Origin: Pontiellaceae bacterium B12219
Lineage (GTDB): Bacteria; Verrucomicrobiota; Kiritimatiellia; Kiritimatiellales; Pontiellaceae
DNA: 39,925 nucleotides
Direction of reading: 5' to 3'
Assembly: GCA_029432795.1 (NCBI GenBank)
Contig: JARNMJ010000041.1
Coordinates: 1 to 39,925 of the forward strand
The translations under genes were made by a program, and so were the position numbers. The notes below the pieces were generated by a model that saw nothing but the letters and a program-made list of their open reading frames with translations, was not told where the DNA came from and did no database searches. Shown one piece after another: positions 1-39,925 of this stretch. The first letter of the stretch is position 1, and each line of letters begins with the position of its first letter.

Positions 1-522
1 TCAAAGAATTGGCTATAACAAACCGCACCACTTCTGATTCGAAGCGATGCTTCATTTCGTCATATATTTCTTATGAGTTATTCTGATTTCAAAGATCATT
101 CACCGCCCTCAGGTGGTGATGTTTTGTTCACTGCAAACACATGGTTTGTTTTGAACAAGGCGGGCTATAGTACCGATCGTTTCATTTCGATCAACCCGAA
201 AATCAATTTATTTTTAATGACTGAATTTTGAACAAACCATCACCGCTCTTAGAGAGAAAATCCTGTGGCCTTACATGAACGGCTAGCAGCGCGTTTTGTT
301 TAGCGAGGACCTGGTCTTGCAACCCGGCACATCCAAATGATTCAGCTATTAATAAAGAACAAGTTTCCCATTCACCTGCCAGTGCGTTAAGCAACTGATG
401 CGTTGTGAACAGGGGGACGGATAGTAGTCAGAAACGGGTTTCCCGCAACCGTTTTTTGAACTTATTTTACACCCTCCTCACAACCTGCTTATAAAGCGCA
501 TTTTGCAGAAGACGTTTTAAAT
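1..522. other. Gene-poor left edge, no confident gene
   Basis: No reading frame here resembles a known family. A 52-codon plus-strand frame (73-231) and a 63-codon minus-strand frame (203-394) partly exclude each other, and neither has a convincing ribosome binding site. A near-perfect 16-bp inverted repeat sits at 115-130 (GGTGATGTTTTGTTCA) and 229-244, with one mismatch. The stretch may be a decayed accessory segment cut by the window edge, but the sequence shows nothing more specific. Confidence 0.5.
433..457 (+). terminator. Possible weak terminator
   Basis: AACGG and CCGTT arms enclose an 11-nt loop and are followed by a short T run. The stem is only five base pairs and no plus-strand gene is recognised upstream, so this is tentative. 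Confidence 0.25.
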
Positions 523-551
523 CAAAAAAGCCATCGTTTCGGTGATGGCTT
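523..551 (-). terminator. Terminator after the TfoX-like gene
   Basis: On the minus strand, AAGCCATC and its complement form a hairpin followed directly by a run of six T. It lies 24 nt beyond the stop of the 575-904 gene, which is the position and shape expected of an intrinsic terminator. Confidence 0.8.
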
Positions 552-574
552 AAGTTCATGAGTGATGTAAAACA

Positions 575-904
575 CTATTTCAACGGCAGGGTTTCTATAA
601 AACTCATACAGCAGCTCACCCAAAACCTCAGATCTTCATCCTCCGCAGTTCCTGCAGAATCTACATAGATCATCCCTTTCAGGGGTTTGCCCGTGAAATC
701 CATTTCACGGGCATGCGGACGTTCCAAACATTGGATATATTGATCAGGCCCCACCCGCGCCATCAGAGCTTCATCAATAATTCCACAGCACATATGCCCC
801 GAAACCATCAGACAAAGCCCTCCGAACATTTTCTTTTCGGCAACATCCGGCTCATCCATAAGCACTTCACGTAGCCGTTCAGCCAATCCCTCATCAAAAC
901 TCAT
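575..904 (-). CDS. TfoX/Sxy N-terminal domain protein
   Basis: This 109-aa protein matches the stand-alone N-terminal domain of the TfoX/Sxy family. Visible features are the early KKMFGGLC core (residues 24-31), the hydrophobic strand leading to the GPDQY stretch, and the late aromatic FWVS segment. In gamma-proteobacteria full-length Sxy/TfoX activates competence genes with CRP. Single-domain versions are widespread in other phyla and their role is mostly unknown, so competence should not be assumed. Residues 50-53 hold IQCLE, encoded by a near-match (722-736) to the TTCCA-N5-TGGAA palindrome common in this window. The gene is monocistronic and ends in a strong terminator. The family assignment is firm; the function is open. 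Confidence 0.8.
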   Translation of the reverse strand: MSFDEGLAERLREVLMDEPDVAEKKMFGGLCLMVSGHMCCGIIDEALMARVGPDQYIQCLERPHAREMDFTGKPLKGMIYVDSAGTAEDEDLRFWVSCCMSFIETLPLK

Positions 905-925
905 ATGCCCAGCTCTCCGCTGATT

Positions 926-996
926 CCTCGCAGAGCCGCGGAGAGCGCAGAGGTTTTATAAATTAGGTTTCTCTGCGGACCCTGCGCCTCTGCGAG
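926..996. repeat. CTCTGCG-type imperfect inverted repeat
   Basis: Two arms (926-953 and 970-996) are built from CGCAGAG / CTCTGCG words repeated with small changes. They fill the gap between the 1002-1373 gene and the TfoX-like gene. Low-complexity word repeats of this kind recur in other gaps of the window. Confidence 0.6.
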
Positions 997-1001
997 TAAA
1001 A

Positions 1002-1373
1002 TTACTTTTGAGCAGCGGCCGCTTCGCGGGCTTTGCGGACATCGACAAAGCTCTTTATAAAGAAGAAGAGCGCAACAAACGTCGAGACCATCATGACCAC
1101 CACACGCATGACCGCCAAACCATCGCCCCGCTCCATAGCCGCCGGCAGCGGTTTCACGCCTAACGCAATCAGGATCAGCAGCGTTAAAAGCACCGCAATA
1201 TGGGCAATAATTTTATCCTCTTTTTTAACGCCCTTATATAGAGAAAGAATCACCACCCCGAAAACCACCGGAATCAGCGCGGTTACTGAAGGCGTTTCTG
1301 AGCCGAAATAAGCCCAAAGGCCAAAACCAATTAAAACGACTGCGTTAATCAAACTTGCTGTATGTGCTTTCAT
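1002..1373 (-). CDS. Conserved small membrane protein, four TM segments
   Basis: The 123-aa product has four predicted membrane helices, near residues 8-22, 30-46, 57-73 and 89-109. Its C-terminal tail is basic and then Ala-rich (KAREAAAAQK). The motif GSETPSVTALIPV lies in the first loop, and a short KGVKKEDK cytoplasmic turn separates helices 2 and 3. I recall similar uncharacterised small membrane proteins in other bacteria but cannot name a family or function. The gene lies 14 nt downstream of the dienelactone hydrolase gene on the same strand, so the two may be co-transcribed. Confidence 0.7.
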   Translation of the reverse strand: MKAHTASLINAVVLIGFGLWAYFGSETPSVTALIPVVFGVVILSLYKGVKKEDKIIAHIAVLLTLLILIALGVKPLPAAMERGDGLAVMRVVVMMVSTFVALFFFIKSFVDVRKAREAAAAQK

Positions 1374-1387
1374 CTATTTCCTTCTAC

Positions 1388-2107
1388 TTATTTAAGTACA
1401 TCATTTAGAAACTGAACAAAGAGTGCCCAGGATTCACCATCCTGCTTTTCCGCATAACGAGGACTATCAAACACGGTCCAACCGTGCGGAGCTCCGGTAT
1501 AACAGATCAGTTGCGCTCCGACGCCGGCCTTTTCCAGCCCCTCGGCCAATTCAGAAAACGGAGCCATGCCATCGGTGATGGAATGCATAATCAGATATTC
1601 CCCGGAAACCTTGGAATAATCCTGACCCTCCGGAAGTCCCAATCCACCGTGAAAAGTGGCGAATCCTTTTAAATCTGCGCCCGACCGAGCCAGCTCAAGC
1701 ACCGCCGTTCCGCCGAAACAATACCCCATCGCCACACAGTTTTCCGTATTCAGTCCCTGCGATTTCGCAAACTCCAACGCGCCTTCCATATAAGCCTGCA
1801 TTTTCGGCCGATCTTCCGTCAGCATACTCATGCATTTTTTACGGTCCGCAATCGCTGTCGGCCGCACGCCCTGCCCATAGAGATCAATCGCAAACACGGA
1901 ATACCCCAGTTCCCGCAGCATGCCCGCGCGTTTAATTTCATATTCCGTTAATCCATCCCAGTCATGAATCAGCAACACCATCGGCGCATCGGCCCCGGCA
2001 TTTTCGATAAATCCTTCGAATGCCGCGTCTTCAATTTCATAGACCACGGAATCGGCACAAACCCATGCCGCGAAAAGTAAACAAATTCCAATCAAACCCG
2101 TTTTCAT
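1388..2107 (-). CDS. Secreted dienelactone hydrolase family protein
   Basis: This 239-aa alpha/beta hydrolase has an N-terminal signal peptide (about residues 1-18, ending AWVCADS). The dienelactone hydrolase triad is visible: nucleophile Cys130 in GYCFGG, Asp179 in SITDG, and His208 in GAPHGW. Classical DLH opens the lactone ring of dienelactones, but most secreted homologues act on unknown esters or lactones, so the substrate is not predicted. Length fits the family. The start is supported by AGGAGG spaced properly ahead of the ATG. A small membrane protein gene follows at 14 nt. Confidence 0.85.
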   Translation of the reverse strand: MKTGLIGICLLFAAWVCADSVVYEIEDAAFEGFIENAGADAPMVLLIHDWDGLTEYEIKRAGMLRELGYSVFAIDLYGQGVRPTAIADRKKCMSMLTEDRPKMQAYMEGALEFAKSQGLNTENCVAMGYCFGGTAVLELARSGADLKGFATFHGGLGLPEGQDYSKVSGEYLIMHSITDGMAPFSELAEGLEKAGVGAQLICYTGAPHGWTVFDSPRYAEKQDGESWALFVQFLNDVLK

Positions 2108-2179
2108 TCAATAACCTCCTATAAGAAAGACTGCGCATCAGCATAATGAGACGCGTTTATAAGGCGATCATAAACAATA

Positions 2180-2215
2180 CCTTTTTAGTGCTCGTTTGAA
2201 ATGCACTAAAAAAGG
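2180..2215 (-). terminator. Probable bidirectional terminator hairpin
   Basis: The arms CCTTTTTAGTGC and GCACTAAAAAAGG enclose an 11-nt loop just beyond the stop of the flavoprotein gene. The stem core is short, but A/T runs on both sides would serve either strand. Confidence 0.5.
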
Positions 2216-2231
2216 CTCCAGACCCTGGAAA

Positions 2232-3665
2232 TTATGCGCCGAGCAGAATGCGGACAACGTCGGCCGCAGAAAAATCAACCTGACCGGCAGCACAGAACTG
2301 CCCGATGTCTTTCACGTGATCGCCCAGCGTAATCAGGCACTGCTCTGTTGAGCCATTCGACAAACGCTGCGGCATGCCGACATTCGCAATGAGCGCATTA
2401 CAAAGACATTTTCGACCGACTGTATCTTCTTCGCGCCCGCCTTTGGCCACATACGCCGCAACCGGTTCAGCCGGGCATCGGTAACCGATTTTTCCATCTG
2501 GCCGACGATACGGCTGACGAAGCGCCCCTAAATCACAGATTCGTTTGCGCTGCTGATAAACCGCAGGTTCAGAAAGACTGCCCTTCAAGTCGGCAACTTT
2601 AAATGGAAAACCGGTCGGCGAAGCCAATGGATCGGTAAAAATACGCAGTGTTCCCGCCAGCGCCTCCCGAACCAGCTCCCGCCGAACCTCAGGAACCATT
2701 CCCGATTCTTCGCAAAGCGCAAATGCGGTTCCCACCTGCACACCGGCCGCACCCATATCCAAAGCGGCCTGCAGCTCTTCCGCCGACCCAACCGATCCGG
2801 CCAGCCAAAACGGAACATCCAAATCCCGGAACGCCGCCAGCCTGGCTTCATCGCGAATGCCGTAAACCGGCTCACCGATTTCATTAAAGGTTGTTTTTCC
2901 ACGGGGCGGCGCGTTATGCCCGCCCGCCGTATTTCCCTCAATAATAAATCCGTCAATCGGCCCGGATGAGCGCTTCATCAAAATCGAGGCCAATGCATCG
3001 GAAGAAACAATCGGAAAAAAGTCCGGTCGCTCCAACGGCGCCGGAAATGTTTCGTCCTCAATAAAAGTACGCGGATTAAACGTCAGGTTAACCGTTTCCG
3101 CCTTTCCATCAGAGCCGATTACATAGACGGGATAGCTTGCCTCCTCATGCGCCGAAAGCGCCGAAAGCACCTCCGGCACCGCAATCGGAATCCCCGCCCC
3201 CATCACCACCACCGCCACACCGGCCAGCAATGCCCCGTAGATTGAGGCCAAATGCGGCAGTTGCAGCTTTTCAAGATAATTCACGCCTACCGGATTATCG
3301 TGCCCTTCGCGGGCCAGAAAAACCTCCACGAAATTACCCACAATACAAAGCTCCAACGGTGCACGTTTTTCCTCGAGCGTATGCATCGGATACATCCGAT
3401 ACGCAGCATCAGCCGCTTTACCCCCCGGAATATAAAAGGCATCCAGTACCCGCTTCGCCATTTTCTGGAAAGGGAAATACTCCAGCGCCCGCCGAATATG
3501 GCCGCCCTCATCGCCATCCTGCAGACGACGGGCAATAATGCCATCGAGCGCCGTACCCGACACCACGCCGAGCTGCCCCAGTTTTGAAACCGACTGCGCC
3601 AGCTTCCAGCTTGAAACTCCGGCACCCATGCCGCCTTGAATAATTTTAGGAGGTGTAATTCGCAT
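2232..3665 (-). CDS. Nitronate monooxygenase-like FMN oxidoreductase (long form)
   Basis: This 477-aa TIM-barrel flavoprotein belongs to the nitronate monooxygenase / 2-nitropropane dioxygenase superfamily. It opens with the family signature KIIQGGMGAGVS. It carries the IIEGNTAGGHNAPP segment, whose His is in the usual catalytic position, and the FMN-phosphate-binding GSVGSAEELQAALDMGAAGVQVGT region. It is longer than the classical 310-380-aa enzymes and has a Cys-rich C-terminal part (CDLGALRQP, CLCNAL), so a true nitronate substrate is uncertain and an enoyl-reductase-like role is possible. I placed the start at the ATG at 3665, where family similarity begins. A longer frame exists upstream but overlaps the divergent promoter region. 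Confidence 0.8.
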   Translation of the reverse strand: MRITPPKIIQGGMGAGVSSWKLAQSVSKLGQLGVVSGTALDGIIARRLQDGDEGGHIRRALEYFPFQKMAKRVLDAFYIPGGKAADAAYRMYPMHTLEEKRAPLELCIVGNFVEVFLAREGHDNPVGVNYLEKLQLPHLASIYGALLAGVAVVVMGAGIPIAVPEVLSALSAHEEASYPVYVIGSDGKAETVNLTFNPRTFIEDETFPAPLERPDFFPIVSSDALASILMKRSSGPIDGFIIEGNTAGGHNAPPRGKTTFNEIGEPVYGIRDEARLAAFRDLDVPFWLAGSVGSAEELQAALDMGAAGVQVGTAFALCEESGMVPEVRRELVREALAGTLRIFTDPLASPTGFPFKVADLKGSLSEPAVYQQRKRICDLGALRQPYRRPDGKIGYRCPAEPVAAYVAKGGREEDTVGRKCLCNALIANVGMPQRLSNGSTEQCLITLGDHVKDIGQFCAAGQVDFSAADVVRILLGA

Positions 3666-3787
3666 AACTGAAATATGACTCGCTCCTACGGCAATTGCGA
3701 CGACAATCGACCAATAACAACCCGCCCACATTCCATTCGTCATCAGCGAAGCAAAAGCATACAATTCGGGCTCACACAGAGAATACT

Positions 3788-4735
3788 ATGCGAACATTAA
3801 AAGATATCCGCCGCGCCATCCGCCGCCCCTTTGAAACATTCGGCTTCCGTTTCGGCGCAATGGCCATCCCCCTCATTCCAAGAATCATACTCGTGGAGGT
3901 CACCCGGGTTGCAGGAATATGCACGTACTACTTTGCCGCCCGCGAACACCAAACCGGCATGGCTAATCTCGACATCGTTTTCGGCGACACCAAAACCACA
4001 GCCCAAAAAAAAGCGATTCTGCAGAAATCCTTCGGAAGTTTTGCCAACACCATGGCCGACATTTTCTGGTTTTCCATGAACACCGAAAAACGGGTGAAAA
4101 AATATCAGACCTTTGTTCCCGCAACCGGGCCCTATTTTGAAAACCGTGCGCATATCATCATCACCGCCCATGCCGGAAACTGGGAACTCATCGGACTCGA
4201 AAGCGGACTGCTCGGACTGGATGTGGCCAGCGTTGCCGCCGTCACCAAAAACAAAGCCATCGACCAGCACCTGAATATGCTGCGCAAAAAAACCGGCATG
4301 GCCATCATCCCGCGCGAAGGCGCCATGCGCACCCTGATTGCCCGGTTCAGGAAAAACGGAAAAGCCGCCTTTGTACTCGATCAGAACACCGGCGAAGCCG
4401 AAGGCGGAATCTGGGTCGACTTTCTCGGCATGCCCACCCCCGTTTCATCCGCTCCCGCCCACCTGGCCTATCGCACCGGAACCGACATCATCTTTGCCTT
4501 CAGCCAACCCACCGGACGGGGGAAATATGAAGCCCATACCGGACAAGTCATCACCCCGCCCGCCTACGATAAAACGCAGAATCAGGATCATATCGTGGCC
4601 GCCCTCACCCAGCAGATCGTCGATGTCGTCAGCCAACAGATCCGCAACCATCCCGAATCCTGGCTCTGGTCTTACAAACATTGGAAACAAATCAAACCCG
4701 GCACCGACCCCGCAATGTATCCGGCCTACAACTAA
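3788..4735 (+). CDS. Lysophospholipid/lipid A-type acyltransferase (LpxL/HtrB family)
   Basis: The 315-aa product belongs to the LPLAT superfamily, lipid A late acyltransferase branch. It has an N-terminal hydrophobic segment and the catalytic HAGNWE motif (H-x4-D/E) near residue 128. Downstream are the GMAIIPREGAMR stretch and the AFVLDQNTG motif typical of LpxL/HtrB. It probably adds a secondary acyl chain to a lipid A precursor at the inner membrane, which implies an LPS-bearing outer membrane. The start was moved from an upstream ATG to MRTLKDIRR at 3788, where the family begins. Its stop overlaps that of the convergent HxlR gene by a few bases. The acyl chain and position modified cannot be read from sequence. 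Confidence 0.85.
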   Translation: MRTLKDIRRAIRRPFETFGFRFGAMAIPLIPRIILVEVTRVAGICTYYFAAREHQTGMANLDIVFGDTKTTAQKKAILQKSFGSFANTMADIFWFSMNTEKRVKKYQTFVPATGPYFENRAHIIITAHAGNWELIGLESGLLGLDVASVAAVTKNKAIDQHLNMLRKKTGMAIIPREGAMRTLIARFRKNGKAAFVLDQNTGEAEGGIWVDFLGMPTPVSSAPAHLAYRTGTDIIFAFSQPTGRGKYEAHTGQVITPPAYDKTQNQDHIVAALTQQIVDVVSQQIRNHPESWLWSYKHWKQIKPGTDPAMYPAYN

Positions 4736-5424
4736 AGCTGATCCACCAAAGACCCATTGGCCAGCAATCCGGCCTTCAGCCATTTGGCAACGCTCCGCTT
4801 CATCAGCGGCAGCCCTTCCAGCCGAATACGCCCCGCTTTTTTAGCATCGGAAAAGGTGATATCCCCATTCCAGATTTCACACATCGTCCGGGCATCGCTC
4901 TGAATGGTAATATCCACATCGCGCCCCGGATGAGCCACGCATAACTCCCGTTCGTCCTCACCATCAATAACGATCCACCAATGCGGATAGGTTTCCAATC
5001 CCGGAAAATGAAAATGCGCCACCAGCGTGCCGCCCGGAATCTCGCTGATTTCCAGCCTTCGGAAAAACTCCAGCATGAGCAGTTCAATATCCAGCTCCTC
5101 ATCCTCCATCCGGCTGCGGGCCCACTTCTGCCCCCAATCCCCCATGCCCATCACAATCGGAGCCAGCTCTTTTCCTGCCGGCGTCAGAAAATATTCCTCC
5201 CGGCGCTGTCCCGGCACCTTCTTTTTAAAAATAATCTCATCCTCCACCAACTGATTCAGGCGCTTCGTCAGCAGCGTCGGAGAAATCTGTGAAAGCCCAC
5301 GCTGAAATTGATTAAACCGCGTACTGCCGCAAAGCAATTCCCGAACAATCAGAATGGTCCAGCGTTCGCTGAGAATTTCACAGGCCTTGGCGATCGGACA
5401 GAACTGCCCATACTGCATGCTCAT
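4732..5424 (-). CDS. HxlR-family winged-helix regulator with C-terminal SCP2-like domain
   Basis: Residues 1-100 form an HxlR/MarR-like winged helix: CPIAKACEILSERWTILIVREL, then FNQFQRGLSQISPTLLTKRL, then the wing with KKVPGQRREEYFLT. The N-terminal Cys9 is in the position used for thiol sensing by some HxlR proteins. Residues 120-225 look like an SCP2/sterol-carrier fold, present in a subset of HxlR regulators. The gene is divergent from osmC, and the 138-bp spacer holds overlapping inverted repeats. A redox- or electrophile-responsive control of osmC and of itself is a reasonable inference. The ligand is unknown. Confidence 0.85.
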   Translation of the reverse strand: MSMQYGQFCPIAKACEILSERWTILIVRELLCGSTRFNQFQRGLSQISPTLLTKRLNQLVEDEIIFKKKVPGQRREEYFLTPAGKELAPIVMGMGDWGQKWARSRMEDEELDIELLMLEFFRRLEISEIPGGTLVAHFHFPGLETYPHWWIVIDGEDERELCVAHPGRDVDITIQSDARTMCEIWNGDITFSDAKKAGRIRLEGLPLMKRSVAKWLKAGLLANGSLVDQL

Positions 5425-5443
5425 AATTCAACCTCCACACGCA

Positions 5444-5470
5444 CTACACAATCTGTAGCGCGTTACTACA
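5444..5470. promoter_or_regulatory. Candidate operator between hxlR-like and osmC-like genes
   Basis: CTACA-N5-TGTAG at 5444-5458 runs into TGTAG-N7-CTACA at 5454-5470, so three half-sites alternate in orientation over 27 bp. The position, 20-50 bp upstream of the regulator start and about 95 bp from osmC, suits a site for the adjacent HxlR protein. Binding itself is inferred. Confidence 0.5.
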
Positions 5471-5562
5471 TTTAAAGGCGTAGATGCCGAACAACCTCAT
5501 TCCTTAAATTATCCCCAATGAAGCGGGGACCGTCCCGGCTCAACAACGACAGGAGACTAACA

Positions 5563-6120
5563 ATGAATGCAACCATGGAAAAGAAGACAACCAACGGAAT
5601 CGATACCGAAAACCAGCAGCAGATCATCACCTTGATGAACACCCAGCCCGCAATGGCCGGCATCACCTTTAAAGCTTCCAATGCTTGGAAAGGCGCAACC
5701 TGCAGCACCTCAACCTTCAGCAGCTTCAAGGCCGCCGGACAGGAGCACGACCATACACAAACCCATACCTCGGACAGTGACCTCCCGCAGCTTTTTCTGG
5801 GAACCGACGATGCTCCCACGCCCGCCGAGTTTGCCCTGCACGCTCTCGCATCCTGCATGAATTCCACCATGGTCTACAACTGCGCCGCCCGCGGCATAAC
5901 CGTGCGTTCATCCCGCGTGGAAATTGAAGGCGATCTCGATGCCCGCGGTTTTCTGCGGCTGAACGATCAGGTTCCGGCGGGCTACAATCAGATCCGCATC
6001 CGGGTTCAGGTAGACGCCGACGCGCCTGCTGAAGAAATTCAGGACTTAATCGAAGGCTCCCCCATGTTTAAAACCTTTGCGAACCCCACGCCCATGAACG
6101 TCAGTCTGAAAATGATCTAA
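5563..6120 (+). CDS. OsmC family peroxide/thiol protection protein
   Basis: The 185-aa protein matches the OsmC/Ohr superfamily, which reduces organic peroxides with paired cysteines or serves related thiol chemistry. Visible family features are the GTDDAPTPAEFALHALASCMN segment, which carries the first redox Cys, and the MVYNCAARGI segment with the second. The C-terminal half has the usual YNQIRIRVQVDADAP strand region. The start at 5563 is preceded by AGGAG; an upstream in-frame ATG lacks a ribosome binding site. A TTCCA-N5-TGGAA palindrome is embedded at 5676-5690 (codons for SNAWK). It is divergent from the HxlR gene that probably controls it. Confidence 0.87.
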   Translation: MNATMEKKTTNGIDTENQQQIITLMNTQPAMAGITFKASNAWKGATCSTSTFSSFKAAGQEHDHTQTHTSDSDLPQLFLGTDDAPTPAEFALHALASCMNSTMVYNCAARGITVRSSRVEIEGDLDARGFLRLNDQVPAGYNQIRIRVQVDADAPAEEIQDLIEGSPMFKTFANPTPMNVSLKMI

Positions 6121-6127
6121 CCCACTC

Positions 6128-6155
6128 AAAGGCCTCCCGCAACACGGGCGGCCTT
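6128..6155 (+). terminator. Terminator-like hairpin after osmC-like gene
   Basis: The arms AAGGCCTCCCG and CGGGCGGCCTT, with one mismatch, form a GC-rich stem eight bases past the stop. The tail is CCTTCC rather than pure T, so efficiency is uncertain. Confidence 0.55.
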
Positions 6156-6158
6156 CCC

Positions 6159-6173
6159 TTCCAATCATTGGAA
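6159..6173. repeat. Intergenic TTCCA-N5-TGGAA palindrome
   Basis: TTCCAATCATTGGAA lies between the osmC terminator and tRNA-Ser. It is one of 15 exact copies of this interrupted palindrome in the window. Confidence 0.8.
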
Positions 6174-6243
6174 AACAAAAAGAACTTGCGCGCACCGATC
6201 GAAGTCTCTACCTTCTTGCCTCTTCACAGATTCCTGTGATTCC

Positions 6244-6331
6244 GGAGGAGTGGCTGAGTGGTTGAAGGCGCGCGATTCGAAATCGTGTGGGCAGCAATGT
6301 CTCGGGAGTTCGAATCTCCCCTCCTCCGCCA
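6244..6331 (+). tRNA. tRNA-Ser (CGA)
   Basis: The 88-nt class II tRNA has a 7-bp acceptor stem (GGAGGAG / CTCCTCC), discriminator G and an encoded CCA. The anticodon arm is CGCGA-TTCGAAA-TCGTG, with anticodon CGA at 6278-6280 reading UCG. A long variable arm and a standard GTTCGAATC T-arm follow. A displaced copy of its 3' end sits about 150 bp downstream. Confidence 0.95.
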
Positions 6332-6393
6332 CTTTTACTCCATCCACAGATTTCACTGATTTTCTGGATTATGGAAAAACGCAACTCTTCAAG

Positions 6394-6502
6394 GGGATGA
6401 GAACCGGCGGTTCGACGCGCAGCGAGGCTTGAGCCTGCGAAAGCAGTGACCGAAGGAAACGGCAATCCCCCCTCCTCCGCCACTTTACTTCATCCACAGA
6501 TT
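6394..6502 (+). repeat. Displaced tRNA-Ser 3' end with split T-loop
   Basis: The CCCTCCTCCGCCACTTTA tail of tRNA-Ser, plus downstream flank (CATCCACAGATT), is repeated at 6469-6502. Just before it, GGTTCGA (6409-6415) and AATCC (6464-6468) look like the two halves of a T-arm loop separated by 48 nt. There is no full cloverleaf, so this is not a working tRNA. It may be an integration scar or a repeat element that targets tRNA ends. Confidence 0.6.
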
Positions 6503-6560
6503 CCTCCGGTTCCGAGCGTTCTTGCTGAAATCTATTTTTTCACTGTGGCACTGCTGATCC

Positions 6561-6607
6561 GCCTTTGTGCCTCTTGCGCCTTTTCGCGGCCATCCTCGCC
6601 TGCTAGC
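6561..6607 (+). repeat. 47-bp promoter-proximal repeat, copy 1
   Basis: This 47-bp stretch matches 8738-8784 closely, with about five differences by eye. It ends in TGCTAGC, 29 nt ahead of the start codon of the beta-helix gene. The terminal TGCTAGCCT resembles an extended -10 element. Confidence 0.7.
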
Positions 6608-6636
6608 CTGTTGCTACATATTTTCAGGAGATCTTC

Positions 6637-7935
6637 ATGAAACTGCTTATTGCACTACTGCTTACTTCTGTCAGCTTCTCAACGCTTGCCGATGACTTTG
6701 TTGAAATTGATTCGCTGGAAGCGCTCCGCGCCTACGCCCCGCGCGACCACACCAAGGTGCGCATGAAACCGGGGGTCTATCGCGTTGATGATGCGCCTGA
6801 CCATCATTTTTTCAGGTTCACCGGCCATGATTCTCATTTCGACCTGACTGGCGTTACCTTCGAAATCGATAACCGGTTGTTCAACAAGTTCGGAGATGTC
6901 CCCGGTAAAAACGGATTTTATTGCGTCATCGACCTGATTGGAGACCGAATCACCTTTGAAGGACTGACCACCAAAAACATCGGAGCGGAGTCCAGCGCTC
7001 AAAGCCGGAATAAAATTTTCAACGTCGTCGGCTCCGAAGTGACCCTGAAAAATATCGACATCACCACCTCCGGCTCCCGCCCCTGGGGCTACGGCAGTCT
7101 TTATGGAATTTTCGGAAATACCGTACGCAAAATGAACGGCATTCGCGTTGGCACACCTGCAAAAGATTCCAAACTGATCAATTGCCGCGTGCACATGCGG
7201 GCGATGGGTCACGCCATTTTTGTGCAGGGTGCGGAAAATACGCTGATTGAAGACTGCCATGTTGACGGCCTGCTCCGCCCGACCAATGAAATTTTAGCCG
7301 AAGAATCCGGCTATGCCTTTGAGAAAAACTTTAAAGCGCGGCCGGGTCCGTATGTCGAAGGGGTCAACGTCGGCCTCGACGGAACCATCCTTCCCGATGA
7401 AATGCTTGCCCTGAGCGAAGATGGCATCCGCATGTACGGCTCCGGCGGCGAGGGTGACGTTAAAACCGGCAACACGACGATCCGCAACTGCACGGTAACC
7501 CGAATGCGCCGCGGCATCTGCACGGGACTCGGACCGGGCGCCGACACCGTGATTAATTGCGAAGTCACTGACTGCGTGGCAGCGGCCTATAACGTGGGCA
7601 GCGGCGATGTGCTTTCAACCTGCCGGGCAAACGCGCGCTATGCCGAAGCTCTGAGCTGCCCCTACTACGGTTCCAAAAATGCGATCATCGATCTGGAAAT
7701 TCTCGACAGCCGAAACGGGCTGGCCAACACAGTGCTCGCCACCATAAACGGCAACGGGCACACGATTACCATCACCACAACCAACCCCGATTTTATTCCG
7801 GCCGAATTCACCATCGAAAAGGCCACCAACAAGGGTTACGCCTTCTATCAGAAAAAACAGGGCAAACCGACCGCAACGAATGTCAAACTCACAAACAAAA
7901 CCCCCGCAAAAATCGAAGAACCGGAAAATCAATAA
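6637..7935 (+). CDS. Secreted right-handed parallel beta-helix protein
   Basis: The 432-aa product starts with a signal peptide (residues 1-18, SFSTLADD cleavage region). The body shows the short repeating strands of a pectate-lyase-like right-handed beta-helix: LKNIDITTSG, KLINCRVHM, TLIEDCHVDGL, TIRNCTVTRM, TVINCEVTDC, AIIDLEILDS. This fold is common in polysaccharide lyases and glycosidases, so a periplasmic or extracellular carbohydrate target is likely. No catalytic set could be assigned. AGGAG precedes the ATG at good spacing. The gene stands alone behind the 47-bp repeat and is followed by a 319-bp gap. Confidence 0.8.
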   Translation: MKLLIALLLTSVSFSTLADDFVEIDSLEALRAYAPRDHTKVRMKPGVYRVDDAPDHHFFRFTGHDSHFDLTGVTFEIDNRLFNKFGDVPGKNGFYCVIDLIGDRITFEGLTTKNIGAESSAQSRNKIFNVVGSEVTLKNIDITTSGSRPWGYGSLYGIFGNTVRKMNGIRVGTPAKDSKLINCRVHMRAMGHAIFVQGAENTLIEDCHVDGLLRPTNEILAEESGYAFEKNFKARPGPYVEGVNVGLDGTILPDEMLALSEDGIRMYGSGGEGDVKTGNTTIRNCTVTRMRRGICTGLGPGADTVINCEVTDCVAAAYNVGSGDVLSTCRANARYAEALSCPYYGSKNAIIDLEILDSRNGLANTVLATINGNGHTITITTTNPDFIPAEFTIEKATNKGYAFYQKKQGKPTATNVKLTNKTPAKIEEPENQ

Positions 7936-8199
7936 TTGCTGCATTTCAATTATACGTTGCACGACAGACAATTTTCCCCCACCCAAGGGCGTTCTCGAAA
8001 AAAATCCAACCATGGAACACACAGAAGCTTATACGCATGCTTATTCTGTGTATTCTGCGTTTTCCGTGGTTAAAATTTCATCGATAGTATGCGTACGACA
8101 GAAATGCATACGGATTCGCCAGAAGTTAATCGTTTATCCTGCGTTTTCATCTGGCCCCATTTTTACAGGAAGCAAGCGAGACGCTTGCTCTACTAATAA
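7936..8199. other. Intergenic stretch with repeats
   Basis: No gene is seen. The gap holds an imperfect inverted repeat of ACACAGAA / TTCTGTGT words (about 8012-8077, ending in TTCCGTGGTT). It also holds a 17-bp palindrome at 8172-8188. Frames crossing it are low-complexity products of the repeats. Confidence 0.6.
8172..8188. repeat. GCAAGCG...CGCTTGC palindrome
   Basis: GCAAGCGAGACGCTTGC is a 17-bp palindrome with a 3-nt centre. It fits the pattern GCARGCRTCYYGCYTGC on one strand, shared with the copy inside the phosphopantetheinyl transferase gene (14755-14771). Confidence 0.7.
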
Positions 8200-8228
8200 A
8201 AAAGCCCCTCCGAACAGGAGAGGCTTTC
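8200..8228 (-). terminator. Terminator after Cys-rich peptide gene
   Basis: On the minus strand AAAGCCTCTCC pairs with GGAGGGGCTTT and runs into a T tract. It lies about 27 nt beyond the stop of the 8255-8464 gene. Confidence 0.8.
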
Positions 8229-8254
8229 GAACTTCGGATCGTGTCCAATACAGA

Positions 8255-8464
8255 TTAAGCGGTTTTGTCAGCTTTATCTTTATCACACTGCTTGGACCCG
8301 CCACACGCAGTCTGCTGTTTCGTTGATTTATCACACTGCTTTTCACCACTGCAGGCGGTCTGTTTCGTGGTTTCTTTTTCCTTATCTTTCTCGCAACCAC
8401 AAGCAAATGCGGAGCTTCCCGCCATCATCAATGCAATTGCCGCAATACTCAGTACTTTCATCAT
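8255..8464 (-). CDS. Small secreted Cys/Lys-rich repeat protein
   Basis: The 69-aa precursor has a clear signal peptide (residues 2-21, ending SSAFA) and a mature part of about 48 residues. The mature part is built from repeats of the type QTACSGEKQCDKST / QTACGGSKQCDKD, with CGC at the start. Six cysteines and many Lys, Asp and Glu suggest metal binding or a disulphide-stabilised peptide. I recognise no named family. AGGAGGG lies just upstream of two adjacent ATG codons; either could start. A good terminator follows. Its structured, repetitive make-up and dedicated terminator argue for a real gene despite its size. Confidence 0.75.
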   Translation of the reverse strand: MMKVLSIAAIALMMAGSSAFACGCEKDKEKETTKQTACSGEKQCDKSTKQQTACGGSKQCDKDKADKTA

Positions 8465-8737
8465 GACTACCCTCCTGATAGGTTAGGTTTATTTATACAC
8501 GATCCAACAAACGCGAGTATAGCGATAATATTGCTCACATTTTTAATATTTTTATTTTCGGTGATGCGCTAACGGACAACCCGCGATCCGTTGCTCCCTA
8601 TTAATCCGTAGCAAATAATTTTCGGAGCACCCGACAGAGGCTCTTTAAATCAGCAATGTCACCGAAAAACATACAAGAACCTATTCATAACCGAAAAACC
8701 CGTGAACACACCCGTATGCAATTTATGAGCCTGCGTG
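8465..8737. other. Intergenic stretch with a foldable element
   Basis: No gene is seen between the Cys-rich peptide and the 47-bp repeat. A perfect 10-bp inverted repeat (TTTTCGGTGA at 8555-8564, complement at 8659-8668) encloses two further stems: AACGGA/TCCGTT at 8571-8592 and GCTCC/GGAGC at 8593-8628. The layout would give a three-way junction as RNA. Confidence 0.5.
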
Positions 8738-8784
8738 GGCTTTGTGCTTCTTGCGCCTTTTCGTGGCCATCCTCCCCTGCTAGC
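8738..8784 (+). repeat. 47-bp promoter-proximal repeat, copy 2
   Basis: This is the second copy of the repeat at 6561-6607, ending in TGCTAGC and lying 52 nt ahead of the nucleotidyltransferase start. Both copies point the same way relative to the downstream gene. Confidence 0.7.
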
Positions 8785-8836
8785 TTATCCGGGACGTTCA
8801 ACTTTCGACTTTAAGACATTCGACCCAAAGGACTTT

Positions 8837-9733
8837 ATGAAACCGACTCTCGTAATCATGGCCGCCGGCATGGGCAGCCGTTATGGCGGGCTGAAACAGC
8901 TCGATCCCGTTGGCCCGAACGGCGAAACCTTATTGGAATATTCAATTTTCGATGCCATCCAGGCCGGCTTCGGGAAAGTGGTGTTTGTGATCCGTCACGA
9001 TTTTGAAACTGAATTCAAGGAACAGATCGGCAACAAGTTCACCGACAAAATCGACGTCCGGTATGCCTTCCAATCCTTGGAAGATCTGCCCGAAGGGTTT
9101 TCCGTCCCCGAAGGCCGCACCAAACCCTGGGGAACCGGCCAGGCCGTCCTCGCCTGCAGGAATTTGGTGAAAGAGCCCTTCTGCGTTCAAAATGCCGACG
9201 ATTTTTACGGTGCCGAAGCCTATAAAACCATCGCCGCCGGTTTCCAGACCCTGGAAAACGGCGAAAGCTGCATAGTCGGCTATCGATTGAAAAATACCCT
9301 CTCCCCCCACGGCTCCGTTTCCCGCGGCGTCTGCGAAGTGATCGACGGCTGCCTTTCCGAAGTCAACGAACGCACGGAAATCATCACCAACGACAACGGC
9401 ACAATTCAGTACATTGAAAACGGCGCGGCCACCAACATGACCGGCAACGAAATCGTTTCGATGAACTTCTGGGGATTTGCGCCGGAGTTTTTCCAAACGC
9501 TGGAAGAAAAGTTCATCGCCTTTCTTACTGAAAAAGGCGGCGAGCTGAAGTCGGAATGGTATATCCCCGACATCGTCACCCGCATGATGAAGAACGGCGA
9601 AACCAAAATAAAAGTACTGAGCTCCAATGCGCAGTGGTTCGGCGTCACCTACCCCGATGACCGCCCGGCGGTGGTGGCCGCATTAAAAGCAATGCACGCA
9701 GCCGGCCGCTATCCTGCCAAACTCTGGAAATAA
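8837..9733 (+). CDS. Sugar nucleotidyltransferase family protein
   Basis: The 298-aa protein has the nucleotidyltransferase signature at its N-terminus (LVIMAAGMGSRYGGLKQLDPV), where the Lys contacts the substrate and the GMGSR loop binds NTP. QNADDFYG near residue 114 supplies the metal-binding Asp. Such enzymes join a sugar 1-phosphate to NTP; which sugar is not readable. The start at 8837 is preceded by AAAGGA; an upstream in-frame ATG falls in the repeat and is rejected. Three exact TTCCA-N5-TGGAA palindromes lie inside (9068, 9242, 9491), each encoding FQ(S/T)LE. The glycosidase-like gene follows at 11 nt, suggesting an operon. Confidence 0.85.
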   Translation: MKPTLVIMAAGMGSRYGGLKQLDPVGPNGETLLEYSIFDAIQAGFGKVVFVIRHDFETEFKEQIGNKFTDKIDVRYAFQSLEDLPEGFSVPEGRTKPWGTGQAVLACRNLVKEPFCVQNADDFYGAEAYKTIAAGFQTLENGESCIVGYRLKNTLSPHGSVSRGVCEVIDGCLSEVNERTEIITNDNGTIQYIENGAATNMTGNEIVSMNFWGFAPEFFQTLEEKFIAFLTEKGGELKSEWYIPDIVTRMMKNGETKIKVLSSNAQWFGVTYPDDRPAVVAALKAMHAAGRYPAKLWK

Positions 9734-9744
9734 GGGAAGTTGAT

Positions 9745-10878
9745 ATGACCAAACCCAAGGCACTGATCTGGGCACTGAGCGCACTATTGGCAGCAACCTC
9801 ATGGGGCGCGACCACCAAAACCGTTAAATTCAATACCGGCGATGAAGGCGAAATCAAATCCATCACAGACTGGGGGGAAGATGCGACCTGGGTGAATTAT
9901 TATAATGCCAGAAAATCGGCCCAATATGCCGGATCGGAAATCGACTTCGTGCGAATCGGATTTTATCTGCACAAACCGTATAACGACGACGGCAGTCTGA
10001 GCGATGCACAAATCGAGATGCTCGACAGCGCATTGAAATTTGCGGATATGATCGACTCAAAAATTCCGATCATGCTCAGCCCGAACAACGAAAAGGGAAT
10101 AAGCGACTGGTACAAAAAGTCGGACGGCAGTGCCCGGATCGACCGCTGGTTCAACGTCATGCAGAAAAGCAGAGAATACATCGAAGCCAACGGGCATCAG
10201 GTGGTCGCCATCGAAGTATTCAACGAGCCCGACTGGAAGAAATGGAATATGGGGCATAAGGACGATCTCGATGAACTTTTGGAAATGTGCGGGGACTGGG
10301 GCATCACGCGCGTCGGCCCCAGCACACTCGGCACACAACAGGCCGAAGACTGGTTCGATGAAATCGACTCCAATTTGGAAGCGGGCAGCACCCATACGCT
10401 CTCAGGAACCATGGAGCAGTACATCGATTTCATCGACACAGTCAAAGACGACAAAAAGTTGTTTATGAACCCCGAGGTTCATGCGCTGGCGGAAGTGATT
10501 GTGGGCACAGAAGAAGGCATTGATTCCGCCTGCTGGTGGGACCAGATCAACGAAGGGCGCGCCCACTTTATGCGAGCCTGCCAAGGGCGGCGCCTTGCGT
10601 ATGTTGCCGTTGAAAAAAACTGGAGCGCGGCCTGTGTATACCGAGGCCCCGATGGAAAACTTTACGGCTTCGCCAGCACCAACGAACGCGACAACGGCAT
10701 CCCGACGAGCTATAAGTTTGTCTGTGAAGATCAAGCGGTCACCTATTGCATGGAAGGTGATCCCGACAAAGGCATCTTCCGCAAAAAAGGCGAGTCCTTC
10801 GAGGTTCAAGCAAAAGTTGCGGGCAAAGGAAAAGAATCCATCACCCGCTGGTTCACCATTGTTCCGAAAAAGAAGTAG
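9745..10878 (+). CDS. Secreted glycoside hydrolase-like protein (clan GH-A type)
   Basis: The 377-aa protein carries a signal peptide (residues 1-21) and a TIM-barrel-like body. The strand VVAIEVFNEPDW places Glu161 as candidate acid/base (the NEP motif of clan GH-A). Glu244 or Glu250 in the FMNPEVHALAE segment is a candidate nucleophile. The C-terminal 100 residues (AACVYRGPDGKLYGFAS, TSYKFVCEDQAV) resemble the small beta-domain that follows the barrel in agarase/porphyranase-like enzymes such as GH86, but this protein is much shorter. The substrate is unknown; a marine polysaccharide is plausible. GGGAAG precedes the ATG, 11 nt after the nucleotidyltransferase stop. Confidence 0.65.
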   Translation: MTKPKALIWALSALLAATSWGATTKTVKFNTGDEGEIKSITDWGEDATWVNYYNARKSAQYAGSEIDFVRIGFYLHKPYNDDGSLSDAQIEMLDSALKFADMIDSKIPIMLSPNNEKGISDWYKKSDGSARIDRWFNVMQKSREYIEANGHQVVAIEVFNEPDWKKWNMGHKDDLDELLEMCGDWGITRVGPSTLGTQQAEDWFDEIDSNLEAGSTHTLSGTMEQYIDFIDTVKDDKKLFMNPEVHALAEVIVGTEEGIDSACWWDQINEGRAHFMRACQGRRLAYVAVEKNWSAACVYRGPDGKLYGFASTNERDNGIPTSYKFVCEDQAVTYCMEGDPDKGIFRKKGESFEVQAKVAGKGKESITRWFTIVPKKK

Positions 10879-10955
10879 ACCGTTTTAATTACCAATACTA
10901 TTCGCAAAGACTTTCGCTCTCAGCTATTTAGCTCAGAACATTTTGGTAACCGGCA

Positions 10956-12323
10956 TCAGGATTGGATGAGTTGCTTCAGTCGTTTCCCGATATCCGCATT
11001 ATCATAATCTCCGCCGAACCGATCCGCCCAGCGGCCGTAAGCCGTTGTTGTGACCGGCACAAGAGTGTGCTTATAACTGGTCCACGTCGCGCCCGCCTGA
11101 CCGGCCAGCGCATGCTGGCAGCTCATAACGGCCGCATTTCGTTTACCATACATTTTCTGAATTTCCGGAGCCCGTGTATCGTCAGCTTCGTCTGACATCG
11201 TTTCTGCAACCGCCACTTGAATGTGAGCCGCCTCTTCAGCCGGAATACTGGAAAGTCCGAAACTCTTCACCAGACGGTCACAGGCCGTTTCCGCGGAAAC
11301 GCTTCCCGACTTTTTCCAGCCGGAGACTTCGCTCATATATTTCTGGCCGCGGAATTCCTGCGCATCAATGGTCGCAACCATATCGGGAACCGCAGACTCC
11401 AGCTCCAACCCCCCCGTTTCGTGATCGGCCGTAACAATCAACAGCGAATCATCCGGATGCCGGTCGCAAAATGCCTTCGCCACCGCTACCGCCTCATCAA
11501 ATGCCAGCGTTTCATGGATATTGGTTGCCAGATCGTTGGCATGTCCGCTCCAATCAATTTTTCCGCCTTCAACCATCATGAAAAAGCCCTGCTTGCCATC
11601 CAGCACTTCAATGCCTTTTGCAGTTAAATCGGCCAGCGAAATTTCCTGTTTCCCATCAATGGCATAGCCCAGATCATGTTCAACAACGATTTTTGAATCC
11701 CCGTTTTTAAGTGCATCAAATCCGACCCGATCCTGAACCAACTGATAGCCGCCTTGCTGAATCAACTCGTCCGGAGATGTTTTTCCCTTGGCTTTTTTGC
11801 GGCCCAGCAGGGTCTCCCCCGCAAAATACTCAAAACCGGTCGGCGTGATCTGCTCATCAATTTCATAATACATGCCTCGCTTCGGAACCCGGGCGTAAAA
11901 ACAGGCGGGCGTTGCATGGTCAACCGGAACCGACGTTACAATCCCCACTTTCATTCCCGCTTCCTGCGCGTCATACGCCACCGGACGCAACGGCGTTTTC
12001 AGATCTTCCGCCATGCAGACTGCACCATCCACGGTTTTCTGACCGCAGGCGAGCGCAGTTCCCGAAGCAGCAGAATCCGTGATCCCCCCGGAGATATTAT
12101 GCGTGGTCATTTTTCCACGTACCGGCAATTGATTCATCACCAGACCGGTATCACGTTTGGGATATTTCATACGAATATAGCGTTCTGCAATTTCGCGCTG
12201 GGCCTCGCCCATTCCATCGCCAATCATCAGAAAAATATATTTCGGGGCGGCAGGTAACTTGCGGCTCATCCCCAAGGCCGAGGTGGCTACTGCGACTGAT
12301 CCAATAAATAATCTACGATTCAT
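10956..12323 (-). CDS. Alkaline phosphatase, PhoA-type superfamily
   Basis: This 455-aa enzyme hydrolyses phosphomonoesters in the periplasm. The metal-binding Asp36 is in FLMIGDGMG, and the nucleophile Ser84 is in ITDSAASGTA. VPVDHATPACFYAR, KIDWSGHANDL and TADHETGG supply the remaining Zn/Mg ligands in the family order. The N-terminus (NRRLFIGSVAVATSALG) resembles a Tat signal: two arginines, then a hydrophobic run. AGGAG precedes the ATG. The esterase gene lies 19 nt upstream on the same strand, so the two are probably co-transcribed. No pho box could be identified. Confidence 0.9.
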   Translation of the reverse strand: MNRRLFIGSVAVATSALGMSRKLPAAPKYIFLMIGDGMGEAQREIAERYIRMKYPKRDTGLVMNQLPVRGKMTTHNISGGITDSAASGTALACGQKTVDGAVCMAEDLKTPLRPVAYDAQEAGMKVGIVTSVPVDHATPACFYARVPKRGMYYEIDEQITPTGFEYFAGETLLGRKKAKGKTSPDELIQQGGYQLVQDRVGFDALKNGDSKIVVEHDLGYAIDGKQEISLADLTAKGIEVLDGKQGFFMMVEGGKIDWSGHANDLATNIHETLAFDEAVAVAKAFCDRHPDDSLLIVTADHETGGLELESAVPDMVATIDAQEFRGQKYMSEVSGWKKSGSVSAETACDRLVKSFGLSSIPAEEAAHIQVAVAETMSDEADDTRAPEIQKMYGKRNAAVMSCQHALAGQAGATWTSYKHTLVPVTTTAYGRWADRFGGDYDNADIGKRLKQLIQS

Positions 12324-12342
12324 AAGGCTCCTGCATTTCTCT

Positions 12343-13140
12343 TTATTTTAAAAACTTCATTTCACGCATCCAGGCTTCGCACAATCTCGGCCATTGCGAT
12401 ACGGGATGATCCGAAGGGCGCATGCCATAGCCGTGCCCTCCTTTGGCAAAAAGATGGGCTTCCACCTCCACACCCGCGGCATCCAGCGCAACCAAATAGG
12501 CCAGCGTACTCCGGTAATACTTTTTATCATCCTTCGTTTGCACAAGGAACGCCGGCGGAGTAGCAGAATTCACTAAAATATCATCAGAAAGTTCAATGTC
12601 CCCCGATTTGAAGAGATAGGCCGGATAAATCAGCACCGAAAAGTCCGGCCGATCCGCCGATGTGCTGCAGGCCGCCGTCAAATGCCCGCCCGCCGAAAAA
12701 CCCAGCATACCGATCCGTTCCGGATCAATGTTCCAATCCTTGAAAAATTCGCGCGCCATGCGAATCGACTTACGGGCATCTTCCAGCGCACCTTCCCGGT
12801 TTTTCGGCACCCGATATTTAAGCACCGCCCCAGAAATTCCTATGGAATTGAGCCATTCCGCAATTTCGGTCCCCTCCTTATTGTACGCCAGTATGCTGTA
12901 CCCTCCCCCTGGGCATACGATCACAAAAGGCGCCGGCTCGTGCTCCCCCTCCAATAAAAACAGATCGAGCTGCGGATTGCTGACATTCGTCAAACGCGTC
13001 ACGCCATCGCCCCGGTCCGGCAGCACCTCTTCCGGCATATCTGTTCCCACACCCGGCATATCGCCGTTCCACAACGGGACTCCCCGACCGGCCAGTACCG
13101 CCGTTGCACATGCAAGAAACATGATTATCAGAACTTTCAT
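12343..13140 (-). CDS. Secreted alpha/beta hydrolase (acetyl-esterase-like)
   Basis: The 265-aa secreted protein has a signal peptide (residues 1-17). The canonical esterase parts are CPGGGYS (oxyanion loop, about residue 77), Ser149 in GFSAGG, Asp204/205 in TKDDK and His236 in GGHGYGM. It resembles the esterase/lipase enzymes found beside glycan-degrading genes, often active on acetylated sugars; the substrate is an inference. The start was set at the MKVLIIMFLA signal peptide (13140). The longer frame upstream reads through the terminator and tRNA-proximal DNA. Upstream bases show no strong ribosome binding site. Confidence 0.8.
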   Translation of the reverse strand: MKVLIIMFLACATAVLAGRGVPLWNGDMPGVGTDMPEEVLPDRGDGVTRLTNVSNPQLDLFLLEGEHEPAPFVIVCPGGGYSILAYNKEGTEIAEWLNSIGISGAVLKYRVPKNREGALEDARKSIRMAREFFKDWNIDPERIGMLGFSAGGHLTAACSTSADRPDFSVLIYPAYLFKSGDIELSDDILVNSATPPAFLVQTKDDKKYYRSTLAYLVALDAAGVEVEAHLFAKGGHGYGMRPSDHPVSQWPRLCEAWMREMKFLK

Positions 13141-13183
13141 AGAGAACACAGTAATGCGATTCGAGCACGCCGTCAATGGATAC

Positions 13184-13216
13184 AAAAAAGCCCGCAACAA
13201 TGTTGCGGGCAAAAAA
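13184..13216 (-). terminator. Terminator downstream of tRNA-Arg
   Basis: GCCCGCAACA and TGTTGCGGGC form a near-continuous 8-10 bp stem flanked by A and T runs on both sides. On the minus strand it directly follows tRNA-Arg. The flanking runs make it usable from either direction. Confidence 0.85.
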
Positions 13217-13217
13217 G

Positions 13218-13294
13218 TGGCGCAGCCATAAGGAGTCGAACCTTAAACCTCCTGATTCGTAGTCAGGTGCTCTATCCAATTGAGCTATGGCTGC
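13218..13294 (-). tRNA. tRNA-Arg (ACG)
   Basis: The 77-nt tRNA has acceptor arms GCAGCCA / TGGCTGC, discriminator G and an encoded CCA. The anticodon arm is CCTGA-CTACGAA-TCAGG with anticodon ACG, presumably edited to ICG. D-arm TAGCTCAATTGGATAGAGC and T-arm GGTTCGACTCC are standard. Confidence 0.95.
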
Positions 13295-13343
13295 GCATTA
13301 AATTCTGATGTATTAAGCATCCTGCGGCGCTTAAGAGGGACGG

Positions 13344-13372
13344 AATGTATAGAGAGAGCCCGTTGGGGTCAA
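13344..13372 (-). promoter_or_regulatory. Likely promoter of tRNA-Arg
   Basis: On the minus strand TTGACC (13367-13372) is followed after 17 nt by TACATT (13344-13349), then a C-rich stretch. This places initiation about 40 nt ahead of the tRNA. Confidence 0.5.
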
Positions 13373-13396
13373 CGGGAAAAAATGAAAAAAATGAAA

Positions 13397-14356
13397 TCAG
13401 CTCTGCAACTCCAGCTCGGGGCGGCATAATTCATAGAAATTACACTGCCCGCAACTGGCCGGATCCAAGGCCAATTCCCACTCTTCCTTCGGAAGCGGCT
13501 GATTTCTTTCGCGATCATGATCCTCCAGATATTCGGTCATCTCGCCGACGGAATCGCTCATACGCAGCTTTGTTTCGTTGAGCTCCTCTTCCGAAATCTG
13601 GAACGGCAGCACCTGGCCTTCATTGAGATATTCCACGTAGAGAAAAATGTTATCAAGCGTCGCGCCGTATTTGACGATGGCCCAAAGCGCATAGAGTGAC
13701 AGCTGCATTCGATGCTGATCGGCCTTTATTTTTCCGGCCTTCCAGTCGTGAATATGCACTTCATCGCCGATTTTGTAGGCATAGTCCGGAATGGAATAAA
13801 TCTTCACGCCCTCATAAATGAAGTGCTCCACATCGCCCCCCAGATCCGGGGTTGCGATTTTAAATTCCTGGGCGGGCAGAATGTTTCCAACCCTTGGAAG
13901 CACCTTCTCGATAAAGTTCTGAATGCAGGTTTGAATCTGAGCCGCCAGCTGACGCTTGGCTTCTTTTTCTTCCTCGCCGCCAAGCGTTTTATAGTAGTGC
14001 CCGCGCAGGCAGCAGAACTGCTTCGGTGCCGAACGCCAGTTTCCTTCGAGCGATTCATTCCATTTTTTGGTCATGAACGGCCGGGCAATGGTTTTCCAGG
14101 CATCGTCGGCCGAAACCGTCTTACCCTGCTGATGCTGCCGGAGCACCCACATGATGGCATTTTCCGCCGCCTGCCCCATCAGGCCCCAGCGGTTATCCAT
14201 CTTATTCAGCCGATACGCGGTTTTCTGCTCTTCGCTTGCATTACGCGCCCAACCGCCCCACATGCCATATTTGCTCCAATAGCGCCGGCGGCGGCATTGC
14301 TCAAAATCTTCCGCCGCACTGAACGACCACGAAAAGGTATTTTTTAACTGTCCCAC
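13397..14356 (-). CDS. PD-(D/E)XK nuclease with Fe-S-type cysteines
   Basis: The product (319 aa from the GTG) matches the RecB/Cas4-like PD-(D/E)XK nuclease group. The core is YSIPDYAYKIGDEVHIHDWKAGK, where Asp and the D-x-K pair bind metal, followed by the QLSLYALW helix. One Cys near the N-terminus (FEQCRRRRYW) and a C-terminal cluster (CGQCNFYELC) fit the four-Cys [4Fe-4S] staple of AddB/Cas4 nucleases. I chose GTG at 14356 because GGAGG sits six bases upstream; an ATG at 14380 lacks one. It overlaps the transferase gene by 13 bp. No CRISPR or helicase neighbour is present, so a role in DNA repair or as a stand-alone nuclease is open. Confidence 0.78.
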   Translation of the reverse strand: MGQLKNTFSWSFSAAEDFEQCRRRRYWSKYGMWGGWARNASEEQKTAYRLNKMDNRWGLMGQAAENAIMWVLRQHQQGKTVSADDAWKTIARPFMTKKWNESLEGNWRSAPKQFCCLRGHYYKTLGGEEEKEAKRQLAAQIQTCIQNFIEKVLPRVGNILPAQEFKIATPDLGGDVEHFIYEGVKIYSIPDYAYKIGDEVHIHDWKAGKIKADQHRMQLSLYALWAIVKYGATLDNIFLYVEYLNEGQVLPFQISEEELNETKLRMSDSVGEMTEYLEDHDRERNQPLPKEEWELALDPASCGQCNFYELCRPELELQS

Positions 14357-15108
14357 TGCATTCCTCCAAAATCGAAACATGGCATAGATTCAACGGCTTT
14401 GTCAGTAACGACGGCGGCTGCGTATTTCGACCCCGCTTCCAGACGTTGGAAAAACCAGCCGTCTTTCTCGACATCATCCGTCGGCACCGCAAACGAGGTC
14501 AGCTCGCGAAACAGGACCGAACCGCACGCTTTAATATACGCCTCTTTGCGCGCCCACAGATTGAAAAAGGCCGCGTGCGGATCATCGGCACGCCGAATCA
14601 CCTCAATTTCCTCCTCCGCAAAATAGCGCTCCGCAATGGCCAGCACATCGGTTGCCCGGTTCAGCTGCTCAATGTCCACCCCCACCTGCCGACCGCGCCC
14701 GAATGCCAGCACCACCCAGTCGCCGGAATGGGAGATGTTGAAAGAGATTGTGCCGCAGGCATCCTGCCTGCCCCGTTCCTTCTGAGGCCGGCCGGACGCG
14801 AAGCGAGGCGTAAGCCAACCCGGCGATACCAGAAAGGGCTTGCCGTTTTCCGAATACCCGAACACCAATTCAGCGGCAGAAAGTCCGGTATAGCCCGCGA
14901 GCAGCAAACGAAGCGCTCCGCGCGCAACAATTGAACAGGCCCGGTCGGCCTCGCGCCGAAACCGGTCCGCTTTGGCAAGTTCGTCACTGTTCAAAACGGC
15001 CGACAGCGCATCCAACCGAACCCGCATCTCCGGGACATTTGCCCCCCAGATATGAACGGCGTCCGTTCCAAGCATTGGAAGTTTTCTGATGTGCTCAACA
15101 GTTTCCAT
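14344..15108 (-). CDS. 4'-phosphopantetheinyl transferase, Sfp type, with in-frame insertion
   Basis: The 254-aa enzyme transfers phosphopantetheine from CoA to a carrier-protein serine. The family motifs are ISFNISHSGDWVVLAF (residues 121-136), VGVDIE with Asp145 and Glu147, and WARKEAYIKACG with Glu189. Between GKPFLVS and ISFNISHS, where related enzymes usually have a few residues, there are about 24 extra ones (96-119; Arg-, Gly- and Pro-rich). Their DNA contains a 17-bp palindrome of a repeat family also found intergenically. The insertion keeps the frame, so the enzyme may still work. No polyketide or peptide synthetase gene is near. TTCCA-N5-TGGAA palindromes lie at 14437 and 15066. 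Confidence 0.85.
   Translation of the reverse strand: METVEHIRKLPMLGTDAVHIWGANVPEMRVRLDALSAVLNSDELAKADRFRREADRACSIVARGALRLLLAGYTGLSAAELVFGYSENGKPFLVSPGWLTPRFASGRPQKERGRQDACGTISFNISHSGDWVVLAFGRGRQVGVDIEQLNRATDVLAIAERYFAEEEIEVIRRADDPHAAFFNLWARKEAYIKACGSVLFRELTSFAVPTDDVEKDGWFFQRLEAGSKYAAAVVTDKAVESMPCFDFGGMQWDS
14755..14771. repeat. GCAGGC...GCCTGC palindrome inside a gene
   Basis: GCAGGCATCCTGCCTGC lies within the extra segment of the transferase gene and encodes GRQDAC on the minus strand. It has the same pattern as the intergenic palindrome at 8172-8188. Confidence 0.7.
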
Positions 15109-15206
15109 GAAGGCGCATTGTTATGCACGGAAACCGCCAGCGCAACAAAAACCCCGATCCCTGAAAAAGTTTCGCTCCGTCACAACTGCATCTTAATAAA
15201 CACTAT

Positions 15207-15240
15207 TATCGATTGACTTATATCGATTGATAATTATCCT
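15207..15240 (+). promoter_or_regulatory. Promoter and repeated motif ahead of the hydrogenase cluster
   Basis: TTGACT (15213-15218) and TATCCT (15235-15240) are 16 nt apart and read as a sigma70-type promoter 29 nt ahead of the first start codon. Laid over it is TATCGATTGAC-N2-ATATCGA, with ATCGAT-N8-ATCGAT symmetry. The same motif recurs just ahead of rex (20254). A repressor, probably Rex, binding here would block the promoter. Confidence 0.5.
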
Positions 15241-15268
15241 TTATTTCTCTGTTTCCGAGGAATCAACG

Positions 15269-15526
15269 ATGAAAAATTCAATTGTCATTTGCATGGGAAG
15301 CTCGTGTTTTGCACGCGGCAACCGCGAGCATTTAGAGCTGATCGAAAACTATCTGGCCGGCAACCGCCTTACCGCAGACCTTCAATTCTCCGGTTGCCGC
15401 TGCCGCGGAGAATGCGGCCGCGGACCGAATCTCGAAATTAACGGCATTCTGCACCATGAAGTTGACACCGGCACCCTGTTCGATCTGCTGGAGCATTATT
15501 TTACCAGCGTGACGATTGACACGTGA
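15269..15526 (+). CDS. Thioredoxin-like [2Fe-2S] ferredoxin (NuoE/HydC-like), first copy
   Basis: The 85-aa protein is a stand-alone thioredoxin-fold [2Fe-2S] ferredoxin of the NuoE C-terminal type. Cys8 and Cys13 (CMGSSC) pair with the later GCRCRGECGRGPN cluster in the family's C-x4-C...C-x3-C layout, with one extra Cys. It probably carries electrons between the hydrogenase-like proteins and an unknown donor or acceptor. The start at 15269 has GAGGAA upstream. It leads the cluster, separated by 78 bp from hydS; that spacer holds a 12-bp perfect inverted repeat (15508-15519 with 15573-15584). Confidence 0.8.
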   Translation: MKNSIVICMGSSCFARGNREHLELIENYLAGNRLTADLQFSGCRCRGECGRGPNLEINGILHHEVDTGTLFDLLEHYFTSVTIDT

Positions 15527-15604
15527 GCCGTGAATCATCCGAAAACCACAGGACAAGAATAAGAATCACGACTCAATCGTCACGGGTCACGAAACGGAGT
15601 TCCC

Positions 15605-17311
15605 ATGGACCGAAAACACCCCATCTACACCGAAAAAACGGATTGTCGCGACTGTTATAAATGCGTGCGGGAATGTCCGGTTAAAGCCATTAAAATCGAG
15701 GACAGCCGGGCCACCGTGATTGCCGACCGCTGCATTGCCTGCGGGATCTGCGTGCATACCTGCCCGGCCGGCGCCAAAAAGGTCCGCAACGATCTGCCCC
15801 GAGCCAAAAGCCTGCTGGCCCGAAACCCGAATGTGATTGCCTCGCTCGCCCCCTCCTTTGTGAGTGAATGGCCGGAACTTGATCCACGCGCCTTGGCAGG
15901 AGCCATTCGACAGCTCGGTTTTCATGCTGTCAGCGAAACCGCACTGGGCGCGGAAGCCGTTACTCATTCCCTTTCGGAAAGCCTGCGTTATGCGCGCCCC
16001 GGTCTCCACATTTCCACGGCCTGCCCGGTTGTGGTGGATCAGATTCGAAAATACCACCCCGAGTTCACGGCAAACCTGACGCCGATGCTCAGCCCGATGC
16101 AGACCCATGCACAACTCCTGAAGCAACACTACGGCGATGATATCGCCATTGTATTTATCGGCCCGTGCATTGCCAAAAAATGCGAATGCGATGAACTCCC
16201 CGGCTACACCGATATCGCCCTCACCTTCCGCGATCTTTCCCAATGGCTGGAAGATGAGCAGATCAATCCCGCGCAGGCAACTCCCAGCGATTTCGAACCG
16301 AAAGATGCCGCCCACGGCGCACTTTACCCCATGGTCGGCGGCATGAACCGAACCCTGAACGATTACGGACTGCCCCATCTGGAGCTCATTTCCGTGAGCG
16401 GTTTCGAAGCCCTTTCCCAAACTTTGGAAAATCTGGATCCCGCCACGCTGACTGAGCCCGTTTTTCTCGAAGCCCTCGCCTGTCCCGGCGGCTGCATCGG
16501 CGGGCCGCAAACCAATGGCCGGAAGCCGATTCTCAAAGGCGAACTGGCCATCCGCAAACAGATGCGAACCCGCACACCGGCATCGCACCCGGCAACAGCC
16601 GTTTCGCATACCTTCTCGCCCATGCCGAAAAAACACCTCCCACATACCGAAGAACAACTTCGCTCCGCACTTCAACGTGTCGGCAAAGAAAAAGCGGAGG
16701 ATGAACTCAACTGCGGAGGATGCGGCTACGAAACCTGCCGCAATTTTGCAGAAGCCCTGCTGATTGGAAATGCTGAGCCCGATATGTGCCTTTCCCACCT
16801 TCGGAAACTGGTTCAGAAAAAAGCCAATGCGCTGCTGCGCTGCATGCCTTCGGGTGTGGTGATTGTGGATGAGGCATTACGCGTCATTGAGTGCAACGAA
16901 AATTTTGCGCGTACCGCCGGCCCCGATACATTGCTCGGCTATGTGGCCAAACCGGGACTTGCCGGTGCGGATCTGCGTAAAATACTCTCCTTTGCAAAGC
17001 TGTTCGAACACGTGAACCAAACCGGAAACGAATACCGCTGCGAAGCCCTGCGGGATGGCGACCGCCTGCTCAACGTTACAATTTTCCCGATCGAAAGCGG
17101 CAAGACGGTCGGCGGAATTATTCTCGACGTTACCCAAACGGAGATCCGGCGCGAAATGATTGCGCAGAAAGCGCGCGAGGTGATTGAAAAGAATATGATC
17201 ACCGTGCAGGACATTGCCTGCAAACTGGGCGAACACATGGCCGACACCGAAATCCTCCTGCGTTCCATCGCCGAGAATTATGCAGACACCTCTGCGGAAA
17301 AAATCAAATGA
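15605..17311 (+). CDS. HydS-type sensory [FeFe]-hydrogenase with Fe-S and PAS domains
   Basis: The 568-aa protein has two 4Fe-4S motifs (CRDCYKCVRECP, CIACGICVHTCP; residues 14-56), then an H-cluster domain (80-345). The three H-cluster loops read TACP (about 139-142), GPCIAKK (about 187-193) and LACPGGCIGGP (about 290-300). A further four-Cys Fe-S domain (CGGCGYETC, about 368-395) precedes a PAS domain (about 405-510) and a short helical tail. In the first loop catalytic enzymes have TSCCP; here the proton-relay Cys is Ala, as in group C sensory enzymes such as Thermotoga maritima HydS. It is therefore likely to sense H2 or redox state and signal through the PAS domain to the phosphatase encoded next (ATGA overlap). 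Confidence 0.85.
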   Translation: MDRKHPIYTEKTDCRDCYKCVRECPVKAIKIEDSRATVIADRCIACGICVHTCPAGAKKVRNDLPRAKSLLARNPNVIASLAPSFVSEWPELDPRALAGAIRQLGFHAVSETALGAEAVTHSLSESLRYARPGLHISTACPVVVDQIRKYHPEFTANLTPMLSPMQTHAQLLKQHYGDDIAIVFIGPCIAKKCECDELPGYTDIALTFRDLSQWLEDEQINPAQATPSDFEPKDAAHGALYPMVGGMNRTLNDYGLPHLELISVSGFEALSQTLENLDPATLTEPVFLEALACPGGCIGGPQTNGRKPILKGELAIRKQMRTRTPASHPATAVSHTFSPMPKKHLPHTEEQLRSALQRVGKEKAEDELNCGGCGYETCRNFAEALLIGNAEPDMCLSHLRKLVQKKANALLRCMPSGVVIVDEALRVIECNENFARTAGPDTLLGYVAKPGLAGADLRKILSFAKLFEHVNQTGNEYRCEALRDGDRLLNVTIFPIESGKTVGGIILDVTQTEIRREMIAQKAREVIEKNMITVQDIACKLGEHMADTEILLRSIAENYADTSAEKIK

Positions 17312-18540
17312 GCCATGCAGGAAACAGCCGAACCCCCGAGCTGCCGAGTCGCGGAGCTTCTGAAAAAAAACAGCTCTTTAAGGAACTGGAATTCCATCAG
17401 GTGCGCAAGGCTTCCGAGCATACCGCCGGCGATGCATACATGGTACAGAAAGATGCTGAAAACAACCGATTGCTGGCCGTTCTTTCCGACGGTCTGGGCA
17501 GCGGCGTTAAAGCGAATATTCTGGCAAATATGACTGCGCGCATGGCGATCCGGTTTGCGGAAACCGATACCGATTTTGTGCATTATGCCAAAGTCATCAT
17601 GAATGCCCTGCCGGTGTGTCAGGTGCGAAGAATTGCCTATTCCACATTCACCGTTGTCGACTGCCGTCCGGACGGAAGCGTCCAGATTGTGGAGCAGGAC
17701 AACCCGCCCTTTATTCTGCTGCGCAACGGCGAACCGGCGGAAATTCCGTTTCAGGAATACAGCAGCGAACAGGGTGACTATCGTAAACTCCGGGTCTATC
17801 GGTTTGTGGCCGAACCCGAAGACCGGATTATTTTTTTCAGCGATGGCGTCACCGAAGCCGGCATGGGCTCTGCCCCCTATCCGCTGGGCTGGCGAACCCA
17901 GGGGTGCTCCGCGTTCGTCCGCGGCATGGTGGCAGACAACCCTGAAATTTCAGCACGTATTCTGGCCGAGCAGGTCGTTCGGGCAGCCCTGCAGAAAGAG
18001 CCCGATCGTAAAGCCCACGATGATATCAGCTGCGGCGTCCTGTACTTCCGCACCCCGCGTCAAACACTGCTGGCATCCGGCCCGCCCTTTTCTGAAAAAA
18101 AGGACCGGGAATACGCCGACATCATCCGGTCTTTTCCGGGAACAAAAATCATTAGCGGCGGAACCTCTGCTGATATTGTTGCTCGGGAACTGAACCTTGA
18201 AATCACAACGGATCTCTTCCGTTTCCGGCGTTCAAACCTTCCGCCGATTTCGAAAATGGAAGGCATGGACCTGGTGACGGAAGGTATTCTTACACTCACC
18301 GAAGTGCTGAATCTGCTGCAGGGAAAAAATCCACCGATTCAACCGAATGCCGCCACTCTGCTGAAAGATCAGCTGATTAATTCCGACGAGATCCATATTC
18401 TCGTCGGCACCAAAATCAATCAGGCCCATCAGGATCCGAATCTTCCGATGGAACTCGAAATACGGCGCAGTCTGATGCGTCGCATCGCAACAACGCTTCA
18501 AGAAGATTATTTCAAGGAAGTCCGGCTGGAGTTCATATGA
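17308..18540 (+). CDS. SpoIIE/PP2C-type serine phosphatase of the hydrogenase cluster
   Basis: The 410-aa protein carries a SpoIIE-like PP2C domain in about its first 250 residues. Metal-binding aspartates appear in VLSDGLGSG, IIFFSDGVTEAG and AHDDIS. The remaining 150 residues (from about SEKKDREYADIIRSFPG) form a separate domain unknown to me, beginning with GTKIISGGTSADIVAREL. The start overlaps the hydS stop as ATGA, and the next gene starts the same way, so translation is coupled. The natural reading is an output enzyme that dephosphorylates a protein when HydS senses H2 or a redox change. No target or kinase is encoded nearby. Confidence 0.82.
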   Translation: MSHAGNSRTPELPSRGASEKKQLFKELEFHQVRKASEHTAGDAYMVQKDAENNRLLAVLSDGLGSGVKANILANMTARMAIRFAETDTDFVHYAKVIMNALPVCQVRRIAYSTFTVVDCRPDGSVQIVEQDNPPFILLRNGEPAEIPFQEYSSEQGDYRKLRVYRFVAEPEDRIIFFSDGVTEAGMGSAPYPLGWRTQGCSAFVRGMVADNPEISARILAEQVVRAALQKEPDRKAHDDISCGVLYFRTPRQTLLASGPPFSEKKDREYADIIRSFPGTKIISGGTSADIVARELNLEITTDLFRFRRSNLPPISKMEGMDLVTEGILTLTEVLNLLQGKNPPIQPNAATLLKDQLINSDEIHILVGTKINQAHQDPNLPMELEIRRSLMRRIATTLQEDYFKEVRLEFI

Positions 18541-18806
18541 AAAAAGTCACCGTATCGATTTGTACCGGCACCACCTGCTATCTGATGGGTGGTGCACATC
18601 TTTTAACCATCAACGAAAGACTCGATCCATCCACCCTGGATTCCGTGGAATTCAAAGGCGCTCATTGCCTGGGACTCTGCAGCAACGAATCCAATGGGAA
18701 ACCACCGTTTGTCAAAGTAAACGAACATTTGGTTTCCGATGCCACCCTCAACAAGGTGCTCGATGCGATCCGGAAAGAACTAAAGGAAATCCAACATGTT
18801 TCATGA
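18537..18806 (+). CDS. Thioredoxin-like [2Fe-2S] ferredoxin, second copy
   Basis: The 89-aa protein is the same NuoE-like [2Fe-2S] thioredoxin fold as the first gene of the cluster. CTGTTC supplies the first Cys pair and HCLGLC the second, with C-x4-C...C-x3-C spacing. It overlaps the phosphatase gene by four bases and the hydrogenase gene by eleven. It likely passes electrons to or from the hydrogenase that follows. Confidence 0.8.
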   Translation: MKKVTVSICTGTTCYLMGGAHLLTINERLDPSTLDSVEFKGAHCLGLCSNESNGKPPFVKVNEHLVSDATLNKVLDAIRKELKEIQHVS

Positions 18807-20358
18807 CAATAAAGCAGTCCGGCTTCGTAAAGAAGTTCTGGCACGCGTTGCACGCGCATTTTTCACCGCACAACCTGATGACACGCTGAACCGCATCCCG
18901 CTGACTATGCGCCCGAAAGGAGCCAAAGATTCATCGCGCTGCTGTATTTATAAAGACCGCGTGGTCCTCAAATACCGCAGTATGGCCGCACTCGGTTTCA
19001 GCGTTGAAAGCGAAACCGACGAACTCAAACCGGTGAGTGCCTATTTTGCCGAAGCCCTTCAACGCAAAACGCCAACACTCCCTGTTTTAACGGTTATCGA
19101 CGAAGCCTGCAGTGCCTGCGTCACCACCTGTTACACCGCAACCAATGCCTGCAAAGGCTGCCTCGCCCGCTCCTGCGAAAGCGTCTGCCCGAAAGATGCC
19201 ATTGAATTCCGCAACGGCAAGGCCTGGCTTAATCCGGACCAATGCGTGAACTGCGGGCTCTGTATGAAGGCCTGCCCCTATCACGCCATTATCCGCATCC
19301 CCATTCCGTGCGAAGAAGCCTGCCCCGTCGGAGCCATCACCAAAGATCCGGAAACCGGCCGCGAAACCATTGACCACACCAAATGCACTTATTGCGGAAA
19401 ATGCCTCACAGAATGTCCGTTTGCCGCCATTTCCGATCTTTCACAAATGGTCGATGTCCTTCAGCGGCTCCAAGAAGGAAATGCCGTTGCCATGATTGCG
19501 CCTTCAATTATCGGCCAGCTTCCCGGCACATTGCCCCAGCTGATATCGGCACTCGAAACACTTGGCTTTTCCAGTGTAATCGAAGTGGCGGAAGGAGCCG
19601 AAGAAACAACCCTGCATGAAAGTGCGGAATGGGCGGAAAAAATAAGCGAAGGTGAACGGTTCATCACCACCTCCTGCTGCCCGGCTTATATCGAGACCGT
19701 GGAAAAACATCTGCCGGAAATGCGTCCTTTTGTTTCTGACACCCCCACACCGATGGCCTACACCGCTTCCAAAGTTCGGAAAATTGCCCCTGAAGCTGTC
19801 ACCGTTTTCATCGGTCCGTGTATTGCCAAGCGGGTGGAAGCCGCCAAAAATCCGGATGTGGACTATGTGCTGACCTTCGAAGAACTCGGCGCCATGTTGG
19901 TGGGAGCGGACATCGATGTTTTCGAATGCCGGGAAGCTATGGACCGTCCAACGCCTTCCCGCGAAGGCCGCGGCTTTGCCGCCAGCAGCGGCGTAACCCA
20001 TGCCGTCAAAGCAGTCGCTCCGGGTAATGCCGCTCTGGAACCCCTGCTCGTGAACGGACTGGATACCAAAACAATCCGGCAGATGAGTCTTTGGGCCACA
20101 AAATCGTGCCCGGGAAATTTTGTGGAAGTCATGTCCTGTGAAGGCGGATGCATTTCCGGCCCCGGATCAATGGGCAATCCCCGGCTGGTCAAAAAACAAC
20201 TCGATGAGCTGCTCAAAAACAGCCCGCCATTGCGCTCAAAACCAATATCTACGTATCGATTGACGAATATCGACCTAAACGGTACGGTTTCGCGAATTAC
20301 TGGAGAATTTTTTAATGAGTCAACTGGAACGCAAAACAGCAGGAGTACCGACGCTTAA
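18796..20358 (+). CDS. [FeFe]-hydrogenase, ferredoxin-domain type
   Basis: The 520-aa protein has an N-terminal region of about 100 residues without a named domain. A cysteine-rich ferredoxin section follows (CSACVTTCYTATNACKGC; CVNCGLCMKACP; CTYCGKCLTECP; residues 105-212), then the H-cluster domain. The loops are TTSCCPAY (Cys294 proton relay, Cys295 cluster ligand), GPCIAKRVE (about 338) and EVMSCEGGCISGPG (about 446-459), so the catalytic set is complete, unlike HydS upstream. The third loop has GP rather than the GGGQP of group A enzymes, which suggests a group B-like type. H2 evolution or uptake with ferredoxin is the expected reaction. AAGGAA precedes the ATG. No hydEFG maturase genes lie in the window. 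Confidence 0.88.
   Translation: MFHDNKAVRLRKEVLARVARAFFTAQPDDTLNRIPLTMRPKGAKDSSRCCIYKDRVVLKYRSMAALGFSVESETDELKPVSAYFAEALQRKTPTLPVLTVIDEACSACVTTCYTATNACKGCLARSCESVCPKDAIEFRNGKAWLNPDQCVNCGLCMKACPYHAIIRIPIPCEEACPVGAITKDPETGRETIDHTKCTYCGKCLTECPFAAISDLSQMVDVLQRLQEGNAVAMIAPSIIGQLPGTLPQLISALETLGFSSVIEVAEGAEETTLHESAEWAEKISEGERFITTSCCPAYIETVEKHLPEMRPFVSDTPTPMAYTASKVRKIAPEAVTVFIGPCIAKRVEAAKNPDVDYVLTFEELGAMLVGADIDVFECREAMDRPTPSREGRGFAASSGVTHAVKAVAPGNAALEPLLVNGLDTKTIRQMSLWATKSCPGNFVEVMSCEGGCISGPGSMGNPRLVKKQLDELLKNSPPLRSKPISTYRLTNIDLNGTVSRITGEFFNESTGTQNSRSTDA
20254..20288 (+). promoter_or_regulatory. Second copy of the TATCGATTGAC motif, ahead of rex
   Basis: TATCGATTGAC-N2-ATATCGA lies in the last codons of the hydrogenase gene, about 40-60 bp ahead of the rex start. 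It matches 15207-15226 in 18 of 20 positions. TTGACG (20260-20265) could be a -35 box with a weak TACGGT -10 at 20283-20288. This fits an internal promoter under autoregulation. Confidence 0.45.
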
Positions 20359-20959
20359 GCGGTTGCCCCTCTATTTAAGGCTGTTGCGAAAGATGAAAGA
20401 AAACGGCGAGGAATATGCCTCGGGTACCGTTGTCGCCAAAGAACTCGGTCTTGACCCCATTGTGGTCCGCAAAGATTTAGCCATCACCGGCGCAGTCGGC
20501 CGCCCCCGGCTGGGTTTTCCGATGGATGAAATTATTCTGGCGATCGAGGAATTCCTTGGCTGGTCCAATACATCGGATGCCATTCTGGTTGGCGTCGGAA
20601 GTCTCGGGCGCGCCCTGCTCGGATATCAGGGATTTGAGCAGCACGGCATGCGCATTTGCGCGGCCTTCGACAGCAACCCCGACATCATCGGAACGGAAGT
20701 CCACGGAAAAACCATTCTCGACATCAATAAGATGCCGGAGCTGGCCAAACGCATGCATGTGCAGATTGGTATCCTGACGGTTACCGCATCCGTCGCCCAG
20801 GGCGTTGCCAACTCCATGATTGAAGGCGGAATCCGGGCGATCTGGAACTTCACGCCAACCAGCCTCGACGTACCGAAACACGTCATTCTGCAACGCGAAG
20901 AACTCGCATCCAGTCTGGCCGTGCTCTCCCACCGTCTGTTGGTGGAAGGCAGCCGCTAA
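20315..20959 (+). CDS. rex: Redox-sensing transcriptional repressor Rex
   Basis: The 214-aa protein has an N-terminal winged helix (SGTVVAKELGLDPIVVRKDL) and a Rossmann domain starting LVGVGSLGRALLGY, the NAD(H) site. Rex releases its operators when NADH/NAD+ rises and commonly controls hydrogenases, bd oxidase and fermentation genes. Length and domain order are normal. After VRKDL the sequence reads AITGAVGRPRLGF instead of the common SYFGxFGKRGVGY, so its operator may differ from TTGTGA-type sites. The start overlaps the hydrogenase 3' end by 44 bp, with GGAG upstream. Cluster membership and the shared motif point to control of the hydrogenase genes and itself. Confidence 0.9.
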   Translation: MSQLERKTAGVPTLKRLPLYLRLLRKMKENGEEYASGTVVAKELGLDPIVVRKDLAITGAVGRPRLGFPMDEIILAIEEFLGWSNTSDAILVGVGSLGRALLGYQGFEQHGMRICAAFDSNPDIIGTEVHGKTILDINKMPELAKRMHVQIGILTVTASVAQGVANSMIEGGIRAIWNFTPTSLDVPKHVILQREELASSLAVLSHRLLVEGSR

Positions 20960-21140
20960 CCGATACCTCACGAAAAACAGAATTGTAAAAGCCGGACTGG
21001 AATATATGGCCGACACGAACGGTCAACGTTCCTGAGAAACACAGTTGCTCCACAATTCAAACTGGCGGCCCCGGCCGCTCCGAAAAGCATCGCGACCGGT
21101 GTTACTCCAGATTTCCGGACTCGTGCATGGCAACTTCCGC

Positions 21141-21428
21141 CTACCCGGGAATCACCCGGTTTCCGCCGATGAGTGAATAGACCTTGTTGTAGCTGGCGGC
21201 GCGGAAGGCATTCGCCGTGTATTGCGTGCGTACGCCGGCGGCACAGACGAGCAGATAGGCCTGATCTTTTTCAATGGCCGACGGATTATTCAGCAGCTCA
21301 TTCATCGGAATGTGCAGATGGTTGCACGGCAAAGGTTCGACGGCCACTTCGTGCGGTTCACGGATATCGATGACCTGATAATCATTTAAATTAATTTCAT
21401 CGATGGTGACGTCTACAGATTCTGGCAT
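21141..21428 (-). CDS. Rhodanese-like domain protein
   Basis: The 95-aa single-domain rhodanese has the usual YQVIDIREPHE entry motif and the active-site loop VCAAGVRT, with the persulphide-forming Cys. It ends shortly after the VYSLIGGN segment. Such proteins transfer sulfane sulphur or serve in sulphur trafficking. I chose the ATG at 21428 because AAGGAA lies upstream and family similarity begins there; the longer frame to 21488 has no ribosome binding site. A TTCCA-N5-TGGAA palindrome sits 30 nt upstream. Confidence 0.82.
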   Translation of the reverse strand: MPESVDVTIDEINLNDYQVIDIREPHEVAVEPLPCNHLHIPMNELLNNPSAIEKDQAYLLVCAAGVRTQYTANAFRAASYNKVYSLIGGNRVIPG

Positions 21429-21457
21429 AGGGTTTTCCTTATGATGAGCGGCCCATT

Positions 21458-21472
21458 TTCCATTCCCTGGAA
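21458..21472. repeat. TTCCA-N5-TGGAA palindrome upstream of rhodanese gene
   Basis: TTCCATTCCCTGGAA lies 30 nt ahead of the rhodanese start codon, the same distance as the copy ahead of nadK. Confidence 0.75.
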
Positions 21473-21835
21473 GTTTAAGTTTACGCATGGAAATAGTCGG
21501 CCGGATTTACGGGCAGCACTTCATTCTGCAACTTCCCTTCAAGCTGTAACAGTTGCTTGATGTCATGTTTACCCTTCTATCGAGAAAGATACAAAACCAA
21601 AGCAGTACATAACAGGCAGCGAGTATGGAAGCATCCAACCAGAATCCGTTGGATTTGAAAAATCCGGCGATTCAGAACGTGCCGCGGACCATTCCTCCCA
21701 AAGATATCAGCTTCGCCGGCCATCTTACGCTCGCGAATTAAGCCACTTCTCCGAAATTCTACTTCCAACCGCTGGAAAACTTCTGCCACTATAGGTGCAT
21801 TGCGTCCGCACACCGGACCTGTGGAGAGAACATCT
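21473..21835. other. Gene-poor stretch with possible gene remnants
   Basis: No intact gene is supported. On the minus strand 21480-21566 reads as a protein-like tail (DIKQLLQLEGKLQ, then NEVLPVNPADYFHA and stop) without a start codon, which suggests a truncated gene. On the plus strand 21625-21741 is a 38-codon frame beginning MEASNQNPLDLKN with no clear ribosome binding site. The palindrome at 21763-21777 lies 58 nt ahead of the SleB-like gene. Confidence 0.35.
21763..21777. repeat. TTCCA-N5-TGGAA palindrome upstream of SleB-like gene
   Basis: TTCCAACCGCTGGAA is followed by AA, with a TATAGG hexamer 12 nt downstream and the start codon at 21836. A further exact copy lies inside the signal-peptide codons at 21876. 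Confidence 0.75.
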
Positions 21836-22336
21836 ATGAGTACCAGAAGAATTGCCGCCACCGCCCTGCTGGGACTTCCAATCCTTGGAACGGCCACTAA
21901 AACACTAGCCGCTGCAAAACCGAAAATCCCGCCTCCCTACAGCGAAGAAGCCGCCCTGATTATCAGCTATACGATCTACGCGGAAGCCCGCGGCGAGGAC
22001 CTGTTCGGAAAAAGAGCGGTTGCATCCGTGATTAAGACCCGGGCCCGTCTGCACAAAATTTCCCCGGCGGAAGTCTGTTTAAAAGAAAAACAATTCTCCT
22101 GCTGGAATGAACTTTCGGCTGTTCCCGCCAATTACCGTACCGGAGAAGGGCTGATGCCCGCCGACATCCGATCGCGCGCCGATTGCTTTTCGCTGGCCTG
22201 GGTGCTGATGTCCAGCCGCAAGGAATGGCTCTTCCTCACCCATTTTTACAATCCATCGGTAGTCACGCCCAGCTGGGCCTCCGAACTGGAAGGAAAACAA
22301 CAGATTGGAAAACACGTTTTCGGATACATCCTCTAA
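21836..22336 (+). CDS. Secreted SleB-type cell wall hydrolase
   Basis: The 166-aa protein has an N-terminal signal-like segment (residues 1-27) and the hydrolase_2/SleB domain. YAEARGEDLFGKRAVASVIKTR carries the catalytic Glu, and THFYNPSVVTPSWA is the second family block. SleB enzymes are peptidoglycan lytic transglycosylases; outside spore formers they act in wall turnover. The start at 21836 has GGAGAG upstream; an earlier in-frame ATG does not. The gene is convergent with msrA, with five bases between stops. Confidence 0.83.
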   Translation: MSTRRIAATALLGLPILGTATKTLAAAKPKIPPPYSEEAALIISYTIYAEARGEDLFGKRAVASVIKTRARLHKISPAEVCLKEKQFSCWNELSAVPANYRTGEGLMPADIRSRADCFSLAWVLMSSRKEWLFLTHFYNPSVVTPSWASELEGKQQIGKHVFGYIL

Positions 22337-22341
22337 CGGGA

Positions 22342-22893
22342 TTAATCGCGCAGGTAGTGGCAGCCGGTATGATGGCCGCCTTTGTTTTTGAAATAATCCT
22401 GGTGATAGGCTTCGGCCGGATAAAAAGTCGGCCCCTCAACGATTTCCGTAACAATCGGCTTCTTCCATTTTTTCTGAGCTTCGACCTTCACCTTTTCAGC
22501 GGCAGCTTTCTGCTCCGGAGAATAGTAGAAAATGACCGAGCGATACTGCGTTCCCACATCCGGGCCCTGACGGTTCACCGTGGTCGGATCGTGCAGCCGC
22601 CAGAAATAGGCCAAAAGTTCCTCATAGGAAACCTTCGCCGGGTCAAAGACAATCTCGATGACTTCGGCGTGTCCGGTATTTTCATAACACACTTCTTTAT
22701 AGGTTGGATTTTCCGTGGTTCCGCCGGCATACCCCACCGTCGTATCCACCACGCCATCCAATTCCTGAAAGAGCGATTCAACCCCCCAGAAACATCCGCC
22801 TCCAAAGACTGCCTTTTCCATCTGTTCCTCCTTCGCTTCCGCCATGGTGAATGACATTGCAAACCACACTGCTGCGATCAGTAAACATTTCAC
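22342..22893 (-). CDS. msrA: Exported peptide methionine sulfoxide reductase MsrA
   Basis: The 183-aa protein has a signal peptide (about residues 1-20, TMAEAKEE) and a full MsrA domain starting KAVFGGGCFWGVES, in which the Cys of GCFWG is the catalytic residue. GYAGGTTENPTYKEVC, GHAEVIEIVFDP and DVGTQYRSVIF are the other family blocks, and a second Cys in HHTGCHYLRD probably resolves the disulphide. It repairs methionine-S-sulfoxide in envelope proteins. No msrB is fused or adjacent. Confidence 0.93.
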   Translation of the reverse strand: MKCLLIAAVWFAMSFTMAEAKEEQMEKAVFGGGCFWGVESLFQELDGVVDTTVGYAGGTTENPTYKEVCYENTGHAEVIEIVFDPAKVSYEELLAYFWRLHDPTTVNRQGPDVGTQYRSVIFYYSPEQKAAAEKVKVEAQKKWKKPIVTEIVEGPTFYPAEAYHQDYFKNKGGHHTGCHYLRD

Positions 22894-22986
22894 GAGAATC
22901 TCCAGTTAATGCCTACTTAGATTCCACGCCAACCGTTTCGTTCAATCCTCTCGTTTCCCCCCCTTGGAATCACTGCGATTGGACGA

Positions 22987-24366
22987 TCAGTTTTTCAGAC
23001 TGTGAATCGGGGCCGGAATGCGCCCGCCGAATTTTACAAAGCGAGAGGACTTTCCGGTGTTACGAATGGGAAGCACAACACTTTCGCCAAACAGGCCTCC
23101 GAAGGAAACAAAATCGCCGGCAGCTTTTCCCGGCACAGGAATCAGCCGGGCCGCCGTGGTTTTCGAGTTAATGACGCCGATCATGAGTTCATCCGCAATA
23201 ATGGCGGCAATGGTTTCCGGATCGGTGTCACCAGGAATTGGAACCATATCCAGCCCCACCGAACAGACACAGGTCATCGCCTCGAGCTTTTCGAGCGTCA
23301 GACACCCGCGCTCAGCCGCATCCGCCAGCACCGAATCCTCCATTACCGGAATAAACGCGCCGCTTAAGCCGCCGACGCTTTGGGAGGCAAAGGATCCTCC
23401 CTTTTTCACCGCGTCGTTCAGCATGGCCACAATCGCGGTTGAGCCCGGCGCACCGATATCGTCGACGCCGAGAATATTCAGAATTTCGCCGACCGAATCG
23501 CCGACCGAAGGCGTCGGAGCCAGCGACAGATCCACCACTCCGAACGGCAATCCCAAGGCTTTCGCCACCTGACGCCCGATCAGCTCGCCGCACCGCGTAA
23601 CGCGGAATGTTGCCTGCTTGATTTCTTCGGCAAGATCGTCGAGTCCCAGGTTCTCCGCCCCTTCAGCGGCAATCCTGCGTTCAAGTGCCCGGGCAATCAC
23701 TCCCGGGCCGCTGACGCCGACATTGATGACGGCGTCGGCTTCGCCGAGTCCGTGGATCGCGCCGGCCATAAACGGATTATCGCCGGGCTGATTGGCGAAA
23801 ACCACCAGCTTAGCCGCACCGAAACCATGGCTTGAAGCGCTGGCATCGGCCGCCGCTTTCACGGTTTCGCCCAGCAGTGCAACCGCATCCATATTCAGCC
23901 CGTGACGGGTGGAACCGGCGTTGATGGAAGAGCAGACTTTTCCAGTAACCGCCAGAGCTTCCGGCACCGCACGGATCAAATTCATATCCCCCAGATTAAT
24001 CCCTTTTTCAACGTTGGCAGAAAAACCGCCGATGATATCGATGCCCACTTCCGTTGCGGCCTCGTCCAGCGCTTTGGCCAGGCGAATAAAACCGTCGCAC
24101 GAAAACCCCGCGCCAACGTGTGCGATCGGAGTAACGGAGATACGCTTGTTCACTACGGGCACGCCGTACTTTCCGCCGATGCGGTCGCAGGTCGCCACAA
24201 AATCACCGGCGAGCGTCCGGATTTTTTCTCTGATTTTAAGGGCTGTGCTTTCGGCATCACCGGTACGGCAGTCCAGCAGGCAGATGCCCATCGTGACGGC
24301 ACGTACATCCAGATGTTCCTTCTGGATCATTTCAACGGTTTTAAGAATCTGGTCAGATCGAATCAT
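22987..24366 (-). CDS. PFL / UPF0210 family protein
   Basis: The 459-aa protein is a member of the UPF0210 (PFL, DUF711) family. Recognisable blocks are MIRSDQILKTVEMI, TMGICLLDC, VVNKRISVTPIAHVG and CSSINAGSTRHGLNMDAV. GVSGPGVIARAL and SLAPTPSVGDSVGEIL follow. It is distantly related to glycyl-radical-type barrel proteins but has no confirmed reaction. The start at 24366 has AAGGAG upstream. In many Firmicutes this gene follows a short ACT-domain gene (UPF0237), and the same order is kept here at an 86-bp distance. This suggests regulation by a small molecule, perhaps an amino acid, sensed by the ACT protein. Confidence 0.85.
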   Translation of the reverse strand: MIRSDQILKTVEMIQKEHLDVRAVTMGICLLDCRTGDAESTALKIREKIRTLAGDFVATCDRIGGKYGVPVVNKRISVTPIAHVGAGFSCDGFIRLAKALDEAATEVGIDIIGGFSANVEKGINLGDMNLIRAVPEALAVTGKVCSSINAGSTRHGLNMDAVALLGETVKAAADASASSHGFGAAKLVVFANQPGDNPFMAGAIHGLGEADAVINVGVSGPGVIARALERRIAAEGAENLGLDDLAEEIKQATFRVTRCGELIGRQVAKALGLPFGVVDLSLAPTPSVGDSVGEILNILGVDDIGAPGSTAIVAMLNDAVKKGGSFASQSVGGLSGAFIPVMEDSVLADAAERGCLTLEKLEAMTCVCSVGLDMVPIPGDTDPETIAAIIADELMIGVINSKTTAARLIPVPGKAAGDFVSFGGLFGESVVLPIRNTGKSSRFVKFGGRIPAPIHSLKN

Positions 24367-24391
24367 GGTTGGCTCCTTTGTCCAGGCAAAA

Positions 24392-24452
24392 GGCACTAGG
24401 CACTAGGCAACAGGTCCGAAACCACTCACGCCCGGTGCCTAATGCCCAGTCC
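24392..24452. repeat. GGCACTA-type word repeat
   Basis: GGCACTAGGCACTAGGCA on one side and GTGCCTAATGCCCAG on the other form an imperfect inverted word repeat. It fills the gap between the ACT and UPF0210 genes. Confidence 0.55.
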
Positions 24453-24992
24453 CTAAATCTCATTTGTTGCGCGGAAAATATCGTTATGCTGAAGAACGAG
24501 GTTCAAATGGCTGGCATCACCAAATGCGGACAATTCACTTTTGAATTCTTCCAGCGATTGGATATCAGACAGATCAATCTGAAGCATCATGGTGTACTGA
24601 TCGCCATCCACATGCGAGGCGAGGTCCAGAATATTCACACCGCGGTTACAGCAGAATCGCGATACCTGCGCCACTAACCCGACCCGGTCCCGGCCGACGG
24701 CAGAGAGCACATAGACGTGTTCCGAAGCCTGCGCTTCAACAAGCGCACCTTCCGCCGGTTCCACCGAAACCCGCGAGGATGTTTGCTTCGCCAGTCCTTT
24801 TTCCACCTGTTCCGCCGTAACATTTCCGGGGAAACCGGCCAGCAGAATCATCGTGAAATATCCGCAGAGGACGGATTCCCGCAGGTCGGCCAAATTACCG
24901 CCCAATGCGCTGATCCCTTCCGTCACTTCAGCCACGATTCCCGATCGGTCGCGGTCCATCACCGAAATCACCATCAAATTACTTTCTGTCAT
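24453..24992 (-). CDS. Two-domain ACT protein (GcvR-like)
   Basis: The 179-aa protein has two ACT domains: residues 4-80 (MVISVMDRDRSGIVAEVTEGIS, LGGNLADLRESV) and 92-170 (VYVLSAVGRDRVGLVAQVSRF, RGVNILDLASHV). This is the layout of GcvR-type regulators, which bind amino acids. The start at 24992 is preceded by AAAGG; an upstream frame to 25091 is rejected. It sits ahead of the UPF0210 gene and probably controls it or its product. A TTCCA-N5-TGGAA palindrome lies 45 nt ahead of the start codon, and a one-mismatch copy occurs at 24549. Confidence 0.82.
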   Translation of the reverse strand: MTESNLMVISVMDRDRSGIVAEVTEGISALGGNLADLRESVLCGYFTMILLAGFPGNVTAEQVEKGLAKQTSSRVSVEPAEGALVEAQASEHVYVLSAVGRDRVGLVAQVSRFCCNRGVNILDLASHVDGDQYTMMLQIDLSDIQSLEEFKSELSAFGDASHLNLVLQHNDIFRATNEI

Positions 24993-25036
24993 CAGTATGC
25001 CTTTCAAAAAATTTAGAATCGAATTTACGCCCGATT

Positions 25037-25051
25037 TTCCAATCATTGGAA
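25037..25051. repeat. TTCCA-N5-TGGAA palindrome upstream of ACT gene
   Basis: TTCCAATCATTGGAA is flanked by TT and AA-type bases in the divergent spacer between the ACT gene and the DA1-like gene. Confidence 0.8.
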
Positions 25052-25207
25052 CAAAAAATGATATTCTTTGCGCAGGCCGAACGCATCGCATGATTTAGAA
25101 GAGCTGTTTTAGATATTGCGTTTGCATCCCAAACACCTAGCATTCAACAGCTACCCGGAGTTTGATATGATATTAGAAAGCACAAACAGAGACTGAACCG
25201 ATTTTAT

Positions 25208-26245
25208 ATGAGCCGTATCGGATCCATCTTATATTGTATTATCCTGGTCTGCTGGATGATGCTCGGAAGCAGCGCAACGGCCTCTCAAAAACGTTGCGAT
25301 GTCTGTGCCCGCAGCTTATCGCGCTCGTATTTCACCTACGAGGGTTACAATTGCTGCTCCCAACACTGCATTGATTCGCTCCGTCCGGAATGCTCGAAAT
25401 GCCGGACTAAAATTGACGGAAGTTATATCGAGGCAAAGGAAAAGATCTACTGCTCACAAACGTGTTTCGACAGTACCCTGCCCCGGTGTGAAATCTGTCA
25501 GGGAGCCATCCACAACGGCTATAGCATTTCACACCATCATTATTGCTCACAGTGCATAAGAAACAGTCCCTACTGCTTTTCCTGCGGTCTGCCGTCATCC
25601 TATCCCACCAAACTGGAGGATGGCCGGATTCAGTGCAATACCTGCCGGCGGTGGGCCGTAAAGACCGAGGACATGGCACTGAAACATTACGATCGCGCCC
25701 GGCGGCAGCTTGAAGCCTGGACCACACTGAAAATTCAATCCGTCCCGACGTTGGAACTCGTGAACCTGAAACAAATGGAGGAGCTTTCCGGCCCCTTGCG
25801 CAAAAGCGACTCCCCGGTCAGCGTCCGCGGCCTGTACAGCCGCCAGACCACAATGATAAAGCGCGGATTTTTCGGTGCGTGGAAGCAAAGCCCCGAACAC
25901 CAGAAAGAAACCATTTATATTGTTGATCAACTTCACGACGAAATTTTCCGCGTGGCGGCCACACACGAGTTAATGCATGATCTCATTCATGAATATTTCC
26001 CGCGCTTAGAACAGGCACCGCTCTGGGTCCATGAAGGGATTTGTCAGCAGGCCGCGGCCGAGTATTGCCGACGCAGAAACTATGTCGATGCGCTGCAGAG
26101 TATCGAAACCTGTACCGATCCGGACTATGGTGACGGCTATCGCTACTTCAACAATCTGGCCGGATTTGAAGGCTGGCAGGCCATCCGATACTGGATGGAA
26201 ACGGTTGATGTGGAGTCCCTGCCGGAAAAAGCACCAACACCTTAA
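25208..26245 (+). CDS. Secreted LIM-like zinc-finger / DA1-like metallopeptidase
   Basis: The 345-aa precursor has a signal peptide (residues 1-26). Residues 30-146 hold four Cys-rich LIM-like units of paired CxxC (CDVC, CSKC, CEIC, CFSC) with distal CSQ or CNTC ligands. Residues 165-345 resemble the DA1-like peptidase domain (PF12315): HELMH at 253-257 is the zinc-binding HExxH, and WVHEGICQ at 273-280 holds the third ligand Glu276. Plant DA1 proteases combine LIM and this domain and act in ubiquitin signalling. This bacterial version is exported, so its target must differ. No clear ribosome binding site is visible, and it stands between opposed neighbours. Confidence 0.75.
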   Translation: MSRIGSILYCIILVCWMMLGSSATASQKRCDVCARSLSRSYFTYEGYNCCSQHCIDSLRPECSKCRTKIDGSYIEAKEKIYCSQTCFDSTLPRCEICQGAIHNGYSISHHHYCSQCIRNSPYCFSCGLPSSYPTKLEDGRIQCNTCRRWAVKTEDMALKHYDRARRQLEAWTTLKIQSVPTLELVNLKQMEELSGPLRKSDSPVSVRGLYSRQTTMIKRGFFGAWKQSPEHQKETIYIVDQLHDEIFRVAATHELMHDLIHEYFPRLEQAPLWVHEGICQQAAAEYCRRRNYVDALQSIETCTDPDYGDGYRYFNNLAGFEGWQAIRYWMETVDVESLPEKAPTP

Positions 26246-26935
26246 TTATCGCGATTTCCTTGTGCTGATATGCAGTGCAATCAGACGCGCGACAATGACC
26301 CCCAGAAAAACCTGCCCCAGAGCCGCCTGCATCACTGCATACGACTGCGTTAGCGGCTTTGTTGGCGTAATGTCTCCGTATCCCAGCGTCGTGAGTGTGG
26401 TAAAACTGAAATAGATCGACCAATAGCTGTTCACGGTTGCTTCACTCAGCCATTCATGCGGAACTGAAAAACTATCCGGATCCATGTGAAAAAATACGGT
26501 GTAGACAAGCGACCAGATTACACCCATCAGCAGATAGGCCGAAATGGCCCCGCAGATTTTATCACCCGTCACATCATCCTTGTTCAGCACAAAGTGCATG
26601 ATGCTCATGAAAATCAGTACGAAATAGGTAATTCTGAAGCCGAGTACGATCATCAAAAACTCTGTGCTCTCATCTTTCAGGAGTAATTCAGATCCACCGA
26701 GCAAAACATTGATCACCGTCATAAGGATCATGAAGATGAAAAAATGGCGGGATCTTGATATGGCACGGAGACAGCTGATCAGCACGGCAATGCTGAACCA
26801 CCCGAAAATCTGGTCGATTGCCTTTTGCGTGGTCCCGATTAACGGGACCAGAAAAAAGAGCCCGACCATATTGATCAGCAACAGACTGAATCGGCCTTTT
26901 AGAAATGCTTCAATGACTGGGCGCGATGAACTCAT
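26246..26935 (-). CDS. Two-pore-type potassium channel family protein
   Basis: The 229-aa membrane protein has about five hydrophobic helices and a C-terminal pore unit. The pore reads TTLTTLGYGDITPT, with selectivity filter TLGYGD (183-188), between two helices, as in the Ion_trans_2 family. The four N-terminal helices lack the regular arginines of a voltage sensor. No RCK domain is present. It probably conducts K+. The start overlaps the stop of the outer-membrane efflux gene (ATGA), so the two are translated together. The stop abuts that of the DA1-like gene. Confidence 0.85.
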   Translation of the reverse strand: MSSSRPVIEAFLKGRFSLLLINMVGLFFLVPLIGTTQKAIDQIFGWFSIAVLISCLRAISRSRHFFIFMILMTVINVLLGGSELLLKDESTEFLMIVLGFRITYFVLIFMSIMHFVLNKDDVTGDKICGAISAYLLMGVIWSLVYTVFFHMDPDSFSVPHEWLSEATVNSYWSIYFSFTTLTTLGYGDITPTKPLTQSYAVMQAALGQVFLGVIVARLIALHISTRKSR

Positions 26936-28371
26936 TCATTCACAGCCGTTGTTTCCCAGCCTCCCCCAAGTGCCTTATAGACTCCAACCAGATAGGCACT
27001 GATGAGCCCTTTACTCTGCGCCAACTGATCCTGCTGATCCAGCAACGCCTGCTCCATATTGAGCACATTCTGGAAATCGGTTAACCCCGATGTGTACAGC
27101 TCAGTCACGAGCTCCACGGATTTCTGAGCGGAGGTCGCCGCCACTTCCAAGGATTGGATTCGATCCTTTTCGTTGGCATAGGCCGACATCTGCCCCTCCA
27201 CTTCCTCCAGGGCCAGCAGCACGGTCTGTTCATACGTATTCAGCGCGGCTTTCGTGGCGGCTTTTTCCGCATCCACACGAGAACGAATGCGCTTGCTGTT
27301 AAAAATACTCCACCGGATTTGCGGGCCGAAACTGTAGAGCGTGTTTGCACCAGAGAACAGATCCCCTCCGCCATACGATTCCACCGCCAGCGTACCCGGC
27401 AGCGTGAGCGTGGGATAGAGTTCAGCTTTCACAGAACCGATTCGGGCGGTTTGCGCGGCCAGCTCGCGTTCAGCAGCACGCACATCCGGACGCTGACGAA
27501 GCACTTCAGCCGGAACGCCGACGGCCAGCACGGAATCAGCAACCGGAATCGGTTTAACCTCTTCCAATTCCTTATACAGCGCATAAGGCATTTCGCCCAA
27601 CAGCACACTTAATCGGTTAATCGCTTCCACCAAACTCTGTTTTAAAGGCGGGATAACCGAGGTCGTACGCGACAGGTTGAGCTGCGCCTGCGAAACATCC
27701 AGCGCCGGCACCAGGCCCGAATCAAACCGGTTCTTGGTCAGCGTCATGGTTTTCTCCTGCGCGGCCAGGTTGTTTTCTGCAAAGGCAATCCGCTCCTGCA
27801 GGGTTCGTACCTTGATGTAGCTGAAGGCCACATCGGAATAAAGCACAACGAGAACATCGCGGTAATCTTCCATTGTGGCCTGCAACGATGCATCGGCCGA
27901 TTCAACAGAACGGCGCACGCGTCCCCAAAGATCGAGTTCCCATGCCATCGACAGGCCGGCATCGTACATTTCGCCTTTGCGGTCGCCGCCCGAATAATTC
28001 TGGGCTTCTGTAATCTGATACGTACTCGCGGATGCGCCCGCGCTGATGTCTGGCCAGAACTGACTGGCACTCACTCCCCGCATTGCCGCCGCCTGTTCCA
28101 CACGGGCCGCCGCAGTTTTAAGATCGAGGTTGTTGGTGAACGCCCGGGCAATCAGCCCATTCAATGTGTCGTCGTTAAACACCGTCCACCAGTTCTGCAA
28201 ATTCGGGCTCCCGTTCTTAAACTCATTCTGAACGGCCTCGTTCCAGGCATCCGGCATTTCTATTTCCGGCTGTTCATAATCGGGACCAACGGATGGCAGG
28301 GAGTTACACCCGTTTAACAGAACCAGACTGGATCCGGTCAACAGCATGATGCACCACTGATATGATTTCAT
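26932..28371 (-). CDS. Outer-membrane efflux lipoprotein (NodT/OprM type)
   Basis: The 479-aa protein matches the RND-associated outer membrane factor family. A lipobox (VLLNGC) ends the signal peptide. GPDYEQPEIEMPDAW is the typical start of the mature protein. Two structural repeats follow, with LYSDVAFSYIKVRTLQERI and VPAEVLRQRPDVRAAERELA as the usual blocks. It would form the TolC-like trimer for a tripartite pump. No inner-membrane pump or adaptor gene is nearby; its partner in the operon is a K+ channel instead. A one-mismatch palindrome copy lies at 27145. Confidence 0.88.
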   Translation of the reverse strand: MKSYQWCIMLLTGSSLVLLNGCNSLPSVGPDYEQPEIEMPDAWNEAVQNEFKNGSPNLQNWWTVFNDDTLNGLIARAFTNNLDLKTAAARVEQAAAMRGVSASQFWPDISAGASASTYQITEAQNYSGGDRKGEMYDAGLSMAWELDLWGRVRRSVESADASLQATMEDYRDVLVVLYSDVAFSYIKVRTLQERIAFAENNLAAQEKTMTLTKNRFDSGLVPALDVSQAQLNLSRTTSVIPPLKQSLVEAINRLSVLLGEMPYALYKELEEVKPIPVADSVLAVGVPAEVLRQRPDVRAAERELAAQTARIGSVKAELYPTLTLPGTLAVESYGGGDLFSGANTLYSFGPQIRWSIFNSKRIRSRVDAEKAATKAALNTYEQTVLLALEEVEGQMSAYANEKDRIQSLEVAATSAQKSVELVTELYTSGLTDFQNVLNMEQALLDQQDQLAQSKGLISAYLVGVYKALGGGWETTAVNE

Positions 28372-28457
28372 AAAAAAAGACTCCCTTGTAAACCAAGCAG
28401 GCTAAGTTACTGGCATAGTAGAAATGGGTTGCCTGCAAGTCAAATACCGAAACACCA

Positions 28458-29627
28458 TTAAGATTTTCCAACTCCTGGAACAAAATGAACAATCAGACGG
28501 AACAGCAAAAACAGCCCCAGGGCCAATGACATGCCGTAAACATCAACCAGCCAATCCGAAAGACCGGGCGTCCGATCCATTGTAAGATGCTGCAGCGATT
28601 CACTCACCGCCGCAAACAGCAGAATATCCAGCCCGACCTTCACGTAAAAAACCGGATGCTGCTTTTCGGCCCATGCAGAGCAATAGACCAGAAAACAAAG
28701 TGAAGAAAACAGAATGAAATGTCCCGCAAGGTGCGCACTGCCGACCACTTCATTAAAACGGTCAATCTGCGAATCCTCGGCCGACTTTCTCGGTACTTTC
28801 GGTGCTTTCGGCGCGACTTGAGGGTTTGCCGGGGCGGGCCGGACCGGAGGGGTGATCGCTTTTTTCCGTTCGGCGTTTTTCCGTATAAACTGCTCCACCT
28901 TCACCTTCAGTCCATTTGAAACATCCTCAATCCACTCCGAAGGCATCAGCGTTCCGTAAAGGATGGCGAATACATTCAGCAGAATCAGAATTCTCAGCTT
29001 ACGCTGGTCGAGTCGACAGCGTTTAAAATAAAGGATGGCCATACCGGCCCAGGCCAGACAGAAAAGGATGCGGAACCAAATGAATGAGTCGCGGATCTTT
29101 ACCGGTTGCGCCAATACGCTGTCGAAACGGGCAATGCCCGACTTCCCAGTCTGTTCCAGAACCACCTCAACGGAAGCCGCATTGGGGTCGACATCAAACT
29201 CCTGAACCTGCTCGGTCCAGGGCTCTGTACCTTCTTTTGAAAGCAGGCTGTGACTTCCGGGAATCCATTTTCCAGCGGAATCGCGCTGAATCAGCAGCAG
29301 GCGGGCACTGTTCCAGGGATGTTTTCCGCAAACTACATCCTCCGTCTGAATTCGGCCGGCCAGACGGATGACGGAATAGTCGGTGGCGTTTTTCAGCTCA
29401 AATCGAATCCCCGCCGCTTTTCCATCCCCGGAAACTGTCAGCGTAAAAACACCGTTCGACTGAATGCAATTGCCCCGAAGCCGGAACCCATCGGCCAGAA
29501 CCGGTTCGTCCAGCAGGACCGGGCCCGCCGCGGTGTAGCGGTCATAGAATCCCCAGAAAAGCAATGTGACTGCCAACAGTATAATCGCCGGCAGCCTCAG
29601 TTTCACTTTGTTCAGCATTTCCTTCAT
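28458..29627 (-). CDS. VanZ-like membrane protein with periplasmic N-terminal domain
   Basis: The 389-aa protein starts with one membrane anchor (residues 12-28). A soluble region follows (30-175) that looks like a beta-sandwich ligand-binding module. The next TM section at 183-230 includes the VanZ-type AILYGTLMPSEW motif. A Pro/Lys-rich linker (255-285) leads to three more helices with HLAGHFILFSSLCFLVY and SESLQHLTMDRTPGLSDWLVDVYG, both VanZ hallmarks. VanZ-like proteins are mostly of unknown role. The extra N-terminal module is unusual. An exact palindrome lies in its last codons (28466-28480). Confidence 0.75.
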   Translation of the reverse strand: MKEMLNKVKLRLPAIILLAVTLLFWGFYDRYTAAGPVLLDEPVLADGFRLRGNCIQSNGVFTLTVSGDGKAAGIRFELKNATDYSVIRLAGRIQTEDVVCGKHPWNSARLLLIQRDSAGKWIPGSHSLLSKEGTEPWTEQVQEFDVDPNAASVEVVLEQTGKSGIARFDSVLAQPVKIRDSFIWFRILFCLAWAGMAILYFKRCRLDQRKLRILILLNVFAILYGTLMPSEWIEDVSNGLKVKVEQFIRKNAERKKAITPPVRPAPANPQVAPKAPKVPRKSAEDSQIDRFNEVVGSAHLAGHFILFSSLCFLVYCSAWAEKQHPVFYVKVGLDILLFAAVSESLQHLTMDRTPGLSDWLVDVYGMSLALGLFLLFRLIVHFVPGVGKS

Positions 29628-29666
29628 GCGGGCAAAAATTTAGCACCCGCATGAAAAATACCGAAC

Positions 29667-30668
29667 TTAATCTTTGTGAACTTTGACTTTATCCTTGAAG
29701 ACCCGATGGATGAAATAGGTGTATCCCAACACAATCGGCATTCCAATGACGGCAATGATCAGCATCGAGAGCAAGGTCAACTGCGAAGAGGACGAATTGA
29801 ATACCGTCAGGCTCCACTCCGGATTATTCGTGCAGGGAACCATGTTCGGAAACAGCGCCGTGGCCACCGCCAGCATCAGGAAGGCAATGGTTACACTCGA
29901 AGCCAGAAAAGCCTCTTTTGCTTTCTTCTTTTTATTCAGCATAAACGCCGCTGAATTCACCACCAATGTCAGCACGATAAAAATCATCGGGAGAATACGA
30001 TAGTCTCCGCTGATGCAGAATTTAACCCCATAGGCCAGCGTCGGCATCAAGGTGAATAAAAATGCATACCACGCTTTCTGCGCCCACTTACTCGCGGTTT
30101 CCGCCATCTCCCCTTCCAGCTTCATGGAAAGGTACAGCGCACCGTGATGCGCAAACATTGCCAGACCAACCACCCCGCAAAACAGCGCAAACGGATTCAA
30201 CAGCGCAAAGAAGCTGCCCGTATAATCGCCGATCGGATCCAGCTCCAGTCCCTGAAGCAGATTACCGATCGCCACCCCGTACACCACCGTAGGCAGAACA
30301 GATCCCACAAAAAATGAAATATCCCAAACCTTCACCCACGTTTTACTTTCAATCTTATTGCGGAATTCAATGCCCACCGCCCGGAAAATCAAACCGAGAA
30401 GCACCAGCATCATCGCCAGATAAAACCCGCTGAAGACCGTGGCATAAACCGGAGGGAAGGCCGCAAACAGTGCGCCGCCCGCCGTAACCAGCCAAACTTC
30501 GTTTCCATCCCAGAACGGTTCAATGGAATGAATGAATGCTGTGCGTTCGCCCTTTTTCTTTGCAAAAAGATGCCAGAACCCGACGCCGAGATCGAAGCCA
30601 TCAAGAATGGCATAACCGATGATTAAAATTCCGATAATCAGAAACCAGATAATTTGTAATGCTTCCAT
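29667..30668 (-). CDS. cydB: Cytochrome bd ubiquinol oxidase subunit II
   Basis: The 333-aa membrane protein matches CydB. It opens IIWFLIIGILIIGYAILDGFDLGVG, the family signature, with HSIEPFWDGNEVWLVTAGGALFAAFP further on. It pairs with CydA to reduce O2 to water with quinol at the inner membrane. It starts two bases after the cydA stop. No CydX-like small subunit was found downstream, where only 39 bp separate it from the VanZ-like gene. Confidence 0.95.
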   Translation of the reverse strand: MEALQIIWFLIIGILIIGYAILDGFDLGVGFWHLFAKKKGERTAFIHSIEPFWDGNEVWLVTAGGALFAAFPPVYATVFSGFYLAMMLVLLGLIFRAVGIEFRNKIESKTWVKVWDISFFVGSVLPTVVYGVAIGNLLQGLELDPIGDYTGSFFALLNPFALFCGVVGLAMFAHHGALYLSMKLEGEMAETASKWAQKAWYAFLFTLMPTLAYGVKFCISGDYRILPMIFIVLTLVVNSAAFMLNKKKKAKEAFLASSVTIAFLMLAVATALFPNMVPCTNNPEWSLTVFNSSSSQLTLLSMLIIAVIGMPIVLGYTYFIHRVFKDKVKVHKD

Positions 30669-30670
30669 GG

Positions 30671-32029
30671 TTATTCAACCTCCGCAGCCAATGTTTCAAT
30701 GCTATCGGGTCCCTTTTTAAACTGCGTTCGCAGCAGATAAATCCACAAACCGAACAGCAGCGCATAGATCAACGTGAACATCGTAATCGAAGCAAGCACC
30801 TGCCCCGCCGGAACCGATTTCGAGATCGCATCCTGCGTGCGGAGTAAATTATAGACCACCCAGGGCTGACGTCCGACCTCTGCAGCAACCCAGCCCACTT
30901 CATTTGCCAGAAACGGAACCGGAACCGTAAACGCACATAATTTCAGATACAGACGATGATCCAACAGCTTTTTATTAATCCAGAAAATAACTCCGATGAA
31001 AGCGATGAACGCCATCCACATGCCCATATAGAACATTAAATGGAATGCCCAAAAAGCGATGGCAACCGGCGGGCGATCTTCCGGCGGGAAATCCTTCAGC
31101 CCCTGAATCTCCGTATCGAATTTACCGCCCACCATCAGACTCACCATACCCGGAACCTGAACCGCGAAGCGGTTCCGCTCCCCCTCCTGATCCGGCAAGC
31201 CGAACAGCATTAACGGTGCCGCGGTCTGTGTTTCCCAAATCCCTTCAAATGCCGCAAGCTTTGCCGGCTGGGTTTCCGCCACCTGGTGCCCATGTTTATG
31301 CCCCACAATCATCGTCAGAAGAATAATGGCAAAACAGGGCACAATAGCCGTACGCATCGACATACGGAAAAACTCCGTATTCCGCCCCTTCAATACCTGC
31401 CAGGCCGAGGTGCCGAGAATAAAGAAAACCCCAACCGTAATGGCGCCTGTAATCACGTGCGAGTAGCGCGGCAAGGTGGACGGGTTAAACACCGCCTCCC
31501 AGAAATTCGTCAGAACCGCCTTCTGCACCTCAACGCCGTTCACCATTTCCGTAACCACCTCAAAGCCCGCCGGGGTCTGCTGCCAGGAATTGGCCACCAC
31601 AATCCAGAAGGCCGAGGCCGTCGCGCCAACAGCCACCATCAGACTCGAAAACCAATACAGTTTCTGAGAAACCCGCTTGCGGCCATAAAGCAGAATCCCC
31701 AGAAAACTGGATTCAAGAAAGAACGCAAAAACACCTTCCGCGGCCAACGGCGCTCCGAAAATATCACCCACAAACCGCGAATATCCCGCCCAGTTTGTAC
31801 CGAACTGAAACTCCATGGTAATACCGGTCACCACCCCGAGCACAAAAGTCACCGCAAAAATACGCGTCCAGAACTGGGCCAGCTGCCGGAAAACAAGATT
31901 GCCGTTTTCCTGATAGCGCGTGTTATACATGAAAATCATCCAGCCCAGACCAATCGTCAGTGGCGGAAAGATATAGTGAAACATAATCGTCATCGCGAAT
32001 TGCACGCGCGCAAGTAAAACCGGGTCCAT
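30671..32029 (-). CDS. cydA: Cytochrome bd ubiquinol oxidase subunit I
   Basis: The 452-aa protein is CydA. The N-terminus LARVQFAMTIMFHYIFPPLTIG includes the high-spin haem ligand His18. EFQFGTNWAGYSRFVGDIFGAPLAAEG and the quinol-side VGRQPWVVYNLLRT motif (about residue 390) are diagnostic. The Q-loop is of the short type. The enzyme gives high-affinity O2 removal, suitable for an anaerobe with O2-sensitive [FeFe]-hydrogenases. nadK lies 140 bp upstream on the same strand. No TATCGATTGAC motif was seen ahead of it. Confidence 0.95.
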   Translation of the reverse strand: MDPVLLARVQFAMTIMFHYIFPPLTIGLGWMIFMYNTRYQENGNLVFRQLAQFWTRIFAVTFVLGVVTGITMEFQFGTNWAGYSRFVGDIFGAPLAAEGVFAFFLESSFLGILLYGRKRVSQKLYWFSSLMVAVGATASAFWIVVANSWQQTPAGFEVVTEMVNGVEVQKAVLTNFWEAVFNPSTLPRYSHVITGAITVGVFFILGTSAWQVLKGRNTEFFRMSMRTAIVPCFAIILLTMIVGHKHGHQVAETQPAKLAAFEGIWETQTAAPLMLFGLPDQEGERNRFAVQVPGMVSLMVGGKFDTEIQGLKDFPPEDRPPVAIAFWAFHLMFYMGMWMAFIAFIGVIFWINKKLLDHRLYLKLCAFTVPVPFLANEVGWVAAEVGRQPWVVYNLLRTQDAISKSVPAGQVLASITMFTLIYALLFGLWIYLLRTQFKKGPDSIETLAAEVE

Positions 32030-32169
32030 GATTTAACCACTCCGTTGATTAAAATTTAAATACACTCACTTCGTTGTACGTGAATTTAGAACATCAGAGA
32101 TACAGCCGTTAATTCGGTAATTCAATACCAAAATATCGATTACTTTCCGGCCCTTGAAAAAATGATGAT

Positions 32170-33030
32170 TTAAAGCGAGGACCCGCGCCAGTGGAGCTTT
32201 TGTGCCAGTACGGAAAAATAACTGTGGTCTGACAGCTGCAGGAATTTAATCCGGCACGGACTCCGCCGAATCTCAATTTTATCCCCCTGCTCCACTTTAT
32301 ATTCATCCTGTCCATCGACCGAAAGAATCAATTCCTTCACGGCATGCACCACATCAATTTCAATCAGACTGTCGTTCGGCACCACCAACGGCCTCGAACT
32401 CAGCGTGTGCGGACAAATGACATTAATGCCGAACCCCGCCACGCCCGGATGAAGAATCGGTCCGCCCGCCGAAAGCGAATGGCCCGTACTTCCGGTCGGC
32501 GTCGAAACCATCATTCCGTCGCACATAAACGTCCCAACCATTTCGCTATCCACCGAAAGCTGAAGCGTCACAATGCGCGACGTTGCCCCCCAGCCCAGCA
32601 CCATATCATTCAGCGAATACTCAACCCCCGCCAGCGTACCTTTTTTAAAAACGCGGCACTCCGCCACATCGCGCTCCGCCACACTGCAGGTTCCTTCGGC
32701 AACCGCCTCCAAGGCCGGCTTCATTTCCGAATCACTCACACTGGTCAGAAAACCAAGACTGCCCAGATTAATTCCCATGATCGGCACATTTGAACCATGC
32801 AATGCACGCGCGGTATAAAGCACCGTCCCGTCACCGCCCAGTGCCAGCGCCACATCAACACTCGTTCCAAACGCCGAAACCGGCAGAAGCGCGGCCCCCA
32901 GCGTACGCGCCATTGCAGCATTTTCCGCAAACAGCTCAAACCCGAGTGCAGCCGAAAGCTCCCTGAGTTCGCTGAGCAAATCATCCGCCCGCGGACGCTT
33001 CGTATTCACAATGACACCGATCTTTTTCAT
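32170..33030 (-). CDS. nadK: NAD kinase
   Basis: The 286-aa protein phosphorylates NAD+ to NADP+. GGDGT (65-69) is the catalytic motif, LNDMVLG (about 165) replaces the usual NE-type motif, and STPTGSTGHSLSAGGP (about 195-210) is the nucleotide-binding stretch. The start was set at MKKIGVIVNTKRP (33030), where family similarity begins; the longer frame runs through the promoter. TTGGAA (part of the palindrome) and TATAGT lie 17 nt apart just upstream. Its place ahead of cydAB may be chance or link redox cofactor supply with respiration. Confidence 0.92.
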   Translation of the reverse strand: MKKIGVIVNTKRPRADDLLSELRELSAALGFELFAENAAMARTLGAALLPVSAFGTSVDVALALGGDGTVLYTARALHGSNVPIMGINLGSLGFLTSVSDSEMKPALEAVAEGTCSVAERDVAECRVFKKGTLAGVEYSLNDMVLGWGATSRIVTLQLSVDSEMVGTFMCDGMMVSTPTGSTGHSLSAGGPILHPGVAGFGINVICPHTLSSRPLVVPNDSLIEIDVVHAVKELILSVDGQDEYKVEQGDKIEIRRSPCRIKFLQLSDHSYFSVLAQKLHWRGSSL

Positions 33031-33036
33031 CGGCCC

Positions 33037-33074
33037 ACTATATCCCCCGCCCCGACACCTTCCAAGGATTGGAA
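33037..33074 (-). promoter_or_regulatory. Possible nadK promoter including a palindrome
   Basis: On the minus strand the palindrome TTCCAATCCTTGGAA (33060-33074) ends in TTGGAA, followed after 17 nt by TATAGT. The palindrome half-site would then serve as -35 box. The -10 lies very close to the start codon, so the transcript leader would be short. Confidence 0.4.
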
Positions 33075-33148
33075 AATCTTTTTTTTCAGCGGAAGATTCC
33101 ACCGATCCGGGATTGAACATGCGCATAAAATGCCGCTACGCTCTGCCC

Positions 33149-33844
33149 ATGATTTCCGCGCATAATGAAGCTCATCGCATTCACCGTTCCGGCCGGCTCC
33201 GTGCCGCCGTACTCGGCGCCAACGACGGTATCGTCTCCACCGCCAGCCTCATTGTCGGAATCGCCGCGGCACAGGCCGACAAACCCGGCATCATTCTGGC
33301 CGGCACCGCCGGACTCGTCGCCGGTGCCATGTCGATGGCCGCCGGCGAATACGTTTCCGTCAAATCGCAGGAAGACACCGAACACGCCGACCTCGAACAG
33401 GAGCGCCACGCCCTCGAACATCACCGTGAAGCCGAGTTGATTGAGCTCGCCTCCATCTATGAATCACGCGGGCTCACCAAAGAACTCTCAATAGAAGTTG
33501 CGCATCAATTGATGGAATACGATGCACTCGGAGCGCATGCCCGCGATGAAATTGGAATTACCGACGAACTCAGTGCGCACCCCATTCAGGCCGCCGTATG
33601 GTCCGCCGTCGCCTTTTCAGCCGGAGCCGCCTTTCCCCTGCTCGCCGCCACACTCGCCCCAACAACCGTTCTGCTATGGCTGATTCCCCTGCTGTCCATT
33701 CTACTGCTGGGAATTCTGGGTACCACGGCCGCCAAAGCCGGAGGAGCATCGCCGCTGCGCGGCGCCCTGCGCGTCTGTTTTTGGAGTATGCTCGCCATGG
33801 GGCTGACGGCCGGCGTTGGAAAACTGTTCGGAATTTCGCTTTAG
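33149..33844 (+). CDS. VIT1/CCC1 family transporter
   Basis: The 231-aa protein belongs to the VIT1/CCC1 family, which moves Fe2+ or Mn2+ in eukaryotes and bacteria. RSGRLRAAVLGANDGIVSTASLIVG is the first-helix signature. AGAMSMAAGEYVSVKSQEDTE is the second block, and the hydrophilic E-rich segment after it is the usual metal-binding region. Three more helices complete the fold. I preferred the ATG at 33149, which gives the usual short N-terminus; 33119 is possible. Neither has a clear ribosome binding site. It is divergent from nadK. Confidence 0.85.
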   Translation: MISAHNEAHRIHRSGRLRAAVLGANDGIVSTASLIVGIAAAQADKPGIILAGTAGLVAGAMSMAAGEYVSVKSQEDTEHADLEQERHALEHHREAELIELASIYESRGLTKELSIEVAHQLMEYDALGAHARDEIGITDELSAHPIQAAVWSAVAFSAGAAFPLLAATLAPTTVLLWLIPLLSILLLGILGTTAAKAGGASPLRGALRVCFWSMLAMGLTAGVGKLFGISL

Positions 33845-34167
33845 ATCGCAAATCCGTCAAACAACAGAATCACGAGCGTCAGCAGACAAATTCCGCAAAG
33901 GCTGAAGGAAAAAAACGGAAGCGGAGAATCATCCACTTTCCGGCGCCCCATCTTCGAAAAAACGGCCAGCGCCGCCAGTACGAATGTCACCAGCAGCACC
34001 AAAAGAAAAACCACCTTATTCTGCCCGGCATGTTCCACCCGGCTACCGGACGGACCGACCAACGGAAGAATCATACACAGAAAGAAAAAAGATATCCCGG
34101 AGGCCACCGCAAGCGCAGTGCCCGTTGCCGGTCTGAAGATCACATCATTTTCGTTTTGCTGTTCCAT
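33841..34167 (-). CDS. Hypothetical three-helix membrane protein
   Basis: The 108-aa protein has three predicted membrane helices, about residues 17-37, 52-68 and 84-105. A KMGRRKVDDSP cytoplasmic loop lies between helices 2 and 3. I recognise no family. Its stop overlaps that of the VIT1-like gene, and it follows pxpC on the same strand after 76 bp. A TTCCA-N5-TGGAA palindrome lies 8 nt ahead of the start codon, with a one-mismatch copy 27 bp further upstream. Confidence 0.6.
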   Translation of the reverse strand: MEQQNENDVIFRPATGTALAVASGISFFFLCMILPLVGPSGSRVEHAGQNKVVFLLVLLVTFVLAALAVFSKMGRRKVDDSPLPFFSFSLCGICLLTLVILLFDGFAI

Positions 34168-34174
34168 AAATACG

Positions 34175-34231
34175 TTCCAGGGGTTGGAAAAAATAAAGGC
34201 GAAACATACGGGGTTTTTCCTGGGGTTGGAA
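34175..34231. repeat. Tandem pair of TTCC...GGAA palindromes
   Basis: TTCCAGGGGTTGGAA (34175-34189) and TTCCTGGGGTTGGAA (34217-34231) lie 27 bp apart between pxpC and the small membrane protein gene. The two share the GGGGTTGGAA half, so one may be a duplicate of the other. Confidence 0.75.
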
Positions 34232-34243
34232 GAAAAAACAGAA

Positions 34244-35089
34244 TCAGGCCGACTCCCGGAAACGAAGTCGCTCTCCCGGCCGCAGCTGCGCCAGCAGCCT
34301 CAAATCCTCCTGCACCACATTTCCAATCCTTGGATATCCCCCCGTTGTCGGATGATCCGCCATCATCACCATCGGCTGTCCCGAAGGCGGAACCTGTATA
34401 GTGCCGAAAGCAATACCGGCCGAAACCATCTGCCGACCATGGCGAAACGAAAGCGCCGCCCCTTCCAACCGAATACCCGTCCGATCCGATTTGGAAGAAA
34501 CCGTAAATTCCGATGTCAAAAATGTATTCAGCCCACCGCAGTCGAACCAGTCGGCTTCCGGACCGGGGATTACGCGAATCGCATTTCCCGCTCGACCTGC
34601 GAGGCCGGGGACCTCGGCGACATGCAACTGCGATCCCTGATCGCGGATCGGCAGCACATCTCCCGCCCGCAGTACGCGCCCCTCGAACCCGCCCAGCTTT
34701 CCCGGCACATAGGTGGACCGGCTGCCCATCACAACCGGCACATCAATTCCGCCCGCGAATGCCAGATAAGCCCGATAGCCGAATTCCAAAGGCTGAAAAC
34801 GAAGCACCTCTCCCGCGCCGGCTTCCAGGGTCTGAAACCCATTCGCAGAAACCACAGCCAAACGCGTTCGACGGCTGCATTTAATCACCGGAAAAATTCC
34901 GGTGGCTTCAAGCACCGCTGCATTCGGATCATTTCCCAAAAGCGCATTCGCCATTTCCAATGCACCGCGATCCATCGCCCCGCTCGGCGGCAGCCCATAG
35001 CGCAGATAGCCGAAACGCCCGGCATCCTGCACCGTCGTGTACATCCCGGGCTCAACAATGTTAATGGATCGGGACAAAGCAGACCTCAT
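34244..35089 (-). CDS. pxpC: 5-oxoprolinase subunit C (biotin-dependent carboxyltransferase-like)
   Basis: The 281-aa protein matches the PxpC/KipA (AHS2) family. NIVEPGMYTTVQDAGRFGYLRYGLPPSGAMD is the classical start, with ALLGNDPNAAVLEAT and MMADHPTTGGYPRIGNV further on. With PxpA and PxpB it forms the ATP-dependent 5-oxoprolinase that opens pyroglutamate to glutamate. The start at 35089 was preferred to 35131, because the family begins about 10 residues later. It overlaps the pxpAB stop by 29 bp, consistent with one operon. Confidence 0.87.
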   Translation of the reverse strand: MRSALSRSINIVEPGMYTTVQDAGRFGYLRYGLPPSGAMDRGALEMANALLGNDPNAAVLEATGIFPVIKCSRRTRLAVVSANGFQTLEAGAGEVLRFQPLEFGYRAYLAFAGGIDVPVVMGSRSTYVPGKLGGFEGRVLRAGDVLPIRDQGSQLHVAEVPGLAGRAGNAIRVIPGPEADWFDCGGLNTFLTSEFTVSSKSDRTGIRLEGAALSFRHGRQMVSAGIAFGTIQVPPSGQPMVMMADHPTTGGYPRIGNVVQEDLRLLAQLRPGERLRFRESA

Positions 35090-36416
35090 CACCAGGTTCA
35101 AAAAGAAAGGGTTCTTCAGCTTCAGGATCAAACAGCTTCAGCGATGTTCGGCCGATAATATTCCAGCCTCCGGGTGATTCCACCGGATAGATCCCCGTCT
35201 GATTCCCGGCAATGCCGACCGCTCCCGCCGGAACGGATACGCGCGGCGATTCCAGCCGCGGGGTTGCCAACTGCGAAGCCAACCCGCCCATATAGGCAAA
35301 ACCCGGCGAAAAGCCGAGCATGTAAATGAGATAGGTCGCCTCCGAATGCTGCCGAACCACCTCGGCCTCCGTCAATCCGTTGTGCCGCGCCACGCGGGAG
35401 AGATCTTCCCCGTCATAAATCACCGGCACCTGAATCAAACGGGGCTCCGGAAGCCGGACCGAACACAGCTCCAATGCTTCCAGCTTCTGTTTCAATTTCC
35501 GGAATGAAAGAACGGCCTGATCATAATTAATTTTCAATTCTGAAAAACACGGAACCATTTCCAGAATCCCTTCAATTTTTTTTGCCTCAAACTGAAGGGC
35601 CAGAATCTTCCGGTGTGTGGATTTTGCGATGCGCGGCGGCAGCTGCGCCAGGAGCACGCCCTCGCCCAGCGGTTTAAACGAAAAGGTTAATGCCCCTGCC
35701 GGCGCACATTCAATAGTGCGTTGATTGAAAAAGTTCCGAAGATTGGAAACAAATTGCACCGCCGACGGATTATCACCATGCACGCAGATGGAATCGGCCG
35801 TAAGCCCCGCGGAGCCGTCCACAAACCGCTCCACCTGTTTTAAACAATCGGCCTCCTCATGCAGCACCGCACCGGACTCCGAACGGGGCATCAGTTTTCC
35901 GTCGGCGGTATACGCCCGATCGGCAAACACTTCGTGAACAGCAATCAGCCCGGCATCCTCGGCGGCACGCGCCGTTTCGGAGCCGGAAAAGACGATGAAC
36001 CGGAGCTCGGGATCGATGGAATGAATGGTTTTACTGACGGCAAGCGACCGCACATAGTCATCGGCCAGATCGTTATACAGTGCACCGTGGAGTTTAATGT
36101 GGTTGAGCCGCGCCCCTTCCGCTTCTGCAATCTGCTTGAGCAACAGAATCTGATTCCGGATCAGCGTGCACAGGTCCGATGTTTGGAACGCCATCGAAAC
36201 CCGCCCGAAATTTTCAGGATCTGGGTAACCGGGATGCGCACCGATGGCAACATGCTGTTTTTTTGCCAGCCGCACCGTTCGCCGCATCGTTTCAAAGTCG
36301 CCGGCATGAGCGGCGCAGGCGATATTACAGGAGGAGATATAAGGCATGAGCGCCGCATCGAGCGAGCCTTCGGCCAGCTCGCCGAGATCGGCATTCAGGT
36401 CAATCCTCGTCTGCAT
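35061..36416 (-). CDS. pxpAB: Fused 5-oxoprolinase subunits A and B
   Basis: The 451-aa protein joins two subunits that are usually separate. Residues 1-232 are PxpA (LamB/YcsF): IDLNADLGE, IACAAHAGD, KLHGALYNDL, HEVFADRAYTADGKL and ICVHGDNP. Residues 241-451 are PxpB (KipI/AHS1): FKPLGEGVLLAQL, YLIYMLGFSPGFAYMGGL, and VPAGAVGIAGNQTGIYP with GGWNIIGRT. The frame is continuous across the junction. With the pxpC product the fusion would make the complete 5-oxoprolinase. The start at 36416 lies inside the obg 3' end (17-bp overlap). No pseudo-stop or frameshift was seen. Confidence 0.87.
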   Translation of the reverse strand: MQTRIDLNADLGELAEGSLDAALMPYISSCNIACAAHAGDFETMRRTVRLAKKQHVAIGAHPGYPDPENFGRVSMAFQTSDLCTLIRNQILLLKQIAEAEGARLNHIKLHGALYNDLADDYVRSLAVSKTIHSIDPELRFIVFSGSETARAAEDAGLIAVHEVFADRAYTADGKLMPRSESGAVLHEEADCLKQVERFVDGSAGLTADSICVHGDNPSAVQFVSNLRNFFNQRTIECAPAGALTFSFKPLGEGVLLAQLPPRIAKSTHRKILALQFEAKKIEGILEMVPCFSELKINYDQAVLSFRKLKQKLEALELCSVRLPEPRLIQVPVIYDGEDLSRVARHNGLTEAEVVRQHSEATYLIYMLGFSPGFAYMGGLASQLATPRLESPRVSVPAGAVGIAGNQTGIYPVESPGGWNIIGRTSLKLFDPEAEEPFLFEPGDEVCFVPIH

Positions 36417-37449
36417 TCTCCAGCTCCGCCGCCTCTTCGACAATCCGCTTCGTTTCGAAGAAATGCTTGTAGAGGTGTTCTTTCACCGGCTCCAGACCTT
36501 CGCCAAGTGCAGCCGATATCTCATAGATATTCTCATCGGTGCGCGCTTTGAATTCCTTCAGGTTTTCATCGGCCAACGGACCGTCCATTTTATTGGCCAC
36601 CACCAGATACGGTGTGCAGGAAAGCGTTTCGAGATGAAGCCGGAGCTCTTCTTTCAAATGCAGAAAATCGTCGGTCGGATTCCGCTCATCGGTCCCGGCC
36701 ATATCGAGCACAAAAATGATAAAGCGCGACCGCTCAATGTGCCGCAGAAACTGATGGCCCAGCCCGACCCCCTCATGCGCGCCTTCAATCAGCCCGGGAA
36801 TATCCGCAATTTTAAGACGACTGAAATTTTCATATTCCATGGTACCGACGATGGGATTAATCGTCGTGAAGGGATACGGCGCAATTTTCGGATGCGCATG
36901 GGTCAGCTGACTGAGCAGGGTTGATTTTCCAGCATTTGGATAGCCGACCAATCCGACATCAGCCATGAGCTTAAGCTCCAGCCAGAATACCTTTTCCTCG
37001 CCCTTCGTTCCTTCGGAAAATTCCCGGGGGGCCTGATTGGTCGAACTCTTGAAACGGCAATTGCCCAGCCCGCCGTGGCCGCCCTTGCAAATGACCAGCT
37101 CTTCGCCTTCTTTTACGAGCTCACCGAGACATTCATCGGTTTCGGCATCAAACACCACCGTACCGGGCGCCACGTTTATGATACAATCCTCGGAATTTTT
37201 CCCGTGGCGATCCCCTCCCTCTCCGTGCCCCGCATGCCTGGCTTTCTGATGCGGTTTGTAATAGAGCGGAAGCAACGAGTCCTCGTTGAAGTCGCACTTC
37301 AGGATCACGGATCCACCGTGCCCTCCATCGCCCCCATCGGGCCCACCTTTGGGCAGAAACTTTTCCCGGCGAAATGAAACGCACCCGTTTCCACCGTTTC
37401 CGGCGCGGGCATAGAGTTTGATGCGGTCTTTAAATACGACGTGTTTCAT
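36400..37449 (-). CDS. obg: Obg/CgtA GTPase
   Basis: The 349-aa GTPase acts in late 50S ribosome assembly and stress control. It has the Gly-rich Obg fold in residues 1-155 (GGNGCVSFRREKFLPKGGPDGG). The G domain follows: GYPNAGKST (169-177), then FTTINP, DIPGLIEGAHEG and NKMDG. The C-terminal OCT extension is short. It lies downstream of rplU-rpmA, the common bacterial order, but with a terminator between. Confidence 0.95.
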   Translation of the reverse strand: MKHVVFKDRIKLYARAGNGGNGCVSFRREKFLPKGGPDGGDGGHGGSVILKCDFNEDSLLPLYYKPHQKARHAGHGEGGDRHGKNSEDCIINVAPGTVVFDAETDECLGELVKEGEELVICKGGHGGLGNCRFKSSTNQAPREFSEGTKGEEKVFWLELKLMADVGLVGYPNAGKSTLLSQLTHAHPKIAPYPFTTINPIVGTMEYENFSRLKIADIPGLIEGAHEGVGLGHQFLRHIERSRFIIFVLDMAGTDERNPTDDFLHLKEELRLHLETLSCTPYLVVANKMDGPLADENLKEFKARTDENIYEISAALGEGLEPVKEHLYKHFFETKRIVEEAAELENADED

Positions 37450-37499
37450 AAGCAGAGTGTTGAATTTTGAGTTTTAAGTTTCAAGCAAAGTATCCGGGC

Positions 37500-37536
37500 A
37501 AAAGAAAAGGCGTCCCGCTTTGCGAGGACGCCTTTG
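37500..37536 (-). terminator. Terminator between rpmA and obg
   Basis: The arms AAAGGCGTCC and GGACGCCTTT form a 10-bp stem with a 10-nt loop and then a T-rich tail on the minus strand. It probably attenuates read-through from rplU-rpmA into obg. Confidence 0.85.
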
Positions 37537-37555
37537 CAAGCTGACTTAGTAAAAA

Positions 37556-37810
37556 CTAAGCAGATACTTCTTCGCGAATATGAATTTTACGCTGACGCTT
37601 GTTGAATTCAACAACGCCGTCTTTCAGAGCGAAGAGCGTGTAGTCCTTGCCGCAACCTACGTTGTCACCGGGGTGGAATTTGGTTCCAACCTGGCGAACC
37701 AGAATGCTGCCTGCTGTTACTTTCTGTCCACCAAAACGCTTAACACCGCGACGCTGTGCATTAGAATCGCGACCGTTGCTGGATGAACCCTGTCCTTTTT
37801 TATGAGCCAT
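37556..37810 (-). CDS. rpmA: 50S ribosomal protein L27
   Basis: The 84-aa protein matches L27 along its full length: [45 protein letters not shown] and [10 protein letters not shown]27 reaches the peptidyl-transferase centre with its basic N-terminus. No Firmicute-type cleavable N-terminal extension is present. It is 17 nt downstream of rplU. Confidence 0.97.
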
Positions 37811-37827
37811 GACGAACCTCCCGCAAA

Positions 37828-38142
37828 TTATGCGCTGATTTCTTCTACTTTAATTTTGGTCAGCTCCTGACGGTGACCAATTTTACGACGATATCCTTTA
37901 CGGCGTTTCTTCTTAAAAGAATAAATCTTTTTGCCGCGCAGGTTTTCAACAATGGATACCTTAACCTTGGCACCATCGACAACCGGTGTTCCGATCGACA
38001 GCTCAGTTCCGTTAGAAACGGCCAGCGCGTCGAACTCAACTCTTGCACCTTCTTCAGCCGTAAGCAGCTCAACATCAAAGACATCGCCCTGCTGTACGCG
38101 GTACTGTTTACCACCGGTTTCAATTACTGCATATGCTTCCAT
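37828..38142 (-). CDS. rplU: 50S ribosomal protein L21
   Basis: The 104-aa protein matches L21: [17 protein letters not shown] at the start, then [34 protein letters not shown]. The ATG at 38142 has GAGGT upstream and gives the standard [13 protein letters not shown] start; a frame opening four codons earlier is rejected. A TTGACA box lies 77 nt ahead of the start codon. Confidence 0.96.
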
Positions 38143-38195
38143 AAATAACCTCAATACCCCGAAAGGGGCTTTCTTCCCAAAAAATCAAGGGGCGG

Positions 38196-38224
38196 AAACT
38201 ACGTAATCGCCCCATCACTGTCAA
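38196..38224 (-). promoter_or_regulatory. Likely rplU promoter
   Basis: On the minus strand TTGACA (38219-38224) is a perfect -35 box. A weak TAGTTT -10 follows after 17 nt, leaving a leader of about 45 nt that contains a small CCCC/GGGG hairpin. Confidence 0.5.
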
Positions 38225-38378
38225 CCCCAAAGCAGTCCAAAAAAAAATCAGTAAAAATTCTTCATTTACTAAAGGATAAAACATCCTTCAGATAATACTT
38301 CGGTCTGGATGGGTAAAATTCCTGATCATGGTACATACCTTGCTAAGTATATTACAACCAAGAGGAAGGACTATATTT

Positions 38379-39149
38379 ATGAAATTCGGAATTACAATGC
38401 TTTGTTGCAGCACAATCCTGATGACCGGGTGCGGCGTGAAAGTGGCATCATCTCTCGACCAAACGCTGGAAGGCGCTGTTATCGACCATCAAGGCGATGC
38501 GGTGGATACGAGCTACGTTCTGAACACCGATTACCTCCTGCTTTATTTTTCGGCCCACTGGTGCGGCCCCTGCCGGAGTTTCACCCCGAAACTGGTCGAG
38601 TATTACAACAAGCATCATGGCGGGCAGCTTTTCCAGGTGCTTCTGGTCAGCAGCGATCACAGCGACCGCGATATGCAGAACTATATGAAAGAAACCCGCA
38701 TGCCCTGGCCGGCCGTCGTCTACCATTCCGAAGCCAGAGAACTGCTGCAACTGCAATACAGCGGCAAAGGCATTCCCCAGCTGGTATTGCTCGACCGGAA
38801 GGGCAATATTCTGGCCGACAGCTTTAAAGGTAAAAAATATCTCGGCCCGCAGCATGTACTCAACGAATTGGACGAACAACTCAAAGACCGCCTGAAAACC
38901 GGCGAAGTGGATCCTGTCGGCTTATCCGAACTCTCCGGGCAAACGCTCCCGACCCCGGATCGACTCGCCTCCAAATATAAAGTCGGCGGATTTGGAAAGT
39001 CCAAAAATCAGAATATGGCCTTTGTTAACGGCAATGTTGTGCTCAAAGGCGACAGCCTCGACGAAGGAGTTGTCATCGAACAGATCACCGATACCTACGT
39101 GGAAATTTCTTACGAAAACAACCGCTATCAGCTCAGACCCACCCTGTAA
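38379..39149 (+). CDS. Thioredoxin-like lipoprotein with C-terminal T2SSB-like domain
   Basis: The 256-aa precursor has a lipobox (ILMTGC, Cys18) and a nucleoredoxin/TlpA-like thioredoxin domain. The active site is AHWCGPC (Cys62, Cys65), followed by VLLVSSDHSDRDM and GKGIPQLVLLDRKGN. Residues 212-256 are a small beta domain (MAFVNGNVVLKGDSLDEG, YENNRYQLRP) shared with the next gene. It is probably a periplasmic, membrane-anchored thiol oxidoreductase. The start at 38379 has GAGGAAGGA upstream; an earlier ATG lies before the lipoprotein signal. A 15-bp gap leads to the next gene. Confidence 0.78.
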   Translation: MKFGITMLCCSTILMTGCGVKVASSLDQTLEGAVIDHQGDAVDTSYVLNTDYLLLYFSAHWCGPCRSFTPKLVEYYNKHHGGQLFQVLLVSSDHSDRDMQNYMKETRMPWPAVVYHSEARELLQLQYSGKGIPQLVLLDRKGNILADSFKGKKYLGPQHVLNELDEQLKDRLKTGEVDPVGLSELSGQTLPTPDRLASKYKVGGFGKSKNQNMAFVNGNVVLKGDSLDEGVVIEQITDTYVEISYENNRYQLRPTL

Positions 39150-39164
39150 GAAAGACGTCCCTCC

Positions 39165-39641
39165 ATGTCCGACAGAATACTCATAATCCTCATTGTTCTG
39201 GGCCTCAGCATCGGCGGCTATCGCTTAATTACCAAATTGATAGAACCCAAACCGGAAGCAACGCCGGCCGCCAAAACCACAGCAAAAACTACAGCAAAAA
39301 CCACCAAACAGAAAGCAGCCCCCGAGCCCGCAACAACAGCCCCGACAACCGCAGAAACCCCTCCAGCTCCTGCCGCTAAACCTATCGAAACACCGCAGGA
39401 GCCCGAGGAGATTATTCCCCCGCGACTCAGCGATCAGAAAATGAACGAACTGTTCAAAGTAAGTGGCATTGCCAAAGGAACCCAGGGGAGCATGGTCATA
39501 ATTAATAACAAGTCACTTCAGGAAGGAGACGAACTCGAAGAACTCCGGATTGAAAAAATTACGTGCGACTATGCGGTGGTTTTATACCAGGGCAACACCT
39601 ATCAAATTGCGCCGATTTATTTGCAGGCACAAATAAAATAA
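39165..39641 (+). CDS. Single-pass envelope protein with GspB/T2SSB-like C-terminal domain
   Basis: The 158-aa protein has one N-terminal membrane helix (residues 4-20) and a long linker rich in Ala, Thr, Pro and Lys (28-85). A C-terminal beta domain follows (105-158: MVIINNKSLQEGDELEEL, VLYQGNTYQI). The domain resembles that of GspB/PilP-type secretion proteins and aligns with the C-terminus of the preceding thioredoxin-like lipoprotein. The two genes, 15 bp apart, probably work as a pair in the periplasm. Neither secretin nor ATPase genes are near. Confidence 0.68.
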   Translation: MSDRILIILIVLGLSIGGYRLITKLIEPKPEATPAAKTTAKTTAKTTKQKAAPEPATTAPTTAETPPAPAAKPIETPQEPEEIIPPRLSDQKMNELFKVSGIAKGTQGSMVIINNKSLQEGDELEELRIEKITCDYAVVLYQGNTYQIAPIYLQAQIK

Positions 39642-39692
39642 CAATCCGGGTTGACTCACAAAGAGCCCCAACGTATAAAACTCGCCTTTTCC

Positions 39693-39768
39693 GGGGGATT
39701 AGCTCAGCTGGGAGAGCGTTTGACTGGCAGTCAAAAGGTCGTCGGTTCGATCCCGATATCCTCCACCA
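39693..39768 (+). tRNA. tRNA-Ala (GGC)
   Basis: The 76-nt tRNA has acceptor arms GGGGGAT / ATCCTCC, including the G3-U70 identity pair of alanine tRNA, discriminator A and an encoded CCA. The anticodon arm is TTTGA-CTGGCAG-TCAAA with anticodon GGC at 39726-39728. Confidence 0.95.
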
Positions 39769-39772
39769 CTGT

Positions 39773-39806
39773 AAAAGGCCCGATCTACAAGATCGGGCCT
39801 TTTTTC
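39773..39806 (+). terminator. Terminator after tRNA-Ala
   Basis: AAAAGGCCCGATCT pairs with AGATCGGGCCTTTT across a 3-nt loop and runs into T residues, four bases past the tRNA. Confidence 0.9.
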
Positions 39807-39925
39807 ATTTTCCGGTTTTGGACTGCCGCTTTTGGCTCTCCACCAAATACGGGGGCGAGGGCGGTTTTCTTTAACCACACAGGACGATGACTCTCAACCT
39901 GTAATTTTCGAAATTCTTAAATCCA

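Follow-up and report, generated by a model that had tools for sequence, protein, structure and literature searches.

Many anaerobes carry sensory hydrogenases (HydS) of HydDB group C3, and biofuel bacteria that lose them show changed yields of ethanol and H2. In HydDB (PMC5037454), group C3 proteins combine an H-cluster domain, Fe-S clusters and a PAS domain and are encoded beside a Ser/Thr phosphatase gene; their role is listed as undetermined, and no C-terminal domain of the phosphatase is named. The hfsABCD operon of Thermoanaerobacterium (PMC5707799, PMC11837493) is reported to encode, in this order, HfsA, whose alignment to known proteins was found to be poor, the PAS hydrogenase HfsB, the serine phosphatase HfsC and the hydrogenase HfsD. 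A predicted Rex box precedes hfsABCD and adhE in T. saccharolyticum (PMC5886521), where deletion of hfsA or hfsB increased ethanol and adhE, an effect requiring hfsC and hfsD (PMC5707799). Regulation of adhE and hydrogenase activity by the hfs operon is established for Thermoanaerobacterium only (PMC5707799). In Ruminococcus albus, an eight-gene cluster that includes adhE and a group C hydrogenase was 111-fold lower at low H2 (PMC6776011). Phosphatases of the RsbU/RsbP type take their driving input via a linker at the N-terminal side (PMC12143880).

Here we describe a cluster in a 39,925-nucleotide stretch of DNA (the window) from a Pontiellaceae-type (Kiritimatiellales) genome of ~4.75 Mb; the host is a marine-type anaerobe. 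The cluster belongs to the known hfsABCD-like kind of HydDB group C3, its HydS being assigned to this group by gene neighbour and not by the HydDB classifier.

Gene content and linkage of the cluster

Six genes on the + strand (as are all features below) were identified at 15269–20959 by ORF calls and profile searches, in the order fdxA, hydS, PP, fdxB, hydA and rex. An earlier sequence-only reading had named the same six genes, and all these identities were supported by the profile searches. The overlaps that it had claimed from hydS to rex were also real: 4 bp (hydS/PP), 4 bp (PP/fdxB), 11 bp (fdxB/hydA) and 44 bp (hydA/rex). Its start at 15207 was the promoter/operator position, fdxA as the first gene beginning at 15269. 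Both fdxA (15269–15526; PF01257, 34.4 bits) and fdxB (18537–18806; PF01257, 28.8 bits) encoded thioredoxin-like [2Fe-2S] ferredoxins, FdxA being likened to HfsA by position. hydA (18796–20358) encoded a group B monomeric [FeFe]-hydrogenase (TIGR04105, 513.7 bits against a cut-off of 450). Alignment of C-termini revealed an extension of ~40 residues that was missing from HydA of relatives in the genus, and the 44-bp overlap with rex arose because of this extension. rex (20315–20959) encoded a cluster-type paralogue of the NAD(H)-responsive repressor (NF003994, 277.5 bits against a cut-off of 130); a second Rex, encoded elsewhere in the genome, was 29% identical to it.

The hfsABCD-type order of small Fe-S protein, HydS, phosphatase and hydrogenase was present in the window and likewise in R. 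albus 7, but the window operon added fdxB, rex and another operator to it. The clostridial comparison covered R. albus, Monoglobus and Acetoanaerobium records. The R. albus 7 pRUMAL01 locus (rex-adhE-kinase-fdx-fdx-hydS-PP-hydA2) encoded the same proteins as the window, and its PP was 28% identical to the window PP with the C-terminal motifs kept; it also contained adhE and an APH-type kinase gene, whereas the window cluster contained neither. Related HydS-phosphatase sets occur in Clostridia, as the sequence-only reading had stated; its remark that their function is little known was too pessimistic, since genetics of the homologous hfs operon have been published (PMC5707799). No kinase or STAS gene and no RsbV/RsbW genes were found within the operon. 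An AdhE-length Fe-ADH was not seen in the genome, and the ethanol target described for Clostridia may therefore be irrelevant here.

When the cluster order was compared across homologous loci, a check that had been suggested with the sequence-only reading, PP was immediately preceded by HydS in 179 of 181; the remaining two were a contig edge and one true exception (L201). This linkage is beyond chance. A ferredoxin gene was found upstream of HydS in 157/181 loci (8 further loci were at contig edges), and just 34/170 had Rex no further than 4.5 kb from PP. The triad adjoined unrelated hydrogenases, either group B or trimeric. Open frames of 950 aa in relatives suggested a natural HydS-PP fusion, but these were two genes in different frames; in-frame TGA codons noted for some PP genes preceded the start, the genes themselves being open. 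A viral origin was also considered and rejected: no PP relatives were found, and the sole domain relative (L287) was a HydS-PP pair beside a recombinase.

The predicted HydS sensor and its linked phosphatase

hydS (15605–17311) encoded a group C-type sensory [FeFe]-hydrogenase comprising 2×[4Fe-4S], an H-cluster domain, an FeS domain, a probable PAS domain and C-terminal helices. Profile searches matched Fe_hyd_lg_C (PF02906, E 5e-45), FeS (PF04060) and Fer4 2×[4Fe-4S]; PAS_8 scored 20.0 bits, just under its cut-off of 21.8, and the predicted secondary structure of residues 405–508 fitted PAS. In the structural model (pLDDT 87) the H-domain matched CpI with Z 39. The H-cluster cysteines C140, C188, C293 and C297 and the FeS-domain cysteines were all intact, the former four being conserved in 164 or more of the 166 HydS possessing an H-cluster domain, and the HydF maturase (514.6 bits) was encoded in the genome. 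The surroundings of the H-cluster were altered: A139, G186 and L291 stood in place of C299, M353 and M497 of CpI, as matched by motif and following the altered-residue rule of PMC10055695. Among 168 HydS, the sensory-type A139 occurred in 144, G186 in 158 and L291 in 143. HydS is known to turn over H2 at a low rate (PMC10055695).

After the probable PAS domain, two helices formed a C-terminal tail (residues 510–560; 17132–17284), a proposed contact for the phosphatase, in which V534, Q535, G542, E543, E549 and L552 were conserved in at least 90% of sequences. In Bacteroidales HydS-kinase proteins, HydS columns ~5–415 were shared and the PAS-tail part was replaced by a kinase. In the HydS of two loci (L155/L156) the whole H-cluster domain was missing, and the remaining PAS and tail still preceded PP. 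In two Bacteroidales HydS (L078 and L082), one H-cluster cysteine was replaced by Asn or Asp.

PP (the HfsC counterpart; 17308–18540) was predicted to be a SpoIIE/PPM-type phosphatase by its fold and its metal-binding aspartates. The SpoIIE match (PF07228) was confined to residues 52–245, the model (pLDDT 86.9) matched 3pu9 (Z 25.2, rmsd 2.9, 220 residues aligned), and the metal-site aspartates D42, D61, D179 and D238 were invariant. The protein began at the catalytic domain, the usual N-terminal regulatory domain being missing. Residues 251–410 (18058–18537) formed an alpha/beta domain of ~155 residues with a confident model fold, for which sequence searches of Pfam, NCBIfam and PDB gave no credible match; the sequence-only reading was right in noting an undescribed domain of ~150 residues at the C-terminus. 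MutT, DUF2299 and LpoB were rejected as relatives because their matches were weak and partial. Structure searches with the whole PP gave matches filled by its PP2C domain, and "undescribed" refers here to the sequence, with no claim that the fold is new. The motifs GPP, GGT, PP and TEG of this domain were invariant from Verrucomicrobiota to Clostridia. Judged from its sequence, this conserved domain is new with respect to earlier knowledge. Concrete targets are offered by the conserved HydS tail, a phosphatase without a regulatory domain of its own and an undescribed domain that can be mutated.

A candidate operator before fdxA and rex

A promoter-like site (15213–15240) preceding fdxA consisted of a −35 hexamer TTGACT (15213–15218) and a −10 hexamer TATCCT (15235–15240). 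It scored 9/12 in a consensus scan in which shuffled sequences gave about as many matches, and it is backed by its conservation in relatives, not by its scan score. Candidate operator 1 (15208–15227), ATCGATTGAC-TTAT-ATCGAT, included the −35 hexamer. It was invariant across eight aligned Pontiellaceae promoters and was the sole exact ATCGAT-N8-ATCGAT of the genome. Candidate operator 2 (20255–20274), ATCGATTGAC-GAAT-ATCGAC with one mismatch, was located 40 bp before the ATG of rex, within the hydA extension. At up to one mismatch, ATCGATTGAC-N4-ATCGAY matched only these two sites (15208 and 20255) in the ~4.75-Mb genome.

An equivalent of operator 2 was found before rex in 10 of 11 cluster-bearing genomes, and the motif was present in one of seven other genomes with a cluster-type Rex; the site before rex was missing from six genomes having this Rex and no HydS/PP. 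The loci of relatives (209 kb) contained 21 operator sites, against none for 40 scrambled patterns. These sites lay before fdxA, rex, a divergent adhE, an fdx-rex pair and a NuoE-like gene, and also between rex and pflB. Classical Rex boxes (the inverted-repeat type TTGTGAA/TTGTTAA-N4) were not found near the cluster; the operator sequence of Rex may vary between clades, so a missing classical box does not exclude Rex. A candidate operator before both the operon and rex adds to earlier knowledge, and this predicted two-site operator is open to a simple gel shift.

Proposed two-layer control and alternatives

In our view the cluster is somewhat more likely than not to be an hfs-type operon of Kiritimatiellales that balances fermentation electrons through a Rex layer and a HydS-PP layer. 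Two-layer control, with Rex acting on transcription and HydS-phosphatase on protein phosphorylation, had been suggested by the sequence-only reading and is plausible, the candidate operator lending support to the former layer and the near-obligate linkage together with hfs genetics to the latter. At high NAD+, the cluster Rex would bind ATCGATTGAC-N4-ATCGAY over the −35 region and repress the operon and its own gene, and NADH would relieve this repression. HydS would read H2 or the redox state by means of the H-cluster and the chain of Fe-S clusters, FdxA being a possible electron partner, and the PAS and C-terminal helices of HydS would control PP in trans. If the analogy to hfs genetics holds, HydS probably keeps PP in check at low H2 and frees it at high H2. 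The substrate of PP may be a regulator phosphorylated on Ser/Thr, possibly of the STAS type, and the C-terminal domain of PP would set the partner or ligand. Points that weigh against this reading are the missing classical Rex boxes, the six genomes with a cluster-type Rex that lack both HydS/PP and the site before rex, the missing kinase or STAS gene in the operon, the missing AdhE-length Fe-ADH and the low number of loci (34/170) with Rex close to PP.

Given that PP is devoid of a regulatory domain at its N-terminus and that PAS plus tail is all that remains of HydS in rare variants, we read HydS-PP as an RsbP-like phosphatase in two chains. RsbP/RsbU (PMC12143880) have a PAS and helix input to a PPM phosphatase, as is proposed for HydS-PP, but the single-chain PAS-linker-PPM arrangement of RsbP was absent here (two genes with a 4-bp overlap), the proposed input is a separate H-cluster protein and PP has an extra C-terminal domain. 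In a covariation analysis of 168 HydS-PP pairs (Neff 100), the top pairs between the HydS PAS/tail and PP exceeded shuffled pairings; these resembled clade-specific cliques and were confounded by phylogeny. More specifically, HydS-PP could be an H2-responsive switch of this split kind, the GPP-GGT-PP-TEG domain being a new ligand or partner module that selects the substrate, and in Kiritimatiellales the switch would be tied to a dedicated operator of the cluster-specific Rex paralogue, which is additional to the Rex encoded elsewhere; this fuller version is possible but doubtful.

The operator might instead be bound by a regulator other than Rex, possibly one that PP controls, with the HydS-PP layer intact and rex as a target of the H2 pathway. 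Such a regulator could bind given the missing classical boxes and the six cluster-Rex genomes without HydS/PP and without the site; the motif tracks the HydS/PP cluster (10/11 genomes against 1/7 others with cluster-type Rex), the candidate operator is unlike known Rex boxes, and rex expression was increased in high-ethanol hfs mutants of T. saccharolyticum (PMC5707799). However, Rex is the only DNA-binding regulator of the cluster, the site-bearing genes (rex, adhE, pflB and hydrogenase) make a typical Rex regulon, and the site also occurred in a PP-less genome (G013) and at a cluster-remote fdx-rex pair (G028). We regard this explanation as rather unlikely.

It is improbable that HydS-PP serves as a structural or electron-transfer unit with FdxA and HydA, in which the phosphatase modifies the enzyme or ferredoxins post-translationally and not gene expression. 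The low-rate H2 turnover by HydS (PMC10055695), the two ferredoxins of the operon, the increased hydrogenase activity on hfsB deletion and the increase in NADH-ADH activity without a matching NADH-ALDH change (PMC5707799) would agree with such a unit, but the adhE transcript was increased on hfsA or hfsB deletion (PMC5707799), the triad stood beside unrelated hydrogenases, and PAS-only HydS was still paired with PP. The L078, L082 and L155/L156 variants indicate that coupling to PP does not need an H-cluster everywhere, and they favour a HydS that senses general redox through its Fe-S clusters or PAS, and not H2, the H-cluster domain being vestigial. For the window this seems decidedly improbable, as the H-cluster and FeS-domain cysteines of its HydS were intact and HydF was present.

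The six-gene cluster and its conserved triad

The cluster is a genuine, well-formed member of an already known sensory system, to which it adds an undescribed phosphatase domain, a split-phosphatase reading and a candidate operator. The nearest relatives of the window were Pontiellaceae bacterium B12227 and Pontiella sulfatireligans, indicating a Pontiellaceae-type genome of the Kiritimatiellales (4.75 Mb, 273 contigs). All six genes named in the sequence-only reading (fdxA, hydS, PP, fdxB, hydA and rex; 15269–20959) were found in the same order on one strand, each name being backed by family searches, and the overlaps claimed from hydS through rex were borne out (4, 4, 11 and 44 bp, successively). 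The 44-bp hydA/rex overlap arose because HydA was ~40 residues longer than in relatives of the genus: the hydA stop of the relatives was lost, with a ~40-residue read-through across the rex promoter region (20230–20358). HydF, which is required for H-cluster assembly, was encoded elsewhere in the host genome. A 4′-phosphopantetheinyl transferase-like gene (14344–15108, called by eye) was divergent from fdxA, as in three other loci (L038, L039 and L252).

Homologues of the SpoIIE-type phosphatase PP were fetched across the phylum and beyond, giving 181 PP genes (170 distinct, some loci being fetched twice). HydS lay directly 5′ of PP in 179 of the 181; one of the other two was at a contig edge, and in the second, a true exception (L201), the gene before PP encoded a 2-hydroxyacid dehydrogenase. 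A ferredoxin gene was farther upstream in 157 of the 181, with eight additional cases at contig edges. The neighbours were either a ferredoxin and group B hydrogenase or a NuoE/NuoF/HydA trimeric hydrogenase, sometimes divergent; AdhE-like genes flanked 45 of 169 loci, and Rex was within 4.5 kb of PP in 34 of 170. Since hydrogenase type and flanking genes vary around it, the ferredoxin-HydS-PP triad is the conserved unit and the adjoining hydrogenase is exchangeable.

Two paralogous triads faced each other in L052 (5219–15399), with a group B hydrogenase after only one. On L287 (534–5572), a contig from a viral collection, HydS and PP genes of clostridial type adjoined a gene for a large serine recombinase, which hinted either at bacterial DNA filed in the wrong place or at a mobile element.

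HydS and the linked phosphatase

The window HydS retained all four H-cluster cysteines, which were nearly universal among homologues, and carried Ala139, Gly186 and Leu291, sensory-type residues by the rule separating sensory from prototypical enzymes (PMC10055695). In its structure model (pLDDT 87), residues 1–340 matched CpI (6gm3; Z 39.3, rmsd 2.5, 339 aligned), followed by FeS, PAS and two C-terminal helices (510–541 and 545–560). This C-terminal tail was among the best-conserved parts of HydS in the alignment of homologues. In two distant relatives (L155, 4840–5436; L156, 7947–8720), HydS consisted of PAS and tail only, lacking the Fe-S and H-cluster domains, with a ferredoxin before and PP after as in full-length loci. 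A HydS-like protein encoded nearby in Bacteroidales loci bore a histidine kinase where the PAS-tail part would be. The PAS-tail thus travels with PP, being kept in the PAS-only variants and replaced by a kinase in the Bacteroidales HydS-like protein, and is therefore the likely contact to PP.

In L082, L089 and L121 (minus strand, ~400–2400), the HydS-histidine kinase gene was in a divergent hydrogenase operon adjoining HydS-PP, placing two H2-sensor output types side by side. One H-cluster cysteine was replaced by Asn or Asp in Bacteroidales HydS of L078 (3136–5013) and L082 (7119–8969), in which H2 binding may be lost.

PP residues 22–250 were modelled as a SpoIIE-type PPM phosphatase fold (versus 3pu9: Z 25.2, rmsd 2.9, 220 aligned), and the metal-site aspartates were all invariant. 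RsbU is driven via a regulatory domain and helical linker in cis, and RsbP likewise by genetics and prediction (PMC12143880), whereas the catalytic domain of PP started almost at the N terminus, so that PP has neither. The simplest reading is that HydS and PP are an RsbP-like architecture divided between two chains. The C-terminal domain of PP (residues 252–410), proposed earlier as undescribed, had a high-confidence fold in the structure model, and searches of Pfam, NCBIfam and PDB sequences indeed gave nothing credible for it. Its motifs G258-P-P, G284-G-T, P312-P and T324-E-G were kept in Clostridia too. Among ORFs of the fetched loci, mostly PP-queried, it was present in 218 of 219 phosphatases and always joined to a PP-type phosphatase.

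A candidate operator

The sequence ATCGATTGAC-N4-ATCGAT, upstream of fdxA around the -35 hexamer, was common to eight Pontiellaceae promoters. The host genome contained exactly two sites at ≤1 mismatch, one before fdxA (15208) and one 40 bp before rex (20255). In 209 kb of relatives' loci, 21 sites were detected at ≤1 mismatch versus none for 40 scrambled patterns; the 21 are not independent events, because the loci were picked as cluster-bearing and come from genomes related to one another. These sites preceded fdxA, rex, an fdx-rex pair and a NuoE-like gene; others lay in the promoter shared with a divergently oriented adhE, or in the interval from rex to pflB. The site before rex was present in 10 of 11 cluster-bearing genomes versus one of seven that have this Rex type and lack the cluster, and was absent from the 12 examined loci of a second, ~30% identical Rex paralogue. 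The identity of the target genes points to Rex as a candidate regulator, but the sequence was unlike known Rex boxes.

Proposed control and candidate phosphatase substrates

HydDB describes group C3 as phosphatase-linked and gives its role as undetermined (PMC5037454). T. saccharolyticum strains deleted for either hfsA or hfsB showed raised ethanol and adhE expression, the hfsB deletion raised hydrogenase activity, and high ethanol required hfsC and hfsD (PMC5707799); a Rex box is predicted upstream of hfsABCD (PMC5886521). In R. albus, a cluster of eight genes that includes a group C hydrogenase and adhE dropped 111-fold at low H2 (PMC6776011); we take it to be the R. albus 7 locus rex-adhE-APH-type kinase-fdx-fdx-hydS-PP-hydA2. 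The proposed control in two layers, one by Rex and one by HydS-PP, is consistent with this literature. As to direction, we infer that HydS would hold PP back until H2 is high; loss of HydS would then mimic high H2, and both the hfs deletions and the R. albus response would fit. In keeping with the proposed role, acetate, ethanol and H2 are products of cultured Pontiella species (PMC7356697).

Five further loci had, near the cluster, an APH-type kinase resembling the R. albus one. APH-type kinases near HydS-PP, in L220, L153, L208, L219, L211 and L225 (6076–6822), are candidates for the kinase opposing PP. No STAS or RsbW-type kinase gene was within the operon. Stand-alone STAS proteins and RsbW-type kinases were encoded in the host genome, one pair ~1 kb apart on its contig C273, and are candidates for the substrate pathway of PP. 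The second Rex paralogue was encoded on the same contig (30023–40056), at a distance of ~8 kb from a stand-alone STAS gene and an RsbW-type kinase gene.
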